This document shows, piece after piece, positions 1 to 64,000 of a DNA stretch of 64,000 nucleotides. The notes under the pieces are model-generated. The model did no database searches and had not been told where the DNA came from. It was given only the letters and a program-made list of their open reading frames with translations. Made by a program: the position numbers and the translations under genes. The first letter of the stretch is position 1. The number at the start of each line of letters is the position of its first letter. This stretch comes from Candidatus Acidulodesulfobacterium ferriphilum (lineage in GTDB: Bacteria > SZUA-79 > Acidulodesulfobacterales > Acidulodesulfobacteraceae), in NCBI GenBank assembly GCA_004195035.1, contig SGBD01000001.1:478368-542367 (forward strand). The letters run 5' to 3'.

Positions 1-607
1 TGAATGTCAGAAGGTCCCTGCTGTTAATCCCTATAATCTCCGCATTATATTTCATTGCTATATCAAGCTCCTCATCATTTGAGATTTCGGTAAGAACTTC
101 TAAGGAAAGTTCCCGGGCAAGAGAAAGGAGATTTTTATATTGTTCGGAGGACAATGCTTTAATAATTAAAAGAATTGCATCCGCCCCTATTATTTTAGAC
201 TCAAAAACTTGAATTTCATCGATAATAAAATCTTTTCTTAAAATAGGAAGATGAACCGCATTCCTGACTTTTAATATATCCGAAGGACTGCCCATAAAAA
301 ACGTCTTATCGGTTAAAACGGAAATGGCGCTTGCCCCGGCTTTTTCGTAAACCCCTGCAATTTCATCAGGTTTAAAATCGCGAATCAAAACCCCTTTTGA
401 CGGGGAAGCCTTCTTTACTTCCGCGATTATGCTGCAAATCCGGTAAGACACAGCTTCTCCGTTAGATCTCGGCTTTAAGGCTTTTTTTAAACTTCTTAAT
501 CCATAAAAGGCTTGATAAGCTTGGGCTTTGTATTCGGGCTCGTTTATAGAAGCTTTAAATTTTTCTACCTCTTTTGTTTTTTCTTTTAATATACCGTCTA
601 AAATCAT
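1..607 (-). CDS. trpC: Indole-3-glycerol-phosphate synthase, 3' end outside window
   Basis: Converts carboxyphenylaminodeoxyribulose phosphate to indole-3-glycerol phosphate in tryptophan synthesis. The frame opens with ATG at 607 and runs off the left edge, giving about 202 of the usual ~260 residues. Visible family motifs are IAEVKKASPSKG (substrate-binding Lys near residue 65), LRKDFIIDEIQVFE (catalytic Lys region) and IGINSRDLLTF near the cut end. The usual LVEVH stretch reads VLTEIS here, a mild deviation. It starts 43 bp after trpD and is the last visible gene of the trp run. Confidence 0.93.
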   Translation of the reverse strand, partial: MILDGILKEKTKEVEKFKASINEPEYKAQAYQAFYGLRSLKKALKPRSNGEAVSYRICSIIAEVKKASPSKGVLIRDFKPDEIAGVYEKAGASAISVLTDKTFFMGSPSDILKVRNAVHLPILRKDFIIDEIQVFESKIIGADAILLIIKALSSEQYKNLLSLARELSLEVLTEISNDEELDIAMKYNAEIIGINSRDLLTF

Positions 608-650
608 ATTATTATCCAGTTGTTAATACTGCATTTCAACCATTATTTCA

Positions 651-1682
651 TTATTTATTGGAAATTTCAATCAGGTTTTGTAAAGATTTCATTGCCCTTC
701 CGGACAGGATAGAATACCTTGCCGCATCAAGCGCTTCATTTAAGTTGCCCGCTTTCCCCGAAACCAAAATAGCAAATCCTGCATTTAAAAGCGCTATATC
801 GGCCTTAGGGCCAGGATTACCGCTGATAATATCATATATAATTTTCGCATTTTCGGCAACCGAAAATGATTGAAATACGGTCTGCTCAGAAAAATCAAAT
901 CCATATTCTTTCGGATTGAATTCAAAATGTCTTATATCGCCGGAGTTTAATTCGTAAATATCCGTAATGGACGAAAGGCTGACCTCATCTATTCCATCCC
1001 TGCCATATACGACAAAAGCCCTTTCGGTATTTAATAATCTCAAAACTTCGACAATTTTTTCCGCTAAATTTTTAGAGTATGCCCCAATAATTTGTTTTTT
1101 AGCTCCGAATGGATTAGTCAGGGGCCCCAATATGTTAAATATGGTTTTAAATCCTAATTCTTTTCTTGCCGGGGCCGCAAATTTCATTGCCGTATGGAAG
1201 TTTGGCGCAAATAAAAAACCGATATTTGCATATTCTATGGATTTCAAAACCTTTTGCGGGTCCATAAAAATGTTTACGCCCAACTCTTTTAAAACATCGG
1301 CGCTGCCGGACTTCGAGGAAACACCGTAGTTTCCGTGTTTTGCTATTTTAACCCCTGCCCCTGCGGCAATCAATGCAGCGCAGGTAGAAATATTAAAAGT
1401 ATTTTTGCAATCCCCGCCTGTCCCGCATGTATCTACTAATTCTAATTGGATAGAATTCTCCAATGGTATTGGAAGAACATTTTCTCTCATAGCATTTGCC
1501 GCTCCGGCTATCTCCCCGACATTTTCTCCTTTTATTTTAAGGGATGTCAAAAAAGAGCCGATTTGCGCGTTTGTGAACTCGCCGTTTAAAATCATATTAA
1601 AAGCTTTATAAGATTCGCCTTTACTTAAAGCAGCGTTATTAGCAACTCTATCCAGTATAGTTTTAATAAAATTTTCTTCCAT
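651..1682 (-). CDS. trpD: Anthranilate phosphoribosyltransferase
   Basis: Transfers phosphoribose from PRPP to anthranilate, the second step of the tryptophan branch; cytosolic homodimer in the family. The 343-residue length is normal. An N-terminal helical domain (about 1-70) is followed by the PRPP site GTGGD (87-91), NxST (97-100) and KHGN (115-118) with the serine-rich loop after it. It is a stand-alone TrpD, not fused to the amidotransferase, and lies 15 bp downstream of trpG, so co-transcription with trpEG is likely. Confidence 0.96.
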   Translation of the reverse strand: MEENFIKTILDRVANNAALSKGESYKAFNMILNGEFTNAQIGSFLTSLKIKGENVGEIAGAANAMRENVLPIPLENSIQLELVDTCGTGGDCKNTFNISTCAALIAAGAGVKIAKHGNYGVSSKSGSADVLKELGVNIFMDPQKVLKSIEYANIGFLFAPNFHTAMKFAAPARKELGFKTIFNILGPLTNPFGAKKQIIGAYSKNLAEKIVEVLRLLNTERAFVVYGRDGIDEVSLSSITDIYELNSGDIRHFEFNPKEYGFDFSEQTVFQSFSVAENAKIIYDIISGNPGPKADIALLNAGFAILVSGKAGNLNEALDAARYSILSGRAMKSLQNLIEISNK

Positions 1683-1697
1683 TTTTAGCCCGTAAAA

Positions 1698-2264
1698 TTA
1701 TATAGATAAGAAATTGTTAATTATTTGCTTGCCATAAGCCGTAAGAACAGACTCGGGATGAAACTGAACCCCGTATGTCTTATAGCCTTTAAGCTCGATA
1801 CCCATAATCTCGCCGTCATCCTCGCTTGTTGCAGTAATATTTATAATGTCCGGAAGTTTTTCTTTTTTTATAATAAGCGAGTGATACCTTGTGGCTTCAA
1901 ACGGATTTGGTATATCTTTGTAAATAATAGACGAATCGTGTTTGATAGACGAAACCTTTCCGTGCATTATATTTTTGGCGCGGACTATTTCTGCCCCAAA
2001 GGCATAGCCGATAGCCTGATGACCGAGGCAAACGCCTAATATTGGGATTTTGTCATAAAAATTTTTAATAATATCGACAGTGATTCCCGCTTCAAGCGGG
2101 GATTTTGGCCCAGGCGATATAATAATTTTCTCGGGATTCATCTTTTTAACCGACGAAACATCGATAGCGTCATTTCTAAAAACAGCCGCTTCGAACCCCA
2201 ATTCGCCCACATATTGAACTATATTATAAGTAAACGAATCATAATTATCTATAATTAATATCAT
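1698..2264 (-). CDS. trpG: Anthranilate synthase glutamine amidotransferase subunit
   Basis: Class I glutaminase that supplies ammonia to TrpE. The 188-residue protein shows DNYDSFTYN at the N-terminus, the oxyanion segment SPGPKSPLEAG, the nucleophile Cys79 in GVCLGHQ and the His169/Glu171 pair in HPES, so the catalytic triad is complete. The stop is only 5 bp from the trpE reading frame upstream. In many bacteria TrpG also serves para-aminobenzoate synthesis as PabA; the trp context makes TrpG the better name, though dual use cannot be excluded. Confidence 0.95.
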   Translation of the reverse strand: MILIIDNYDSFTYNIVQYVGELGFEAAVFRNDAIDVSSVKKMNPEKIIISPGPKSPLEAGITVDIIKNFYDKIPILGVCLGHQAIGYAFGAEIVRAKNIMHGKVSSIKHDSSIIYKDIPNPFEATRYHSLIIKKEKLPDIINITATSEDDGEIMGIELKGYKTYGVQFHPESVLTAYGKQIINNFLSI

Positions 2265-2269
2265 AAACT

Positions 2270-3802
2270 CTAATTAAGTCTATTTACAAGATTAAATGCC
2301 GCTATCAAGTGCTTTAATTTATTTTCCGTTTCCATAAATTCATTTTCGGGCGTGGAATCATATACTATTCCGCCTGCCGCCTGAATGTATGCGGCATCTT
2401 CCTTAAATAACGCCGTTCTAATCGTTATGCAAAATTCCATTTTTTGACATCTGTTATCTTCTAAAAACCCGAAATATCCAACTCCCCCCGCATAAACACC
2501 CCTTTTTGAGTCTTCAAGCTCATTGATTATTTCCATTGCCCTAACTTTTGGAGCGCCGGTTACCGTACCTGCAGGATATGTCGCCCTGATTAAATCAAAT
2601 CCGTCCTTGCCGTTTTCTATTTCCGAAACCACGCTTGTAACTATATGTTGAACATGGGAATATTTTTCGATATACATAAGCCTTTCGACTTTAACGGTTC
2701 CTTTTTTAGAAACCCTTCCGATGTCGTTTCTCCCTAAATCCACAAGCATGATATGTTCCGCCCGTTCTTTCTGGTCGTTTAATAGTTTAACCGCAAGGTA
2801 ATCGTCCTCGGCGGGATTTTCCCCCCGCTTAATTGTTCCCGCTATAGGTCTGGTTTCGATGAAACCTCCGGCGACTTTTACTAAGTTTTCCGGCGAAGAA
2901 CCTACAATGGCAAAATCTTTAATTTTAAGATAAAACATATACGGGGAAGGATTGACAAGCCTTAGCGCCCGATAAAAAAGGAACGGGGGCGGCGGATTTA
3001 AGATTTTTTTCCTTCTGGATACCTGCACCTGAAATATATCCCCGCGCAGAATGTACTCTTTGGCCATTAAAACCTTTTGCTTATATTCGTCAAAATCTAT
3101 TTCATCGATAATCTTAATATCAAATTTTTTACCTGCACCGACAGTACCTGCATCCGTTCCTACCCCCCTTTTTTTAATCAAAGAGGTTATTTCATTTATT
3201 CTATTTAATGAGGACTCATATGCTTCTTTAAGATTCCGCTGTTCTAAATTATCTTTAAATAAAAACGATACTACCATGATAATTTGAGTTAAAGAGTCAT
3301 AAATTATAATATCCCGGGGGAGCATAAAAAAAAGATCGTAAACATCCGTAATATCTGCTTTATGAGGGGGAAGTTTTTCGATAAGACTGCTTATCTCGTA
3401 ACTTAAATAGCCGAATAAACCCCCCGTAAAAGCTTCGGGCAGGTCTTTTCCATATAGCCTAAAGTTAGACAGGATTTTTTTTAAATATGAAAATATATCT
3501 TCGTTTAAGTCTTTGAGATTAATAGTTTCGGGAAACTTAAGACTTGAACCGCCAAAATTGTCAATGCTTAACACATCTTTATACAGGCTGATGGTCAAAA
3601 ATGGGTTTAAGCATATAAATGAATATCTTCCCCAACGACCCACACCTTCGGCGCTTTCAAAAAAAAATGCGTATGATTCTTTATAAAAGGAAGAAAATAT
3701 GGATATCGGGGTATCCATATCCCCGCTTATTTCTTGTATTACGGGGATTACATTAAATGTGTCCGGTATATTTAAAATATCCTCAAAACTTGTGATAGGC
3801 AT
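2270..3802 (-). CDS. trpE: Anthranilate synthase component I
   Basis: Makes anthranilate from chorismate and ammonia. At 510 residues it has normal length. The C-terminal chorismate-binding domain carries [20 protein letters not shown] and [15 protein letters not shown]. The N-terminal domain would normally hold the feedback tryptophan site; an SIFSSFY segment near residue 35 stands where families have the LLES motif, so feedback sensitivity is uncertain. It is the first gene of the run trpE-G-D-C. The 94 bp upstream contain a TATAAT-like hexamer (3813-3818), but no clear -35 box and no Trp-rich leader peptide. Confidence 0.95.
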
Positions 3803-3905
3803 AACAGTGATGATTATATCATACTTTTAATCTTTATTATAGTTTGTTGCCTATCTTTAATCCTGCATTAAAAATTACATTATATACTCAAAAGCTATGT
3901 TAAAT

Positions 3906-3990
3906 CTGGATTCCCGCTTTCGCGGGAATGACGACTGTTGGGTTAAAACCTTAATCCCGCATAGTCATTCCCGCGAAAGCGGGAATCCAG
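3906..3990. repeat. Palindromic repeat, 27-bp arms (MITE-like copy 1)
   Basis: Bases 3906-3932 and 3964-3990 are exact reverse complements (27 bp), separated by a 31-bp loop. Each arm is itself nearly palindromic around CGCTTTCGCG. It lies between the 3' end of rplQ (4041) and the upstream side of trpE (3802). The right flank up to about 4006 resembles the flank of the copy at 37116-37276 in reverse orientation. The hairpin could also end transcription from rplQ, but there is no clear T-run. Confidence 0.9.
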
Positions 3991-4040
3991 AAAATAAAAT
4001 TTCTAATGCTGGATTAAAGCCTATGAACAATTTTGTAAGA

Positions 4041-4406
4041 CTATTTTTCTTCTTTCACGACAAATTCTATAAAACCCATAGGACTTAAATCTCCGGACCT
4101 AAAACCTGTTTTTATAATCCTGACATATCCTCCCGGCCTATCTTTATATCTCGGCCCCAACTCTTTAAAAAGCTTAGTAGTAGCCCCTTTACTCCTAAGC
4201 CTTGAAAATGCAAGCCTTCTTTTGGCAACGGAATCTATTTTACCTATTGTAATAAGTTTTTCCACATAACTTCTCAGGACCTTTGCCTTCGGCAAAGTGG
4301 TCTCAATCCTTTCATGTTCTATAAGAGAGGACGCCATATTTCTTAAGAGCGAGGTTCTATGTGAAGATGTTCTGTTTAACCTGGTTTTAATTTTCCTGTG
4401 ACGCAT
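4041..4406 (-). CDS. rplQ: 50S ribosomal protein L17
   Basis: Large-subunit protein near the exit-tunnel region. The 121 residues begin [12 protein letters not shown] and contain the family segment [17 protein letters not shown]. It is the last gene of the alpha operon, 23 bp after rpoA, the usual bacterial arrangement. The palindromic repeat at 3906-3990 follows 50 bp downstream. Confidence 0.97.
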
Positions 4407-4429
4407 TGCATACCCCTATTTATAATAAA

Positions 4430-5434
4430 TTATTTCTCTTGTTTTTGGATACTTACATTGTCAAGTTTCATTCCAAAATTTAAACCCATTGTGGACAAAA
4501 CCTCTTTTATCTCATTAAGAGATTTTCTTCCGAAATTCTTTGTTCTAAGCATTTCTCCCTCGGTTTTTTGAACCAGCTCATAAATGGTTTTTATATTGGC
4601 GTTTTTTAGACAATTTGCGGATCTAACCGAAAGTTCAAGCTCATCGACATTTTTAAAAAGATTTTCGTTTATCTGATTTTCTTTAGGTTTTTCGTTTTCG
4701 AATTGCGGTTTTTTTTCAATTAACTGCTCCATTTCCTCGAAGGCGACAAAAACCGAAATCTGTTCCTGTAAAATCAAAGCCGATTCGTTAAGCGCATCCT
4801 CAGGAGTAATAAATCCATTGGTATATATCTCCATTACAAGTTTATCATAGTCCGTTATTCCGCCGACTCTTGCGTAAGATACATCCATTGTAACCTTTTT
4901 AATCGGGGAATAAGCCACATCTAAGGTTATCGTTCCAATCGGCGCGTCCTCCCGCGTATTGAGTTCGCTCGGCACATACCCTCTTCCGCCCCTGACAAGC
5001 ATCTCGGCTTTAAAATGGCCGCCCTTTGCTATCCTTAATATCTTTTTTTCTTTATTGACAACTTCAATATTTTGAGATGTTTTTATATCCGAAGCATAAA
5101 CATCTCCTTCCCTATCTATGTCAAGATATACTAATTCAGGCTCGCCTGTGGTCATGTTAAAATCAATATCCTTTAAATTTAAAATAATTTCCGAGACATC
5201 TTCCACAATACCAGGAACAGGTGAAAATTCATGGGATATGCCGTCTATTTTAACCTCCGATATCTTATAGCCGACTATCGAAGACAAAAGAACCCTCCTG
5301 AGTGAATTACCAACGGTAACTCCAAACCCTCTTTCTAAAGGTTCGACTACTAATTTTCCATAATAATCCGTGTATGTTTCTTTTTCAAACTCGATTTTTT
5401 TTGGCTTAATAAGCGAAAGCCAATTTTTTTTCAT
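4430..5434 (-). CDS. rpoA: RNA polymerase alpha subunit
   Basis: Scaffold subunit on which beta and beta' assemble; the C-terminal domain contacts promoter UP elements and activators. The 334 residues include the N-terminal dimerisation domain with [17 protein letters not shown] (about 37-53), a charged linker rich in Lys, Glu and Asn (about 240-262), and an alpha-CTD with the helix-hairpin-helix segment [16 protein letters not shown]. It sits between rpsD (32 bp gap) and rplQ in standard order. Confidence 0.98.
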
Positions 5435-5466
5435 ATTGCCTCCAAAATTTTTTATTAGGCGTCTGT

Positions 5467-6093
5467 CTATTTAGAATAAAGCTCGACTATAAGTTTCTCG
5501 TTAGCTGTCGAGATAATTTCGTCTCTTTCTGGAATGCTCTTTATCACGCCTTTATATGCGTCCTTATCAAGTTCGAAATATCCGGGGCGCATCTTTCTCA
5601 CAGAAGACTCCAATGAACTATTGATAAGATCGCATTTTCTACTCTTTTCGCATACCATAACTTCATCGCCAGGCTTTAAAACATATGAAGGAATATTTAC
5701 CTTTCTTCCGTTAACCGTAAAATGCCCGTGGGCAACCAAAAGTCTTGCTAATTTCCTTGAATTTGCAAATCCAAAAGCATAAACCGCATTATCAAGCCTT
5801 CTTTCCAATAAAGACAGCAAATTTTCACCGGTTATTCCTTTCATTTTTTCACCGGTTCTATATGTTTTTTTAAATTGCCTTTCTAAAAGTCCATATGTTC
5901 TCTTTAATTTCTGTTTTTCCCTTAATTGCTCCCCGTACTCCGATAATTTTCTCCTGGCGCCTTTATGTTCGCCTGGAGCATATTCTCTTTTATCATATGA
6001 ACATTTATCGGAATAACATCTGTCACCTTTTAAAAAGAGCTTTGCCCCTTCTCTTCTGCAGATTTTGCAAACGGCATCGTTATATTTAGCCAC
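5467..6093 (-). CDS. rpsD: 30S ribosomal protein S4, GTG start
   Basis: Primary 16S rRNA-binding protein that nucleates 30S assembly and, in many bacteria, represses the alpha operon. The 208 residues start at GTG (6091-6093) preceded by GAGGTGAAAT; no in-frame ATG fits the family N-terminus. Cys9, Cys12, Cys26 and Cys31 form a zinc-site pattern, so this is the zinc-binding form. The S4 RNA-binding domain ([17 protein letters not shown] onward) begins near residue 90. Confidence 0.97.
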
Positions 6094-6119
6094 ATTTCAC
6101 CTCGTAAATTTTTATATTG

Positions 6120-6515
6120 TCACACCCTTCTCCTTTTCGGAGGCCTGCATCCGTTATGCGGTATAGGCGTTACATCTTTAATCATTGTAATGTTAAAACC
6201 GGAACTTTGAAGAGCTCTAAGAGCCGATTCCCTTCCTCCTCCCGGACCTTTAATGAATACTTCGATATTGGAAACCCCGTAATCTGATACTTTTTTAGCC
6301 ACCTGTTCGGCTGCAACCTGTCCCGCATAAGGGGTGCTTTTCCTGGAGCCCTTAAATCCGCTTGTTCCCGCGCTAGACCATGCAAGGACATTGCCACTTA
6401 AATCGGTTATGCAAACAATCGTGTTGTTAAATGTCGATTTTATGTGAGCAATTGCATTTTGAATATTTTTCTTTTCTTTTTTCTTTTTTACTATATTTTT
6501 TTTTGTATTTGCCAT
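6120..6515 (-). CDS. rpsK: 30S ribosomal protein S11
   Basis: Platform protein of the small subunit next to the mRNA path and the S7 side. The 131 residues contain [20 protein letters not shown] and end in the basic tail [11 protein letters not shown] typical of S11. The N-terminus has an extra Lys-rich stretch. A 71-codon frame inside it (6182-6397) is only a shadow. It lies between rpsM and rpsD, 26 bp before the latter. Confidence 0.97.
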
Positions 6516-6551
6516 TTATACCTCTTAAAAATAAAATCGTTATTAAAAAAG

Positions 6552-6917
6552 TTATTTGCCTGAGGTTGTAGATTTCCTCGGTCCTTTTCTTGTTCTGGCA
6601 TTAGTTTTTGTTCTCTGTCCCCTTACGGGCAATCCTCTTTTATGCCTGAGACCCCTGTAGCTCCCGATATCGATTAACCTTTTTATATTCATCTGGACTT
6701 CCCTTCTTAAATCACCCTCAACCTTATATTCACCGTCAATTATTTGCCTTATGAGGTTAACCTGGACATCAGTCAAATCTTTTGCCTTTAAATCCGGGCT
6801 GATATCAGCTTTTTCTAAAATTCTTTTCGACAATGATCTCCCCAGCCCAAAAATATAAGTTAAGGCAATTTCGATTCTTTTATCCTTTGGCAGGTCAATT
6901 CCTGAAATTCTGGCCAT
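6552..6917 (-). CDS. rpsM: 30S ribosomal protein S13
   Basis: Head protein of the 30S subunit that bridges to the 50S subunit and contacts P-site tRNA through its basic tail. The 121 residues open [20 protein letters not shown] and contain [20 protein letters not shown] near the C-terminus, the signature of S13. It follows rpmJ by 12 bp, the usual rpmJ-rpsM-rpsK-rpsD order. Confidence 0.97.
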
Positions 6918-6929
6918 TTTTCCTCCTTA

Positions 6930-7043
6930 TTAACCTTGACGCTGTTTATGTTTTGGATTTTCACAAATTATTCTTACAACGCCCTTTCTCTTTACAACCT
7001 TGCATTTATCGCATATTTTTTTAACCGAAGATCTGACTTTCAA
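6930..7043 (-). CDS. rpmJ: 50S ribosomal protein L36, TTG start
   Basis: A 37-residue zinc-ribbon protein of the large subunit. Read from TTG at 7043 the product is [20 protein letters not shown] after the initiator, then a second half ending KHKQRQG. Cys11, Cys14, Cys27 and His32 form the zinc site. AAAGGAG stands a suitable distance before the TTG, and no ATG is available in frame. It lies between infA (40 bp) and rpsM (12 bp), exactly where rpmJ is expected. Confidence 0.95.
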
Positions 7044-7083
7044 TTTTAAACTCCTTTATAATTTCCTTTTACTTTTATTTTAT

Positions 7084-7305
7084 TTACTTACTTCTAAATA
7101 TAATTCGTCCCCGGGTTAAATCATAAGGTGAAAGCTGAACGGTCACTTTATCGCCGGGAAGAATTTTAATATAATGCATGCGCATTTTCCCTGATATGTG
7201 AGCTAATACCTTATGTCCATTTTCGAGTTCAACCCTAAACATTGCATTGGGCAACGGTTCCACAACCGTTCCTTCGACCTCTATCAAATCTTCCTTGCTT
7301 GCCAT
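7084..7305 (-). CDS. infA: Translation initiation factor IF-1
   Basis: Binds the ribosomal A site during initiation. The 73-residue S1/OB-fold protein has [20 protein letters not shown] and ends in GRIIFRSK, as in most bacterial IF-1 proteins. It lies 11 bp after map and 40 bp before rpmJ, the common spc-alpha junction arrangement map-infA-rpmJ. Confidence 0.97.
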
Positions 7306-7316
7306 TAAGTTTTTCC

Positions 7317-8057
7317 TTATGTTAAGATTTGCGGACCTTCTTTTGTTATGGCAACTGTATGTTCGAAGTGCGCCGATAGGCCTTTATCCCGCGTAACAAC
7401 TGTCCATCCGTTCTTCTTAACTTTAACTTTATAACCAAATTCGTTTACCATGGGCTCAATCGCTATAACCAACCCTTCTTCCAGTAATATATCGTTATCT
7501 TTAATATAATAATTGGGAACCTGGGGGTCTTCGTGCAATTTAAATCCAACCCCATGCCCCACAAAGTCTCTCACAACCGCAAAATTATTTTTCACGACAT
7601 ATTCTTCGATTATCCTTGAAATATCGTTAAGTTTATTCCCCGGTACAGCCTTAGATATTCCAAGATTTAATGCCTCTTTGGTTATTTCCATCAGCTTTAA
7701 GGCTTTATTTGAAATATCCCCAACCGAAACGGTAATGGCGGCGTCGGCATAGTAATCTTTGTAATACGATCCAAAATCGATACTTACGATATCACCTTCT
7801 CTAAGCCTTCTTTTTGACGGAAACCCGTGAACGACTTCTTCATTAACCGAAACGCATACCGAATAAGGAAATCCGTTATATCCTTTAAATGCCGGCACGG
7901 CATTCATAGAAAATGCAATCTCTTCGCAGACGCTGTTATACTCCATTGTTGCAATTCCCGGCTTAGTAATGCTCGATAGTTCATTAAGCACTTTTCTGAC
8001 AATTATCCCTGCATTCCTTATTCCTTCAATATCAACTTCACTTTTAAGGTTTATCAT
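7317..8057 (-). CDS. map: Methionine aminopeptidase, type I
   Basis: Removes the initiator methionine from new proteins; cytosolic dinuclear metalloenzyme. The 246-residue sequence retains the expected metal ligands Asp94, Asp105, His168, Glu201 and Glu232 and the substrate His77 in [10 protein letters not shown]. There is no N-terminal zinc-finger extension, so it is the short class Ia form. It is tightly packed between adk (7 bp) and infA (11 bp). Confidence 0.97.
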
Positions 8058-8064
8058 TTAATAC

Positions 8065-8712
8065 TTATATATTCGAAATAATCTCACCCTCAACTTCTTT
8101 AGGCGTTCTTTCACCGTTAATTTTAGTAATTCTGCCGCCCTTCTCAAAATAATCGACTAACGGTTGGGTCGATTTGTGGTAAACTTCCAATCTTTTCTTA
8201 ATTACATCTATTTTGTCGTCGTCTCTGACGATAAGAGATACATTGCAATCGTCGCATAACTCGTCATGTTTCGGAGGATTATACTTCATGTGATAAACCT
8301 TTTTACATTTAGGGCATATCCTCCTGTTAGTGAGCCTTTCATAAATTGCTTCATCTTTCACATCTATATAAATTACCTTGTCAACATCCAGATTAAATTC
8401 TTTCAGCATCTCGCTCAAAAGGGTATTCTGCGCTAAATCTCTTGGAAACCCGTCAAATAAAAACCCGTTTCTGCCGATATTTTGTTTAATATTGGCTTTT
8501 ATCATACGGGCAACTAATTCGGTGGGAACAAGTTCCCCTTTATCCATGTACGATTTCGCGGTAATTCCAAGTTCGGTCTTTTTTTCCACATTTTCTCTTA
8601 AAAGGTCGCCTGTGGAAATAAGAACAAAATCCTTTAAATTTGCAATATTTTTAGCCTGAGTTCCCTTGCCCGCCCCTGGAGGACCGATTAAAATAAAAAT
8701 CCTGCTCTTCAT
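8065..8712 (-). CDS. adk: Adenylate kinase, zinc-LID form
   Basis: Interconverts ATP + AMP and 2 ADP. The 215 residues include the P-loop GPPGAGKGTQ (10-19), the AMP-site segment DGFPR (87-91) and a long LID domain with Cys133, Cys136, Cys153 and Cys156. Four cysteines in the LID indicate the structural zinc version found in many Gram-positive and some deltaproteobacterial enzymes. It follows secY after 62 bp and precedes map. Confidence 0.97.
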   Translation of the reverse strand: MKSRIFILIGPPGAGKGTQAKNIANLKDFVLISTGDLLRENVEKKTELGITAKSYMDKGELVPTELVARMIKANIKQNIGRNGFLFDGFPRDLAQNTLLSEMLKEFNLDVDKVIYIDVKDEAIYERLTNRRICPKCKKVYHMKYNPPKHDELCDDCNVSLIVRDDDKIDVIKKRLEVYHKSTQPLVDYFEKGGRITKINGERTPKEVEGEIISNI

Positions 8713-8774
8713 TTTTCACCTCAAATTGAAATTATTAATTTTCATACGCCGTTAATTAAAAAATCGGGATATTA

Positions 8775-10079
8775 TTATCTCTTTTTTGAAACTTTTTTAA
8801 GCAAACTATCATAATTCCTGTATAATAAATGTGATTGAATCTGAACTATGGTATCCATCGCCACAACCACTACTATCAAAAGCCCTGTTCCTCCAAAGTA
8901 AAACGGGACATGAAATTTATTAATTAAAATAGTAGGCAATAAACAAATTGCCGAAACATAAATAGCTCCGATAAATGTAACCCTGTTTAAAATTTTATCG
9001 ATGTAATGGGCGGTGGATTTACCCGGTTTAATTCCCGGAATATTCCCGCCGTATTTGCGTAAATCATCTGCAACATCATCGACTTTAAATGTAATTGCGG
9101 TATAAAAATAACAAAAGAAAAAAATTAATGCAACGAACAGTATATTATACACCAAACCTGTAGGGTTTAAATAACTTGATATTCCCTCGAAAGCCGGAAG
9201 TTTAATAAAATTTGCAATGGTAGCAGGAAAAAGAAGTATCGACATCGCAAAAATAGGAGGAATGACGCCCGGCGTATTAACTTTTATCGGGAGATAACTG
9301 CTTTGACCCGAATATAATTTCCTCCCAACCATTTTTTTAGCGTACTGAACCGGTATTCTTCTTTGGGCAGACTCCACAAAAACAATAAATCCTATTACAA
9401 GAATCATCATTGCGACAATCAGAATCAGAAGCATCACATTAAGTTCGCCGGTTTGAACGATCTTTATGGTATTTATCAATGCCGCTGGTATAGCGGCGAC
9501 AATTCCCGCGAATATTATAAGGGATATGCCGTTTCCTATCCCGTGCTCCGAAATCTCTTCTCCTATCCACATTACAAAAACCGTACCGGCAGTTAAGGCT
9601 ATTACCGATATCATCATAAAATTTAACCCCGGGTGGCCGACAACCGGCATTCCGCTGGGGCTTTTCATTAATTCGATGCCGTAGCTAATGCCGATAGACT
9701 GAAATAAGGAAAGAATAACCGTCCCATATCTTATATATTGCATAAATTTTTTTCTTCCTGCATCTCCGCCCTCTTTCTGCAATCTTTCTAACGAAGGAAT
9801 AACCATGGGCAGCATTTGAAATATAATGGAAGAACTTATATACGGCATAATACCTAAGGAAAATATCGAGAATCTGGATAGCGCTCCCCCCGTAAACATA
9901 TTAAAAAGCCCGAACAGATTGCTGTTCGAGGCATGGAAAAATTGCGTAAGGGCAACCGGATTAACACCTGGGGTCGTAATATAAACCCCGATTCTAAAAA
10001 CTATGAACATTAAGAGCGTATAAAGAATACGGTTTCTTAATTCCGGAATTTTCCCTAAATTTTCAAAGCTTTGCGCCAT
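8775..10079 (-). CDS. secY: Preprotein translocase subunit SecY
   Basis: Channel of the Sec translocon in the inner membrane. The 434 residues contain about ten hydrophobic helices, the plug/helix-2 region after FGLFNMFTGGALSRFS, and the family signature GIGNGISLIIFAGI in the middle. Its ATG overlaps the rplO stop as TAATG, so translation of the two is likely coupled. SecE is encoded at 34790-35038; SecG is not in the window. Confidence 0.97.
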   Translation of the reverse strand: MAQSFENLGKIPELRNRILYTLLMFIVFRIGVYITTPGVNPVALTQFFHASNSNLFGLFNMFTGGALSRFSIFSLGIMPYISSSIIFQMLPMVIPSLERLQKEGGDAGRKKFMQYIRYGTVILSLFQSIGISYGIELMKSPSGMPVVGHPGLNFMMISVIALTAGTVFVMWIGEEISEHGIGNGISLIIFAGIVAAIPAALINTIKIVQTGELNVMLLILIVAMMILVIGFIVFVESAQRRIPVQYAKKMVGRKLYSGQSSYLPIKVNTPGVIPPIFAMSILLFPATIANFIKLPAFEGISSYLNPTGLVYNILFVALIFFFCYFYTAITFKVDDVADDLRKYGGNIPGIKPGKSTAHYIDKILNRVTFIGAIYVSAICLLPTILINKFHVPFYFGGTGLLIVVVVAMDTIVQIQSHLLYRNYDSLLKKVSKKR

Positions 10080-10513
10080 TATATTATCCTTACGGCTCCA
10101 CCATTATTCTCTATCTTTTCCTTTGCTTTTTTCGAGATTTTATTGCAAACTATATTCAATTTTCTATCAATCTCTCCGCTGCCCAAAAGCTTAAACCTCT
10201 TTTCGCCCTTTTTTAATATTCCGTTTTGTTTTAAAACATCTATATCGATATTCCCGTCTTTTAGATTTGCCAGGGCATCAAGGTTAACTATGGCATATCG
10301 TTCCTTTAATGGATTATTGAATCCTCTTTTGGGAACCCTTCTAATGTACGGCATCTGCCCGCCTTCAAAACCCGGCCTGACGCCGCCGCCGGCTCTTGCA
10401 TTCTGACCTTTATTGCCTTTTCCCGATGTCTGACCGTGTCCCGATCCCGAACCCCTTCCTAATCGCTTTCTTTTTTTGTTATTATGTTTGCCGAATTCGC
10501 TTAAATTTATCAT
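10079..10513 (-). CDS. rplO: 50S ribosomal protein L15
   Basis: Late-assembly 23S rRNA-binding protein. The 144 residues show the Gly/Arg/Lys-rich N-terminal arm (KRLGRGSGSGHGQTSGKGNK) and the globular C-terminal half. It follows rpsE by 25 bp; in most bacteria rpmD (L30) would lie between them, and there is no room for it here. The last base is shared with the secY start. Confidence 0.97.
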   Translation of the reverse strand: MINLSEFGKHNNKKRKRLGRGSGSGHGQTSGKGNKGQNARAGGGVRPGFEGGQMPYIRRVPKRGFNNPLKERYAIVNLDALANLKDGNIDIDVLKQNGILKKGEKRFKLLGSGEIDRKLNIVCNKISKKAKEKIENNGGAVRII

Positions 10514-10538
10514 TTTATTTATATTCCTCTATTATTAC

Positions 10539-11033
10539 TTACGATAATGACTTATTCTTTCTTCTTTTCAATAATTCGCCCTTAAAATAAAACGACGATA
10601 TACATTTCAATGTGGCATTGGCGACATTGTGAGGATTTGATGAACCGATAGATTTTGCGTAAACATTCTTAATCCCCGAAAGCTCAAATATTGCTCTCAT
10701 TGCTCCGCCTGCGATAATACCTGTCCCTTCAGGCGCGGGTTTCATAAACACATAACCCGCTCCATCCTTGCCATACTGCTCATGGGGAATAGTGTTCTTA
10801 TGAACTTTAACCCTTATCATATTCTTTTTGGCCTGCTCCGAACCCTTGCGAATCGCTTCCGGCACCTCTTTTGCCTTACCGAGTCCGATTCCGACAAAAT
10901 TTGCTTCCGGATCGCCAACGACAACTAATGCGGAAAAGCCAAACCGCCTCCCTCCTTTAACAACCTTAGCAACCCTGGAAACATGGATTACTTTATCCTG
11001 AATATTTAAATCTTCAATGCCTGTTTTTTGCAA
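10539..11033 (-). CDS. rpsE: 30S ribosomal protein S5, TTG start
   Basis: Small-subunit protein involved in decoding accuracy and mRNA unwinding. The 164 residues begin at TTG (11031-11033) with AGGAGGG four bases upstream; no in-frame ATG precedes the conserved [19 protein letters not shown] segment. The N-terminal double-stranded RNA-binding fold and the C-terminal domain ([18 protein letters not shown]) are complete. It lies 9 bp after rplR. Confidence 0.96.
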
Positions 11034-11042
11034 ATTACCCTC

Positions 11043-11399
11043 CTAAAAATTCAAACCATTTTCTCTTGCGGCGTCGGCAAGGGCTTTCACTCTCCCGTGA
11101 TAAATATAGCCGTTTCGATCAAATGCAACCTCTGTTATAGATTTTTGCACACATAATTCAGCTATTTCGCTTCCCACAATTTTTGCGGCAGGTATATTTC
11201 CCGCATGACCTTTAATTTTACCTTTTAATTCTTTTGAAAGCGACGAAACCTGCGCAAGGACTTTATTGTCAGGCGAAAACACCTGCGCATATATATTGTT
11301 TAAACTTTTAAAAACGCATAATCTCGGTTTTGTACTATTTTTTAAAACCTTATTTATATGCGCCTTTCTACGGGATCTTTTTTCACTTTTACCTTTCAT
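11043..11399 (-). CDS. rplR: 50S ribosomal protein L18
   Basis: Binds 5S rRNA together with L5 in the central protuberance. The 118 residues have the basic N-terminus, [17 protein letters not shown] and the C-terminal [20 protein letters not shown] signature. The gene is in the standard rplF-rplR-rpsE order, 27 bp after rplF. Confidence 0.97.
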
Positions 11400-11426
11400 A
11401 GAATATTCCTTTATTTTTCTATTTAT

Positions 11427-11966
11427 TTATTTTCCTGAAGCCTTGCCAACCTTTCTTTTAATAATTTCGCTTGAATACTTAATGCCTTTCCCCTTATAAG
11501 GCTCCGGCTTTCTTAAACTCCGAATCCTTGAAGCAACAAATCCCACAAGCTCCTTATCGTAGCCTGAAATTTTCAATAAGGTATTTTTCTCGACGCTTAT
11601 GCCGATCCCTTCCGGAATTATAAAACTTATCGGATGCGAAAATCCCAAATTTAAAGACAGATTTTTACTCTTAATTTCCGCTCTATACCCGACTCCGACA
11701 ATTTCCAGCTCCTTTGTAAATCCGTTAACAACGCCGCTAATAGAATTTGCGATGATTGTTCTTGTTAAGCCCGTATATTTTTCGAAATCGCGGTTGTCAT
11801 CCTTTAATGCCACGGATATACTTGACCCGTCTATTTTTACTATTACGCCTTCGGGAAGTTTTTTTGTTAATTTCCCCAAAGGTCCCGTACATGTAAATAA
11901 ATTACCCGCAATGCCCGCGGAAACATTTTTGGGAATCTCGATAGCTTTTTTACCTATTCTAGACAT
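11427..11966 (-). CDS. rplF: 50S ribosomal protein L6
   Basis: Large-subunit protein near the factor-binding site. The 179 residues start MSRIGKKAIEIPKNV and have the two duplicated L6 folds, with the conserved C-terminal KPEPYKGKGIKY. It lies 33 bp after rpsH. Length and motifs are ordinary for the family. Confidence 0.97.
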   Translation of the reverse strand: MSRIGKKAIEIPKNVSAGIAGNLFTCTGPLGKLTKKLPEGVIVKIDGSSISVALKDDNRDFEKYTGLTRTIIANSISGVVNGFTKELEIVGVGYRAEIKSKNLSLNLGFSHPISFIIPEGIGISVEKNTLLKISGYDKELVGFVASRIRSLRKPEPYKGKGIKYSSEIIKRKVGKASGK

Positions 11967-11999
11967 TTTGCCGACACCTTATTTAATTTTTTTATCTTG

Positions 12000-12398
12000 T
12001 TAGAAAACTTTCAGCAGCGATAGTCCGCCGATATTTTTTTCCCTGCATTCGACATCCGACAAAATTCCTGCAGAGGTTGAAAATACTTCCATACCTAAGC
12101 CGTTTTTATATGACTTAATATCCAAGGCCCTTTTGTAAAATCTTAACCCTGGAGTACTTGTAACTTTAATATCGATGATGGTGGATTTTTTATTTTCAAA
12201 ATAACTCAGCTTAATTTCTATGTTTTTAAAAGCGCTGTCTTTTATATTATTTATTGCATAATCATCGATAAAACCCTCTCTTTTAAGAATGACGCATATG
12301 TTTTCTTTGATCCCGGAATATGGTAAATTTACCCTTTCCTTACCCACTTTGTACGCATTTTTAATTCTTATAATCATATCAGATATTGGATATGTCAT
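12000..12398 (-). CDS. rpsH: 30S ribosomal protein S8
   Basis: Primary binder of 16S rRNA helix 21 and, in enterobacteria, translational repressor of the spc operon. The 132 residues begin MTYPISDMIIRIKNA and include STPGLRFYKR and the C-terminal STSAGILSDVECREKNIGG segment. It follows rpsN by 47 bp. Confidence 0.97.
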   Translation of the reverse strand: MTYPISDMIIRIKNAYKVGKERVNLPYSGIKENICVILKREGFIDDYAINNIKDSAFKNIEIKLSYFENKKSTIIDIKVTSTPGLRFYKRALDIKSYKNGLGMEVFSTSAGILSDVECREKNIGGLSLLKVF

Positions 12399-12445
12399 AT
12401 TTTATTCATCCTCATTAAATACATTTAAATAAATTAAACTGTCTG

Positions 12446-12631
12446 CTACCAACTAGATTTTGTGACACCGGGAATGAGTCCCTTGCTCGACAAAGTTCTA
12501 AAACATATTCTGCACATATCGAACTTCCTGTAGTATCCTCTCGGTCTTCCGCATATCGGACACCTGTTGTGCGCGCGAACTTTAAACTTTGGCTTCCTGA
12601 TCGCTTTAATAATCATAGACTTTTTTGCCAT
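12446..12631 (-). CDS. rpsN: 30S ribosomal protein S14, zinc type
   Basis: Short 61-residue S14 of the zinc-ribbon class (often named S14 type Z). Cys24, Cys27, Cys40 and Cys43 are all present in the [21 protein letters not shown] segment region. The longer zinc-free S14 typical of enterobacteria is absent. It lies 12 bp after rplE, its standard place. Confidence 0.97.
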
Positions 12632-12643
12632 ATATTTTGTCTC

Positions 12644-13186
12644 CTAATTTCTAAAAGGAAAATTAAACCCTTTTAAAAGTTTATATCCGTCATCATTATT
12701 TTTTGCAGTTGTTACTATCGTTATATTCATTCCCTTAATCTTGTCGATAAGTTCATAGCTTATTTCCGGAAATATCACCTGTTCCTTAACCCCAAATGTA
12801 TAATTCCCATAGCCGTCAAAAGACTTCTTTGACAGGCCTTTAAAATCTCTAACCCTCGGAAGAGCTATGTTGATAAGTTTGTCGAAAAAGTCATACATCC
12901 TTTCATTTCTTAAGGTAACAAAGCACCCTATCTCCTGATTTTCCTTTAATTTGAAAGCTGCAATAGATTTTTTCGCCTTTGCGACCACGGGCTTCTGGCC
13001 CGATATTTTAGCAAGTTCCGTTATGGATTGCTCAATAATCTTTGAATTTGATGTTGCTTCCCCAAGACCCATATTAATGACGATTTTTGACAATTTAGGT
13101 ATCTGGTGAACATTTTTATAACCTGTTTCTTCCATTAACTTAGGGGCAACCTCATTTTTATAAAATTCTTTATATCTCGAAGCCAA
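12644..13186 (-). CDS. rplE: 50S ribosomal protein L5, TTG start
   Basis: 5S rRNA-binding protein of the central protuberance that contacts P-site tRNA. The 180 residues begin at TTG (13184-13186) with GGAGG eight bases upstream, reading (M)[27 protein letters not shown] and the RVRDFKGL segment are conserved. It follows rplX by 17 bp. Confidence 0.97.
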
Positions 13187-13203
13187 TTTTAAATCCTCCA
13201 GAA

Positions 13204-13518
13204 TTAAACTTCAGAACCGCACTTTTTACAAATTCTAATCTTCTTATTATTTTCATTAACTTTTACAGAAAACCTGACGGGTTTTTTGCATTTTGAGCAA
13301 TAAAGCCCGATATTTGAAATATCTAATCCTGCTTCTTTGTCTATAATGCCGCCGGGTTCCTGAGCGCTTCTCGGTTTTATATGCCTTTTAATCATATTAA
13401 TCTTTTCGATATAAACCCTGTTATCATCCTTATCGATACGAATGATTTTACCGACCTTACCCTTTTCTTTTCCTGTTAAAACCATAACGCTGTCGTTCTT
13501 TTTTAATCTTATAGTCAT
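13204..13518 (-). CDS. rplX: 50S ribosomal protein L24 with C-terminal zinc ribbon
   Basis: Assembly initiator of the 50S subunit near the tunnel exit. The 104 residues contain the KOW segment [17 protein letters not shown] at the N-terminus. The C-terminal third has two CxxC pairs (CSKC and CKKC), the zinc-ribbon-like tail seen in part of the family. It begins one base after the rplN frame ends, so coupling is likely. Confidence 0.97.
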
Positions 13519-13519
13519 A

Positions 13520-13888
13520 TTATAAAACCTCTGGCGCTAATGAGATAATTCTCATAAATTTTTTTGCTCTCAGTTCCCTTGCAACGGGTCCAAAAATACG
13601 CGTTCCTACGGGTTCATTCTGCGTGTTTATCAAAACTGCCGAATTGTTATCGAATCTTATGTAACTTCCGTCAGGGCGTTTTATTTCTTTTACAGTTCTT
13701 ACAATCACCGCTTTAGAAACATCGCCTTTTTTAACCTTTGAATTAGGAATTGCTTCTTTTATAGAAACAACTATTATGTCTCCAATTTCGGCATATTTAC
13801 GCTTTGATCCGCCGAGGACTTTAATGCACATGAGTTTCTTCGCCCCCGAGTTGTCGGCAGATCCTAATATTGTTTGCATTTGAATCAT
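13520..13888 (-). CDS. rplN: 50S ribosomal protein L14
   Basis: Forms an inter-subunit bridge and binds the silencing factor RsfS in other bacteria. The 122 residues start [20 protein letters not shown], nearly invariant in L14, and end in [13 protein letters not shown]. It follows rpsQ by 26 bp. Confidence 0.98.
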
Positions 13889-13914
13889 TATTATGGCCCC
13901 TCGTTTAATTTATC

Positions 13915-14160
13915 TTAATTTGCCTGTTTTTCAAGAATCTTTTTTAAATTCCACCTTTTCTCTTTGGATAACGGGCGCGTTTCAATAAATAAAACTTTAT
14001 CCCCGATTTTTGCAGTATTTTTTTCATCATGAATCTTAAATTTCTTGTTCTTTTTTACATATTTCTTGTATAAAGGATGTTTCACGATATTAGAAACTAC
14101 GGCAACAATCGTTTTATCCATTTTGTCGGAAGTCACAATGCCTATATAGGTTTTTTTCAT
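13915..14160 (-). CDS. rpsQ: 30S ribosomal protein S17
   Basis: 16S rRNA-binding OB-fold protein. The 81 residues contain GIVTSDKMDKTIVAVV and the C-terminal ETRPLSKEKRWNL signature. Its ATG overlaps the rpmC stop by 4 bp (14157-14160), indicating translational coupling. Confidence 0.97.
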   Translation of the reverse strand: MKKTYIGIVTSDKMDKTIVAVVSNIVKHPLYKKYVKKNKKFKIHDEKNTAKIGDKVLFIETRPLSKEKRWNLKKILEKQAN

Positions 14161-14354
14161 AATTGCCTCCCGCCTCTTTCATTTAAAATCGTTTTTATAC
14201 GCGCAATATCTTTTTTAACCGTTTTAATCCTTTTGGGATTTTCTAAAGAGCCTATAGACTTTTGGACAGTCAAGTTAAAAATTTCCTTTCTAAAATCGGT
14301 TTCTTTAACTAAAAGTTCATCATCATTCATCGCTTTAAGTTCATTATATTTCAT
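14157..14354 (-). CDS. rpmC: 50S ribosomal protein L29
   Basis: Tunnel-exit protein that helps dock trigger factor and SRP. The 65 residues form the expected two-helix hairpin, with KEIFNLTVQKSIGSLENPKR. It begins 3 bp after rplP ends and overlaps rpsQ by four bases. Confidence 0.96.
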   Translation of the reverse strand: MKYNELKAMNDDELLVKETDFRKEIFNLTVQKSIGSLENPKRIKTVKKDIARIKTILNERGGRQL

Positions 14355-14357
14355 ATA

Positions 14358-14771
14358 TTAAAACTCTCCTCTTTCTATAAATATCGTCTTAAGCGGTAAT
14401 TTATGGGATGCCAGCCTTAGGGCCTCCTGTGCGATCTCTTTAGATATTCCTTCCATTTCATACAAAACTAATCCCGGCCTGGCAACGCACACCCATTCCT
14501 CAACGCTGCCTTTTCCTTTTCCCATTCTGGTCTCGGCGGGTTTTTTGGTAATCGGCTTATCGGGAAATATTCTTATCCAAATTTTACCGCCTCTTTTAAC
14601 AAACCTTGTCATCGCAATTCTCGCAGCTTCAATTTGTTTTGAAGTTATATATCCGCATTCTATAACCTTGAGTCCGAAATCACCGAAGGCAAGAGTATTG
14701 CCTCTCGAGGCTTTTCCTTTCATCCTTCCCTTCATCTGCTTTTTATATTTAGTCTTAGCTGGCATTAACAT
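14358..14771 (-). CDS. rplP: 50S ribosomal protein L16
   Basis: Large-subunit protein near the A-site tRNA elbow. The 137 residues contain [15 protein letters not shown] at the N-terminus and [19 protein letters not shown] in the centre. Two in-frame ATGs exist (14771 and 14765). AAAGGTGA is about six bases before the first, so 14771 is preferred; homologs usually begin at the second, giving MPAKTKYKK. Confidence 0.96.
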
Positions 14772-14817
14772 ATTTATTCACCTTTGGCTTTTTCTATTAT
14801 TTCTATTAATTATAAAA

Positions 14818-15453
14818 TTAAAGAACATCTCCTTTATATATCCACACTTTAATGCCGATTTTTCCGTATGTCGTATTGGCTTCCGCCGTACCATAGTTAA
14901 TATCCGCCCTGAGGGTATGCAGCGGAACCCTGCCTTCGCGATACCATTCGGCTCTGGCAATTTCAGCCCCGGCAAGCCTGCCGCCGCAGGTAATTTTAAT
15001 ACCTTTCGCGCCGCTTTTCAACGCCATTGAAACACTTTTTTTCATCGCCCTCTTGAACGCTATTCTTTTTTCCAACTGGGAAGCAATGCCTTCCGCTACC
15101 AGAGTAGCATCGATTTCAGGCTTCTTTACCTCTATTATGTTTATATTGATGTCTTTATTTTTAATTTTAATAAGCCTTGCAAGCTCTGTTTTTAAATTTT
15201 CAAATTCGGAGGAACCCTTTTTCCCGTATATCATTCCCGGTCTGGCAGTATATATATCGATAATTAATTTTTCGGCCTTTCTGCTGATATTAATTTTAGA
15301 TACCCCCGCCGAGTAAAGTTTTTTCTTTAAGAAATCCCTGATTTTTAAATCCTCATGCAAAAAAGTAGAGTAATTGCGATCACTATACCATATCGAATTC
15401 CAGGATTGATTGATTCCTATTCTTAATCCAGTTGGATTTACTTTCTGCCCCAA
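14818..15453 (-). CDS. rpsC: 30S ribosomal protein S3
   Basis: Forms part of the mRNA entry pore and helicase. The 211 residues begin [20 protein letters not shown], have a KH domain with [16 protein letters not shown] (the GxxG loop), and end in the conserved [26 protein letters not shown] region. It lies between rplV and rplP with a 46-bp gap to the latter. Confidence 0.97.
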
Positions 15454-15468
15454 AATTAACCTCCGATT

Positions 15469-15801
15469 TTAAATTTCCGCAAGAACTATTTTAATGTTAC
15501 TCATACGCTTCTTAATTGTAGCGCCTCTTCCCATAGCTTTCGGCATTAGCCTTTTAAGAGAAAACGACATATCGACGCTGATTTTAGAAATAATCAGGTT
15601 ATCTATATCAACCCTTCCTGTACTTGAAGCATTTGCTAACGCTGATTTTAAGAGCTTATATACGGTAAGCGACGATTTTTTTTTTGTAAACTTAAGTATA
15701 TTAAGAGCGTCATAGACCTTCTTCCCCCGTATCAGGTCAACCACAAGTCTGGCCTTCTGAGGAGAAACCTTAATATATTTTGCTTCAGCTTTAAACTCCA
15801 T
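15469..15801 (-). CDS. rplV: 50S ribosomal protein L22
   Basis: Its extended loop lines the exit tunnel and contributes to macrolide response. The 110 residues include KYIKVSPQKARLVVDLIRGK and the tip region RLMPKAMGRGATIKKRMSNI. It follows rpsS by 17 bp. Nothing unusual is seen. Confidence 0.97.
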   Translation of the reverse strand: MEFKAEAKYIKVSPQKARLVVDLIRGKKVYDALNILKFTKKKSSLTVYKLLKSALANASSTGRVDIDNLIISKISVDMSFSLKRLMPKAMGRGATIKKRMSNIKIVLAEI

Positions 15802-15818
15802 CTTTAACCCCTTTATAT

Positions 15819-16121
15819 TTATTTTGCAGCAGGACGACCGCTGGATTTAACCTTGGCTTTTCTATCCCCTGAATGCATGGTAAAAGTTCTGGTCGGCGAA
15901 AATTCGCCAAGCTTATGCCCAACCATATTTTCGCTGACAAATACGGGAATAAATTTTTTACCGTTATGAACGGCAAATGTAAATCCAACCATAGATGGCA
16001 AAATAGTAGATCTTCTAGACCAGGTTTTTATAATTTTTTTATCGTTAGTCTCGAATGCCTTTTCCACCTTTTCTATAAGCGATTCATCGGCGAAAGGTCC
16101 CTTTTTAATCGATCTGGCCAA
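15819..16121 (-). CDS. rpsS: 30S ribosomal protein S19, probable TTG start
   Basis: Head protein that works with S13 near the decoding region. The start is a choice between TTG at 16127 and TTG at 16121. The downstream TTG is preferred: it gives the canonical N-terminus [10 protein letters not shown] (100 residues) and places GGAG nine bases upstream, whereas the earlier TTG is only three bases from it. The conserved [13 protein letters not shown] and GDRKAK segments are present. Confidence 0.93.
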
Positions 16122-16145
16122 AATCAAACTCTCCTTTAATAAATT

Positions 16146-16973
16146 TTATTTAACTTTTCTTCTAGATATTATGTATTTTGATGTTCTCTTGTTTTTTCTT
16201 GTTTTAAAACCTTTAGTAGGAACACCCCACGGGGTAACCGGATGACGCCCGCCGGAAGTTTTTCCCTCTCCTCCGCCGTGCGGATGATCTATCGGATTCA
16301 TAGCAACGCCTCTAACAGACGGCCTGATTCCTAACCATCTTGACCTGCCTGCTTTTCCAATACTGATATTCTCATGGTCTATATTTCCGATTTGGCCTAT
16401 TGTGGCGCAACATCCCTCGAGAACCCGCCTGAACTCGCCTGACGGCATTTTAATTTGAGCATATCCGCCGTCTTTCCCCAGAAGCTCGGCATAAGCGCCT
16501 GCGCTTCTGACAAGTTTCCCTCCTGAATTAGGCTTTAATTCAACATTATGAATCATCGTGCCGACAGGAATATTGTGCAAAGGAAGACAGTTTCCCGGTT
16601 GTATATCCGCCTTTTCCGATGATATAACGCTATCCCCTTTTTTTAATCCGTCGGGACATAATATATACCTTTTCTCGCCATCGATATAATTTAAAAGGGC
16701 AATCCTTGCAGACCTATTAGGATCGTACTCTATTTCCGCGACACGCGCCGGAATATCTCTCTTATCCCTTTTAAAATCGATAATCCTGTATCTCTTTTTA
16801 TGGCCGCCGCCCTGGTGGCGGGTTGTTACCCTTCCATTATTGTTTCTTCCCGAATTTTTCTTATATTTGGATAACAGTTTCTTTTCTGGATAATCCCGCG
16901 TAATTTCAGAAAAATCTGAAACAGTTTGAAATCTTCTTCCGCTGGATGTAGGTTTATATTTTTTTAATTGCAT
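16146..16973 (-). CDS. rplB: 50S ribosomal protein L2
   Basis: Required for subunit joining and peptidyl transfer. The 275 residues include the OB-fold and SH3-like domains and the [17 protein letters not shown] loop near residue 220, whose His is close to the peptidyl-transferase centre. It lies 16 bp after rplW. Confidence 0.98.
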
Positions 16974-16989
16974 TCCTATTGTCTCCCGA

Positions 16990-17277
16990 TTAAGCCTCTA
17001 AAGCAGAAATTCTTTGGCCGTCTTTAAGTTTAACATAAGCCTTTTTAAAATTTGATAATTTACCGGTATATTTTCCAACCCGCCTGTATTTACCCCTGTT
17101 AATCAGGGTATGAACATTTTCTACTTTCACATTAAAATATTTTTCCACCATATCTTTAATATCTTTTTTATTTGCCTTTTTATTAACATTAAAAACATAG
17201 GTATTATTTGTTTCTCTTATCCCCAGACTTTTTTCGGAGAGCAGCGCCTTTTCAATAACGGCATATAATTCTTTCAT
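16990..17277 (-). CDS. rplW: 50S ribosomal protein L23
   Basis: Tunnel-exit docking site for trigger factor and SRP. The 95 residues contain [20 protein letters not shown] and the C-terminal extension after VGKYTGKL. Its ATG overlaps the rplD stop by four bases (17274-17277), a coupling arrangement common in S10 operons. Confidence 0.96.
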
Positions 17278-17909
17278 ATCGCAAGATTCCTCTCTAATTC
17301 TTCATTGGCTTTTACGCTAATTAATATCTTCTTATACTTAAGTAAATCGATAATATTAATTTCATTTACATTAGTTGCTTTAAAATCAGCAAGATTTCTT
17401 GTTGATTTAACAATTTTATCGTTAATATTAGTGGATGGCAATATAACTAACCCCTTTTCGATGCCGAATTTACTAAAAAATTTTACCATTTCTTTAGTTT
17501 TAATTTCAGGAATATCAAAATCCTCGATAAAAGTTAGCCGTCCCTCTTTAAAAAGATATGACAACGCAGACTTCACCGCGGCTTTTCTCGCCTTTTTCGG
17601 CATATCCTTTTTATAATTTTTCTCATTTTTTGGACCAAAAATGGTTCCGCCGCCCTTCCATAAAGGAGACCTTATCGAACCTGCCCTTGCCCTTCCCGTT
17701 CCCTTTTGCTTCCATGGCTTAATCCCGCCACCCGAAACAATTTTTCTGTTTTTGGTGGAAGCCAAACCAAGCCTTTTATTTGCCAGAGTTAATAAAACAT
17801 ATTCTTTTATTAACGCCTCTTTCACGGGATATGAATAAACAATTTCATTCAACTCGATATCCCCGACCTTTTCATTATTTTTGTTTACGACATTTACTTT
17901 CTCAGACAT
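17274..17909 (-). CDS. rplD: 50S ribosomal protein L4
   Basis: Tunnel-lining protein and, in E. coli, autogenous regulator of the S10 operon. The 211 residues hold the basic loop KPWKQKGTGRARAGSIRSPL that reaches into the tunnel. The S10-type L4 control leader is not evident here because rpsJ is preceded by tuf within the same run. Confidence 0.97.
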   Translation of the reverse strand: MSEKVNVVNKNNEKVGDIELNEIVYSYPVKEALIKEYVLLTLANKRLGLASTKNRKIVSGGGIKPWKQKGTGRARAGSIRSPLWKGGGTIFGPKNEKNYKKDMPKKARKAAVKSALSYLFKEGRLTFIEDFDIPEIKTKEMVKFFSKFGIEKGLVILPSTNINDKIVKSTRNLADFKATNVNEINIIDLLKYKKILISVKANEELERNLAI

Positions 17910-17941
17910 TATAAATCCTTCTTAATTTATTAATTAAAGAA

Positions 17942-18589
17942 TTACTTATTCAGTTTTCTTCCCGACTCATCTGCCGCATATATATATAAAATGCCATTGC
18001 CTGCACCTGGAACGGAACCCTTGACATACAAAAGATTCTCGGCGGCATCGATTTTTATAACTTTCAAATTTAATACGGAACATTTATCATTCCCCATATG
18101 TCCGGGCATTTTTAATCCTTTAAATACTTTCGAAGGAAATGACGATTGGCCTATGGAACCAGGCGCTCTATGAAACATTGAGCCGTGCGTATCCCTGCCG
18201 CCTGAAAAGCCCCATCTTTTTACAACCCCCTGATATCCCTTTCCTTTAGTAATCCCGCTAATGGACACCGACTTTGCCTCGTTAAAAACCGAGACATCTA
18301 TCGTATCGCCTATGTTTAAGGCATCGACATCCGAATCTCTAAATTCCTTCAGTACTTTTAACGGAGATATATTATTTTTTGTAAATTTGCCGAGAACAGG
18401 CTTTTTTACCCTATAAGATTTTACTTCTTCAAATCCTAATTGTATGGCATTATATCCGTCGGTTTGTTTATTTTTTTTTGCCACGACCGTACATGGTCCC
18501 GCTTTAATGACGGTAACGGGAACAATCATTCCCTCTTCGTTAAACAGCTGCGTCATTCCAATCTTTTTTCCAATCAGTGCTTTTATCAT
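17942..18589 (-). CDS. rplC: 50S ribosomal protein L3
   Basis: Early-assembly protein close to the peptidyl-transferase centre. The 215 residues begin [16 protein letters not shown] and include [20 protein letters not shown] with the W-finger region and the glutamine ([12 protein letters not shown]) methylated in other species. It lies 21 bp after rpsJ. Confidence 0.97.
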
Positions 18590-18610
18590 ATATAAGGCTC
18601 CAACATGAAA

Positions 18611-18922
18611 TTAAATCTGCTTAATATCCACATCGATACCTGCCGAAAGATCCAGCTTCATTAAGGCATCGATAGTAGCTTGATTTGGCTCTAATAAGTC
18701 GATAATTCTTTTATGCGTTCTCATTTCGAACTCCTCTCTCGATTTTTTATCTACATGGGGAGACCTTAAAACGCAATATTTATTAATTTTAGTAGGCAGA
18801 GGTATCGGACCGCTGACTTTGGAACCGGTGCGTTTTGCCGTTTCGACAATTTCTATAACCGATTGATCTAACAATCTATGGTCATATGCTTTAAGTCTGA
18901 TTCTTATTTTTTGAATATCCAT
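18611..18922 (-). CDS. rpsJ: 30S ribosomal protein S10 (NusE)
   Basis: Small-subunit head protein that also acts as NusE with NusB and NusG. The 103 residues start [20 protein letters not shown], the family signature, and contain [20 protein letters not shown]. It is the first gene of the S10 block, 39 bp after tuf. Confidence 0.98.
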
Positions 18923-18961
18923 AATATCCTTTATTTTATATTACCCTTTTTTCTGTTTAAA

Positions 18962-20152
18962 TTACTCTATAACCTCGGTTATAACCCCTGCACCTACAGT
19001 ATGTCCTCCCTCTCTTATGGCAAACCTTAATTCCTTTTCGGCGGCTATCGGGGTAATGAGTTCTACGCTCATAGAAACATTGTCTCCCGGCATTACCATT
19101 TCGACGCCTTCCGGCAGCGTGCAAACCCCTGTAACATCCGTAGTCCTGAAATAGAACTGCGGACGGTAGCCGTTGAAGAACGGGGTATGGCGGCCGCCTT
19201 CTTCCTTGGTAAGAACATATGCCTCTACCTTAAACCTCTTATGGGGGGTTATGGAACCGGGTTTGGACAAAACCATGCCCCTTTCCACCTCTTCGCGCTT
19301 CTTGCCCCTTAAAAGAACGCCTATGTTGTCGCCTGCCTGTCCTTCGTCCAAGAGCTTCCTGAACATTTCTACGCCTGTTACGACTGTTTTGGATGTCGGA
19401 AGTATTCCGACAAGTTCGATTTCATCTCCGACCTTGACTATGCCTCTTTCTACCCTGCCCGTTGCAACGGTTCCCCTTCCCGATATGGAAAATACATCCT
19501 CGACCGGCATAAGGAACGGCTTATCTATATCCCTTTTCGGAAGCGGAATATATTCATCGACGGCATTCATAAGGTCAACTATCTTCTGCGTCCATTCGTT
19601 ATCCGACTCCGCCTCGAGGGCCTTAAGGGCGGAACCCTTTACTACGGGAACAGAGTCCCCGGGAAAGTTATAGGAGGTTAAAAGCTCTCTTACTTCGAGT
19701 TCGACAAGCTCGAGAAGTTCGGGGTCGTCCACCATATCGACCTTATTTAAAAATACGACTATATAGGGAACGCCGACCTGACGGGCTAAAAGTATATGCT
19801 CCCTCGTCTGGGGCATAGGGCCGTCGGCTGCGGAAACCACAAGTATGGCTCCGTCCATCTGGGCGGCGCCGGTAATCATATTCTTAACATAGTCGGCGTG
19901 TCCCGGACAGTCGACATGGGCATAGTGCCTTTTATCGGTAGAATATTCGACATGGGATGTGGCAATCGTAATACCCCTTTCCTTTTCTTCGGGCGCATTA
20001 TCAATCTGGTCATACGATTTAAAGGAAGCCTGGCCTTTTCTCGAAAGAACCTTTGTAATAGCGGCGGTTAATGTGGTCTTGCCATGGTCAACATGACCTA
20101 TCGTGCCTATATTGACATGCGGCTTTGATCTGTCAAATTTCTCTTTGGACAT
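18962..20152 (-). CDS. tuf: Elongation factor Tu, copy 1
   Basis: GTPase that brings aminoacyl-tRNA to the ribosome. The 396 residues contain GHVDHGKTT (G1), DCPGHADY (G3), NKVDMVDD (G4) and SALKALE (G5), followed by beta-barrel domains 2 and 3. It stands 20 bp after fusA. The identical stretch shared with the second copy runs 18954-20165, including the AGGAGGA ribosome-binding site and a few bases past the stop. Codon use is richer in G+C than in the neighbouring AT-rich genes, as expected for a very highly expressed gene. Confidence 0.99.
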
Positions 20153-20172
20153 TTAGTTCCTCCTGATTGTAT

Positions 20173-22254
20173 CTATTTACCTTGCGATTTAGCGATAATT
20201 TCATCGGATATAACTTTTGGCACCTGTTCATATTTAAGAAATTCCATGGTATAATTGGCCCTGCCTTGTGTTTTAGATCTTAAATCGGTAGAATAACCAA
20301 ACATTTCGGCTAAAGGAACCTCTGCATTTATGACCTGAATTCCTCCTCTTGATTCTAAATTAATAATCTTTCCTCTTCTTGAATTTAAATCCCCTATTAC
20401 ATCGCCCATAAATTCTTCGGGAACTAAAACCTCAACTTTCATTATCGGCTCAAGAAGCGCAGGGGAAGCCTTTTTAGCGCCGTCCTTAAATGCCATTGAA
20501 GCAGCAATCTTAAATGCCATTTCTGAAGAGTCAACCTCATGAAAAGACCCGTCATATACGGAAGCCTTAATATCGACCACAGGATAACCGGCCAAAACCC
20601 CGCTTGTTAAAGCCTCTGCAATACCTTTATTGATAGCAGGTATATATTCTGTGGGAATAACGCCGCCTTTTATTTTATTAACAAATTCATAACCTGCGCC
20701 TTTTCCGAGAGGCTCAAGCTCAAGCCATACATGGCCATATTGGCCTCGGCCGCCTGATTGTCTGATAAACTTGCCTTCCGATTGAACTTTTTTATTTATT
20801 GTTTCTTTGTACGCAACCTGAGGTTTGCCTACATTTGCATCGACCTTAAATTCTCTTGTTAATCTATCGACTATTATTTCAAGATGAAGCTCGCCCATAC
20901 CCGAAATTATAGTCTGCCCTGTTTCTAAATCGGTTTTAACCCTAAAAGACGGATCTTCTACTGTTAATTTTTGCAGCGACAGTCCTAATTTTTCTTGATC
21001 CGCTTTAGTCTTCGGTTCGATAGCGACGGATATAACCGGATCGGGAAATTCCATCGATTCAAGAACTATCGGATGGGAATCATCGCAAAGGGTGTCCCCC
21101 GTAATAGTGCTTCTTAACCCGACGGCAGCGGCAATATCCCCTGCATGAACCTCTTTTACTTCCTCCTTTTTATTTGCGTGCATCCTTAAAAGCCTTCCAA
21201 TTCTTTCTTTGGAATCCTTAACAGAATTATAAACATACGACCCCGAAGAAAGGACGCCTGAGTAAACCCTGATATATGTCAGCTGGCCTGTATAAGGATC
21301 CGATGCAATTTTAAAGGCTAACGCCGAAAAAGGCTCGTCATCGGAGGCATGCCTCGTTTCTTCTTTTTCTGTTTTAGGATTTATACCCTTAATAGGCGGC
21401 ACTTCCACAGGAGAAGGCAGGTAGTCGATTACGGCATCCAGCAACGGTTGCACGCCTTTATTTTTAAATGCCGACCCGCAAAATACGGGAACAAGCTTAA
21501 ACTCTAGCGTTGCTTTCCTTATCGCTTTTTTAGCTAAATTAATATCGATATCTTCGCCCGCTAAATATTTTTCCATCAGGGCGTCATCAAAATCGCACGC
21601 CTTTTCAATAAATTCGTCATGATATTTTTTTGATTCTTCAAAATAGTCCTGGGGAATATCTATTGCGTCATACTCTGCCCCGAGGCTTTCATTCTTATAA
21701 ACAAATGCTTTCATTGTAGCAACATCGATAATACCTTTAAAATTATCTTCAAGACCCAGCGGAATTTGCATAACAACGGGTGTTGAATTAAGTCTTTTCC
21801 TGATCATATCCACGCATCTAAAAAAATTTGCGCCGGTTCTGTCCATCTTATTCACGAAACATATTCTTGGCACTTTATATTTATCGGCTTGCCTCCAAAC
21901 TGTCTCGGATTGCGGTTCGACTCCTGCGACACCGTCAAATACGGCTACTGCTCCATCCAAAACCCTTAAGGATCTTTCTACCTCTATTGTAAAATCAACA
22001 TGCCCCGGGGTATCTATTATATTTATCCTGTTGTTTTTCCAAAAACATGTGGTAGCAGCAGATGTGATTGTTATTCCTCTTTCCTGCTCCTGCTCCATCC
22101 AATCCATCGTGGCCGTTCCATCGTGAACCTCGCCAATTTTGTAGTTGACCCCCGTGTAATACAAAATCCTTTCGGTAGTTGTGGTTTTACCTGCGTCAAT
22201 ATGTGCCATAATGCCTATATTTCTTGTTTTTTCTAAAGGTATTTTATCTGCCAT
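20173..22254 (-). CDS. fusA: Elongation factor G
   Basis: Translocation GTPase. The 693 residues show [19 protein letters not shown] (G1), [15 protein letters not shown] (G3) and [12 protein letters not shown] (G4), then domains II-V with [20 protein letters not shown] in domain IV. Length fits canonical EF-G. It lies between rpsG (12 bp) and tuf (20 bp), the str-operon order. Confidence 0.98.
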
Positions 22255-22266
22255 TTAGCCCTCTTA

Positions 22267-22737
22267 TTACCATTTAAAATGTGCAAAAGCCTTATTCGCT
22301 TCAGCCATTTTAAATGTATCCTCCTTCTTTTTAATTGAACTTCCCCTGTTGTTTGCGGCATCCAATATTTCAAGGGCTAAATTCTCTTCCATGGATTTTT
22401 CGCTTCTTGCTCTGGCATATCCTATAATCCATCTTATTGCTAAGTATAATCTTCTATCGCTTCTTACCTCGACAGGGACTTGATAGTTAGAACCTCCTAT
22501 CCTTCTGGCCTTTACTTCAAGAACAGGTTTAACATTGTCAATAGCCTGCCTAAAAATCTTAAGACCGTCATCTTTAGTCTTTTCATGGATTATATCAAGC
22601 GATTTATAGAATATTTTTTCACTCACGCTCTTTTTTCCGTTATACATAAGTTTATTTATAAACTTTTGCACAACCTTATCATTGAACTTTGGGTCGCTTT
22701 CGATAACCCTTTTAACAGCCCTTTTTCTCCGAGACAA
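22267..22737 (-). CDS. rpsG: 30S ribosomal protein S7, TTG start
   Basis: Primary assembly protein for the 30S head and str-operon repressor in enterobacteria. The 156 residues begin at TTG (22735-22737), with GAGGAG six bases upstream; the product is (M)SRRKRAVKRVIESDP. The RRIGGSNYQVPVEVR segment and MEENLALEILDA region are conserved. It follows rpsL by 25 bp. Confidence 0.97.
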   Translation of the reverse strand: MSRRKRAVKRVIESDPKFNDKVVQKFINKLMYNGKKSVSEKIFYKSLDIIHEKTKDDGLKIFRQAIDNVKPVLEVKARRIGGSNYQVPVEVRSDRRLYLAIRWIIGYARARSEKSMEENLALEILDAANNRGSSIKKKEDTFKMAEANKAFAHFKW

Positions 22738-22762
22738 TTTTAACTCCTCACTTTATATACTA

Positions 22763-23134
22763 TTATTTAGTTCTTTTAGCCCCATATTTGGATCTGCTTT
22801 GTTTTCTTCCGTTTACGCCGACGCAGTCAAGAGTCCCTCTAATTATGTGATACCTTACGCCCGGCAAATCTTTAACCCTTCCGCCCCTTATCAATACTAC
22901 CGAGTGTTCCTGCAAATTATGTCCCTCTCCTGGAATGTACGAAGTTACCTCCATGCCGTTGGTTAACTTAACCCTCGCAACCTTACGAAGCGCTGAGTTA
23001 GGTTTTTTTGGGGTGGTGGTATAAACCCTAACACAAACTCCCCTTTTTTGAGGAGATCCTTTTAGGGCAGGGGAAGAGGTTTTCTTTAATACCTTCTTTC
23101 TCGCACTCCTGATTAATTGATTTACGGTTGGCAC
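22763..23134 (-). CDS. rpsL: 30S ribosomal protein S12, GTG start
   Basis: Decoding-centre protein. The 123 residues begin at GTG (23132-23134) with AAGGAG five bases upstream and read (M)[34 protein letters not shown] carries the lysine linked to streptomycin resistance in other species; it is the wild-type Lys here. A strong promoter lies at 23244-23272. Confidence 0.97.
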
Positions 23135-23243
23135 AATATCTCCTTAGCTAACTAAATTATTAAATTATATTTTTAAAAATTAAATACTTTTAACCTTATC
23201 GGTTTTCCTAAAACAATTTATGGAATTATTTATGGAATTTTAG

Positions 23244-23272
23244 ATTCTAATATTTAATTACTTTTTTGTCAA
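23244..23272 (-). promoter_or_regulatory. Sigma-70-type promoter before rpsL
   Basis: Read on the minus strand, TTGACA (23267-23272) is followed after 17 bp by TAGAAT (23244-23249). The site lies in the 165-bp gap between rpoC and rpsL and would leave a leader of about 100 nt before the rpsL GTG. It is the clearest promoter within the supercluster. Confidence 0.75.
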
Positions 23273-23299
23273 GATTTTTTTGCATTTCCAATTAAAAAA

Positions 23300-26200
23300 T
23301 TATACTACCTCGACATCAAGGGCTAAATACTTCGTGGAGCCGGTACCCGCAGGTATAAGCCTTCCCATAATAACATTTTCCTTAAGTCCTCTCAAATGGT
23401 CTATTTTACCATGAATAGCCGCTTCGGTCAGGACCTTTGTGGTTTCCTGGAATGATGCGGCAGAAATAAAGCTTTCGGTACTTAACGAGGCTTTGGTTAT
23501 ACCCATTAATTCAGGCTCGGCTATGGCAGGATTTCCGCCTTCATTTATAATCCGTTCATTTTCTGCATCGAACAAATTTTTATCCACAACTTCATCCTCA
23601 AGGAATCTGGAACTTCCTGCATTTTTAATTCTTACATTTTTTAGCATCTGTCTTACTATAACTTCGATATGCTTATCATTTATTTTAACGCCTTGAAGTC
23701 TGTAAACCTCTTGAATTTCATCGACTAAAAATTTTGCGAGTTCTTTTTCTCCGAGAACTCTTAAAATATCGTGTGGATTAGGCGAACCATCCATTAAGGG
23801 CTCGCCGGCCTTAACATAATCCCCCTCATGAACGCTGACAAGTTTCCCCTTAGGAATTAAGTATTCTCTCGGCTCTCCGTTTACGGGTTCGATAATAACC
23901 CGTCTTTTACCCTTAAAATCCCGTCCAAAAGATATTTTGCCGCTTATCTCGGTTATAACAGCCCATTCCTTCGGCTTTCTGGCTTCAAACAGCTCCACCA
24001 CTTTCGGCAAACCGCCTGTAATATCCTTAGTTTTAGTAGTCTCTCTCGGAATTCTTGCAATTATATCTCCTGCATAAACTTCATCCCCGTCTTGAACGGA
24101 CAAATGCGACCCTATAGGCATCAAATAAGACTTTTCCTGATTAGCCGACTTAATAATTATTTTTGGCCTTAATGTTTGATCTTTAGGTTCGATGATAACC
24201 TTCCTCGATAAGCCGGATGTTTCATCGACCTGCTCCTGCATAGTTTCATTTTCTCTTATATCATCGAATCTTACTTTTCCGGAGATATCCGCAATTATCG
24301 GGTTAATGTATGAATCCCAATCGGCTAAAAGAGTATTTTTCTTAACCTTGGAATCGGGTTCAACTTTTATTTTCGAACCGTAAGTCAATTGAATTTTTTC
24401 TAATTCTCTTCCTAAGTCGTCTAAGATAACGATTTCGCCGTTTTTGTTCATAACAACATATTCATTATCTCTATTTTTAATAATATTAAGGTTATTAAAT
24501 TTAACAATACCGTCATATTTATTTTCGATACTTGTCTGTTCCGATCTTCTTGAAGCAGTGCCTCCCACATGGAATGTTCTCATCGTCAGCTGCGTTCCGG
24601 GCTCGCCAATCGATTGCGCCGCCATAACGCCGATAGATTCCCCTATATTTACCAAATGGCCTCTGGCCAGGTCTCTTCCATAGCATTTTACGCACACGCC
24701 CTTTTGAGTCTTGCAAGTTAAAACGGATCTTATTTTAACGCTCTCTATGTGTGCATTTTCTATCAGCGATTGATGGGATTCCTGAATTTCCTCGTTGGCT
24801 TTGACAATCAGGCTGCCCGTAAACGGATCTATAATATCCTCCAAAGCAACCCTCCCCAGTATTCGATCTTCTATCGGTTCGATTACATCGCCGCTTTCTA
24901 CTAAAGTCGAGACCACTATCCCGTCCATTGTATGACAATCATGTTCGGTTATGATAGTATCCTGGGCAACATCGACTAATCTTCTCGTTAAATAACCTGA
25001 ATTAGCCGTTTTTAAGGCTGTATCCGCCAACCCCTTTCTTGCTCCGTGAGTAGAAATGAAATACTGCAGAACGGTAAGCCCTTCTCTAAAATTTGCAGTG
25101 ATAGGCGTTTCGATAATTTCTCCCGAAGGCTTTGCCATTAATCCCCTCATTCCTGCAAGCTGCCTTATTTGCGCCTCGGAGCCTCTGGAACCTGAGTCCG
25201 CCATCATAAAAATAGAATTAAAGCTTTTCCCCGTAATTTTCTTGTTTTTTGTACCCCCTGAATATTCCTGCGTACCCAATTGATTCATCATAGCCATGGC
25301 AATTTCATCCGTAGCATTTGCCCATGTGTCAACAACTTTGTTGTACCGCTCTCCGTTTGTTATAAGGCCTTCTTTATAGCTATTTTCTATCTCTTCCACT
25401 TTTGCCGTAGCTTCTTTGATAACATTAATTTTTGCAGGCGGCACCTCCATATCGCTTATGCAAATGGATATGCCTGATTTGGTAGAGTATTCGTAACCTA
25501 TCGACTTTAGCTTATCCGCCAGTATAACGGTCTTTTTCGGGCCGCATATCCTGAAGGCATAATCTATTAAGTTCGTAATTTCCTTTTTGGACATAAGTGT
25601 ATTTACAAACGAAAAATCTATTTCACGCGGCATTATTTCATAAAGTATGACCCTTCCAACGGTTGTCGTCTCGATTTTATCATTAATCTTTACTTTTATG
25701 CGGGCATGCAAGCTCACAAACCCGTTGTCATAAGCAAATTTAACCTCATCGGGATTGGAAAATATCTTATCCTCTCCTTTTGCGAACGGGATCTCTCTCG
25801 TCATGTAATATAAGCCGAGCACTATGTCCTGAGAAGGAACTATAATCGGCTTTCCGCTTGCCGGCGAAAGTATATTATTGGTTGCCATCATCAAAACCCT
25901 TGCTTCAACCTGAGCCTCTATCGAAAGCGGAACATGGACAGCCATTTGATCTCCATCGAAATCCGCGTTAAATGCCGCGCAGACTAACGGATGCAAATGA
26001 ATTGCCTTCCCTTCGACTAATACGGGTTCAAATGCTTGTATCCCCAGCCTATGAAGGGTTGGAGCCCTGTTTAGCAATACGGGATGCTCTTTAATTACCT
26101 CTTCTAAAACATCAAAAACCTCCGGCGCCTCTTTATCGACCAATTTTTTTGTGGTCTTAAGCGTATCGGTTACACCCTTTTGCAATAGCTTATGAAAAAT

Positions 26201-27502
26201 AAACGGTTTAAAAAGTTCTATGGCCATTTTTTTAGGCAAACCGCATTGATGAAGTTTTAACTCTGGTCCTACGACTATAACCGACCTTCCGGAGTAATCC
26301 ACTCTCTTGCCCAACAGATTAAGCCTGAATCTTCCTGTTTTTCCCTTTAGCATCTCGCTTAAGGACTTAAGCGGCCGTCTATTGGAGCCCATTATTACGC
26401 GGCCGCGCCGTCCATTATCAAAGAGCGCATCCACCGCTTCCTGGAGCATCCTTTTTTCATTTTTAATAATTATATCAGGGGCAGAAAGTTCTATAAGTTT
26501 TTTTAATCTGTTATTTCTATTTATAACTCTCCTGTATAAATCATTTAAGTCGGAGCTCGCAAATCTTCCGCCTTCAAGCGGAACCAAAGGGCGCAAATCA
26601 GGGGGAATAACGGGAATTACATCTAAAATCATCCATTCAGGTCTATTTCCTGATGTTTTAAACGCCTCAATTAGTTTTAATTGTTTTGCAAGTTTTTTCT
26701 TTTTAATGCCGTTCGGCAAATCTTTTATCTCTTCTTTTAGATTTTTAGATAAGGAATTGAGGTCGATTCCTTTAAGAAGTTCTTTTAAGGCTTCAGCGCC
26801 GATACCCGCCTTAAAATTATACCCCTCCTTTTGAATTTTTTGATAATTTTCCTCTGTTATAATATCTTTATATTTTAATCCAATTTTTGATGCATCACCC
26901 GGTTCTATAACAACATAAGACTCAAAATAAAGGACCTTTTCGATATCCTTAAGGGTCATATCAAGAATGCTTCCAATTCTTGAAGGCAGACTTTTAAAAA
27001 ACCATATATGCGCCACGGGGGAAGCAAGTTCAATGTGCCCGAGCCTTTCTCTTCTAACTTTGGATGAAATAACTTCTACGCCGCACTTTTCGCACACTAT
27101 GCCGCGATGCTTCATTCTTTTGTATTTTCCGCAATTGCATTCATAATCCTTGATCGGGCCAAAAATTCTAGCGCAAAAAAGTCCGTCCCGTTCCGGTTTT
27201 AATGTTCTATAGTTTATAGTTTCCGGTTTTTTGACCTCTCCATGCGACCATTTTTTTATTGTTTCAGGAGACGCGATTCCCAGCCTGATAGAATTAAAGC
27301 TTAGCGGATCTTTAATCCCCTCCCTGTCATTCAAAAAGAAATCTCTTTTATTTTTACCGTCAAATAATTTTTCAAGGTTTGGCTCCTTTTCCTCAATCTG
27401 AACCATATCTTCTTCGTCTTCGGAAATATCATTCAGGCTAATCGTAAGGGTGGCATCCTTATTGTCATTACTATAATTATCTATATCGTCATCAATTGAC
27501 AT
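23300..27502 (-). CDS. rpoC: RNA polymerase beta' subunit
   Basis: Catalytic subunit holding the active-site magnesium. The 1400 residues contain the N-terminal zinc site ([20 protein letters not shown]), the catalytic NADFDGDQ with Asp514, Asp516 and Asp518, and a second zinc site with [15 protein letters not shown]. Length is close to proteobacterial RpoC. An N-terminal acidic extension of about 50 residues precedes the conserved core. Its ATG overlaps the end of rpoB by 11 bp. Confidence 0.99.
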
Positions 27503-30500
27503 TTTCTCCCTCCTTTAACAACTCGACATTCAGGCATAGACTCTGCAACTCTTTAATAAGAACATTAAACGACTCAGGAAGCCCTACCTTAAAAGATGTA
27601 TTCCCTTTTACAATCGCTTCATACATTCTTGTCCTTCCGACGGAATCATCCGATTTAACCGTAAGAAACTCTTGAAGAGTATGAGCGGCTCCATAGGCCT
27701 CCATTGCCCATACCTCCATTTCTCCCAATCTCTGTCCTCCAAACTGCGCTTTTCCGCCTAACGGCTGCTGAGTTACCAATGAATAAGGACCTGTTGACCT
27801 CGCATGTATCTTATCATCGACTAAATGATGGAGTTTAAGCATATACATTATGCCGACGGTAACCTTCCTGTCGAACGGTTCACCCGATCTCCCGTCATAA
27901 AGCGTAACCTGTCCCGTTTCTTCTACGCCCGAAAGTTTAAGGTAATTCCTAATTTCGCTTTCTTTTGCCCCGTCAAAAATAGGGGTTGCCATATAAACCC
28001 CGTTCTTATATTTTTTTGCAAGTTCTATGACCTCATCTCCATTTAATCCTTTAATAAATTGAACCATCGTAGGGTCGTTAAAAATCGCCAATAATTTTTC
28101 TCTAACCTTTTCCGGACCAAAATTTTCTTCTATAATCTTATTGATTTGAATACCTAAATTATGCGCAGCCCAACCCAGATGAACCTCTAAAATTTGTCCG
28201 ACATTCATTCTGGAAGGAACCCCAAGAGGGTTTAGCACCATATCGACTATCCTTCCGTCTTTCATAAACGGCATATCGTTAAGGGGCAGTATTCTGGAAA
28301 CCACGCCCTTATTTCCGTGTCTTCCCGCCATTTTATCCCCTACGGATAATCTTCTTTTAATAGCAATATAAACCTTTATCGTTTTAAGAACGCCAGGGGG
28401 AAGTTCATCGCCTCTTTGCATTCTTGTGATTTTATCCTCGTAAAATCCTTTCAAAAGGTCGATATCTTCTAATGATTCATCGTCTATCTTTTTTAATTTA
28501 TCATATATATTTTTAGCATTGCCCTCAAATTCTATATTAAAAATATCGTCTCTGGTAAGCTTGGAAACTATATTTTCCGTCAATATATCCCCTTTTTTAA
28601 GGTACACAGGCTTATGTCCAGATGAAAGTGCCGTATTTGAACCGCATTTTTTATTTTGTACCACTCCGCGCATCTTCTCAAGGGCGTTATCCGAAATAGA
28701 CAATATCTTATCGTCCAATTCCGCAATAAGATTTGCTACCTCGCTGTCTTCAATCTCCTTTGCCCTAAAGTCTTTTTCAATGCCCTTTCTCGAAAATACC
28801 CTGACATCGACAACGACGCCGGAAACACCCGGAGGAACCCTTAATGATGTATCTTTAACTTCCTTTGCCTTTTCCCCGAATATAGCTCTTAAAAGTTTTT
28901 CTTCGGGCGTAAGAACCGTTTCCCCTTTCGGGGTAACCTTGCCCGCCAATATATCCTGAGCTTTAACCTCCGCGCCTATTCTGATAATCCCGTTTTCATC
29001 CAAATTTCTTAAGGCATCTTCGCCTACATTAGGAATATCTGAAGTAATTTCCTCCTTGCCTGATTTTGTTTCCCTGCATGCTACTTCAAATTCTTCTATA
29101 TGGATAGATGTAAACGCATCTTCATGTAATAATTTTTCGCTTATTAATATCGAATCCTCAAAGTTATAGCCGTTCCAAGGCATAAACGAAACCAGGACAT
29201 TATGCCCGAGAGCCAACTCTCCGTCTTTTGTCGATGCGCCGTCCGCAATAATTTGTCCGGCAATAACCCTGTCCCCCGCCTTAACCAACGGTCTTTGATT
29301 TAAACATGTATTTTGATTCGATCTTTGAAATTTTACAAGGTTATAAATAGAGACAGGATCATTATCTTCTTTGCTTTCGGTTAATTCACCGTCACGATTT
29401 ATATAAATCTTTGTCGAATCTACATAACTGACTATGCCGTTATGTTCCGCTACGACACAAACACCCGAGTCTTTTGCCACAATTTTTTCGATACCTGTTC
29501 CGATAATCGGAGGATCGGGCATTAATAACGGTACGCCCTGCCTTTGCATATTGGAACCCATTAAAGCACGGTTAGCATCGTCATGCTCCAAAAATGGGAT
29601 TAACGAGGTAGCAACCGAAACAAGCTGCATTGGGGAAACATCGATGTAATCGACCTCATTTGGGTAAACCATCACCGTTTCTCCGCTTCTCCTGACAGGA
29701 ATCAATTCATTTACAAGATAGCCGTTTTTGTCTATTTCCGCATTAGCCTGGGCTATAACATATTTTTCCTCTTCCATAGCCGTCAGAAAATCAACATCGT
29801 CGGTTACCATAGCGCCTTTCTCCGCGACCTTAACTTTTCGGTAAGGGGTCTCAATAAACCCATATTCATTGACTCTTGCATAAGAAGATAGAGAGGCTAT
29901 AAGTCCGATATTCGGCCCTTCAGGTGTTTCGATAGGACAAATCCTGCCGTAATGGGTTGGATGAACATCCCTGACTTCAAATCCTGCCCTTTCCCTTGTC
30001 AGGCCGCCGGGTCCAAGCGCAGAAAGACGTCTCTTATGAGTGATTTCGGAAAGCGGATTCGTTTGATCCATAAATTGGGACAACTGGCTTCTTCCAAAAA
30101 ATTCTTTTATCAGCGAATTAACGGGCTTAGGATTAATAAGGTCATTGGGCATTAAAGAGTCAAGTTTTTGCGTGGTCATTCTCTCCTTAATGGCCCTTTC
30201 CATTCTTACGAGACCTATTCTAAATTGATTTTCCAGTAACTCTCCCACAGCTTTTACCCTTCTGTTTCCAAGATGGTCGATATCGTCTATTATTCCTCTG
30301 CCGTCTTTGAGCTCCATTAAATATTTTAAGACATTTAGAATATCGTCCGGAAACAATACCCTGTCGTCAAGGCTTTTATTCAGATTCAATTTATTATTTA
30401 TTTTAAGCCTTCCGACCTCGGACAAATCATATCTCTCAGGGTTAAAAAACATATTTTCGAAATAGGATGTTGCGGATATAAGGTTCGGCGGATCTCCTGG

Positions 30501-31664
30501 TCTCATTCTCTTGTAAATATCGATAACGGCATCATCCTTAGAATTTATTTTATCGGCCAATATCGTATCTAATATCGAGGAAGATACATTTATATTATCA
30601 ATGAAATAGACGCTAAACTCATTTATGCCAAGATTTTTGAAAACCTCTAAAAGATTGGATGTTACGGGTTGAACCGATTTGGCAATAGTCTCTCCATCCT
30701 TTGCAACATCTTTCGTAAGGTACTTCCCTATAACTTCGGATTCATCGCAAGGCAAAAACTCAACCCCTGCTTCTTCAAGTTTATCTATTAAGAGTTTTGT
30801 TATTCTTCTGTTTTTCTTGATTAAAACTTCTTTTGTTTTCGGGTTAATAATGTCTTCGCTTGCCCTTGTCTGCGTCAGAAAATCCTTCGGCATTCTCCTG
30901 AAATATTTCCCGTTAATGAGCTTAAATACTTCATGTTGATAAAAACTGCCAAGAATATCGTCTCTTGAATATCCCACCGCTTTAAGCAAAATAGTCGCAG
31001 GGAATTTTCTTTTTCTGTCTATTCTGGCAAAAATCATGTCCCTCTGGTCGAATTCAAAATCCAGCCATGACCCCCTGTAAGGTATAACCCTCGCAGTATA
31101 AAAAGGTCTTCCCTGGGTATGGCTTCTTATCTTGTCATTATCGTAGAAAACCCCGGGAGACCTTTGCAACTGGCTTACGATTACCCTTTCGATTCCGTTA
31201 ATAATAAAAGATCCATTTTGGGTCATTAGCGGTATTTCACCAAAATATACTTCTTGTTCCTTGATATCCTTAATTTCTCTTTGCACATTTTTCCCGTTCA
31301 AATCGGAATCAAGTTCAAAGGTCACAAGGTCAAAAAGGACTTTCAGGGATGCGCTATAAGTCAGTCCCTTCTGTTTACATTCGAAAATGCTATATTTTGG
31401 TTCGCCGATAGTGTAGCCCATAAATTCTAAAGAAAAATTTTTACTTAACCCTTCTATGGGAAAAACAGATTTAAAAACTCCTTGAAGCCCGTTATTCGCT
31501 CTTTTATCTTGAGGTATATCCTTTTGCAGAAATCTCTCATAAGACTTTCTTTGAACTTCAAGAAGGTTAGGGGTATTTATTACCCTTTTAATTCTGGAAA
31601 AATCCTTTCTTAAAATTATGGGAACACTGCCTTCCAAATTAAATTGCAATTTTGTTTTTGCCAT
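27492..31664 (-). CDS. rpoB: RNA polymerase beta subunit
   Basis: Second catalytic subunit. The 1390 residues include the rifampicin region [20 protein letters not shown] followed by [14 protein letters not shown], with no common resistance substitution in the visible cluster. The C-terminal part has [20 protein letters not shown]-like sequence (WAMEAYGAA). It begins 49 bp after rplL and overlaps rpoC by 11 bp, favouring balanced synthesis. Confidence 0.99.
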
Positions 31665-31713
31665 TTATGATTTAAACTCCCGTCTTAACTCACTTAAATA
31701 TAATATATTTTAT

Positions 31714-32100
31714 TTATTTAACCGAAACTTTAGCGCCAACTTCTTCAAGCTTTGCTCTCATTTTATCGGCTTCTTCCTTATTAACGGCATTTTTTAAAGG
31801 TTTCGGAGCGCCGTCAACAAGATCTTTCGCCTCCTTTAACCCTAAGCTTGTCAGCTCCCTTACGACTTTAATAACCTGAATTTTATTTGCACCTGCATTC
31901 TCAAGAATGACATCAAATTCGGTTTTTTCTTCAGCTTGGGCAGGAGCCGCTTCAGCCTTTGCTCCTCCGGCCGGGGCAGCCATGGCAAATTGGTCGGCCT
32001 TGACTCCAAATTTTTCTTCTATCTCTTTAATAAGATCATTCAATTCGATTACAGAAACATTTTCAATGTAGCTTAATACATCATCTTTAGTTACAGCCAT
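31714..32100 (-). CDS. rplL: 50S ribosomal protein L7/L12
   Basis: Stalk protein that recruits translation GTPases. The 128 residues have the N-terminal dimerisation helices, an Ala/Gly/Glu/Pro-rich hinge (about 40-58) and the C-terminal domain ending [20 protein letters not shown]. The hinge is typical. It is separated from rplJ by 100 bp and from rpoB by 49 bp. Confidence 0.98.
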
Positions 32101-32200
32101 TATTATTTCCTCCGATATTTAAAATATAATTTTAAAATTAAATAAAAAAATTTGTCATTTCAAAAGAAGCGCCGAATCCATATAACATAAGGTAAATTTA

Positions 32201-32716
32201 TTATGCAGATTTTTTAGCTTCCACAGCTTGAAGAATTCTTATTAAATTTACGACAGGCGCTCTAAGCGTAAAAACAAGGCGTACTTCAGGAGATTTTATA
32301 ACAGAAATAAATCTCGATATTAAAATATCCTTGGAAGGCAAAGTCGCAAGAGTGGTAATTCTACTCTTATCCAATATCGTCTGGTAATATCCTGCTTTAA
32401 TCTCGATATTTTCAGGATTTTCCTGCGCAAACTTTAAAAGCGCTTTTGAGCTTGCCATTGGGTCATTTGTAAAAATCAAGAAATTAGGGCCTTCGAGATG
32501 ACCGGAAATGGCTTCCGCATACGTTTGCTTAAACGCTATGCGGCTTAAAGTATTTTTGAATACTTTAAGAAGGGCGCCATGGCTTCGCATCTCTTTCCTT
32601 AATAGACTGAATTTTTCGACATTAAGCCCATGGTATTTACTTATAAAAATACCCTGACTATTATTAAGATTCTGTTTTAAAAATTCAATCTCTTGATTTT
32701 TTTTCTCTTTTTTCAA
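32201..32716 (-). CDS. rplJ: 50S ribosomal protein L10, TTG start
   Basis: Anchors L7/L12 dimers to the ribosome and regulates its own operon in other bacteria. The 171 residues start at TTG (32714-32716), preceded by GGAGGGGAG; no in-frame ATG is available near the conserved N-terminus. The segment YHGLNVEKFSLLRKEMRSHG is typical of L10. The 154-bp leader before it carries a hairpin like the L10 leader. Confidence 0.95.
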   Translation of the reverse strand: MKKEKKNQEIEFLKQNLNNSQGIFISKYHGLNVEKFSLLRKEMRSHGALLKVFKNTLSRIAFKQTYAEAISGHLEGPNFLIFTNDPMASSKALLKFAQENPENIEIKAGYYQTILDKSRITTLATLPSKDILISRFISVIKSPEVRLVFTLRAPVVNLIRILQAVEAKKSA

Positions 32717-32749
32717 TTTTTTCTCCCCTCCTTTCTTTTAAATTTTCTC

Positions 32750-32862
32750 TTACGATTTTGTCAATACAACAATATAAGAGCAATTAAAAGAAAATCAGGT
32801 TGATAATGCCCTTTTTTTGTCTATGGCAGGATTTATAAACCTGCCGTCATTGACAAACTTAA
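32750..32862 (-). promoter_or_regulatory. L10-leader-like mRNA structure before rplJ
   Basis: The 154-bp gap between rplA and rplJ contains, on the minus strand, GACGGCAGG and CCTGCC forming a stem (32825-32845) with an AT-rich loop, followed by a run of A and G. A GGCAGG stem in this position is the hallmark of the ribosomal L10 leader, where the L10-L12 complex represses rplJL. Boundaries are approximate and the full fold was not computed. Confidence 0.6.
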
Positions 32863-32870
32863 ATAATTTA

Positions 32871-33581
32871 TTACATTATTTCGTTTCTAAGTTTAATGAT
32901 ATCTAAATGAACACCCGGCCCCATCGTGGATGAAAGAGAAATCTTTTTGATATATACGCCTTTGCTGGAAGCCGGTTTCAGCCGGTTTATAGTTTCGATA
33001 AGCGCCATAAAATTATCCTTAAGTTTTAATGACCCAAAAGAAACCTTTCCTAAGGATGCGTGTAAAATACCGCTTTTTTCGGCTTTAAACTCTATCTTAC
33101 CCTCTTTAAGCTCTTTTACAACTTTCCCTACATCAAAAGTGACTGTCCCAACTTTTGGATTGGGCATTAAGCCCCTTGGACCTAATATTTTACCAAGCTT
33201 GCCGACACTTGCCATCATATCGGGGGTCGCAACGACCCTGTTGAAATCCATAAACCCTTGCTGTACCTTAGTTATCATGTCTTCCTGTCCGACATAATCC
33301 GCTCCGGCCGTCAATGCCTCCCTCTCCTTTTCCCCTTTTGCAAAAACAAGAATTTTAACCTCTTTCCCCGTTCCGTGAGGTAAAAGCACAGACCCTCTAA
33401 CCTGCTGATCATTTTTCTTCACATCTATGCCGAGATTTATTGCAATATCAACCGACTCGTCAAATTTTACATAATGCGAATCTACGACGGCATTGAATGC
33501 CTCATCTATCGTATAATTCTTATTTTTATCTATACCCAATTTTTTAGAAGCTTCTAAATATTTTTTTCCTCTCAGTGTCAT
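32871..33581 (-). CDS. rplA: 50S ribosomal protein L1
   Basis: L1-stalk protein and autogenous repressor of the rplKA unit in other bacteria. The 236 residues contain VVATPDMMASVGKLGKILGP and RGLMPNPKVGTVTFDVG, the family signatures. It follows rplK by 16 bp and is followed by the L10-type leader. Confidence 0.97.
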   Translation of the reverse strand: MTLRGKKYLEASKKLGIDKNKNYTIDEAFNAVVDSHYVKFDESVDIAINLGIDVKKNDQQVRGSVLLPHGTGKEVKILVFAKGEKEREALTAGADYVGQEDMITKVQQGFMDFNRVVATPDMMASVGKLGKILGPRGLMPNPKVGTVTFDVGKVVKELKEGKIEFKAEKSGILHASLGKVSFGSLKLKDNFMALIETINRLKPASSKGVYIKKISLSSTMGPGVHLDIIKLRNEIM

Positions 33582-33597
33582 TCTGACATATCCTCCT

Positions 33598-34026
33598 TTA
33601 ATCTATGACATCTATACCCATGCTTCGGGCTGTTCCTTCAATAGTTTTAACAGCCTGCTCAAGTTCATTAGCATTAAGATCCTGCATTTTAGTTTTTGCA
33701 ATTTCTCTTACTTTAGTTCTGTTTATAGTCGCAACTTTATTTTTATTTGGTTGATTCGAACCCTTTTCTATACCGGAAGCCTGCTTTAGCAAAATGGAAG
33801 CTGGCGGAGTTTTTAAAATAAAATCAAACGACCTATCGGCGTATATGGTTAAAACAACAGGTATAACGGTTCCTTCCTGCGATTTTGTCCGTTCATTGAA
33901 TTGTTTGCAAAATTCCATTATATTAACACCGTGCTGACCTAACGCAGGTCCGACAGGAGGAGCGGGGTTAGCTTTTCCGCCCACGATTTGCAATTTAACC
34001 AAAGCTTGAATTTTTTTTACAGCCAT
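33598..34026 (-). CDS. rplK: 50S ribosomal protein L11
   Basis: GTPase-centre protein and site of thiopeptide binding. The 142 residues include the proline-rich N-terminal segment [20 protein letters not shown] and the C-terminal [11 protein letters not shown]. It begins 66 bp after nusG. Confidence 0.98.
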
Positions 34027-34092
34027 AATCTTTTTCCTCTGTTATTAAATCTTAATATATCTATAATTAATTATATAATAATTTTATATTAA

Positions 34093-34713
34093 CTAATTTC
34101 TCTCAACCTGCGTAAAATCTAATTCTACCGGGGTAGCCCTGCCGAAAATGGAAACAAGAACCTCGAGCTTGCTCTTATCAGGCTTTATATCGTCTATTGT
34201 TCCATTAAACCCTGAGAATGGCCCCTCCGTGATTTTGACGATATCGCCCTTAGAAAACTCAATTTTTGCCTTCGGCCTTTTGATTCCCTCGGTTATTTGA
34301 GCTATTATCTTATCCATCTCGGATTCATCGACCGCCATAGGATTTAATTGGTCTCCGACAAAGCCTGTAACCTTTGGAGTTCCTTTAAGCAAATGCCATG
34401 AATCGGTATTTACATTCATATTTACAAAAATGTAACCCGGAAAAAACTTTCTTTTAACCTTTTTTTTTCCGCCTTTTACATTTTTTTCTATAACATCTTC
34501 CTTTGGGATAATAATATCGCCAAAATACTTTTTTAGCCCGCTCGATGCAATTCTCTCTTCAAGGGCTAACTTCACATGGTCTTCAAAGCCGGAGTAGGTA
34601 TGAACGGCATACCATTTTTTCTGGATACCGTCATCGTTCAAGGTATCTACATTTACATTAGCATCGCTGGAATCTACGGCATGATTTTCGGTTATTTTTT
34701 CGTCATCCATCAT
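34093..34713 (-). CDS. nusG: Transcription antitermination factor NusG with acidic N-terminal extension
   Basis: Couples RNA polymerase to ribosomes or Rho. The NGN domain begins at KKWYAVHTYSGFEDHV (about residue 32) and the KOW domain at FSKGDIVKITEGPFSGFNGT. The 206-residue length exceeds the usual ~180 because of an acidic N-terminal tail of about 30 residues. Two adjacent Met codons exist at the start; translation from either changes only one residue. It lies 76 bp after secE. Confidence 0.97.
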   Translation of the reverse strand: MMDDEKITENHAVDSSDANVNVDTLNDDGIQKKWYAVHTYSGFEDHVKLALEERIASSGLKKYFGDIIIPKEDVIEKNVKGGKKKVKRKFFPGYIFVNMNVNTDSWHLLKGTPKVTGFVGDQLNPMAVDESEMDKIIAQITEGIKRPKAKIEFSKGDIVKITEGPFSGFNGTIDDIKPDKSKLEVLVSIFGRATPVELDFTQVERN

Positions 34714-34789
34714 TTTTAATATCTAAAACCTTTTTTATGTAAAACTCTAAGATTATTTTAATTTACTTATTTTTTCTTATTCTCTTATT

Positions 34790-35038
34790 CTATATAATAT
34801 GGAAAAAATAAGAAAAAACTTTAGCAAAAAGCATATCGATAAGACCAAGAAAAGCGGTCACAAGTACTATAAAAATAACTACGACATATGTGGTCTTTGT
34901 AGCCTTATCTTTATCAGGCCATATAATTTTGCCAAGCTCCGATCTTACTTCATATAAATATTGCTTCGCTTTTTTTATAAACTCCGAAACAGGATTGCTT
35001 ACCATCTTTACATATCCCAAAATAGTATTTTCTCTCAT
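34790..35038 (-). CDS. secE: Preprotein translocase subunit SecE
   Basis: Small single-helix partner that clamps SecY. The conserved segment YEVRSELGKIIWPDKDKATK is followed by one membrane helix (VVVIFIVLVTAFLGLIDML). The open frame reaches 35086, inside tRNA-Trp, so the first ATG is not credible. ATG at 35038 (82 residues) is used here; ATG at 35005 (71 residues, MVSNPVSEF) is an equally plausible start. Neither has a strong ribosome-binding site. Confidence 0.9.
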   Translation of the reverse strand: MRENTILGYVKMVSNPVSEFIKKAKQYLYEVRSELGKIIWPDKDKATKTTYVVVIFIVLVTAFLGLIDMLFAKVFSYFFHII

Positions 35039-35053
35039 TTTATATTCGCATAA

Positions 35054-35130
35054 TGGCAGGCCAGGAGGGATTCGAACCCCCAACACTCGGATTTGGAGTC
35101 CGACGCTCTAGCCGTTGGAGCTACTGGCCT
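35054..35130 (-). tRNA. tRNA-Trp (CCA anticodon)
   Basis: The minus strand folds as a cloverleaf with acceptor AGGCCAG/CTGGCCT, anticodon loop CTCCAAA (anticodon CCA) and T loop TTCGAAT. G73 and the 3' CCA are encoded. It lies between rpmG and secE, the common deltaproteobacterial and Gram-positive arrangement. Confidence 0.96.
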
Positions 35131-35146
35131 ATTTAAAAAATTATTA

Positions 35147-35296
35147 TTATTTTGTTTCCTTATGTATAGTATGAGTCTTGCAAAACTTGCAATACTTTTT
35201 TAAATTTAATTTTTCCGTGGTAAGTTTTTTATTTTTGGTGGTTGTATAATTTCTCTGTTTGCATTCGCTGCATGCAAGCGTTATTATTTCTCTCAT
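35147..35296 (-). CDS. rpmG: 50S ribosomal protein L33, zinc form
   Basis: A 49-residue ribosomal protein starting [20 protein letters not shown]. Cys9/Cys12 and Cys36/Cys39 form the zinc ribbon, so this is the C+ form rather than the zinc-free paralogue. It lies 69 bp after the second tuf copy and 16 bp before tRNA-Trp, matching the tuf-rpmG-tRNA-Trp-secE order of many bacteria. Confidence 0.95.
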
Positions 35297-35325
35297 TATT
35301 TATTTATTACCTCTTTTTTACGATG

Positions 35326-35347
35326 GGGACAGACTTAAGCCTGTCCC
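35326..35347. repeat. REP-like 22-bp palindrome
   Basis: GGGACAG (35326-35332) and CTGTCCC (35341-35347) flank a short centre containing CTTAAG, giving a nearly perfect palindrome between tuf and rpmG. On the plus strand it is followed by TTTTC and could look like a terminator, but the genes are on the minus strand where no T-run follows. It resembles REP-type sequences mobilised by IS200-like transposases; none is seen nearby. Confidence 0.7.
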
Positions 35348-35365
35348 TTTTCTAAATTGTTTAAA

Positions 35366-36556
35366 TTACTCTATAACCTCGGTTATAACCCCTGCACCTA
35401 CAGTATGTCCTCCCTCTCTTATGGCAAACCTTAATTCCTTTTCGGCGGCTATCGGGGTAATGAGTTCTACGCTCATAGAAACATTGTCTCCCGGCATTAC
35501 CATTTCGACGCCTTCCGGCAGCGTGCAAACCCCTGTAACATCCGTAGTCCTGAAATAGAACTGCGGACGGTAGCCGTTGAAGAACGGGGTATGGCGGCCG
35601 CCTTCTTCCTTGGTAAGAACATATGCCTCTACCTTAAACCTCTTATGGGGGGTTATGGAACCGGGTTTGGACAAAACCATGCCCCTTTCCACCTCTTCGC
35701 GCTTCTTGCCCCTTAAAAGAACGCCTATGTTGTCGCCTGCCTGTCCTTCGTCCAAGAGCTTCCTGAACATTTCTACGCCTGTTACGACTGTTTTGGATGT
35801 CGGAAGTATTCCGACAAGTTCGATTTCATCTCCGACCTTGACTATGCCTCTTTCTACCCTGCCCGTTGCAACGGTTCCCCTTCCCGATATGGAAAATACA
35901 TCCTCGACCGGCATAAGGAACGGCTTATCTATATCCCTTTTCGGAAGCGGAATATATTCATCGACGGCATTCATAAGGTCAACTATCTTCTGCGTCCATT
36001 CGTTATCCGACTCCGCCTCGAGGGCCTTAAGGGCGGAACCCTTTACTACGGGAACAGAGTCCCCGGGAAAGTTATAGGAGGTTAAAAGCTCTCTTACTTC
36101 GAGTTCGACAAGCTCGAGAAGTTCGGGGTCGTCCACCATATCGACCTTATTTAAAAATACGACTATATAGGGAACGCCGACCTGACGGGCTAAAAGTATA
36201 TGCTCCCTCGTCTGGGGCATAGGGCCGTCGGCTGCGGAAACCACAAGTATGGCTCCGTCCATCTGGGCGGCGCCGGTAATCATATTCTTAACATAGTCGG
36301 CGTGTCCCGGACAGTCGACATGGGCATAGTGCCTTTTATCGGTAGAATATTCGACATGGGATGTGGCAATCGTAATACCCCTTTCCTTTTCTTCGGGCGC
36401 ATTATCAATCTGGTCATACGATTTAAAGGAAGCCTGGCCTTTTCTCGAAAGAACCTTTGTAATAGCGGCGGTTAATGTGGTCTTGCCATGGTCAACATGA
36501 CCTATCGTGCCTATATTGACATGCGGCTTTGATCTGTCAAATTTCTCTTTGGACAT
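35366..36556 (-). CDS. tuf: Elongation factor Tu, copy 2
   Basis: Second EF-Tu gene, whose protein is identical to the copy at 18962-20152 over all 396 residues. Overlapping shadow frames are also identical, so the DNA appears identical over 35358-36569 (offset 16404). It follows the four-tRNA block and precedes rpmG, as tufB does in other proteobacteria. Both copies have all G motifs and are expected to work. Confidence 0.99.
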
Positions 36557-36599
36557 TTAGTTCCTCCTGTAAAAATTATTTATTATAATTTATAATTTG

Positions 36600-36674
36600 T
36601 GGAGCCCATGATCGGGATTGAACCGATGGCCTCTTCCTTACCAAGGAAGTGCTCCACCACTGAGCTACATGGGC
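36600..36674 (-). tRNA. tRNA-Thr (GGT anticodon)
   Basis: Minus-strand cloverleaf with acceptor GCCCATG/CATGGGC, anticodon loop TTGGTAA (anticodon GGT), T loop TTCAATC and encoded CCA. It is the last of four tRNA genes before tuf copy 2. Confidence 0.96.
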
Positions 36675-36693
36675 ATAAGTTATAGTTATAATA

Positions 36694-36770
36694 TGGAGCG
36701 GGAAACGGGATTCGAACCCGCGACCCTCAGCTTGGAAGGCTGACGCTCTAGCCAACTGAGCTATTCCCGC
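36694..36770 (-). tRNA. tRNA-Gly (TCC anticodon)
   Basis: Minus-strand cloverleaf with acceptor GCGGGAA/TTCCCGC, anticodon loop CTTCCAA (anticodon TCC), T loop TTCGAAT and encoded CCA. It lies 19 bp from tRNA-Thr(GGT). Confidence 0.96.
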
Positions 36771-36837
36771 AATGAAAAACCTCTTTTCTTAAATAATTTT
36801 AATATAATACCTTAATATAATACTGGTAATATAATAC

Positions 36838-36923
36838 TGGTGGAGAGGGGAGGATTCGAACCTCCGTAGACTCGCGCCGACAGATTTACAGTCTGTTCCC
36901 TTTAGCCGCTCGGGCACCTCTCC
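36838..36923 (-). tRNA. tRNA-Tyr (GTA anticodon)
   Basis: An 86-nt class II tRNA with a long variable arm, acceptor GGAGAGG/CCTCTCC, anticodon loop CTGTAAA (anticodon GTA) and encoded CCA after A73. Confidence 0.96.
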
Positions 36924-36940
36924 GCTTTCCTTTTAAATTA

Positions 36941-37015
36941 TGGAGCTGGCGATGGGAATCGAACCCGCAACCTGCTGATTACAAATCAGCTGCTCTACCA
37001 TTGAGCTACGCCAGC
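36941..37015 (-). tRNA. tRNA-Thr (TGT anticodon)
   Basis: Minus-strand cloverleaf with acceptor GCTGGCG/CGCCAGC, anticodon loop TTTGTAA (anticodon TGT), T loop TTCGATT and encoded CCA. It is the first gene transcribed from the promoter at 37072-37101. Confidence 0.96.
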
Positions 37016-37071
37016 TTAGCCTTTTCTTCGCAAAATACCCAATAATACCCAATTTAAGTTTAGAAACCTTA

Positions 37072-37101
37072 ATCTTATCAAAAAATTAAATTAATTGTCA
37101 A
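37072..37101 (-). promoter_or_regulatory. Promoter before the tRNA-tuf-secE-nusG run
   Basis: On the minus strand TTGACA (37096-37101) and TAAGAT (37072-37077) are separated by 18 bp. Transcription would begin about 50 bp before tRNA-Thr(TGT). The -35 box lies 14 bp inside the edge of the palindromic repeat, so the repeat abuts the promoter. Confidence 0.7.
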
Positions 37102-37115
37102 CATCTTTTTTAGCC

Positions 37116-37276
37116 CCAAATCCCGATTTAGAAATTTATTTTCTGGATTCCTGCTTTCGCAGGAATGACTTTGAGAGGATTTATTGTTTCACCCGTTGGG
37201 TGTCATTCCTGCGAAAGCAGGAATCCAGATTTACTTAACATTGGAATATATAAATATTTTCTAAATCGGGATTTGG
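37116..37276. repeat. Nested palindromic repeat, MITE-like copy 2
   Basis: An outer 19-bp perfect inverted repeat (37116-37134 and 37258-37276) encloses an inner 27-bp perfect inverted repeat (37143-37169 and 37202-37228). The inner arms match the copy at 3906-3990 except at paired positions that keep the stem intact. The rest of the gap to 37436 holds a weaker related palindrome: TCCTATATTA (37308-37317) against TAATATAGGA (37351-37360). I see no gene in 37016-37436. Confidence 0.88.
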
Positions 37277-37395
37277 ATTAACCCCTATACTGCAATAGAA
37301 ATTTATTTCCTATATTACATTATCCAACATTACGATGCCTAAATAGTTTCTAATATAGGATTTGGGTTAATATTATAGGTTGTTAAAAGAATTTA

Positions 37396-37424
37396 TTGGC
37401 GATATAATAATTAAATTATACTAT
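37396..37424 (+). promoter_or_regulatory. Possible promoter before the DUF481 gene
   Basis: TTGGCG (37396-37401) and TACTAT (37419-37424) are 17 bp apart. The ATG at 37437 would lie only about six bases from the transcription start, and no ribosome-binding site is visible, so this mRNA may be near-leaderless or the true start lies further in. Confidence 0.4.
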
Positions 37425-37436
37425 AATTTTTAAAAT

Positions 37437-38210
37437 ATGAGAAAATCAAAATCACTTAGAGCCCTAAAGACTAAAAATGCCGAAGCGGTTTTTGTATTCA
37501 TTTTTATTTTACTCGCAAATTTAATCTTTTTCACTAAAATATCTTATGCAAATACAAAGACAAATAATAAAAATCTAAAAGCGGGCATCGGTCTTGGAAT
37601 ATCAAACACGACGGGAACGATTCCGTCATTTAATATAAATACGCGGGACTACCTAAAATACAAAAACTACCCATGGCATCATAAACTCAGGTTTGTTTAC
37701 AATTACATAACAGAATATAGCCAGCTCAGTTATTTAAGGCTTATTACGCAAGAAAATTCATCTTATTATTTCAACAAAACTTCCTACATGTTTGCCGATG
37801 AAAGATTCGATAGGAATATTGTTACCGGATTCGGATACAGAATATACGAAAATATCGGCTACGGTAAAAAGTTTATTATTTCTAAAAATATGAATGCGTC
37901 CATAGAATTAGCGCCGGGATTAAGGCAGGAAAAAATTATCGGCGGTCCGTATTTTGGATCTGTTACGACAATGATTAGAGCGAAGTATCATTGGAAATTA
38001 AATAAAGGTGTCAAGTTTAAAGAGGAAATCACGGCATATCTCGCAAACAAAGGCGGCTCTTTTTACGAATCTTTAACTAAATTGAGCACGAAAATAGTAA
38101 AAAACATATATATTGCTATCTACTATGAACTTGAATATCAAACGCTTGTTCCTGCGGGATTTAAACCGTTTAATACAATATCGAGCATTAATATTAATGT
38201 TAAATTTTAA
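37437..38210 (+). CDS. DUF481-family outer-membrane beta-barrel protein
   Basis: A 257-residue secreted protein. A basic N-terminus and hydrophobic helix end near SYANTK (about residue 38), a probable signal peptide. The mature part is rich in alternating strands, with GIGLGISNTTGTIPSFNINT near its start, an AELAPGLRQE-like segment (SIELAPGLRQEKI) in the middle and PAGFKPFNTISSININVKF at the end, ending in Phe as outer-membrane barrels do. These match the DUF481 family (YdiY, called salt-induced outer membrane protein). Its real function is unknown. It is a single gene between the repeat region and the aquaporin. Confidence 0.8.
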   Translation: MRKSKSLRALKTKNAEAVFVFIFILLANLIFFTKISYANTKTNNKNLKAGIGLGISNTTGTIPSFNINTRDYLKYKNYPWHHKLRFVYNYITEYSQLSYLRLITQENSSYYFNKTSYMFADERFDRNIVTGFGYRIYENIGYGKKFIISKNMNASIELAPGLRQEKIIGGPYFGSVTTMIRAKYHWKLNKGVKFKEEITAYLANKGGSFYESLTKLSTKIVKNIYIAIYYELEYQTLVPAGFKPFNTISSININVKF

Positions 38211-38316
38211 TTATATATGTAATTATAATGCGCATATTACATATTATTATACAAGATTTATGCAAGGCAGGAAAATAACTTAACTTGGTTATGTTTATAG
38301 TTAAAATTTATCATAG

Positions 38317-39093
38317 ATGAAAATATGGAGATTATATCTTTCTGAATTTATAGGAACGGCGCTGCTTATAAGTATAGGCGTTTCTTTTGTTATTCTCGAT
38401 TTTGCCAAAGGAAGCCCTGTACCTGCAATGATTCCAAACGCCGGATTAAGGCGTATTATTACCGGCTTTTTGTTCGGAAGCACGGGAATGTTAATCACAT
38501 TTTCGCCTGTCGGCAAATGGAGCGGCGCTCATATTAATCCGGCAGTAACACTCTCATTTTGGTTAAAAGGAAAAATTAAAACTTTTGTAGCCTTAGGCTA
38601 TGTCATATCCCAGATTCTTGGCGGCATTGCCGGCGCCGCCGCTCTTCTCGCATGGGGAAAATTAGGAAAAAGGGTATTCTACGGAGCTACCTTTCCCGGA
38701 AAAGAAGGGGTCATTGCCGCAGTTATCGGAGAATCTATAACCACATTTCTTTTGATTACAGGTCTTTTTTTCTTTCTGGGACATAAAAAATTAAGACCTT
38801 ATACCCCGGCTCTTTTTCCATTTCTATATGCCGTTATGGTTTATTTTGAGGCGCCTATTTCGGGAACAAGTACTAATCCCGCGCGCAGTCTGGGACCGTC
38901 TTTGGCATCTGGAATGTGGAGCGGGTGGTGGGTATATTGGATAGGTCCGTTCGCCGGCGTTTTTATTTCCCTTATTATACTTAATAAATGGGCTCCATGG
39001 CTCAAAATAGAAGTTGCCAAAATTTACCATTTTGAACACGACCCTTATAATATATTTAAAAATACGGAAAAACGCTTTAAGTCGTTAATTTAA
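38317..39093 (+). CDS. MIP-family channel (aquaporin/glycerol facilitator)
   Basis: Passive channel in the inner membrane for water or small neutral solutes. The 258 residues have six hydrophobic helices and both pore motifs, Asn74-Pro-Ala76 in HINPAVTLSFW and Asn187-Pro-Ala189 in TSTNPARSLGP. Arg190 after the second motif is the expected selectivity-filter arginine. The second-half loop is short, unlike GlpF, so water or a small uncharged solute is more likely than glycerol, but this is not certain. The gene is convergent with the glucoamylase gene (45 bp apart). Confidence 0.9.
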   Translation: MKIWRLYLSEFIGTALLISIGVSFVILDFAKGSPVPAMIPNAGLRRIITGFLFGSTGMLITFSPVGKWSGAHINPAVTLSFWLKGKIKTFVALGYVISQILGGIAGAAALLAWGKLGKRVFYGATFPGKEGVIAAVIGESITTFLLITGLFFFLGHKKLRPYTPALFPFLYAVMVYFEAPISGTSTNPARSLGPSLASGMWSGWWVYWIGPFAGVFISLIILNKWAPWLKIEVAKIYHFEHDPYNIFKNTEKRFKSLI

Positions 39094-39138
39094 TATGGGA
39101 TTAACATGGCGGGATGGGATGTTCCTCCAGATTTTCGC

Positions 39139-41508
39139 TTAAGTTTTTATTTGTACATTAAAATCACTTCCTTCCCAACGGTTGGCGTTTATCCAATAAA
39201 ATGTAAAAGCTATTTCACCGTCCTCAGGAATATTAGAGGAAGGCAAATCGGCATAATAAACCCCGAAACCCGAATCTTTTGTTTGCGTATCTTTAACAGT
39301 ATGCCAGCCGTCATCGCTCCAGTGGACCATGGCAGGGGAGAGGGTTTCGATGCGCAGTGTTTTGCCCTGAGGCATCTTATGCAGTTTATGATTAAAGCGC
39401 CACTGCATAAGACTGGATGTTACGCCGTTTTTAAGGTAACGGAAAACCGTCTGGGGAGGCATATCGAATACTCTTTCTTCCGTAAGCGAACGGACAAGTT
39501 TTAAATATTCTGCATGAGCCCATACCAAAGGCATCGCCGACCCCGTCGGACGGCCGAAAAAAAGACCCCGCCCGGGTATGTCGGGGCTGTCCCATACCTG
39601 TTCGGGCAAAAGTCCGATGCCGTCTGCCAGACCTTCCATAGTTTTGAGCAAACGCTCCGCTTCTTTGAAATTTCCGGCGGCTATTGCATAGTGGGTACGC
39701 TCGCCGGTGAGCAAAGGCCACAGCCGCCCTCTGCCCGTACCGTCAAAAGGCCTCCCGTCATCGTGTTCGCCGTAGCCGTCCCCGTTGTACCTATGCCAGC
39801 AGGGACCTGAAGGAGTTTCTACTTTAAGCAAAGTGTCTATAACCTTCAATGTGCTAAGTATCCGCTCATCGTCCGCATTCCTTAACCCAAAACGAACCAG
39901 AGCTAAAGCATCGGTGCACACTACGGAGGCAATATGAGGATAACAGGAAGCGGGGGGCCGGTTTTTAATACATATAATATCATCGCCTTCTTCAAAATCG
40001 GGAGGGGTAACCCTTACATAATAACCCTTAACCCCCGTTTTATCCGCAAGTTCCCCTCCTTTTACATAAAGCCAGCGGTCTATGCATGAATACCATGCAT
40101 CTGCGGTTTCACGCAGATAAGGAGCTGCACCTTCTTCGCCCGCTAATTCGGCAAGTTCGGCGCCGGTTATAAGGGCGGAAATTTCTGCTGCAAGAGTAAA
40201 AGGGGTATATCCTCCGTTTTCTTCCCAGCGGTCCTGTTGAGTAACAGGACCATTTTTCGCAATATAACTAAGTGCTTTTTTTATCATGGGCCAAAAACGG
40301 CCAATGTCGCTTTCGAAAAGTGCCGTCTCCCTGCGGGCAAGGTCAAAAAGCAGAATGGGCAAGGCTGTTTCATCCATCTGTATGCCGCTCCAATACGGAA
40401 AGCCGTCAATCCACATATTTTGCGGCCAATGCCCGTCCAATTCCTGAGTCGATTCAAGATAAACGAGTAAATTCCTCACTTCCGTTTTAATGCCTGCGGC
40501 GATAAGACCGCCTGCGGATTGCACCATATCACGCGGCCAAATCAGGTGATAACCGCCAAGATCCCCATCTCCCTTAGAAAAACCCCATGGTACGGCAAGG
40601 CTTGCAAGAATAGCTCCTGGAACATATTTAGAACTGTGTGCAAGAATAACCATAGCGCTTATTGAAAAAAGTTTGTGTTTTTCGGCATAAAAAACCGGTT
40701 TTTGCCTCTGCCAAAATTGCCGCCATGCTCCGCTATAAGAATCAAGAAGGTTTTGAAAGCCCTCATTAAGGGATGCCCTCGATTGCTGTGCGGCTTCTGA
40801 AGGATTGCGTCCAAATCCGAGCGCTAAAACAAAAGTATCGTTTTTAAGGTCTATCTCGCCCGTAAGCGCCACATTGCCGTTTTCCGCTCTTGTATAAAGA
40901 GAGGCAAGGTAGCCGTTGCGGATTAAGTCCTGCCACCCATCGGAAAATCCGACAAAACCTACCGAACATGCTTTAAAGCAGGTATTATTCATAAGACAAA
41001 GGGAAGTATTATGGCGGGAGGCAAAAAGCCCCGTAATTCCTTTGTAATCACTAACCCATGCCGTATTGCCTGCGCCGTAATTGCCGATATGCGAACCCAT
41101 AATTACATAAAGCCTGTAATTTCCGGGTTTTAATGGAGTAAACTTTCCTCTTATAAGAACTACGGGTCTATCGGGATCGGTTATAATATCTTTTTCGAAG
41201 CGGTAATATCCCCTGTCGCAGACACTTTCGAGATGATAAGCAGGAACTCCGGTATAAAGAAGCGACGACGAATGGGCGGCGTGCCGTTTTTCTTCGGAAA
41301 AAAAACCATCGTCCGCCGTAACAATAAAGCCGAGATCACGAATGGCGGCTTCGTCTATTCTCGGAGAATAGACTTCATTAAGGATGCCGTGGGAAATAGT
41401 AAACCAGACGGGACTTCCTTTAAAAGCGGTTCCAACTCCGCTTTTATTAGCGCTAGTCCACCTTCCAGGAATTCCCGGCCATCCCGGGGCAGAAATTGAC
41501 TCCGACAT
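39139..41508 (-). CDS. Glycoside hydrolase family 15 glucoamylase
   Basis: Releases beta-D-glucose from the non-reducing ends of starch- or glycogen-like chains. The 789 residues have an N-terminal beta-sandwich (about 1-270) followed by the (alpha/alpha)6 barrel. Probable catalytic residues are Glu429 or Glu430 in RWEENGGYTPFTLAAE (acid) and Glu603 in LLTGERTHYAIAAG (base). HLIWPRDMVQSAGGL is the conserved substrate-site segment. No signal peptide is visible, so an intracellular role is likely. Base use is clearly richer in G+C than most neighbours, hinting at transfer. A glucose-dehydrogenase-like SDR lies upstream in the same direction, 120 bp away. Confidence 0.92.
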   Translation of the reverse strand: MSESISAPGWPGIPGRWTSANKSGVGTAFKGSPVWFTISHGILNEVYSPRIDEAAIRDLGFIVTADDGFFSEEKRHAAHSSSLLYTGVPAYHLESVCDRGYYRFEKDIITDPDRPVVLIRGKFTPLKPGNYRLYVIMGSHIGNYGAGNTAWVSDYKGITGLFASRHNTSLCLMNNTCFKACSVGFVGFSDGWQDLIRNGYLASLYTRAENGNVALTGEIDLKNDTFVLALGFGRNPSEAAQQSRASLNEGFQNLLDSYSGAWRQFWQRQKPVFYAEKHKLFSISAMVILAHSSKYVPGAILASLAVPWGFSKGDGDLGGYHLIWPRDMVQSAGGLIAAGIKTEVRNLLVYLESTQELDGHWPQNMWIDGFPYWSGIQMDETALPILLFDLARRETALFESDIGRFWPMIKKALSYIAKNGPVTQQDRWEENGGYTPFTLAAEISALITGAELAELAGEEGAAPYLRETADAWYSCIDRWLYVKGGELADKTGVKGYYVRVTPPDFEEGDDIICIKNRPPASCYPHIASVVCTDALALVRFGLRNADDERILSTLKVIDTLLKVETPSGPCWHRYNGDGYGEHDDGRPFDGTGRGRLWPLLTGERTHYAIAAGNFKEAERLLKTMEGLADGIGLLPEQVWDSPDIPGRGLFFGRPTGSAMPLVWAHAEYLKLVRSLTEERVFDMPPQTVFRYLKNGVTSSLMQWRFNHKLHKMPQGKTLRIETLSPAMVHWSDDGWHTVKDTQTKDSGFGVYYADLPSSNIPEDGEIAFTFYWINANRWEGSDFNVQIKT

Positions 41509-41628
41509 TCTTTATAATCCTCTTAATTTTCCGTTTATCGTTATTATTTGTTATTTGCTTTTATTAAATTAAAGATTAAATTAAATCCTAATTTTTTATT
41601 TTTAATTAATTTAATTAATTAGGGTTAG

Positions 41629-42411
41629 TTAGCCCCCATGCGTAAAATTAGAATAATCAATCATAGCCCCATCCACGAATATCGTACTTCCCGTTACATA
41701 AGAAGCGTAATCGGAAACCAAAAAAGCGGCTACCCGGGCTACTTCTTCACATTCCCCCATTCTTCCAAGCGGTATTTTTTTAAGAAGATTATTAAGGGTT
41801 TCCGGATTATCCCAAACATTTTGGTTAATAGGCGTTTTAATTGCGCCGGGGGCTAAAGACATTATTCTTATTCCTAAAGAGCCGACTTCCTGCGCCATAG
41901 TTTTTGTCAGCATGGATAAGCCCGCTTTTGCAGCCGTATATCCGCTGTAACCGCTCCACGGAATATTTTCATGTACCGAAGTTATATTTAAAATTACGCC
42001 TCTTTTTTGGATTACCATATATTTTAAAGCCTCCCTGGAGCAATAAAACGGCCCGAATAGATTAATTTTTACTACCTTTTCCCACTCGGCTATATCCGAT
42101 TCCCACACAAGGGAGCGGGTTCCGTCGATTCCGGCATTATTTACGAGAATATCTATCCCACCCCATTCTTTTATAAAAGCATTCATCATTGCTTCAACCG
42201 AACCCGCATCCGAAACATCGGATTGCAAGGTAAGCACATCGCCGCCTGTCTTTTTTATCTCCGAGGCAATTTCCCCTGCCGCTTCCGCTTCCGAATGGTA
42301 ATTAAGGCCTATCATTGCCCCGTCGGCTGCAAACTCCTTGGCAATAACCTCGCCAAGCCCCGAACTTGCGCCTGTAATTAAAGCTCTCTTGCCTTTTAAA
42401 TTAATATTCAT
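41629..42411 (-). CDS. SDR-family dehydrogenase, probable glucose 1-dehydrogenase
   Basis: Rossmann-fold NAD(P)-dependent oxidoreductase of 260 residues. The cofactor loop GASSGLG is at 14-20, NNAG at 91-94, and the catalytic Asn116, Ser145, Tyr158 and Lys162 are in place. SVHENIPWSGYSGYTAAKAG matches glucose 1-dehydrogenases better than other SDRs. With the adjacent glucoamylase it could oxidise released glucose to gluconolactone; substrate is inferred from context and similarity. A 9-bp inverted repeat lies upstream at 42476-42499. Confidence 0.82.
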   Translation of the reverse strand: MNINLKGKRALITGASSGLGEVIAKEFAADGAMIGLNYHSEAEAAGEIASEIKKTGGDVLTLQSDVSDAGSVEAMMNAFIKEWGGIDILVNNAGIDGTRSLVWESDIAEWEKVVKINLFGPFYCSREALKYMVIQKRGVILNITSVHENIPWSGYSGYTAAKAGLSMLTKTMAQEVGSLGIRIMSLAPGAIKTPINQNVWDNPETLNNLLKKIPLGRMGECEEVARVAAFLVSDYASYVTGSTIFVDGAMIDYSNFTHGG

Positions 42412-42475
42412 AATTAAAATCCCAATATAATATTATTTTACCTATTTTTCTTTTATCTTAATCGCCGCCGCTTAA

Positions 42476-42517
42476 TTTATTAAATGATTCTTTAATAAAT
42501 CACATATTAAAAGTATA
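42476..42517 (-). promoter_or_regulatory. Possible promoter and operator palindrome of the SDR gene
   Basis: A perfect 9-bp inverted repeat, TTTATTAAA and TTTAATAAA with a 6-bp spacer, spans 42476-42499. A TATACT hexamer (minus strand, 42512-42517) sits just upstream, so the palindrome would lie immediately after the transcription start, a typical operator position. No strong -35 box is seen. Confidence 0.4.
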
Positions 42518-42527
42518 CACCCATTTT

Positions 42528-42697
42528 CTATTTTATGTAAGCTGAAATCGCTTCAAGGTCGTCAGCGGCTTCAAATGTCCGGATTATTTTTCGAGCCATT
42601 TCGACATTTTCTTTTCGATTTCATTTTCTTCGTAAACGCGCCCTTATTCCTCGTCCTTCAAGCCGCGTTCGATTTAGTGTATTACATATAAAAGATA
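42528..42697 (-). pseudogene. Toxin-antitoxin remnant: antitoxin 3' end and toxin 5' end
   Basis: Read on the minus strand, 42697-42584 encodes an antitoxin-like C-terminus: YVIH, stop, IERGLKDEE, stop, GRVYEENEIEKKMSKWLEK. It is broken by two in-frame TAA codons (42674-42676 and 42644-42646). An overlapping ATG at 42599 starts MARKIIRTFEAADDLEAISAYIK, the N-terminus of a ParE/RelE-type toxin, which stops at TAG (42528-42530) after 23 residues. The overlap of antitoxin end and toxin start is the normal operon layout, so this is a dead type II locus. The antitoxin 5' half is at 44194-44322. Confidence 0.75.
42644..42697. repeat. 54-bp direct repeat, copy 1
   Basis: Matches 44194-44247 at 52 of 54 positions (differences at 42648 and 42693), at a fixed spacing of 1550 bp. 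The repeat lies within the antitoxin coding region. The two copies bracket the riboswitch and permease gene. Confidence 0.9.
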
Positions 42698-42721
42698 TGA
42701 AAAAAATCCATAAAAAAATCC

Positions 42722-42751
42722 TTGACACTAATTATTTATGTATGCTAATAT
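42722..42751 (+). promoter_or_regulatory. Probable promoter of the riboswitch-permease unit
   Basis: TTGACA (42722-42727) and TAATAT (42746-42751) are 18 bp apart, about 50 bp before the riboswitch. The -35 box is perfect and the -10 box is weak. The promoter sits 25 bp inside the direct repeat, so the cassette carries its own start signal. Confidence 0.6.
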
Positions 42752-42795
42752 TTTGGCAAATCGTTCTTTGTAAATAAATATTAACCAAACTTTAT

Positions 42796-42970
42796 CTTAA
42801 AAGTTTAGGGAAACAGGTGTAAATCCTGTACTGTACCCGCAGCCGTGATAACTTATAACGGGCTTTTTATTCTAAACCGTTATTAAGAATATTCCGATAT
42901 GCCACTGGCAAGATTAATATTTGCCGGGAAGGCGGAATGTTCCCATGTTTAAGCCGGAAGACCTGCTTTT
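42796..42970 (+). ncRNA. Cobalamin riboswitch
   Basis: The leader of the NiCoT gene has the conserved pattern of adenosylcobalamin riboswitches. AGGGAAACAGGTGTAAATCC and CTGTACCCGCAGCCGTGA occur near the 5' side, GCCACTGG and GGGAAGGCGG follow, and the B12 box AGCCGGAAGACCTGCT is at 42952-42967. The ribosome-binding site GCGGGAGG is about 25 bp beyond. In this family cobalamin binding lowers expression. Boundaries are approximate. Confidence 0.93.
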
Positions 42971-43007
42971 AGATAACATTTTAATTTAATTAGCGGGAGG
43001 TCTAATT

Positions 43008-44036
43008 ATGTTTTCACGCCTTTTTAATTCTTTTAGTTTTAAACAAAGAGCCATTCTTCTTTACGCTTTATTAATTTCCTATCTGTTAGTTTCCGTAGTC
43101 ATCTTAATCGACAGATCACGAGAATTCCCTACTATGCTGAGCCTCGGCGCGCTCGCCTTTTTCTTCGGTTTAAAGCACGCCTTAGACGCCGACCATATTG
43201 CTGCGATAGATAATACCACGAGAAAAATAATGAATGACGGAAAAAAGCCCGTCGGAGTCGGATTCTTTTTTTCGCTGGGACATTCCGTTTCCGTTTTTGT
43301 CTTAACTATAATTACCATAATAATAGGAAAATTTGTGGTTAAGGCATATCCTGAATTGGGCGATATAGGCGGTTTGATAGGCACGGGCGTTTCTGCATTG
43401 TTTTTGTATCTTATCGCTTTTATGAACGTTATCATCTTAATAAGCATCATTAAGATTGCAAAGGATTTTAAAAACCTAAAAAATAAAAAAATCGAAGAAG
43501 AACTGCTGAAAAGAGGGTTTATGTTCCGGTATTTCAGCGGAATTATGAAGCTTATAACGTCGAGCTGGCAGATGTTCTTTGTAGGAGTGTTATTCGGCAT
43601 CGGCTTCGATACCGCAAGCGAGGTCGCGATACTGTCGATGTCCGCTTTATTCGCTTCATCAGGACATCCGTTTATAGATGTTATGATATTGCCTTTAATA
43701 TTTTCGGCAGGCATGATGATGCTTGACTCTACCGACGGCGTTATAATGCAGTATGCTTATAGCTGGGCTTTTTTAAATCCGGTAAGAAAAATCTTTTATA
43801 ATATCTCCATTACAAGCATTTCCGTTTTTTTGGCATTCTGCATAGGAACGATAGAATGGCTTCAGGTTATAGGAATGGAATTTAATCTGAGGGGAGAGCC
43901 GTGGGATTTTTTCAATAATGTTTCATTCGGAATGTTGGGCGGCGCTATCGCTATAATATTGACGTCCGCATGGCTTCTATCCTTAGCCGTGTATAAATTA
44001 AGCAGGGTAGAAGAAAGATATAACGGGGGCGAATGA
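43008..44036 (+). CDS. NiCoT-family nickel/cobalt permease
   Basis: High-affinity uptake of Co2+ or Ni2+ across the inner membrane. The 342 residues contain about eight hydrophobic helices, the signature HALDADHIAAID (His57, Asp60, Asp62, His63) in helix 2, FSLGHSVSVF in helix 3 and GFDTASE in the second half. The cobalamin riboswitch points to cobalt as the substrate, since cells short of B12 would raise uptake. GGGAGG precedes the ATG. The TGA stop overlaps the ATG of a broken downstream gene. Confidence 0.93.
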   Translation: MFSRLFNSFSFKQRAILLYALLISYLLVSVVILIDRSREFPTMLSLGALAFFFGLKHALDADHIAAIDNTTRKIMNDGKKPVGVGFFFSLGHSVSVFVLTIITIIIGKFVVKAYPELGDIGGLIGTGVSALFLYLIAFMNVIILISIIKIAKDFKNLKNKKIEEELLKRGFMFRYFSGIMKLITSSWQMFFVGVLFGIGFDTASEVAILSMSALFASSGHPFIDVMILPLIFSAGMMMLDSTDGVIMQYAYSWAFLNPVRKIFYNISITSISVFLAFCIGTIEWLQVIGMEFNLRGEPWDFFNNVSFGMLGGAIAIILTSAWLLSLAVYKLSRVEERYNGGE

Positions 44037-44203
44037 AAATAATGATAAATCCGACGATTGATTTTAAAAAAAACCTATAGGCTGTTTTTAACTCTGGATT
44101 ATATTTATATTCGTACAGTTTGTTTATTTGCTGCCGCCCGCGCATGCATCGGACTACAGTTCAAATTATACTGCCGGTTCTAAAGACTCTTTTTTATCCC
44201 TCG
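44033..44203 (+). pseudogene. Broken secreted-protein gene after the permease
   Basis: An ATG overlaps the permease stop (ATGA, 44033-44036) but that frame ends after MKIMINPTIDFKKNL. A shift into another frame gives LWIIFIFVQFVYLLPPAHA, a hydrophobic stretch ending in Ala-x-Ala like a signal peptide, then SDYSSNYTAGSKDSFLS. The sequence then runs into the direct repeat. The pattern suggests a periplasmic protein gene coupled to the permease that was frameshifted and cut. The family is not recognisable, and the reading is tentative. Confidence 0.4.
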
Positions 44204-44247
44204 TCCTTCAAGCCGCGTTCGATTTAGTGTATTACATATAAATGATA
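44194..44247. repeat. 54-bp direct repeat, copy 2
   Basis: Second copy of the repeat at 42644-42697 in the same orientation. It encodes the same antitoxin segment, including the same two in-frame TAA codons. Confidence 0.9.
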
Positions 44248-44322
44248 CTGTATATCTTTTAAAGTGCAGTTATCCGGCAAGCGCTTTAGAAGGTCGGCAA
44301 CTTCATTTTTGACCGTCTGCAT
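44194..44322 (-). pseudogene. Antitoxin remnant, 5' part
   Basis: An ATG at 44322, with GGAG upstream, starts MQTVKNEVADLLKRLPDN, continuing CTLKDIQYHLYVIH to a TAA at 44224-44226 after 32 residues; in the same frame beyond it IERGLKDEG is followed by another TAA. The N-terminal pattern (LLKRLPDNCTLKDIQYHLYV) matches small antitoxins paired with ParE/RelE-type toxins. The missing 3' half of the antitoxin and the toxin start are at 42528-42697, beyond the permease cassette. No gene is seen in 44323-44444. Confidence 0.72.
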
Positions 44323-44444
44323 TTTTTTCTCCGCTAAAGATTTACTCACGTTATTTATATACTGTATTTATTATAGTATTAATAATACATAATAATGGAG
44401 CCGAATTTATTTATCCGCAAATGTTGAAACCTTCCATGTTATTA

Positions 44445-45365
44445 TTAATATGTTATTTCATTTTCTATAAATTTACTGTCTGTCAATATATTATTTTTTA
44501 TCCATTTCAAGGTAACTGCAACAAAAGCTGAAGTAGCGGGAGAAAGATCTGAAAACGGCATTATAGACGCAAGACCTATCCTGCGTTTTAAAATAGGTTT
44601 AAGCGGCAAAATTTTAACATTAGGTATATATTCAGGTAATGCAAATTTTGGCATTATAGCTATCCCCAGTCCTTCTTTAACCATAGCCAATAGCGTTCCT
44701 ATATTGCTTACTTTGTATTTCCACGGCGGAAGTTTTCCGGTTAACGACTTAAACGCTTTTTTTACTAATAACTGGCAGTTACTGTTCCATGTTATCATCA
44801 TGGAATATTTAGTTAATTCCTCAATGCTAATTGAATTTTGAGTCGCCAAAGTATGGGCTTCGGATAAAACCACCATCATATCATCGGATATTATAGGAAT
44901 TGTTTCAAGAGTATCATACGGAAATGTAATAAATCCCACATCTATCGTGCGGGATACGATCCAGTCTCTTATTTCTCCCTCTGTCCCTTCAAAAATTTTT
45001 AAATCAATTTTAGGATATCTTAATTTAAATAAACGGATTATTCCGGGGAGAAAATTAGTAGAAACGCCTTCAAAACTTCCGATTTTAACTTGTCCTGCCT
45101 GCAGTTTTAACGAAGCGCTAACTTCCTGTTTTATATACTCCATATTTGCAACAATAGCGCGTGCGTGTTTGAGTATTTTAACACCTGTTTCCGTGGGGTA
45201 AATCCCGTCTTTTCCTCGATGAATGAGTTTTATATCTAATTCAGACTCTAAATCTGCTATTGAGTGACTTACCGCAGATTGGGTGATATAAAGTTCGTCT
45301 GCCGCCATTGAAAAATTTTTTAATTCAATGATTTTGATTAAAATTATTAATTGATTTAATGTCAT
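44445..45365 (-). CDS. LysR-family transcriptional regulator
   Basis: A 306-residue regulator with an N-terminal winged helix-turn-helix (AADELYITQSAVSHSIADLE, about 22-41) and a C-terminal type 2 periplasmic-binding-like effector domain (from about residue 92). It is transcribed away from an EamA-family transporter gene, the classic LysR layout, so it likely controls that gene and itself. The effector cannot be read from sequence; regulators of this shape (CysL/CbbR-like) are varied. Confidence 0.92.
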   Translation of the reverse strand: MTLNQLIILIKIIELKNFSMAADELYITQSAVSHSIADLESELDIKLIHRGKDGIYPTETGVKILKHARAIVANMEYIKQEVSASLKLQAGQVKIGSFEGVSTNFLPGIIRLFKLRYPKIDLKIFEGTEGEIRDWIVSRTIDVGFITFPYDTLETIPIISDDMMVVLSEAHTLATQNSISIEELTKYSMMITWNSNCQLLVKKAFKSLTGKLPPWKYKVSNIGTLLAMVKEGLGIAIMPKFALPEYIPNVKILPLKPILKRRIGLASIMPFSDLSPATSAFVAVTLKWIKNNILTDSKFIENEITY

Positions 45366-45384
45366 GAGTTTTTTCTCATATTTT

Positions 45385-45399
45385 ATGAATACTATTCAT
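45385..45399. promoter_or_regulatory. LysR-type operator palindrome
   Basis: ATGAATACTATTCAT is a perfect 6-3-6 palindrome containing the T-N11-A core expected for LysR proteins. It lies in the 167-bp divergent region, close to the regulator start. A second imperfect arrangement, AAATTAT and ATAATTT, follows about 10 bp later. Confidence 0.6.
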
Positions 45400-45532
45400 T
45401 TTATTTATAAATTATTTATATGATAACATAATTTTAAATCAAATAAAAAATATATATAAAATTTTGAAATTATTTATATTTCTAAATAGATTTTGACTAT
45501 TAATTTAAACTAAACTGCATGGAATTTCTTTT

Positions 45533-46432
45533 ATGAATCGTTTAAAGTTCATTATATTAATTGTGTTATCCACTGCGCTGATGGGGTCAGCTTTTTCAGT
45601 AATTAAAATGGGCGATATGTATGCATCGCCTTTAATGTTTGCCGCGATACGTTTCATTCTGGCCGGGCTATTGTTATCTTTCATTGTAGGACTTATGCGG
45701 ATGCCTCATCCAAAACATTCAAGCGAATGGTTTTACGTTGCACTGATTGGATTTTTTCAAACAACAGGTGTTTTTGGAGCTATTTTTTTGAGTTTGCGCA
45801 CCATCACTGCGGGAGAATCATCTATTTTAATATTCGTAAACCCCATATTAGTTGTTTTATTTAGTGCGTTTATCGGCATACGATATCGTTTGCTTCAGTG
45901 GTTTGGGGTCATTGTTGGCTTTATCGGAGTAGTAATATTAATTGGATTTCACCCTTATTATCAAGTAGGCGTGTGGATAGCACTGTCAGGTGCGGTATTT
46001 TGGGCTATAACCACATTATTGGTTAAGCGGGTGGCCAGTTTTATAAACATTTGGGTGCTGACCGCTTATCAAATGCTGATTGGAGGAATACTGCTGCTTT
46101 TTATCAGTGAAATTTTTGGGCATCCATATGTCATTTTAAATTTTTCATTTGTTTTAATCGTTCTTTGGCTTGCAATTATGAGCTCCATTGTGCAATTTGG
46201 AATCTGGTTTTATTTAATTCAAAAAAACAACCCCGGGAAGGTCAGCTCTTTTTTATTTTTAGCTCCGCTGTTCGGAGTTTTGTCCGGATTAATTTTATTA
46301 AGGGAACCTGTCACTTTGCAAATAATTTTAGGCGGCTTTTTTATTTTGTTGGGTATATTTCTTGTCAATAGTACTGAATCCCAACGAACAATATTGGAAA
46401 AAGCGGAGGTTGAAACAGAAGGCAACCCTTAA
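45533..46432 (+). CDS. EamA/DMT-family transporter
   Basis: A 299-residue inner-membrane protein with ten hydrophobic helices in two EamA repeats (helices 1-5 and 6-10). The first repeat has a small/aromatic pattern near SAFSVIKMGDMYASPLMFAA, the second near GAVFWAITTLLVKR. Members export amino acids, nucleobases or other metabolites; the substrate here is unknown. The divergent LysR gene suggests inducible expression. Downstream, 46433-46641 holds no supported gene. Confidence 0.9.
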   Translation: MNRLKFIILIVLSTALMGSAFSVIKMGDMYASPLMFAAIRFILAGLLLSFIVGLMRMPHPKHSSEWFYVALIGFFQTTGVFGAIFLSLRTITAGESSILIFVNPILVVLFSAFIGIRYRLLQWFGVIVGFIGVVILIGFHPYYQVGVWIALSGAVFWAITTLLVKRVASFINIWVLTAYQMLIGGILLLFISEIFGHPYVILNFSFVLIVLWLAIMSSIVQFGIWFYLIQKNNPGKVSSFLFLAPLFGVLSGLILLREPVTLQIILGGFFILLGIFLVNSTESQRTILEKAEVETEGNP

Positions 46433-46641
46433 ATAATTACTAACGCAAAAAAAGAGTCAAAAAACGTATTGTGGAAAAGGTATCCGATTTATTTTTTTTA
46501 ATACTTTATGAAAATCAAAGAGGACATGGATAAATTTATTGCCGATAAGAGGACTCCAAGCGATGCCAAACAAAACTGAAAAATATTAAGCGGCATCGCG
46601 TCCCTGATTTTCCGAAACTAAAAGAGAGTGTATAACCGGCT

Positions 46642-46896
46642 CTATTTCTTATAAATGTTTCTTCTATGGCCAACGGCCTGAATGAGGAGAGACTCGTCTT
46701 TAATCGTGTAGATAACTCTATAATCTCCTATCCTGAACTTGTAAACCCCCGATAAGTCTCCTGAAAGGGGCAGGGGAATTATATTGTCGAAGCGTTCCGA
46801 GAACCACGATATTTTACTTAGTATGCGCTTTGCTACAGGCTTATCGAGCCTGCCGAGGTCTTCTAATGCGTTCTCGGTCCATTCGGCATTATGCAA
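46642..46896 (-). CDS. RelE/ParE-family toxin
   Basis: An 84-residue protein with EWTENALEDLGRLDKPVAKR near the start and FRIGDYRVIYTIKDESLLIQ toward the end, the RelE-fold pattern of mRNA-cleaving toxins. The start appears to be TTG at 46896, overlapping the antitoxin stop by eight bases, with a poorly spaced ribosome-binding site, so it is probably translated by coupling. The partner antitoxin is immediately upstream. Confidence 0.85.
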   Translation of the reverse strand: MHNAEWTENALEDLGRLDKPVAKRILSKISWFSERFDNIIPLPLSGDLSGVYKFRIGDYRVIYTIKDESLLIQAVGHRRNIYKK

Positions 46897-47086
46897 ACCT
46901 TTTCAGCGCCTCCGCGTGGGATATTTTTTTGGAAGGATTTTTTAACCTGCGTTCCAGTTCGACTTTGAATTCCTCATCAAGATGTAAACCGGAATCAGGG
47001 TCGCCAAGCAGTTCAACAACCTTTTCCTCTATTATCTGGTTCAGGTCGTCAATCGTAATGTTGTTAATTTTATCAATATTCTTCAT
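46889..47086 (-). CDS. Type II antitoxin of the RelE-type toxin
   Basis: A 65-residue acidic protein, MKNIDKINNITIDDLNQIIE at the start and SHAEALKRFA at the end. Its size, overlap with the toxin frame and upstream position mark it as the antitoxin; the DNA-binding class is not clear. TATAAT at 47093-47098 is directly before the ATG, so the mRNA could be leaderless. It begins 7 bp after the end of an integrase remnant. Confidence 0.78.
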   Translation of the reverse strand: MKNIDKINNITIDDLNQIIEEKVVELLGDPDSGLHLDEEFKVELERRLKNPSKKISHAEALKRFA

Positions 47087-47093
47087 ATGGGTA

Positions 47094-47525
47094 TTATAAC
47101 ATAAAAATTACCGGCCCGAAATTTATCTTCGCTTCTTTTTTATTTTTATTTTTTTCCAACGACATCAATGCAAGTTTTCTCTCGAGCCGGTAATTTTTAA
47201 TGTCAAGCGGCACGATTGCCGATAATGTTTTGTCTTTAAAGAAAGGAAAAAATGCCTGGCGGCAATAATTTTACGCTCTATAGCTTTTTTGGAATTACCG
47301 TTATTTTTCAAGTAATTTTGCCATGCGGCCAAAAATAAAAGGCTCTTGTTTCTATTAGTCAGCAGACTATTTTCCCTTTTAATAATATCGTTCTTAACGG
47401 ATATTTCAATCTGTTCGACAAGCTTGCGGTCGGCAGTTTTGCATGAGTGCCTGTATCTTTTTCCCCCGAACAGGAAATCGTAATAATAAAACTTGCGTAT
47501 TTTATAATAGCCGTATTTTACCCAT
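47094..47525 (-). pseudogene. Tyrosine recombinase (integrase) remnant
   Basis: Two frames together read as the N-terminal half of a phage-type integrase. MGKYGYYKIRKFYYYDFLFG with GKRYRHSCKT is the arm-binding domain, then LFLAAWQNYLKNNGNSKKAI and FFKDKTLSAIVPLDIKNYRL form the SAM-like core-binding domain. Frameshifts lie in A- and T-runs near 47516 and about 47257. The catalytic R-K-H-R-H/W-Y domain is absent; the frame ends at 47094. Its position beside tRNA-His suggests an old integrated element. A 13-bp inverted repeat (47103-47115, 47186-47198) lies within it. Confidence 0.75.
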
Positions 47526-47667
47526 CTCCACGGGCTTTTTGACTATTATATCACCCATGTAAAAATTCCGCCATAAAAAGACAAAAATGGGTAAAAAACG
47601 ATATTATTTGATTAAATATGATAAAGGTTTGAAAACAGGAAAGCCTTATGAAATATGCGGTTTTAAG

Positions 47668-47744
47668 TGGGGTGGATGACAGGTTTTGAACCTGCGACCA
47701 CCGGAGTCACAATCCGGGGCTCTACCAGCTGAGCTACATCCACC
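47668..47744 (-). tRNA. tRNA-His (GTG anticodon)
   Basis: Minus-strand cloverleaf with the extra G-1 paired to C73, acceptor GTGGATG/CATCCAC, anticodon loop TTGTGAC (anticodon GTG), T loop TTCAAAA and encoded CCA. It faces the integrase remnant with its 3' end, the usual side for integration. The strip 47526-47667 holds only a 30-codon open frame (47587-47679). Confidence 0.96.
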
Positions 47745-47755
47745 ATAAGAGAGAT

Positions 47756-47784
47756 ACTATATATTTTATTTTATCAAAATTCAA
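47756..47784 (-). promoter_or_regulatory. Promoter of tRNA-His
   Basis: TTGAAT (47779-47784) and TATAGT (47756-47761) on the minus strand are 17 bp apart, placing the transcription start about 5 bp before the tRNA 5' end. Confidence 0.55.
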
Positions 47785-47809
47785 TTTAAAATTAAATATT
47801 TTTTTAAAC

Positions 47810-48241
47810 TTAAAATAATGCATCTATTCCTAACGCCCTTCCTGAACCTGTAAATATTATCACCAATTCGCACATTATAAAGGTAAGATTTATCGCCAAC
47901 TCTGCAGGACCCATCCAGAACATCGCCAGAAGATAATTAAGGTTTAGAAAAATACCGACAAAACCCGCGATTCCGGTTAAAAACCCTGCCGTCAAAAAAA
48001 TCCCCGCGAATAACTCTCCCATAACTATTAATATAGCAAACAAAAACGCGTTTGGAATAACAAAATGATTTAAAAATATAACATAAAGCCGTAAGGGGTC
48101 ATGACTTGCAAAATATGAAAGCCTGCTATGAAAATTGGAAAAGAAAAACGGACTTAATTTAGAGTGGACGGCATAAAGAAAATAAATACCTATATATATC
48201 CGCAAAAAAGCATTCCACACACTTGAATTTTTAGCCGCCAT
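47810..48241 (-). CDS. DoxX-family membrane protein
   Basis: A 143-residue protein with four hydrophobic helices. FLRIYIGIYFLYAVHSKLSP near the N-terminus and the helix-2 segment VMGELFAGIFLTAGFLTG fit DoxX/DoxD proteins. Members are linked to thiosulfate:quinone oxidation (DoxD) or redox processes, but small DoxX proteins have mixed roles and none can be assigned here. It is a single gene with tRNA-His downstream. Confidence 0.82.
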   Translation of the reverse strand: MAAKNSSVWNAFLRIYIGIYFLYAVHSKLSPFFFSNFHSRLSYFASHDPLRLYVIFLNHFVIPNAFLFAILIVMGELFAGIFLTAGFLTGIAGFVGIFLNLNYLLAMFWMGPAELAINLTFIMCELVIIFTGSGRALGIDALF

Positions 48242-48411
48242 AAAAATACCTTAACTTATTATCGTTAATTTGAGATTATATTACAATTTATAATTAATAG
48301 TACGGTGCGCAACGATAAATAATGCGATTTTCAAATCTTTCAATCCCAAATTTTATATTAATCTAAATTTTTAATATTTAATATCAAAAATAATATCACG
48401 AAAAATTAATT

Positions 48412-48828
48412 ATGTCTATTGCCCCGCGAATTATTTTTTATGATATAATCTTTATTGTGAATAAAATATTTGTGGTTCATGAACATCATGCAAGCCACTT
48501 ACATTGGGACTTAAGGCTTGAAGAAAACGGGGTTTTAATTTCTTTTGCCTTACCTAAAGAACCTCCGTTAGAACATGGAAAAAGGAACCTTGCGATAAAA
48601 GTTGAAGATCATCCGCTTTCTTATGCAAATTTCGAAGGCATAATTCCCGAAGGTCATTACGGCGCAGGAACCGTTAAAATTTGGGATAACGGGACTTATA
48701 GAACCATAAAAAAAGACAATTCTAAGTATATCCTTAATTTTAACGGTGAAAAAATGGACGGTGAATATACCTTGCTAAAGTTCGATAAGGCAGGAGAAAA
48801 TCACTGGCTATTTTTTAAAAATAAATAA
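48412..48828 (+). CDS. Stand-alone LigD-type 3'-phosphoesterase
   Basis: Matches the phosphoesterase module of bacterial DNA ligase D, which removes 3' phosphates or ribonucleotides at DNA ends. The family residues His25, His31, Asp33, Arg35, His67 and Tyr71 all align in HEHHASHLHWDLRLE and VEDHPLSY. No ligase, polymerase or Ku gene is in the window, so it may act alone or with distant partners. A GTG at 48457 (after a TATAAT at 48444-48449) could be the true start, giving about 123 residues; the ATG is used here. Confidence 0.87.
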   Translation: MSIAPRIIFYDIIFIVNKIFVVHEHHASHLHWDLRLEENGVLISFALPKEPPLEHGKRNLAIKVEDHPLSYANFEGIIPEGHYGAGTVKIWDNGTYRTIKKDNSKYILNFNGEKMDGEYTLLKFDKAGENHWLFFKNK

Positions 48829-48967
48829 TAAATGTTTCCCGATAACTAAATTAATCCCTGATTATAATGCATACGCCCATTTTGCATAAACTATAATAAA
48901 CTATTCGGTTGGATAAATTTATACGATTTATAAATATGTATATAATTTAATTCTATAAGGAGATGGA

Positions 48968-50113
48968 ATGAAAGCCGATTTCTTAATTTCTAAAAAGGAA
49001 CAATTTAGAAAGTTAATTTCATATGGTCAAAGCCCGTGGCTTGACAATATATCGAGGTGCCTGATAGACTCCGGCGAACTTGAGCAATTGGTTAAAAACG
49101 GCATAATTACCGGAATAACATCCAATCCTTCTATTTTTGAAAAATCTATAAATTCCGGAAAATGCGGATACCCTGAGTTAATTAAAAAACTCTCGTCGGA
49201 AAAATTAGATTCCTTTACCATATACGACATCATCACGCGCGAAGACATCAAAAAAGCCGCTAAAATCCTTTTGCCCGTTTTTAAAAAAACCGGCGGAAAC
49301 GACGGATTCGTCAGCATAGAGGTCCCCCCCAATATCGCGACAAATATTGAAACATCGATAAGCGAGGCCCAAAGAATATTTGCGCTTATAAACGAAAAAA
49401 ATGTTCTGATAAAAATACCCGCCACAAAAGAAGGACTTGAAATTATCCCGATACTGCTGTCCAAAGGCATAAATGTTAATGTTACATTGATGTTTTCGGT
49501 AAACCACTATACTCAAGTGGCAAATGCTTACATAAAAGGCATTAAAAAGGCTTCAGAAAATGGAATAGATTTAAAAAACATTCATTCCGTCGCAAGCATT
49601 TTTATAAGCAGGATTGATACAATGGTGGATAGACAATTGGAGGAATTGATTAAAAATACAAACGACTCTTCCATAAAAGAAAAAATTACAAATTTGTTGG
49701 GAAAAGCCGGCGTCGCAAATGCAAAAATTATTTTTAAAAAATACGGCGATATTTTTGATAACGGCGGCGAATTTGCCTCCCTGAAAAAAAAAGGCGCTAA
49801 TATTCAGAGGCTTTTATGGGCAAGCACAAGTACGAAAAATCCGGCTTATTATGACTTAAAATATGTCGAACCTTTAATCGGTAAAAATACTATAAATACT
49901 CTGCCCGATGAAACTATCCTGCATATTGCGGAACATGGAAATTTGATTCCGGAAACCGCATCCGAAGATATTGATTATTCGATGCATATAAACGAAGAAT
50001 TATTGAAAATAGGCATAGATTTAAATGAGGTCGGCGAAAAATTGCAATTGAACGGGGTTAAATCGTTTGAAGATTCCTATGAAAAGCTGCTTAAATCGAT
50101 TGAGAATATTTAA
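48968..50113 (+). CDS. tal: Transaldolase, long (actinobacterial-type) form
   Basis: Transfers a dihydroxyacetone unit between sedoheptulose-7-phosphate and glyceraldehyde-3-phosphate. The 381 residues fit the long Tal class. TSNPSIFEKSI (51-61) is the phosphate loop and Lys149 in NVLIKIPATKEG is the Schiff-base lysine. HSVASIFISRIDT follows. A strong ribosome-binding site, AAGGAG, precedes the ATG. The transketolase gene follows after 47 bp in the same direction. Confidence 0.95.
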   Translation: MKADFLISKKEQFRKLISYGQSPWLDNISRCLIDSGELEQLVKNGIITGITSNPSIFEKSINSGKCGYPELIKKLSSEKLDSFTIYDIITREDIKKAAKILLPVFKKTGGNDGFVSIEVPPNIATNIETSISEAQRIFALINEKNVLIKIPATKEGLEIIPILLSKGINVNVTLMFSVNHYTQVANAYIKGIKKASENGIDLKNIHSVASIFISRIDTMVDRQLEELIKNTNDSSIKEKITNLLGKAGVANAKIIFKKYGDIFDNGGEFASLKKKGANIQRLLWASTSTKNPAYYDLKYVEPLIGKNTINTLPDETILHIAEHGNLIPETASEDIDYSMHINEELLKIGIDLNEVGEKLQLNGVKSFEDSYEKLLKSIENI

Positions 50114-50160
50114 ATTAATTATTTTAAATTTATTTTAATTTTAAGGAGGCGCCTGCGGTA

Positions 50161-52095
50161 ATGGAAATTAATAAAGGGTTTGGGAGGAAAGAATTGTCGG
50201 GAGAAGAAATCGAATTTTTAAAGAATTTTACAAAAAAATGCAGGGGAGATATTTTAAGAATGACCACGCTCGCCGCTTCAGGGCACCCCGGCGGTTCGAT
50301 GTCCTCAATCGACATATATGCCGTTTTATACGGATTTTGCAATGTTGACCCGTCAAACCCGTTTAAACAAGACAGGGATAGAATAGTGATAAGCCACGGA
50401 CACACAACGCCGGGCGCTTACTCCGCTCTCGGCAATTACGGATTTTTCGACATAGAAGACGCAATTTTAAATTTTAGAAGCGCGGGGTCTCCTTTTGAAG
50501 GCCATGTCGAAAAAACGGTTCCCGGAATAGAATGGAATACCGGCAATCTTGGACAGGGTCTTTCGGCCGCCTGCGGATTCGCATTAAATTCAAGATTGAA
50601 TAATTTAAAATATAATGTTTACTGCGTTATGGGCGACGGAGAGCAAACAAAGGGCCAGATAGGCGAGGCAAGAAGATTTGCGGTAAAATACAAATTAAAT
50701 AACCTGACTGTCATAGTAGATAAAAACGGACTGCAAATCGGCGGAAAAACATCCGAAGTAATGCCCGATAATATAAAAGAAAATTTTGAGGCGGATGGGT
50801 TTCATGTCATAGAAATAGACGGGCATAATTTTAACGAGATATATTCTGCTGTGAAAAAAGCTAATGAATTTGCCTCCCCTGTTGTCATTATCGCAAATAC
50901 GATAATGGGAAAAGGTGTATCCTTTATGGAAAATCAGGCTAAATATCACGGCGCGGCACTAAGTCCGGCTGATTGCAAAAAGGCGTTGGCCGAACTTGGA
51001 GAACCGGAAAATATCGATGAACTCGGAGGTAAAAAGAAATTAGGTTTGCCTATTAAGCCCTTAAAAGAAAAGAAAAACAATTTTTTGATTTCAAACGCCG
51101 GCAATAAAAACATAATTTATACAAGGGAGAAAAACACGGACAATCGTTCTGCGTTCGGCAACGCGCTGTACGATATAGCAAAAAATTATAAAGAACAAAA
51201 TAATTCCCCGAATATCCCTTTTGCCGTGTTCGACTGCGATTTAGAAGGCTCGGTTAAAACCGGCGCGTTCAGGAATGCCTTCCCCGATAATTTCTTCGAA
51301 TCGGGCATAGAGGAACATAATACCGCCGTTATTTCAGGCGCGCTGTCAACCGAAAACATCCTTACCTTCTTCGCCGACTTCGGCGTCTTCGGAATAGACG
51401 AAGTTTATAACCAGCAAAGGCTGAACGATATAAATCACACAAACTTAAAGGTGGTATGCACTCATTGCGGAATAGATGTAGGAGAAGACGGCAAAACGCA
51501 TCAATGCATCGATTATTTCGGCGTGATTAACTCAACATTCGGGTTTAAGGTCATAATCCCGGCAGACCCGAATCAAACGGACAGGGCAGTAAGGCATATT
51601 GCTTCTAATGCGGGCAATTTTGCGCTGATTATGGGGCGGTCGGTTATTCCGGTTATATTGGATGAGGAGAACAAGCCATTTTTCGGGGATGGTTATAATT
51701 TTAGGTACGGAAAAATGGATATTATCAGAAATGGAAGGGATTTAACTATAATATCTTCGGGAAATATGCTGACGCACGCGTTAAAAGGATACGAAATGCT
51801 TAAAAAAGACGGAATAAACCCGATGCTTCTAAATGTTTCCTGCCCGAGCGACATAGACACGGAAGACTTGCGTCTTGCCGCAAAAACCGGCTTCATAGTT
51901 ACGATAGAAGACCACAATATAAAAAACGGCATTGGGACGGTTTTAGGGTCGATGCTTGCCGAGAACGGAATTTCCGTAAAATTTAGAAAACTGGGGGCTA
52001 AATTCTACAGTTCTTCGGGAAAGCCCGATGAGTTATACAAATTGGCAGGTTTATCGCCGCAGGATTTATATAATTTTGTTAAAAAAGAAATATAA
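50161..52095 (+). CDS. tkt: Transketolase
   Basis: Thiamine-diphosphate enzyme moving two-carbon units between sugar phosphates. The 644 residues include SGHPGGSMSS (40-49), the cofactor motif beginning GDGEQTKGQIGEA (158-170) and the Glu-containing GIEEHNTAVISGAL of the pyrimidine domain. It is a single chain rather than the split N/C form of some archaea and bacteria. Its stop is only 5 bp from the zwf stop on the opposite strand. Confidence 0.95.
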   Translation: MEINKGFGRKELSGEEIEFLKNFTKKCRGDILRMTTLAASGHPGGSMSSIDIYAVLYGFCNVDPSNPFKQDRDRIVISHGHTTPGAYSALGNYGFFDIEDAILNFRSAGSPFEGHVEKTVPGIEWNTGNLGQGLSAACGFALNSRLNNLKYNVYCVMGDGEQTKGQIGEARRFAVKYKLNNLTVIVDKNGLQIGGKTSEVMPDNIKENFEADGFHVIEIDGHNFNEIYSAVKKANEFASPVVIIANTIMGKGVSFMENQAKYHGAALSPADCKKALAELGEPENIDELGGKKKLGLPIKPLKEKKNNFLISNAGNKNIIYTREKNTDNRSAFGNALYDIAKNYKEQNNSPNIPFAVFDCDLEGSVKTGAFRNAFPDNFFESGIEEHNTAVISGALSTENILTFFADFGVFGIDEVYNQQRLNDINHTNLKVVCTHCGIDVGEDGKTHQCIDYFGVINSTFGFKVIIPADPNQTDRAVRHIASNAGNFALIMGRSVIPVILDEENKPFFGDGYNFRYGKMDIIRNGRDLTIISSGNMLTHALKGYEMLKKDGINPMLLNVSCPSDIDTEDLRLAAKTGFIVTIEDHNIKNGIGTVLGSMLAENGISVKFRKLGAKFYSSSGKPDELYKLAGLSPQDLYNFVKKEI

Positions 52096-52100
52096 ATGAA

Positions 52101-53600
52101 TTAATTATTATTCCACACCCTGCCATCGGCATTAATCAGGTCATCTGCTTCTTTCGGCCCCCATGACCCGGCTTCATAGTTTGGAAATGCGGGAGGTTCT
52201 ATTTTTGACCACCCGTTTATTATGGATGTGATAAATTGCCATGCGATAAGCGTATCGTCGTATCTTGCAAAAAGAGTCTGATCGCCGACAATTATGTCAT
52301 ATATAAGTCTTTCATAAGCTTCCGGGGGAGAAAGTTTAAATGACGATTTATAATTAAATACCATATTTACAGGTTCTATATCCATTTTAAACCCGGGCGT
52401 CTTGGCGCCGAAATTTATCGATATGCCTTCATTCGGTTGAATCGTAATTATTATAGAATTTTGTTTAATTTTTTCCATTCCGTCTTTTCCGTAAAGGCTG
52501 TAAGGCAGCTTTTTAAAAAACACCGCTATCTCGGTTTTATGCTTTTTTAATCTTTTACCCGACCTCAGGTAAAACGGAACCCCCGCCCATCTATAATTAT
52601 CTACGAAAAGCCGTAAAGCCGCATATGTATCGGTATTCGAATTCTGCGGTATTCCTTCCTCTTCTTTGTAGCTTATTACAGGCTTATTGGCGATAAATCC
52701 TCTGTCGTATTGCCCCCTGACTACAAAATTTTTTACATCGTTTAAACTGAAAGGCCTTATGCTTTTCAATAGTTTCGCCTTCTCGTTTCTTATATCGTCG
52801 GCATGGAAAATAGCGGGCGGTTCTATTGCAACGGATGATAATAACTGCATCATATGATTTTGCATCATATCCCTTATAATGCCGGATTTATCAAAATAGC
52901 CGGCTCTGAACCCTACCCCGATAGGTTCCAATGCCGATATTTGTATATGGTCTATATATTTATTGTTCCACAGGGGTTCAAAAATAGCGTTCGAAAACCT
53001 GAAAGCAAATATATTTTGAACGGTTTCTTTTCCAAGATAATGGTCTATCCTGTAAACTTCTTCTTCTTTAAACACGGAAAGAAGTTTACTGTTTAAATCT
53101 TTCGCGCTTTCGTAATCGTAGCCAAACGGCTTTTCGACGACAATCCTTGAAAAGTTATCCCCTTTAAATTCGCTTGAAGTAAGATTTGCGCTTCGAATGC
53201 CGTCAATTATTTTAATATAAACATTCGGCGGGGTGGAAAGGTAATAAACGATATTTTTAGGTATATTATATTCCGAAGCCTTAGATTTAACGAATTTGCC
53301 CAATTCCTTATAACTCGATTCATCATCGTATTTTGACTTCAGATAAAATATATGCTTTGAAAAATTTAAAAAATCATCTTCATTTATGGGTTTTTTCCTG
53401 CAATTCGCATTCAAAGCATCAAGGATTGTTTTTCGGAAAGTTTCATCGTCCATACCAGTCCTGGCAAATCCTGCAATGAAAAAACTATCGGGAAAAAACC
53501 CGTCCTCCCATAAGCTGTATAACGCGGGAAATATTTTAATATGCGCCAGATCTCCGCTTGCCCCGAAAATTACGATTATAGAAGGTTTTAGTTCTGCCAT
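52101..53600 (-). CDS. zwf: Glucose-6-phosphate 1-dehydrogenase
   Basis: First enzyme of the oxidative pentose-phosphate route. The 499 residues have the cofactor segment FGASGDLAH (12-20), EKPFGYD and the active-site RIDHYLGKETVQNI. Length is normal. It is convergent with tkt and followed upstream by a cyclase-family gene 68 bp away, then gnd. A 6-phosphogluconolactonase gene of the known families (DevB or Pgl) is not seen. Confidence 0.97.
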   Translation of the reverse strand: MAELKPSIIVIFGASGDLAHIKIFPALYSLWEDGFFPDSFFIAGFARTGMDDETFRKTILDALNANCRKKPINEDDFLNFSKHIFYLKSKYDDESSYKELGKFVKSKASEYNIPKNIVYYLSTPPNVYIKIIDGIRSANLTSSEFKGDNFSRIVVEKPFGYDYESAKDLNSKLLSVFKEEEVYRIDHYLGKETVQNIFAFRFSNAIFEPLWNNKYIDHIQISALEPIGVGFRAGYFDKSGIIRDMMQNHMMQLLSSVAIEPPAIFHADDIRNEKAKLLKSIRPFSLNDVKNFVVRGQYDRGFIANKPVISYKEEEGIPQNSNTDTYAALRLFVDNYRWAGVPFYLRSGKRLKKHKTEIAVFFKKLPYSLYGKDGMEKIKQNSIIITIQPNEGISINFGAKTPGFKMDIEPVNMVFNYKSSFKLSPPEAYERLIYDIIVGDQTLFARYDDTLIAWQFITSIINGWSKIEPPAFPNYEAGSWGPKEADDLINADGRVWNNN

Positions 53601-53668
53601 TACTGCACCCGCCTTTATTTTTATTTATTTTCTATAAAGATTTAATAATATTTAATTGTTGCCGGAAT

Positions 53669-54295
53669 TTATTTCTCCAGTATAACCCTCGCAGGGGCTC
53701 CGTTAGAATCTTTTATCTTAACCGGAAGCGCAATAATCTTGTAATCTCCAGCCGCAACTTTAAATAAATTAAGTCCTTCTATTATAACAACCCCGGCGCC
53801 AAGTAAAGTTTTATGGGTATCGTGTCCGACATGGTAACCCTCTACAGAAAGATAATCCACCCCAACCAGTATAACCCCATTTTCAACCATATATTTTGCG
53901 GCTTCAGGATTTACGCAAACATAATCGGTATGGAAATTATTATCGCCTGCGTTTATCCATTCCGAATTTTTCGTCTTAAAAAGAAGCCTGCCGCCCCTTT
54001 TTATATTCAACGGCTCAAGAAACTCTTTAGATATGGGCGAAATCCCCGCGGGAACTTCTATAACCCTGCACGGGCCTATCAATGTATCTAAGTTAAATTT
54101 ATCTATTCCTGCGCCGCCTTCTATAAAATGGCGCGGCGCATCCATATGCGTCCCTGTGTGAACGCCGCAAGTGATTTTGCTGTTATTCGAAGCGGCTCCT
54201 TTTTTTATATCCGAATAGTTGTCGATTTCTATTGCGGGGTCGCTCGGCCAGTGAAGCATCCCGTCCTCAATATCCATACTTATATCTATAAACAT
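53669..54295 (-). CDS. Cyclase-family metal-dependent hydrolase
   Basis: A 208-residue protein of the cyclase/kynurenine-formamidase family (PF04199 type). The metal-binding motif HTGTHMDAPRHF gives His46, His50, Asp52 and His56, with the C-terminal GVDYLSVEGYHVGHDTHKTL segment typical of the family. Known members hydrolyse formylkynurenine, isatin or related amides and lactams. Between zwf and gnd it could serve another small ester, such as a lactone, but this is a hypothesis. The start ATG has no strong ribosome-binding site. Confidence 0.88.
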   Translation of the reverse strand: MFIDISMDIEDGMLHWPSDPAIEIDNYSDIKKGAASNNSKITCGVHTGTHMDAPRHFIEGGAGIDKFNLDTLIGPCRVIEVPAGISPISKEFLEPLNIKRGGRLLFKTKNSEWINAGDNNFHTDYVCVNPEAAKYMVENGVILVGVDYLSVEGYHVGHDTHKTLLGAGVVIIEGLNLFKVAAGDYKIIALPVKIKDSNGAPARVILEK

Positions 54296-54348
54296 AATAT
54301 TTTTCCCCTGTTCGTCATGTTCGTCATTGCCGCAAAAAGGCTATGAAT

Positions 54349-55242
54349 TTATTTATAAATAGGATGTCCCCCGAACTGATGCCGCAGCGCCGCAAGCATT
54401 CTGGCGGCGAATGAATTTTCCTGCCTCGACCTGAACCTCATAAATACCGAATCGGCTAAAACCGGTGCCGGAACGGCTTTGTCTATCGCTTCTTTCAGCG
54501 TCCATCTTCCCTCGCCGGAATCGTCAACAATAGGTTTCAGATTATTAAGTTCAGGGTCTTCTTTAAGGGCGTTATGCGCAAGCTCGAGAAGCCATGACCT
54601 CACAACCGAAGCATGGTTCCATAGATCTGAAACCTTCTCCAGATTAATATCGAAATCGCTTGACTTCATTATCTCGAACCCTTCCGCATATGCCTCCATC
54701 ATGCCGTATTCTATGGCGTTATGAACCATTTTAACAAAATGCCCCGAACCGTGGGGACCCACATGCAGATAACCGTTTTCCGGCGCAAGCGTTTTAAAAA
54801 TCGGCTCGCAGTACTTGAAAGTTTCATCTTCCCCGCCTATCATAGAGCAGTACCCGTTTTTTAAGCCCCAGATGCCTCCGCTTGTACCGCAGTCCATAAA
54901 TTTAATTCCTTTTTCGCCGCAGAGTTTGGCTCTTCTTATAGAATCTTTATAGTAAGAATTGCCGCCGTCTATAATTATGTCGCCCTTTTGCGTATATTGC
55001 AAAACTTCGTTAAGCATATCGTCTGTAGGCTGACCGCTTGGAACCATAAGCCATACGACCCTGGGGGCCGTCAGTTTTCCTGCGAATTCTTTAACCGTGT
55101 TCGAACCGATTGCTCCTTTATTTATAACCATCTCTTCTTTGGAAACTGTCCTGTTAAAGACAACGACCCTGTGTCCGCCCTCTAAAAGTCTTAACACCAT
55201 ATTCATTCCCATCTTCCCGAGACCGATCATTCCAATTTCCAT
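54349..55242 (-). CDS. gnd: 6-phosphogluconate dehydrogenase, short form
   Basis: Oxidatively decarboxylates 6-phosphogluconate to ribulose-5-phosphate. The 297 residues correspond to the short GndA/YqeC class rather than the ~470-residue dimeric form. MIGLGKMGMNMVLRLLEGGH is the nucleotide-binding start, DCGTSGGIWGL the substrate loop, and HNAIEYGMMEAYAEGFE follows. Short forms often use NAD. It lies 53 bp after the cyclase-family gene frame and before the slipin pair. Confidence 0.95.
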   Translation of the reverse strand: MEIGMIGLGKMGMNMVLRLLEGGHRVVVFNRTVSKEEMVINKGAIGSNTVKEFAGKLTAPRVVWLMVPSGQPTDDMLNEVLQYTQKGDIIIDGGNSYYKDSIRRAKLCGEKGIKFMDCGTSGGIWGLKNGYCSMIGGEDETFKYCEPIFKTLAPENGYLHVGPHGSGHFVKMVHNAIEYGMMEAYAEGFEIMKSSDFDINLEKVSDLWNHASVVRSWLLELAHNALKEDPELNNLKPIVDDSGEGRWTLKEAIDKAVPAPVLADSVFMRFRSRQENSFAARMLAALRHQFGGHPIYK

Positions 55243-55273
55243 TTTGTAATCTCCTATTTTAAAATCCTGCTTA

Positions 55274-56044
55274 TTACTTAGAACCGTTATTGCTCAAACT
55301 CTTGCCCACTTCCCTTATGATATCGAGCGGGATCGGCATTATCATCGTTGTATTGTTCGTTGAAGAAATTTCATTTAATGTTTGAAGATAACGAAGTTGA
55401 AGCGCCATAGGATTTTCTGATATAATTTTAGCGGCGTCGCTAAGTCTTTGCGCCGCTTGAAATTCGCCGTCGGCATTGATTATCTTTGCCCTTCTATCTC
55501 TTTCTGCCTCTGCCTGTCTTGCCATGGCTCTTTGCATATCCTGCGGCAGGTCGATTTGCTTAAGCTCTACCACCGTAACCTTAATACCCCATGGTCCCGT
55601 GTGTTTATCGAGTATGTCTTGTATCTCCAGATTAATCTTTTCTCTTTCGGATAAAAGTTTATCGAGTTCTCCCTCGCCGCATACGCTTCTTAAAGTTGTC
55701 TGGGCAAGCTGGGATACTGCGTAATTATAGTCGTAAACCTGAACTATGGCATTTAACGGATCGACAACTTTATAATAAACCACCGCGCTGATTTTTAGCG
55801 TTACATTATCCTTTGTAATAACATCCTGGGCCGGCACATCGAGGGTAATTATCCTTAAAGTTACCCTGACCATTCTATCGATAACGGGCCATAAAAGTAT
55901 CAGCCCCGGACCTTTAATTCTAATTGCCCTGCCCAATCTAAAAATAACAGCCCTGTCATATTCGTTTATTATTCTAATGGCATTTAAAATTATAATAATT
56001 GCAACAATTATTATAATGGCAAAAAAAATTGCATTGGTATCCAT
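55274..56044 (-). CDS. Slipin/stomatin-family SPFH protein
   Basis: Membrane-anchored scaffold protein of 256 residues. One N-terminal helix (about 5-25) is followed by [20 protein letters not shown], the SPFH domain start, and a coiled tail around [20 protein letters not shown]. It pairs with the NfeD gene upstream (28 bp apart), the standard slipin-NfeD operon that organises membrane microdomains. Confidence 0.93.
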
Positions 56045-56072
56045 ACTCCCTCCGGATTAAATAATTAAGCTG

Positions 56073-56528
56073 TCATTTTATAGTTTCAAAAGGCTTAACC
56101 CTAAGCCTTAGCCTGCTATCGATATCTATTATAACCGCCTTCGAGTCCTTTAATATTTCATAGTCCGAATAAGCCGTCCATAATTCTCCGTTAATAAGAA
56201 TCTTTCCTTCCCCTCCCGCTTTAATATCCCGGGTAACCTCTCCGACCTCGTTGATTAAGGTAGCCCCTCCCACTTTTACTTTTGTTCTATACGCTTTGTA
56301 CCCTAAGTAAATAAAAATCGATACAAAAACCGTCAGGGTAATGTAAGTGGGTAAAACAATCCTTATAAAAAATCCCGGGACAGCAGGCATAACCGAAAAA
56401 AGAATTACTGTCCCTACAACAAAAAAAATTGCGCCCGCAGCTGTAAAAACGCCGTAGCTCATTGCAAAAAAATCCGTGATAACAAATATAAAAGCTAAAA
56501 ATATTAAAACATCGGCAAAATAAACCAT
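56073..56528 (-). CDS. NfeD-family membrane protein, short form
   Basis: A 151-residue partner of the slipin. Three to four hydrophobic helices are followed by a C-terminal OB-fold domain beginning near LINEVGEVTRDIKAGGEGKI. The serine-protease domain of long NfeD is absent. The frame could open at TTG (56543), but GGAG lies nine bases before the ATG at 56528, which is chosen. Confidence 0.88.
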   Translation of the reverse strand: MVYFADVLIFLAFIFVITDFFAMSYGVFTAAGAIFFVVGTVILFSVMPAVPGFFIRIVLPTYITLTVFVSIFIYLGYKAYRTKVKVGGATLINEVGEVTRDIKAGGEGKILINGELWTAYSDYEILKDSKAVIIDIDSRLRLRVKPFETIK

Positions 56529-56576
56529 AAATTTAAACTCCAAGGTAAAATAAGCGGCTATGAGAGCTGCGCTAAT

Positions 56577-57335
56577 TTATGTTGCTTTAAAATATAAATC
56601 CCTTATCTTTTTCATGTCTTCCCATGTTTCTCTTTTGGCATCAGGGTTTCTTAACAAATAAGACGGGTGATATGTCGGTATTACGGTTATGCCGTCGTAA
56701 TCGAATTCATTTCCTCTAACCGCCGATATCGTTCCTTTATCCGTTCCTATAATAAACTCCGTTGAAAATTTCCCAAGCGTGCAGATTATTTTCGGCTTTA
56801 TTATTTTAATCTGTTCTTTTAAAAATGGGGAGCATTGCTTTATTTCCTCCTCGAAAGGATTTCTATTTTGGGGAGGCCTGCATTTGATTATATTGGCTAT
56901 ATAAACATCTTCTCTTTTGAGATTTATCGATTCGATTATTTTTGTTAAAAGCTGTCCCGCCCTGCCGACAAAAGGTCTTCCCGTATTATCTTCTTCCGCT
57001 CCCGGGGCTTCTCCTATAAACATAAGCTTGCTCGACGGGTTTCCTTCTCCAAAAACTATATTTTTTCGAGTCTCGCTTAACTTACACTTTATGCATTTAT
57101 TTACGCTTACATCTTCTAAAAATTTTAGCTGGCTGCGCAGGTCTGACGGAGCGTTAGCTTTTAAATTCGGTTCGCCTTTATTTCTCATATCGTAATCATC
57201 AAGTATTATAGGTTTATTAGATGCGGCTGAACTAACGGTAAAATATTCTTTATGAGATTCTATGAAGGATTTTACACCTTTAAAAAACTGAACCAAATCT
57301 GAATCGGAAGCAAAATCCATATCATTAACCTTCAT
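56577..57335 (-). CDS. Uracil-DNA glycosylase, family 4
   Basis: Removes uracil from DNA with a 4Fe-4S-stabilised fold. The 252 residues have GEAPGAEEDNTGRPFVGRAG (108-127), HPSYLLRN near residue 223 and four cysteines (Cys81, Cys84, Cys168, Cys185) matching the cluster ligands. The N-terminal 65 residues have no family equivalent and look like a linker. It is transcribed with its own short gap before NfeD. Confidence 0.95.
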   Translation of the reverse strand: MKVNDMDFASDSDLVQFFKGVKSFIESHKEYFTVSSAASNKPIILDDYDMRNKGEPNLKANAPSDLRSQLKFLEDVSVNKCIKCKLSETRKNIVFGEGNPSSKLMFIGEAPGAEEDNTGRPFVGRAGQLLTKIIESINLKREDVYIANIIKCRPPQNRNPFEEEIKQCSPFLKEQIKIIKPKIICTLGKFSTEFIIGTDKGTISAVRGNEFDYDGITVIPTYHPSYLLRNPDAKRETWEDMKKIRDLYFKAT

Positions 57336-57417
57336 TTTATAATCTTAACCATTATGCCGCTATTAAAGCTTACATTGCCCGGCAGGCGCATTAAAATTAG
57401 CAAAAAGGGTTAAAAAG

Positions 57418-58035
57418 CTAAAGGGTCAGCCCTATATGGAATGCCTCTAAATTATCTTTAGCGCCTTTCCCTGCCGATAAAATATTTTCTACCACAATTT
57501 TATCTATCGGCATATCGGTTTTAGCAAACAAAACGCCTAAAGCAATAATATTTCTTTGCGTAAGGGAATTAAAATTACCGAGAGAAATTTTGTCAAAATC
57601 ATAAAAGAATATCTTGCCGGTTATTTTTTCTAGTTCATAAGTAATATAAGAAAGCTCAGGATAAGAGGTTTGCCCCATCCTTACGCTGATAGGCGGGTGC
57701 GGCATTTCGTTAAAAATTACGGTTGAATTCCTGTTTAAATAACAGGCTCCCCTTAATGTTTCGAGCGGCTCTAAAGATATTAAAACATCCGCGCCGCCAG
57801 ACTCTATCATCGGGGAATGCATATTTTTTTTGGGATCTTTAAGTTCGGAATTATCTTCATAAAAAATGTATTTAACAAATGTCTCGACATATCCCTCCCT
57901 CTGGGCGCCGCCCCTTCTTTCGGAACCGGATACATCCTGCAAATCGGAGTTAAGCGCCGCGTTCTTTAAAACGGTCCCCATCGTTATAATACCTTGACCG
58001 CCAAGACCGACTATCGCGATGTTAAATCTTTTCAT
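57418..58035 (-). CDS. iorB: Indolepyruvate:ferredoxin oxidoreductase, beta subunit
   Basis: Small subunit (205 residues) of the enzyme that converts aryl-pyruvates to aryl-acetyl-CoA and reduces ferredoxin. NIAIVGLGGQGIITMGTVLK is the gamma-domain nucleotide-like motif of the 2-oxoacid:ferredoxin family, and SGSERRGGAQREGYV follows. It lies 73 bp after iorA in the same direction. Confidence 0.94.
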   Translation of the reverse strand: MKRFNIAIVGLGGQGIITMGTVLKNAALNSDLQDVSGSERRGGAQREGYVETFVKYIFYEDNSELKDPKKNMHSPMIESGGADVLISLEPLETLRGACYLNRNSTVIFNEMPHPPISVRMGQTSYPELSYITYELEKITGKIFFYDFDKISLGNFNSLTQRNIIALGVLFAKTDMPIDKIVVENILSAGKGAKDNLEAFHIGLTL

Positions 58036-58108
58036 TTAACGGTTTATTAGCAATAAGAAGATTTATTTAATTTATTAGCGAAACTAATTACGGTTTATTT
58101 ACAGTTTA

Positions 58109-60139
58109 TCAAACATGGACCTGTATTCCTGTCAACTTTGTTTTATCAATCTTTTTATTTAATTCTGATTTTAAATCAAATTCAACCTTACGGATTGCGC
58201 TGTTCGGACAAACCTCGAAACATACGCCGCATCTTACGCATGAAGCAGGGTCGATATAATAATACTCGCCGTTTTCATTGTCGTCCTTTTTAGGAATAAT
58301 GGCGGGACAGGCAAGTTCGACAAAACACTCGTTGCACTTTACGCATCTTGATTTTTGAATTTCGTACAGGGATTCCGCCGTTTCGACTTTTGCATTGGAA
58401 GTTTTTTGTATCAGCTTGTTTCTCCTTACTTCCTGCAGGATACATTCCCTTTTGGCAATAAGCACCTTAACCCCGGGCTCTTTCAGGGCGCTTTTTACCT
58501 GGGACGCAAATCTTTTTACGCTATTAGGGTCAAGGCTTTTAATGTAGCTTACGCCGAGCGATTTGATTAAATCCTTTAAATTCACTGGATTATTAGATAA
58601 AGTACCGTCTATATCCTTTTGGGTTGACGGCGTCTTTTGATGCCCCGTCATAGCAGTCCAGCTATTATCGAGGATAACATAAAGGATATCCGCATTATTT
58701 TGAACGGCGTTTAACAATACGGGAATTCCCGAATGATAAAAAGTCGAATCGCCGACAAGCGCAATAACCTTTTTCTTTTTATCAAAACGGCTTATTGCCT
58801 GCCCTATTCCAAGACCCGCATTCATACAGGTAAGAAAATCCATTGCGTTATAAGGCGGCAAAAGGCCGAGCGTATAACATCCGATATCCCCCGCTATAAC
58901 CGCGTCCCTGTCTTTAGCGTCCGTATTCGAAAATCCTACGGCCTTAAGAATAGCATAAATTGTTGCCCTGTGAGGGCATCCGATGCAGAATGTTCCCGAC
59001 CTTTGAGGTAATTTTTCCTTTAATTCTTCCGATTTTTTAACGGCAAAATCAAAAAATGCCGGCGGGGTCTTTTCTAAAAATTTGCCCGTTCCTATAATGA
59101 CATCGTCTAAAGTTAATTCTCCCGTTGCTTTAAATATGTCTTTTCCATGAATCTCGCCTCTGAAACCTATTTCATAAGCTATTTTTTTAATTTGAAACTC
59201 CAAAAATCCTTCGGCTTCTTCGACGATAACAACTTTATCCAGCCCTTCAAAAAAATTCTTTATAAGTTTATCGGGGATAGGGAAAGTAAATCCGAGTTTT
59301 AAAATCTTATGATCATAAATTTCTAATATATCCAGCGCCTCTATTAAATGCGCATAAATTACGCCGGAAGATATAAAGCCTATTTTTGACCCGGTATTTT
59401 TAGTATCAGGCAGTATAGTATAATTAAATTGTGAATCTTCAAGATATTTTTTGAGAAGATTATGCCTTTCCAAATATTTGCCGTGGTTTTTGACGGCCAT
59501 ATTAAAAAGGTTCAGGTAATTTTCAGGGTCTTTTTCAAAATTCCCCTTAATATCAGACCTTCCCCTTAAATCGCCAAAATGCAGCGCTCCCGCATTATGA
59601 CAGAGCCTTGACGGCGCCATCAGCATAATGCCGAAAGAAAAATCTTCGGATATATCGAATGCCTCTTTGGTGAAATCCTTTGCCTCCTGAATATTCGAAG
59701 GCTCGATAATAGGCATATATGTGTGAAGACTATACCATCTGTCATCCTGTTCGTTTGAACTGCTTGGGGCGCCGGGATCGGAACCTATCGCAAGTACCAA
59801 ACCCGCTTTAACACCCGTATAGGACAAAAACTGGGCCGGTTCGCTTGCAACATTAAGCCCGACATTTTTCATAGCGCAAAGCGACCTTATGCCCGACCAT
59901 GAAGCGCCAATCGCGCCATGAAGCGATATATGTTCATTTAAACTAAATTCCGTATATAAGTTTTCGATATTATTCTTATTTTTATCGAGCGCCGCAATAA
60001 TTTCAGAGGCAGGAGTCCCTGGATACATGGACGCGTAACCGATTCCGGCTTCCAATGCTCCTCTGGCTATGGCTTCGTTTCCAAGTACTATACCTTTATC
60101 GCCCTGTCTTCCACTTATAAATAAATTACCCTTGCTCAT
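58109..60139 (-). CDS. iorA: Indolepyruvate:ferredoxin oxidoreductase, alpha subunit
   Basis: Large catalytic subunit of 676 residues. An N-terminal pyrimidine-binding domain (YPGTPASEII near residue 40) leads to the thiamine-diphosphate domain with FCIGCPHRATIYA and GDIGCYTLGLLPPYN. The C-terminal 2x[4Fe-4S] ferredoxin domain contains CVKCNECFVELACPAIIPK and CVRCGVCFEVCPNS. The complex links aromatic amino-acid breakdown to reduced ferredoxin and ATP yield. It starts 12 bp after the MetF-like gene. Confidence 0.95.
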   Translation of the reverse strand: MSKGNLFISGRQGDKGIVLGNEAIARGALEAGIGYASMYPGTPASEIIAALDKNKNNIENLYTEFSLNEHISLHGAIGASWSGIRSLCAMKNVGLNVASEPAQFLSYTGVKAGLVLAIGSDPGAPSSSNEQDDRWYSLHTYMPIIEPSNIQEAKDFTKEAFDISEDFSFGIMLMAPSRLCHNAGALHFGDLRGRSDIKGNFEKDPENYLNLFNMAVKNHGKYLERHNLLKKYLEDSQFNYTILPDTKNTGSKIGFISSGVIYAHLIEALDILEIYDHKILKLGFTFPIPDKLIKNFFEGLDKVVIVEEAEGFLEFQIKKIAYEIGFRGEIHGKDIFKATGELTLDDVIIGTGKFLEKTPPAFFDFAVKKSEELKEKLPQRSGTFCIGCPHRATIYAILKAVGFSNTDAKDRDAVIAGDIGCYTLGLLPPYNAMDFLTCMNAGLGIGQAISRFDKKKKVIALVGDSTFYHSGIPVLLNAVQNNADILYVILDNSWTAMTGHQKTPSTQKDIDGTLSNNPVNLKDLIKSLGVSYIKSLDPNSVKRFASQVKSALKEPGVKVLIAKRECILQEVRRNKLIQKTSNAKVETAESLYEIQKSRCVKCNECFVELACPAIIPKKDDNENGEYYYIDPASCVRCGVCFEVCPNSAIRKVEFDLKSELNKKIDKTKLTGIQVHV

Positions 60140-60151
60140 ATTTAATCATTA

Positions 60152-60910
60152 TTAATCTTGCGTAAATATATTTGACTTTTCATTTAATATTTTTATTATA
60201 ATTCCATCCACATTTAATTCTAAATTCTTTTTTATAAATTCTTCTAAGGTAGATTTTACATTAGATTCGTCGATGAATATAAAAACAGGCTTTTTTTCGG
60301 CTTTTATGTAATTAATAATATTTATATCAAGATTATCTCCAAAATAATTTATAATAAACCTGTCAACCCCTATTTTAGAAAGTTTCTTAATTTTCAAAAA
60401 ATCCGCCGGGGTAGATATGCCTACCACAACCCCAAGATTGAAAAGACTAAAATTATTTACATAATCATTGTCCCTAAGAAGCGGGAAACCTGTTTTTATA
60501 ATCGAACTTAACCCTAAAACATCTATATCATAGACTGGTTTTGCGGCATAAAATACGGTCTTTAAAGGATGTAAGCCTTCCGATATAATTATATCTTTGA
60601 GCCCTAATTGTTCAAGCGTTATTAAATCGGATAAAATGGCAACCCTATTTTTATCCCTCATATTAAAGGCATAAATTATATTAAGATTATTATTGTTATG
60701 CCTATTTTTTAAATCATTGCATAATAATAACGCGTTTATTCCAAAATTCTGCTCTATAACGACGGGATAAGAATCCATTGCACCCTCAGCCCCGTTTAAT
60801 CCAAATTTTTTACCTTTATGTTTTATGCCTTCTATAAGCTTGCTTAAATTTTCTTCAAAATTTATATAGTTTTCGCCGGCAGGAGTCTCGATTTGCGGTA
60901 TTATTTTCAT
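60152..60910 (-). CDS. Methylenetetrahydrofolate reductase-like protein
   Basis: A 252-residue MetF-like barrel. AFNMRDKNRVAILSDLITLE and AKPVYDIDVLGLSSIIK match the flavin- and folate-site regions of MetF, with GVVVGISTP in the middle; sequence elsewhere is divergent and AT-rich. Paired with the MetV-like protein upstream, it is probably the methylene-THF reductase of a one-carbon (Wood-Ljungdahl or related) pathway. Flavin dependence and donor are not shown by the sequence. Confidence 0.82.
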   Translation of the reverse strand: MKIIPQIETPAGENYINFEENLSKLIEGIKHKGKKFGLNGAEGAMDSYPVVIEQNFGINALLLCNDLKNRHNNNNLNIIYAFNMRDKNRVAILSDLITLEQLGLKDIIISEGLHPLKTVFYAAKPVYDIDVLGLSSIIKTGFPLLRDNDYVNNFSLFNLGVVVGISTPADFLKIKKLSKIGVDRFIINYFGDNLDINIINYIKAEKKPVFIFIDESNVKSTLEEFIKKNLELNVDGIIIKILNEKSNIFTQD

Positions 60911-60999
60911 TGTATCGTTGTTGTTATATTAATATCTTATACCTATTTATTATATCTATATATTATATTATATTTTAAATGTATAGTTTTATTATAAAC

Positions 61000-61632
61000 T
61001 TAAATTTTTCGCCTTATTGTTCTGCTATAATCCCTCGGGCTGAATATCAGGCTAAGATTTTCTTCCTCAAAAAACTTAGACATATTTTCATAAGATTTCA
61101 TGAACACGCATTTGCTCTCCTCGTCAACCTCGCAATTAATGCCGTTATGCCCTTCGCAAGGACCGTTTAATAATCCCTTGGGGCACAGGGTAACAGTACA
61201 TACGCCGCCCGTAAAATTAAGCCTGCACTCGTCGCATCCGCCGCATAAGGCATTATATTCTCCGATATGCTCCGTTTGGGCAATATACCTGCTATCGACT
61301 CCTGTTACAACCTTTTTACCCGTATATTCGCCTATTGTTTGAACCCCCGTCCCGCATGATAACACTAAAAGGGCTTCAGTATCCGCAAGCTCGTCCTCCA
61401 CAAAGCGGATATCTTCCTTTAAAACCCTTTTGTCGCAAGGCTCATCTATCGAAATCGTAAATGGAACCTCTTTGCCCGTATTTATCAAGTGTTTTTCCAT
61501 TTCCTTAACCTCTTTACTTCCTCCGGTTAAACAAACGGAAGCGCAGGAAGCGCAACCTACAATACCTATCCTTTTATATTTATTTAATGCCTCGTCTATC
61601 TCTTTGGTATCTTTCTTTTCCGTTAAAAACAT
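61000..61632 (-). CDS. MetV-like methylene-THF reductase C-terminal-domain protein
   Basis: A 210-residue cysteine-rich partner of MetF-type reductase. Family marks are VGCASCASVC, CGGCDECRLNFTGGVC and CPKGLLNGPCEGHNG, ligands for iron-sulfur clusters in homologs. The open frame begins at TTG (61641), but AGAGG lies nine bases before the ATG at 61632, which is chosen. The 89-bp gap to the MetF-like gene is AT-rich; they are in the same direction and likely act together. Confidence 0.86.
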   Translation of the reverse strand: MFLTEKKDTKEIDEALNKYKRIGIVGCASCASVCLTGGSKEVKEMEKHLINTGKEVPFTISIDEPCDKRVLKEDIRFVEDELADTEALLVLSCGTGVQTIGEYTGKKVVTGVDSRYIAQTEHIGEYNALCGGCDECRLNFTGGVCTVTLCPKGLLNGPCEGHNGINCEVDEESKCVFMKSYENMSKFFEEENLSLIFSPRDYSRTIRRKI

Positions 61633-61663
61633 GGCATACAACCTCTAAAATAACATATTTAAA

Positions 61664-62761
61664 TTAAGGCATGCTTGACAGCCTAACCTTAACAAGCCTG
61701 ACACTTTTGCCTCTATGCACCTTAAGAACGATAACCTGTCCGGGAGCAAATGTATTTATAAGCTCTTCAAGGCGGGAAAACGAATAGACCTTTTTGTTGT
61801 TTATCCTTGTTATAATATCTCCGCCGACTACATAAGTAATATTCTTCATTGCAATTATCCTGTCCCCTGCCACAAGACCTGCTTTAAAAGCAGGACTCCC
61901 CGAAAAAACCTTCTCGACTAAAAGCCCCCTTTTAACATACTTGATATCGAGAAGCGTGGAAAGGCTTTCTGTTAATTTTATCGCTTCTATTCCAAGCCAC
62001 GGCCTTATCACCCTTCCATATTTGATTAGCTCCGGTATATTTTTTTTCGCAAGATTTATCGGGATTGCAAATCCTATATTTTGAGCGCTATTTGCAAGTT
62101 TTGCGGTATTTATGCCGATGACGCGCCCTTCATAATCTACCAACGGTCCGCCTGAATTTCCAAAGTTAATTGACGCATCCGTTTGTATTATGTTTCCGTA
62201 AAATCTTGCCGAAGGAAAAAAAAGAGACCTTTTAAGGCCGCTGATTATTCCCGTGGTAACGGTCTGGTAAAGATTGTAAGGGTTTCCGATAGCCATAACC
62301 CTTTCGCCGACCCTTAAGTTGTCGGAATTTCCCATAATTACAGGAATGATTGTTTTGCCGTCAGGATTAATATGAATGACGGCTATATCGGATGACGGGT
62401 CGGTTCCTATAACATTTGCTCTTATATCCTTATATTTTAAAAAACTTATGTAAATTTTACCCGCATTTCCGATAACATGAAAGTTTGTAAGGATATCTCC
62501 ATTCTTGCTTATAAAAAACCCTGTTCCGATGTCTTCTTCCGGCATTATAGCGCCATTTTTAAGCCTTGTAACCCCTAATACCTCGATATGCACAACACTT
62601 GGCTTGAGCTTGTTAAAAAGCCGTTCGACAATGGAACCGCTTTTGCTTTTATTATTGCGGTAAGCATAAGACTGCTTTGCAAATAAATTATAGGTTAGAG
62701 CCGTAAAAAAAATCAAAATTAATATTGTGAAACTATATCTATGCAGCCTCCGAAAAAACAT
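61664..62761 (-). CDS. HtrA/DegP-like serine protease with PDZ domain
   Basis: Envelope protease or chaperone for damaged proteins. The 365 residues begin with a hydrophobic anchor or signal segment (about 10-30). The trypsin-like domain has His95 (TNFHVI), Asp125 (SSDIAVI) and Ser203 (INFGNSGGPLV). One PDZ domain follows (GDRIIAMKNITYVVGGDIIT). A single PDZ suggests a DegS/HtrA form. Its ATG overlaps the upstream gene by 23 bp, implying coupled translation. Confidence 0.94.
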   Translation of the reverse strand: MFFRRLHRYSFTILILIFFTALTYNLFAKQSYAYRNNKSKSGSIVERLFNKLKPSVVHIEVLGVTRLKNGAIMPEEDIGTGFFISKNGDILTNFHVIGNAGKIYISFLKYKDIRANVIGTDPSSDIAVIHINPDGKTIIPVIMGNSDNLRVGERVMAIGNPYNLYQTVTTGIISGLKRSLFFPSARFYGNIIQTDASINFGNSGGPLVDYEGRVIGINTAKLANSAQNIGFAIPINLAKKNIPELIKYGRVIRPWLGIEAIKLTESLSTLLDIKYVKRGLLVEKVFSGSPAFKAGLVAGDRIIAMKNITYVVGGDIITRINNKKVYSFSRLEELINTFAPGQVIVLKVHRGKSVRLVKVRLSSMP

Positions 62762-63968
62762 TTTTAACCCCCCTCCACTGTTTAGCCTGATGCATAAAAG
62801 CCTCCAGCCTGAGCATTAAATTGGTGCTCTCCTGACCATCAAACCATAAATTTATCCATGGAAAATTATTAAGGTCTTCCCTGAATTTTTTCGATATAGT
62901 TTGCACGATGGAACCAGGCATACAATGGAAAGGATGAATGCTGACAACCCCCGAATATCCCTTTTTTGCGAAATCTATAGATTCGCCTACCGTCAGAATA
63001 GCTTCCCCGCCCAGCGATAAATCGAGATATTTCCTTGCATAGGAAAGTATTTCCTTGATGTCTGTTTCTTTATGGTTCCTGAGCAGCCTTTTAAAAGGCT
63101 TGAACATATTAGCCTCATCCTTTTTCTGGTAATAATTTACAAGGAAGCTTAAAAAGATATCCTTTACTTTTTTACTTTTAAACGCGTTTACGGCATATTC
63201 GTGAGTGGTAAAAGTTATCCACTTGTAAGTAGGAACAACGGATACTTCCCCTCCGAGCGCTTCTATCTTTTCCGTCGTAAAATTATTTGTAAATTTATTT
63301 AATCTTAAAAATATTTCGCCGACGACGCCTATAAGAGGCCTATCCACATCTTTTCTTGGAATTTCTTCAAACTTTTTGGCGCATATTTTCATTGTATCAT
63401 ATATATCATTCCCGTTTTCTACCGCATTAACTACTAAATTTATGCATTCCTTATAGGCCGATACGGCATCGCCTTTGTTGATTTCATAAGGCCTGACCCT
63501 ATACAGGGCCTTTTCTAAAGTATCTATGGCAAGGCAGCCCTGCCATGCAACCCTTCTGAAAAGAACAGCCTTATCTCCGACAAAATCTGTATATGATTTT
63601 TTGGCGCTTGGAACCAAAAATTCAACTTCATTATACCCCATATTATCTAACACTAACTCATGAAGCCTGTTATACTGGCCAAATTTACACGGACCCGGCG
63701 AGGTGGGCATAAAAAAGGCGGATCTTTTGGCGTCAAAACCCGGTTTCTCGATAACTTTTATAATATCCCCTGTGGTCACGAAACACGGCATGCATTCGTT
63801 ACCGTTAGTAAATTTAAGGCCAAAATCGAGCGTTGATTCATCCGGTTCGTCCATAACTTCGGAATCCACGCCGCATCTTCTAAATGCCGCGCTTAAAGCG
63901 TAGGCAGCATCCGACATATATGGTATATAAACCTTTTTATTAAAAATACCTGTATTTGTGTGGTGCAT
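62739..63968 (-). CDS. CoA-activase/dehydratase-associated protein (DUF2229-like)
   Basis: A 409-residue protein resembling the C-terminal region of 2-hydroxyacyl-CoA dehydratase activase-type proteins. FTNGNECMPCFVTTGDIIKV and MPTSPGPCKFGQYNRLHELV carry conserved cysteines, and HPFHCMPGSIVQTISKKF occurs near residue 345. No ATPase (BcrAD/HgdC) part is present in this frame; the partner may lie just beyond the window, since AAGGAGAT precedes this ATG. A direct chemical role is not established for this family. Confidence 0.82.
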   Translation of the reverse strand: MHHTNTGIFNKKVYIPYMSDAAYALSAAFRRCGVDSEVMDEPDESTLDFGLKFTNGNECMPCFVTTGDIIKVIEKPGFDAKRSAFFMPTSPGPCKFGQYNRLHELVLDNMGYNEVEFLVPSAKKSYTDFVGDKAVLFRRVAWQGCLAIDTLEKALYRVRPYEINKGDAVSAYKECINLVVNAVENGNDIYDTMKICAKKFEEIPRKDVDRPLIGVVGEIFLRLNKFTNNFTTEKIEALGGEVSVVPTYKWITFTTHEYAVNAFKSKKVKDIFLSFLVNYYQKKDEANMFKPFKRLLRNHKETDIKEILSYARKYLDLSLGGEAILTVGESIDFAKKGYSGVVSIHPFHCMPGSIVQTISKKFREDLNNFPWINLWFDGQESTNLMLRLEAFMHQAKQWRGVKNVFSEAA

Positions 63969-64000
63969 ATAATCTCCTTAAGATATTGCCAATTAGTTTT

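Follow-up and report, generated by a model that had tools for sequence, protein, structure and literature searches.

A foreign riboswitch-permease fragment in a split toxin-antitoxin pseudogene: a likely repair-type insertion with a long target duplication

How does a riboswitch-controlled metal permease come to lie inside a broken toxin-antitoxin (TA) gene? The question is raised by a window of 64,000 nucleotides from Candidatus Acidulodesulfobacterium ferriphilum (contig SGBD01000001.1), in which minus-strand TA sequence borders a plus-strand cobalamin riboswitch and permease gene on both sides. A preliminary description read this arrangement as a cassette that had entered or recombined into a TA gene, leaving a long duplication behind. 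With good confidence, we favor an account in which a foreign fragment of about 1.5 kb was placed into a TA pseudogene by an illegitimate, repair-type insertion.

The antitoxin segment that was said to occur on both sides is present as a 54-nt direct repeat at positions 42644-42697 and 44194-44247, with 52 of the 54 positions identical (96%). The chance expectation for a 54-nt repeat in a 4-kb region is about 1e-19. Elsewhere in the 1.87-Mb genome there is no copy at comparable identity, and one more diverged fragment was found (C4:1036-1089). In three relatives (G008, G009 and G046), a continuous antitoxin-toxin operon spans both halves, which there overlap by the repeat. Because one continuous operon covers both, the outer pieces are two halves of a single ParE-type locus and their overlap is a duplication, as had been proposed. 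None of the examined relatives shows an empty TA locus at the same chromosomal position, and the sequence upstream of the neighboring SDR gene differs in each.

The toxin of the intact relative locus is a ParE toxin (PF05016, E=1e-16). Its start is overlapped by the upstream antitoxin, which matches no family in Pfam or NCBIfam. On the minus strand of the window, the left side carries a toxin remnant of about 22 initial codons (42528-42599) that is homologous to the intact relatives up to 42534 and is then cut. This is followed by the antitoxin 3' part (42584-42643), which overlaps the toxin start just as in the intact relatives, and by the left repeat copy (42644-42697, with a firm core of 49 bp at 42649-42697). 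The right side carries the other repeat copy (44194-44247), the antitoxin 5' half as aligned to relatives (44248-44322), and an upstream or promoter region (44323-44385) that is conserved among relatives (TATAATAAATA). Both the antitoxin start codon, at 44322, and the toxin remnant lie where they had originally been placed.

Three private substitutions are common to both repeat copies and give rise to two stop codons in frame (CAAAAA to CACTAA and GAA to TAA), neither of which occurs in any aligned relative. Because both copies carry the same two stops, the antitoxin would already have been a pseudogene at the time of the duplication, barring a later gene conversion that made the copies alike. 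With two stop codons, an insertion and a toxin cut after about 22 codons, the locus does not qualify as a functional TA pair. The two halves also differ in their nearest relatives. The left half is 93% identical to G009 versus 85% to G008, and the right half is 95% identical to G008 versus 83% to G009 (Fisher p of 0.04 and 0.02). Because the nearest relative changes from one half to the other, either the interrupted allele is a mosaic or two alleles were involved, and a mosaic is the probable reading.

The DNA between the repeats was compared with donor-type loci taken from GTDB genomes. The insert (42709-44198, plus strand) is 92% identical in DNA to positions 661-2160 of one such locus (L089), which belongs to WY4.bin64, a member of another genus. 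This match covers exactly the interval given and ends at the repeats on both sides, and the matches to two further loci (L090 and L099) also end at 44198. All four parts named in the preliminary description were recovered on the plus strand. A sigma-70-like promoter motif (TTGACA-18-TAATAT, 42722-42751) is retained from the donor. It is followed by a cobalamin riboswitch (42784-42984) that matches RF00174 with 74.1 bits against a gathering score of 31.5 and spans model positions 1-189, corresponding to the full aptamer. The next feature is an intact gene for a NicO/NiCoT-type nickel/cobalt permease of 342 amino acids (43008-44036; NicO PF03824, E=1.1e-84, residues 44-326). The last is the 5' remnant of a gene for a secreted protein (44033-44198), which contains frameshifts and breaks off after about 50 codons. 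The donor-type genomes carry the riboswitch, a permease of 342 amino acids and the intact secreted protein of 453-454 amino acids (L089, L090 and L099) in one locus.

The permease misses the NCBIfam cut-offs for the named subfamilies NicT (332.9 bits versus 450) and HoxN/HupN/NixA (313.3 versus 333.05), and it is therefore placed at the level of the family but in neither substrate subfamily. Its dN/dS ratio of about 0.04 against the donor-type copy in L089 indicates strong purifying selection, though most of the divergence from L089 predates the insertion. Because of the known biology of cobalamin riboswitches and NiCoT proteins, its likely role is the import of cobalt (or nickel), with expression shut off when B12 is plentiful. 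The unit has the same aptamer family, permease family and order as known cobalamin-riboswitch-controlled NiCoT permeases (NicO, PF03824), and it differs from the usual units only in its location and in having lost the porin-like gene that lay downstream. That gene probably codes for an outer-membrane porin, judging by the signal sequence and general character of the protein, for which a Pfam search gave no family. Signs of decay are seen in the porin remnant, with its frameshifts, and in the TA halves, with their stops. Only two cobalamin riboswitches occur in the genome, each ahead of a NiCoT-type permease; the genome also encodes CbiC of B12 synthesis. The second NiCoT paralogue (G000:C1:590882-592099, where G000 is the window genome) is 49% identical to the first and has its own cobalamin riboswitch.

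A comparison of divergence levels indicates that the permease fragment was transferred horizontally between genera. The window permease is 97% identical to that of L089 in amino acids and 93% in nucleotides (dS 0.33), whereas SecY of the window genome is only 89% and 78% identical, respectively, to those of the donor-type genomes (L089 and L090), with synonymous sites saturated. The pattern is reversed for the sister species G002, where SecY is 98% and the permease 80% identical. This discordance is joined by the permease tree, which groups the window copy with those of L089 and L090 (support 96/93), and together they argue for horizontal transfer. Because the window copy of the fragment is truncated, the direction appears to have been into the window lineage. 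A dS of 0.33 to L089 indicates that the immediate donor lies outside the sampled genomes. The duplication is young relative to the divergence from these sampled donors, because only 1 of 49 sites distinguishes one repeat core from the other, versus about 27% of synonymous sites between the window and L089 permeases. In a separate 2.6-kb stretch, the window genome (contig C4) and G008, a member of another genus (g6), are 98.6% identical, and the window and G008 lineages have therefore shared DNA recently.

The two junctions differ in character. At the right junction, the donor reads TCTTTTTTATC followed by AAAA, and the target reads TTATTC followed by CTCG, so that TTAT(C) is common to both. 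The window reads TCTTTTTTATC followed by CCTCG. The C at 44198 is that of the donor, which accounts for one of the two mismatches between the repeat copies. Because TTATC at 44194-44198 is also donor sequence, giving a junction overlap of up to 5 bp, the firm duplication is only 49 bp (44199-44247 matching 42649-42697) and at most 54 bp. On the left side, donor homology begins at 42709, after an 11-bp filler (TGAAAAAAATC, 42698-42708, plus strand) that is absent from the donor-type locus and resembles a tandem copy of the adjacent donor sequence AAAAAAATCC. An overlap at one end, a filler at the other and a duplication of the target are the marks of a repair-type insertion, and all three are present here.

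We infer the following order of steps and repair mechanism, together with the cobalt transport and B12 repression that they involve, from these comparisons. A donor fragment of about 1.5 kb, carrying the promoter, B12 riboswitch, NiCoT permease and porin-like gene, would have been acquired horizontally from another genus. It would then have been joined, with no extended homology involved, into a TA locus with stops already present in its antitoxin, by means of the short junction overlap and filler synthesis. The repair would have left 49-54 bp of the antitoxin on either side of the insert. Thereafter, with its own promoter and riboswitch, the permease would have remained a self-contained, B12-repressed importer of cobalt or nickel, maintained by selection, while the porin fragment and both TA halves would be decaying by-products.

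Two routes could produce the duplication. In the first, replication would switch template to the foreign fragment and re-enter the antitoxin about 50 bases back. In the second, a break with long staggered ends would be filled in. We lean toward template switching and regard staggered-end fill-in as possible but less probable. In favor of switching are the templated look of the filler and the presence, at two sites (G000:C4 and G008:C13), of about 50 bp from the core of this antitoxin between unrelated sequences. No Ku gene (PF02735) was found in the 97%-complete genome, so classical, Ku-dependent NHEJ is unlikely and was rejected as a route.

An alternative history involves two TA copies. A circular or linear molecule carrying the permease next to its own TA fragment could have recombined homologously into the chromosomal TA gene, with the outer parts lost later to leave the 54-bp overlap. 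The G009-like left half and G008-like right half would suit such an exchange, as would the frequent TA rearrangement seen in this bacterial family. However, the three private substitutions and two stops common to both copies, and the single difference between their cores, point to one recent ancestral copy. Moreover, the window region as query matched no TA sequence in either donor-type genome (L089 or L090), and two matching deletions would be required. We consider this history unlikely.

It is more unlikely still that the permease is native and vertically inherited, with TA fragments landing later on both sides of it. This reading draws on G002, which has its own riboswitch-permease unit (L069 4894-5937) directly upstream of the same SDR gene, with no TA sequence directly beside it. 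The same observation might also seem to match what the preliminary description held would count against an interruption, namely a close relative with the permease in this place and no antitoxin sequence around it. However, the G002 permease stands in the opposite orientation (compare window 42411-44036), belongs to another clade and is 80% identical, whereas the window permease is 97% identical to that of another genus. It is thus a different gene copy, and inheritance of the permease at this site as in G002 was rejected on the grounds of clade and orientation. In addition, the two TA halves keep the register of a single gene. The permeases of G002 and the window represent either two independent gains of a NiCoT gene beside one SDR gene or a replacement.

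The preliminary description had spoken of a cassette, and the riboswitch-permease unit might be imagined as a true mobile cassette equipped with a recombination system of its own, one directed at antitoxin genes and duplicating about 50 bp of the target. A clean repeat lies on either side of it, and a fragment with nearly equal limits (query 146-199) is embedded in a further antitoxin-like gene at G000:C4 and at G008:C13. However, the repeat-flanked unit of 1.5 kb is single in the window genome, and a search of the other genomes, which had been suggested as a check, found none. There is no transposase or recombinase gene and no terminal inverted repeat in 42698-44193. At its right end the unit breaks off within a porin gene that the donors carry whole, and there an ordinary locus continues through this point. 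No relative is encoded on viral contigs, and matches on plasmids all stay under 60%; on these grounds a phage and a plasmid were each rejected as the vehicle. Thus, the entry of foreign DNA and the duplication hold, through the end of donor homology at the repeats, the uninterrupted TA locus in relatives and the phylogeny and divergence of the permease, whereas a mobile cassette is highly improbable and was rejected for its lack of a recombinase and terminal repeats and for its truncated right end.

Finally, an artefact in which two strains or repeats were wrongly joined is conceivable for what is probably a metagenome assembly, but it is scarcely credible for a region internal to an 877-kb contig, in a genome assembled into 7 contigs, with short repeats whose copies differ by a private substitution and with orderly decay of the fragment downstream of the permease.

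The preferred reading, a repair-type insertion of foreign DNA, can be compared with known systems. Target-site duplications of insertion sequences usually range from a few to about 14 bp. Direct repeats likewise flank the window insert, but they are much longer and are not accompanied by a transposase or terminal repeats. Among insertions at double-strand breaks in vertebrates, junction overlaps measure 2-9 nt, filler sequences 1-68 nt and duplications of the target 4-21 nt (PMC2671141). The window insert resembles these in being ectopic DNA captured at a break with microhomology, a filler and a direct duplication of the target but no transposase, and it differs in that its duplication is 49-54 bp and its host is a bacterium in which no Ku was found. 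It also resembles illegitimate recombination in bacteria, including homology-facilitated illegitimate recombination (HFIR), in which linear foreign DNA is integrated with non-homologous junctions. HFIR needs one homologous end (PMC3240628), whereas the sampled donor locus shows no such anchor, and the definition given there does not include the target duplication that the window insert has. We regard the event as a clear case of a type already known, set apart by the unusual length of its duplication.

The locus is a well-resolved fossil of a useful gene crossing between genera without a mobile element, in which the donor-type locus, the uninterrupted target, both junctions and the later selection can all be read. 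A dead TA gene would be a harmless landing place, and a self-contained fragment of promoter, riboswitch and permease appears to have survived there while its neighbors decay. The long duplication in a genome where no Ku was found offers an opportunity to test for template-switching repair in uncultured bacteria of acid mines.

Related TA loci are also rearranged in other members of the family. In relatives, this same antitoxin or its TA locus breaks off at varying points, after which different TA modules follow (L069 8007-8827; L083 257-900; L084 8300-8810; L085 27-500; L121; L132). These include UPF0175 with DUF3368/PIN (G002), HicB/HicA (G003), a Gp49/HigB-like module (G010) and a nucleotidyltransferase (G007), and a probable MazF/PemK-like pair was recognized by eye in G040 and G014. 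The pattern suggests that modules have been swapped repeatedly at a single TA locus; ordinary TA clustering is a plainer alternative.

About 54 bp of the antitoxin core, bounded almost as the window repeat is, also occur as an isolated patch at G000:C4:1036-1089 (L135) and G008:C13:61603-61656 (L130). At both sites, the patch has the beginning of a further antitoxin-like gene on one side and GGGGACAGATTTATTT, a REP-like sequence, on the other, and it lies within the 2.6-kb stretch that the two genera share at 98.6% identity. The REP-like motif of the C4 patch was looked for in the window and is absent. A doubtful but broader proposal is that one antitoxin gene serves as a recurrent docking point in this bacterial family. 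Its promoter and 5' part would be repeatedly cut and joined to unrelated modules, namely several different TA systems in relatives and a metal transporter in the window, and at the joints template-switching repair would copy a core patch of about 50 bp.

A second ParE toxin gene, apparently intact, is present at 46642-46896 together with an upstream gene of 65 codons. It adjoins an integrase-like remnant (47165-47332, recognized by eye) and a tRNA-His gene (47668-47743). G002 carries a stretch matching window positions 46642-47804, followed by the truncated antitoxin and the UPF0175/PIN module. The window also contains two EF-Tu genes (18962-20152 and 35366-36556), about 16 kb apart, that code for identical proteins.

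Follow-up and report, generated by a model that had tools for sequence, protein, structure and literature searches.

Two unrelated families of 6-phosphogluconolactonase are known, DevB and YbhE, and sugar-lactone hydrolysis is the reaction of both the YbhE-type enzymes and SMP30/gluconolactonase. For aldonolactonase/SMP30 it is also given in the literature (PMC13406643). According to two further papers, 6-phosphogluconolactone hydrolyses spontaneously with a considerable flux and the enzyme mainly prevents side products (PMC4728180), and the gamma-lactone shows no spontaneous hydrolysis (PMC3148214). KynB is described as having two Zn bound by His50, His54, Asp56, His161 and Glu173, with His60 acting on the bridging water (PMC4243253).

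The window, by which we mean the whole 64,000-nucleotide stretch that was analysed, comes from the 1.87 Mb, 97.3% complete genome of Candidatus Acidulodesulfobacterium ferriphilum and holds a cluster of pentose phosphate genes (Table 1). The preliminary description placed a cyclase-family hydrolase between zwf and gnd, and this was confirmed: the protein matches PF04199 (Cyclase) with 89.1 bits as compared to a cut-off of 23.1 (4e-25, model positions 1-141 of 142), and both neighbours score over cut-off in TIGR00871 and TIGR00872. PF04199 is its only Pfam match, and the profile scan found neither PF01182 nor PF10282 in the protein. A Shine-Dalgarno-like AGGGGA can be read directly 5' of the ATG. 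The three genes are transcribed from one strand in the order gnd, cyclase, zwf, with gaps of 53 bp between gnd and the cyclase and 68 bp between the cyclase and zwf, and tal and tkt lie beyond zwf on the opposite strand. A stand-alone LigD 3'-phosphoesterase domain (window 48412-48828, plus strand) adjoins tal, and related loci long enough to include it show it next to tal/tkt again. From genome context and homology we infer, with a probability of roughly 70%, that the cyclase is a 6-phosphogluconolactonase (EC 3.1.1.31) of a new, non-orthologous type.

Table 1. Pentose phosphate cluster of the window, with the metal-site elements of the cyclase.
Feature	Position	Strand	Basis
PF04199 cyclase-family hydrolase, proposed 6-phosphogluconolactonase	53669..54295	(-)	ORF, 208 aa, ATG
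HTGTHMDAPRHF motif of the cyclase, with metal ligands H46, H50 and D52 and, by analogy, the catalytic H56	54125..54160	(-)	sequence
C-terminal part of the metal site, from H161 (53813-53815) to E173 (53777-53779)	53777..53815	(-)	alignment to BaKynB
zwf, glucose-6-phosphate dehydrogenase	52101..53600	(-)	TIGR00871 609.5 bits, cut-off 400.6
gnd, 6-phosphogluconate dehydrogenase (short, gnd_rel type)	54349..55242	(-)	TIGR00872 403.9 bits, cut-off 297.2
tal, transaldolase	48968..50113	(+)	NF002881 431 bits, TIGR00876 315.8 bits, both over cut-off
tkt, transketolase	50161..52095	(+)	NF004556 939.8 bits, cut-off 575

The arrangement is conserved within the phylum. The cyclase is present in 28/30 genomes (29 copies, the window's included), and the two genomes without it are 85% and 86% complete. 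Beside the cyclase there is a gnd in 29/29 copies and, on the other side, a zwf in 28/29, the single copy without an adjacent zwf (L032) lying at a contig end. Found in so many genomes with fixed neighbours, the arrangement is not a product of chance. The phylum copies outside the window's genome are 59-90% identical to the window's cyclase, as compared to 76-97% for gnd; the cyclase tends to change faster than gnd, yet its position is fixed.

The predicted model of the cyclase (67 sequences) has a pLDDT of 96 and a pTM of 0.91. It matched the 13 top-ranked structures, KynB and isatin hydrolase included, with Z 20.7-29.8 (8hmo 29.8, 3krv 29.5, Bacillus anthracis KynB 28.2 over 203 residues at 1.7 Å), and Foldseek gave a TM of about 0.9 to KynB. 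H46, H50, D52 and H56 align with BaKynB His50, His54, Asp56 and His60, and H161 and E173 with His161 and Glu173; D52 is kept in 66/67 sequences and the other five residues in 67/67. With its profile score, the HxxxHxDxxxH motif followed by the C-terminal His and Glu, and the predicted KynB/isatin-hydrolase fold, the window protein is filed in PF04199, and not as KynB.

In such a fold the two-metal site would be formed by H46, H50 and D52 on one side and by D52, H161 and E173 on the other. By analogy to KynB, H56 would deprotonate the water that bridges the two metals, and the resulting hydroxide would attack C1 of the 1,5-lactone made by Zwf with the ring oxygen leaving. The product, 6-phosphogluconate, would pass to Gnd, and the cyclase would in this way substitute for a DevB-type Pgl with which it has no kinship. 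No phosphate-binding residue was identified in the cyclase, and this counts against the lactonase reading.

The shared fold and metal residues, and the fact that the sole NCBIfam match is TIGR03035 (arylformamidase), could also mean that the protein is a kynurenine formamidase, KynB, lying in the operon by coincidence. This seems most unlikely. The TIGR03035 score is 147.5 bits as compared to an equivalog cut-off of 223.05, on which ground KynB identity was set aside, and five relatives linked to pentose phosphate or GDH genes score 134-159 and are below the cut-off too. Furthermore, the sequence is nearer the unassigned hydrolases 1r61 and 8hmo, and the conserved neighbourhood is without a tryptophan gene.

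The preliminary description had seen no known lactonase close to these genes, and the wider search bore this out. The DevB/NagB family PF01182 gave no match by profile search in the window's genome and was found in 0/30 genomes of the phylum, of which 19 have a completeness of 90% or more and a contamination of 5% or less; the same search was positive in 9/14 control genomes. A pgl/devB gene elsewhere in the genome, which had been named as the finding that would speak against the proposal, was thus looked for by PF01182 and not found. The YbhE family, PF10282, was searched in the window's genome alone, where it matches three partial stretches in two beta-propeller proteins, and one of these (469 aa) reaches 69.4 bits as compared to a Pfam cut-off of 21.7. 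SMP30 (PF08450) has no match in the window's genome, and its matches are scattered over 15/30 genomes of the phylum, 12 of them over cut-off, with up to 67 bits when summed in one frame. These matches would suit an explanation in which one of the beta-propeller proteins, or a classical lactonase so diverged that the models miss it, performs the step elsewhere in the genome, but we consider this highly improbable. The 469-aa protein also passes other propeller models (YNCE and cytochrome-d1), matches WD-type models as well, and reaches only 34.5 of the 370 bits required by the equivalog for YbhE-type 6-phosphogluconolactonase, and the best single PF08450 stretch in the phylum is at most 27.3 bits. 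The window's genome holds no convincing YbhE- or SMP30-type enzyme, and a classical Pgl elsewhere was set aside, with PF01182 and PF08450 absent and the PF10282 matches partial.

Cyclases of the same kind occur outside the phylum. A scan with one genome per species gave at least 80 loci. Of the 80 listed, 14 fall into the window's group, judging from gene order and an identity of 61-90%, and 66 are outside it; the neighbourhoods were searched for matches to the Zwf, Gnd, Tal and Tkt proteins of the window. Among the loci listed, Gemmatimonadota (L046, L047, L052, L059, L080) have the order cyc-gnd-zwf, Yonathbacteria (L086) has zwf-gnd-cyc, Nitrospira moscoviensis (L073) has cyc-zwf and Manganitrophaceae (L053) has cyc-tkt-tal. 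The pgl gene was tested for in 25/66 outside genomes. It was not found over cut-off in 8 of the 10 that have the cyclase near pentose phosphate genes, and it is present in 11 of the 15 comparison genomes; the Yonathbacteria genome, a single one of 0.7 Mb, has no pgl match. Conservation of the zwf-cyclase-gnd order in genomes lacking pgl had been put forward as a check, and the linkage is indeed kept in the phylum, and in different orders in Gemmatimonadota and the one Yonathbacteria genome.

The phylum of L046's genome made it possible to look at the replacement itself. In 249 Gemmatimonadota genomes searched for pgl, zwf and cyclase, pgl was found over the TIGR01198 cut-off in 62, zwf in 86 (83 over cut-off), and a cyclase of the pentose phosphate type, with an A2 score of at least 268 bits, in 23, a line for the linked cyclases that was set after seeing the score gap (next score 224). 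Counting pgl over cut-off, the 86 zwf genomes divide into 22 with a linked cyclase and no pgl, 58 with pgl alone, 6 with neither and 0 with both. All linked cyclases (22/22) share the strand of zwf at a distance of 0.88-2.13 kb, and a full gnd is found between the two in 19/20 fetched zwf-bearing loci, and also in L046 and L052. In L137:3283-4164 (G284) only a gnd remnant, about 110 bp and 49 bits, is present between cyclase and zwf. Where pgl is present it is often close to zwf, within 6 kb in 52/62 genomes, and in the 5 genomes fetched of the 6 with neither gene the zwf-gnd cluster lies at most 0.9 kb from a contig end. Matches to the pgl model below cut-off occur in 20/23 high-scoring cyclase genomes; as hidden lactonases these were rejected, since the six proteins checked (G030, G034, G105, G230, G237, G339) are all nagB, glucosamine-6-phosphate deaminase, by TIGR00502 and lie below the pgl cut-off.

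Other cyclases are found in the same phylum. Those grouped as gemOther have A2 scores of 214-224 bits and are not on zwf contigs. Loci L144-L151 make up a second distinct PF04199 clade (support 100), likewise not on zwf contigs, and the opposite strand of L148 and L149 carries a gnd-like gene some 2 kb from the cyclase. Both kinds of cyclase were observed in four genomes, G105, G156, G335 and G340.

The number of replacements was judged from trees. The Zwf tree contained 84/86 of the Gemmatimonadota zwf genomes (the fragments G186 and G098 excluded) and four outside rows, with a midpoint root. The 22 cyclase-linked Zwf form one clade (SH-aLRT 99) among pgl-bearing rows, and we therefore count one swap; a Fisher test of cyclase against pgl over the 86 genomes (p 2e-15) was for this reason rejected as independent evidence, and the pair test on the tree gave 1 pair and p = 1. 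The window's Zwf groups apart from the 22, with pgl-bearing rows (support 95). Forcing it into their clade made the tree 47 log-likelihood units worse with a p-AU of 0.033, a marginal value given the post hoc naming of the group, the odd letter make-up of the window's rows, the quick search and a model without mixtures. For the cyclase, the A3 alignment held the window and 66 of 80 fetched loci (7 from the phylum, 59 from outside), to which the tree adds 32 Gemmatimonadota rows. The free tree shows the cyclases of the phylum and of Gemmatimonadota as separate clades (99 and 100), but a tree joining them scores 16 units better (p-AU 0.73), and separate recruitment in the two phyla was not upheld. 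The cyclases of both phyla may share one origin, and since the window's Zwf stands apart from the clade of 22, two settings are probable for the swap, via recruitment or transfer of one cyclase type. The stand-in would have been placed next to zwf and gnd at least in the window's phylum and in one Gemmatimonadota clade, and the two differ in gene order and probably also in Zwf background.

Linkage to zwf and gnd together with a distribution complementary to that of pgl is suggestive of replacement, and there are two exceptions, N. moscoviensis (G038) and the Manganitrophaceae genome (G035), where a cyclase near pentose phosphate genes is accompanied by a genuine pgl, scoring 202 and 211.5 bits. 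The pgl of G035 comes after gnd-zwf, and the cyclase of that genome sits with tkt-tal-pgi. The N. moscoviensis genome carries four zwf genes, the cyclase-linked one among the two lowest-scoring, and at L073 a GH15 gene and a phosphoketolase are found nearby. Genomes with both enzymes would be accounted for if the cyclase were engaged in metabolite repair, removing the slow 1,4-(gamma) lactone or some other damaged compound that Zwf forms on the side, with the main step on the 1,5-lactone left to spontaneous hydrolysis or, where present, to DevB. Because the 1,5-lactone hydrolyses spontaneously with a considerable flux that could suffice (PMC4728180), and the gamma-lactone does not (PMC3148214), this explanation has some plausibility. 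We nevertheless regard it as unlikely, as the mutual exclusion with pgl in Gemmatimonadota, although one event, and a whole phylum without PF01182 fit a replacement better.

In Dehalococcoidia (L064:1682-2860 and L066:1256-2434) the cyclase is fused in frame to RpiB (PF02502 and PF04199, 392 aa), and the fusion has tal on one side and rpe on the other, L064 carrying a tkt in addition. The two genomes (G036, G037) gave no zwf and no gnd over cut-off. If this absence is real, the RpiB-fused cyclase is not a 6-phosphogluconolactonase, and these genomes, together with those that have both pgl and the cyclase, are the facts that fit the lactonase reading worst. Several relatives also lie beside unrelated genes, for instance PGA_cap, sulfatase, serpin and glycosyltransferases, and many of the other neighbours are unrelated too; in L048 and L081 (Anaerolineaceae) the relatives are directly 3' of a PGA_cap capsule-synthesis-like gene, surroundings that do not resemble sugar oxidation. 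It could thus be that the cyclase acts on another pentose phosphate intermediate or an unrelated substrate, and that it sits in the operon because of common regulation and not because of the missing step. This is unlikely, since the place beside gnd and zwf is conserved across different gene orders, no tested genome in which both adjoin the cyclase has a pgl over cut-off, and there are links to glucose-dehydrogenase-like, EDD-type and KDPG-aldolase genes.

These links are of several kinds. Glucose-dehydrogenase-like genes (PF16912, a domain-level name, two scanned neighbours reaching no NCBIfam equivalog cut-off) adjoin the cyclase in L056, L058, L061 and L089 by domain scan, and similar neighbours were found by tblastn in L074, L075, L083 and L096. 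The gene beside it encodes an EDD-type dehydratase in L104, a KDPG aldolase in L085 and, in L062, an enzyme of the MR/MLE family. A sugar lactonase would be expected to have partners such as the glucose-dehydrogenase-like, dehydratase and KDPG-aldolase genes. Among the GDH-linked loci only the genome of L061 (G040) was tested for pgl, and it has the gene. Annotation covered 33/46 of the close same-strand neighbours listed. Pentose phosphate or GDH genes are found 20 times at up to 300 bp from the cyclase (38.7 kb available), 11 times at 0.3-2 kb (204 kb) and 4 times beyond 2 kb (380 kb), an enrichment that carries a bias, since such loci were the source of the rpiB, rpe, pgi and GDH queries, and that counts L111, which has only generic alcohol-dehydrogenase domains. 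All 35/35 are on the strand of the cyclase, and 18/66 loci have one within 300 bp; with the window's zwf, gnd, tal and tkt as sole queries, 10/66 loci have a match within 2 kb.

The zwf/gnd-linked cyclases belong to a wider PF04199 group whose members probably hydrolyse sugar lactones. Whether the broad group, with its arylformamidase matches below cut-off, is as a whole a new family of sugar-lactone hydrolases seems to us evenly balanced. Its members would hydrolyse gluconolactone beside GDH-like genes and 6-phosphogluconolactone beside zwf and gnd, with DevB displaced in two or more settings, through transfer or through separate recruitment, and the RpiB fusion would point to a further sugar-phosphate substrate.

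For the window's cyclase, the proposal that it replaces 6-phosphogluconolactonase is supported by its genome context, that is, the linkage, the absence of PF01182 and the distribution complementary to pgl. That such a role would be new for the family agrees with the open-licence literature, in which nothing was found tying PF04199 to a sugar lactone or to 6-phosphogluconolactonase. If the proposal is true, it fills a hole in the central metabolism of a whole phylum and part of Gemmatimonadota, adds a third unrelated family to a textbook step, and gives a likely function to proteins whose sole NCBIfam match is an arylformamidase below cut-off.

Compared with known proteins, the nearest solved relatives of the cyclase are 1r61/3krv from Bacillus stearothermophilus and 8hmo from Bacillus smithii (35-39% identity, 193-199 residues, Z 26.5-29.8), which share its KTKNS motif and are metal-dependent hydrolases with titles that give no function; the literature search found no paper for 8hmo. 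The bacterial KynB structures (4co9, 4cog, 4cob) are similar over 203-204 residues (Z 27.6-28.2, 1.7-1.8 Å) and have in common with the cyclase the binuclear metal ligands, the catalytic His and an aromatic residue at W16 (KynB Trp20). The identity is 29-31%, however, the cyclase has N110-S111 where the aligned KynB (4cz1) has S-H, and its context is sugar metabolism, contrary to the tryptophan context of KynB. The YbhE-type Pgl (PF10282) and SMP30/gluconolactonase (PF08450) are beta-propellers, whereas the cyclase matches PF04199 only. The DevB-type 6-phosphogluconolactonase (PF01182, TIGR01198) is of an unrelated family and absent from 30/30 genomes of the phylum, but it is the enzyme that the cyclase resembles in its proposed reaction and in its place in the operon.
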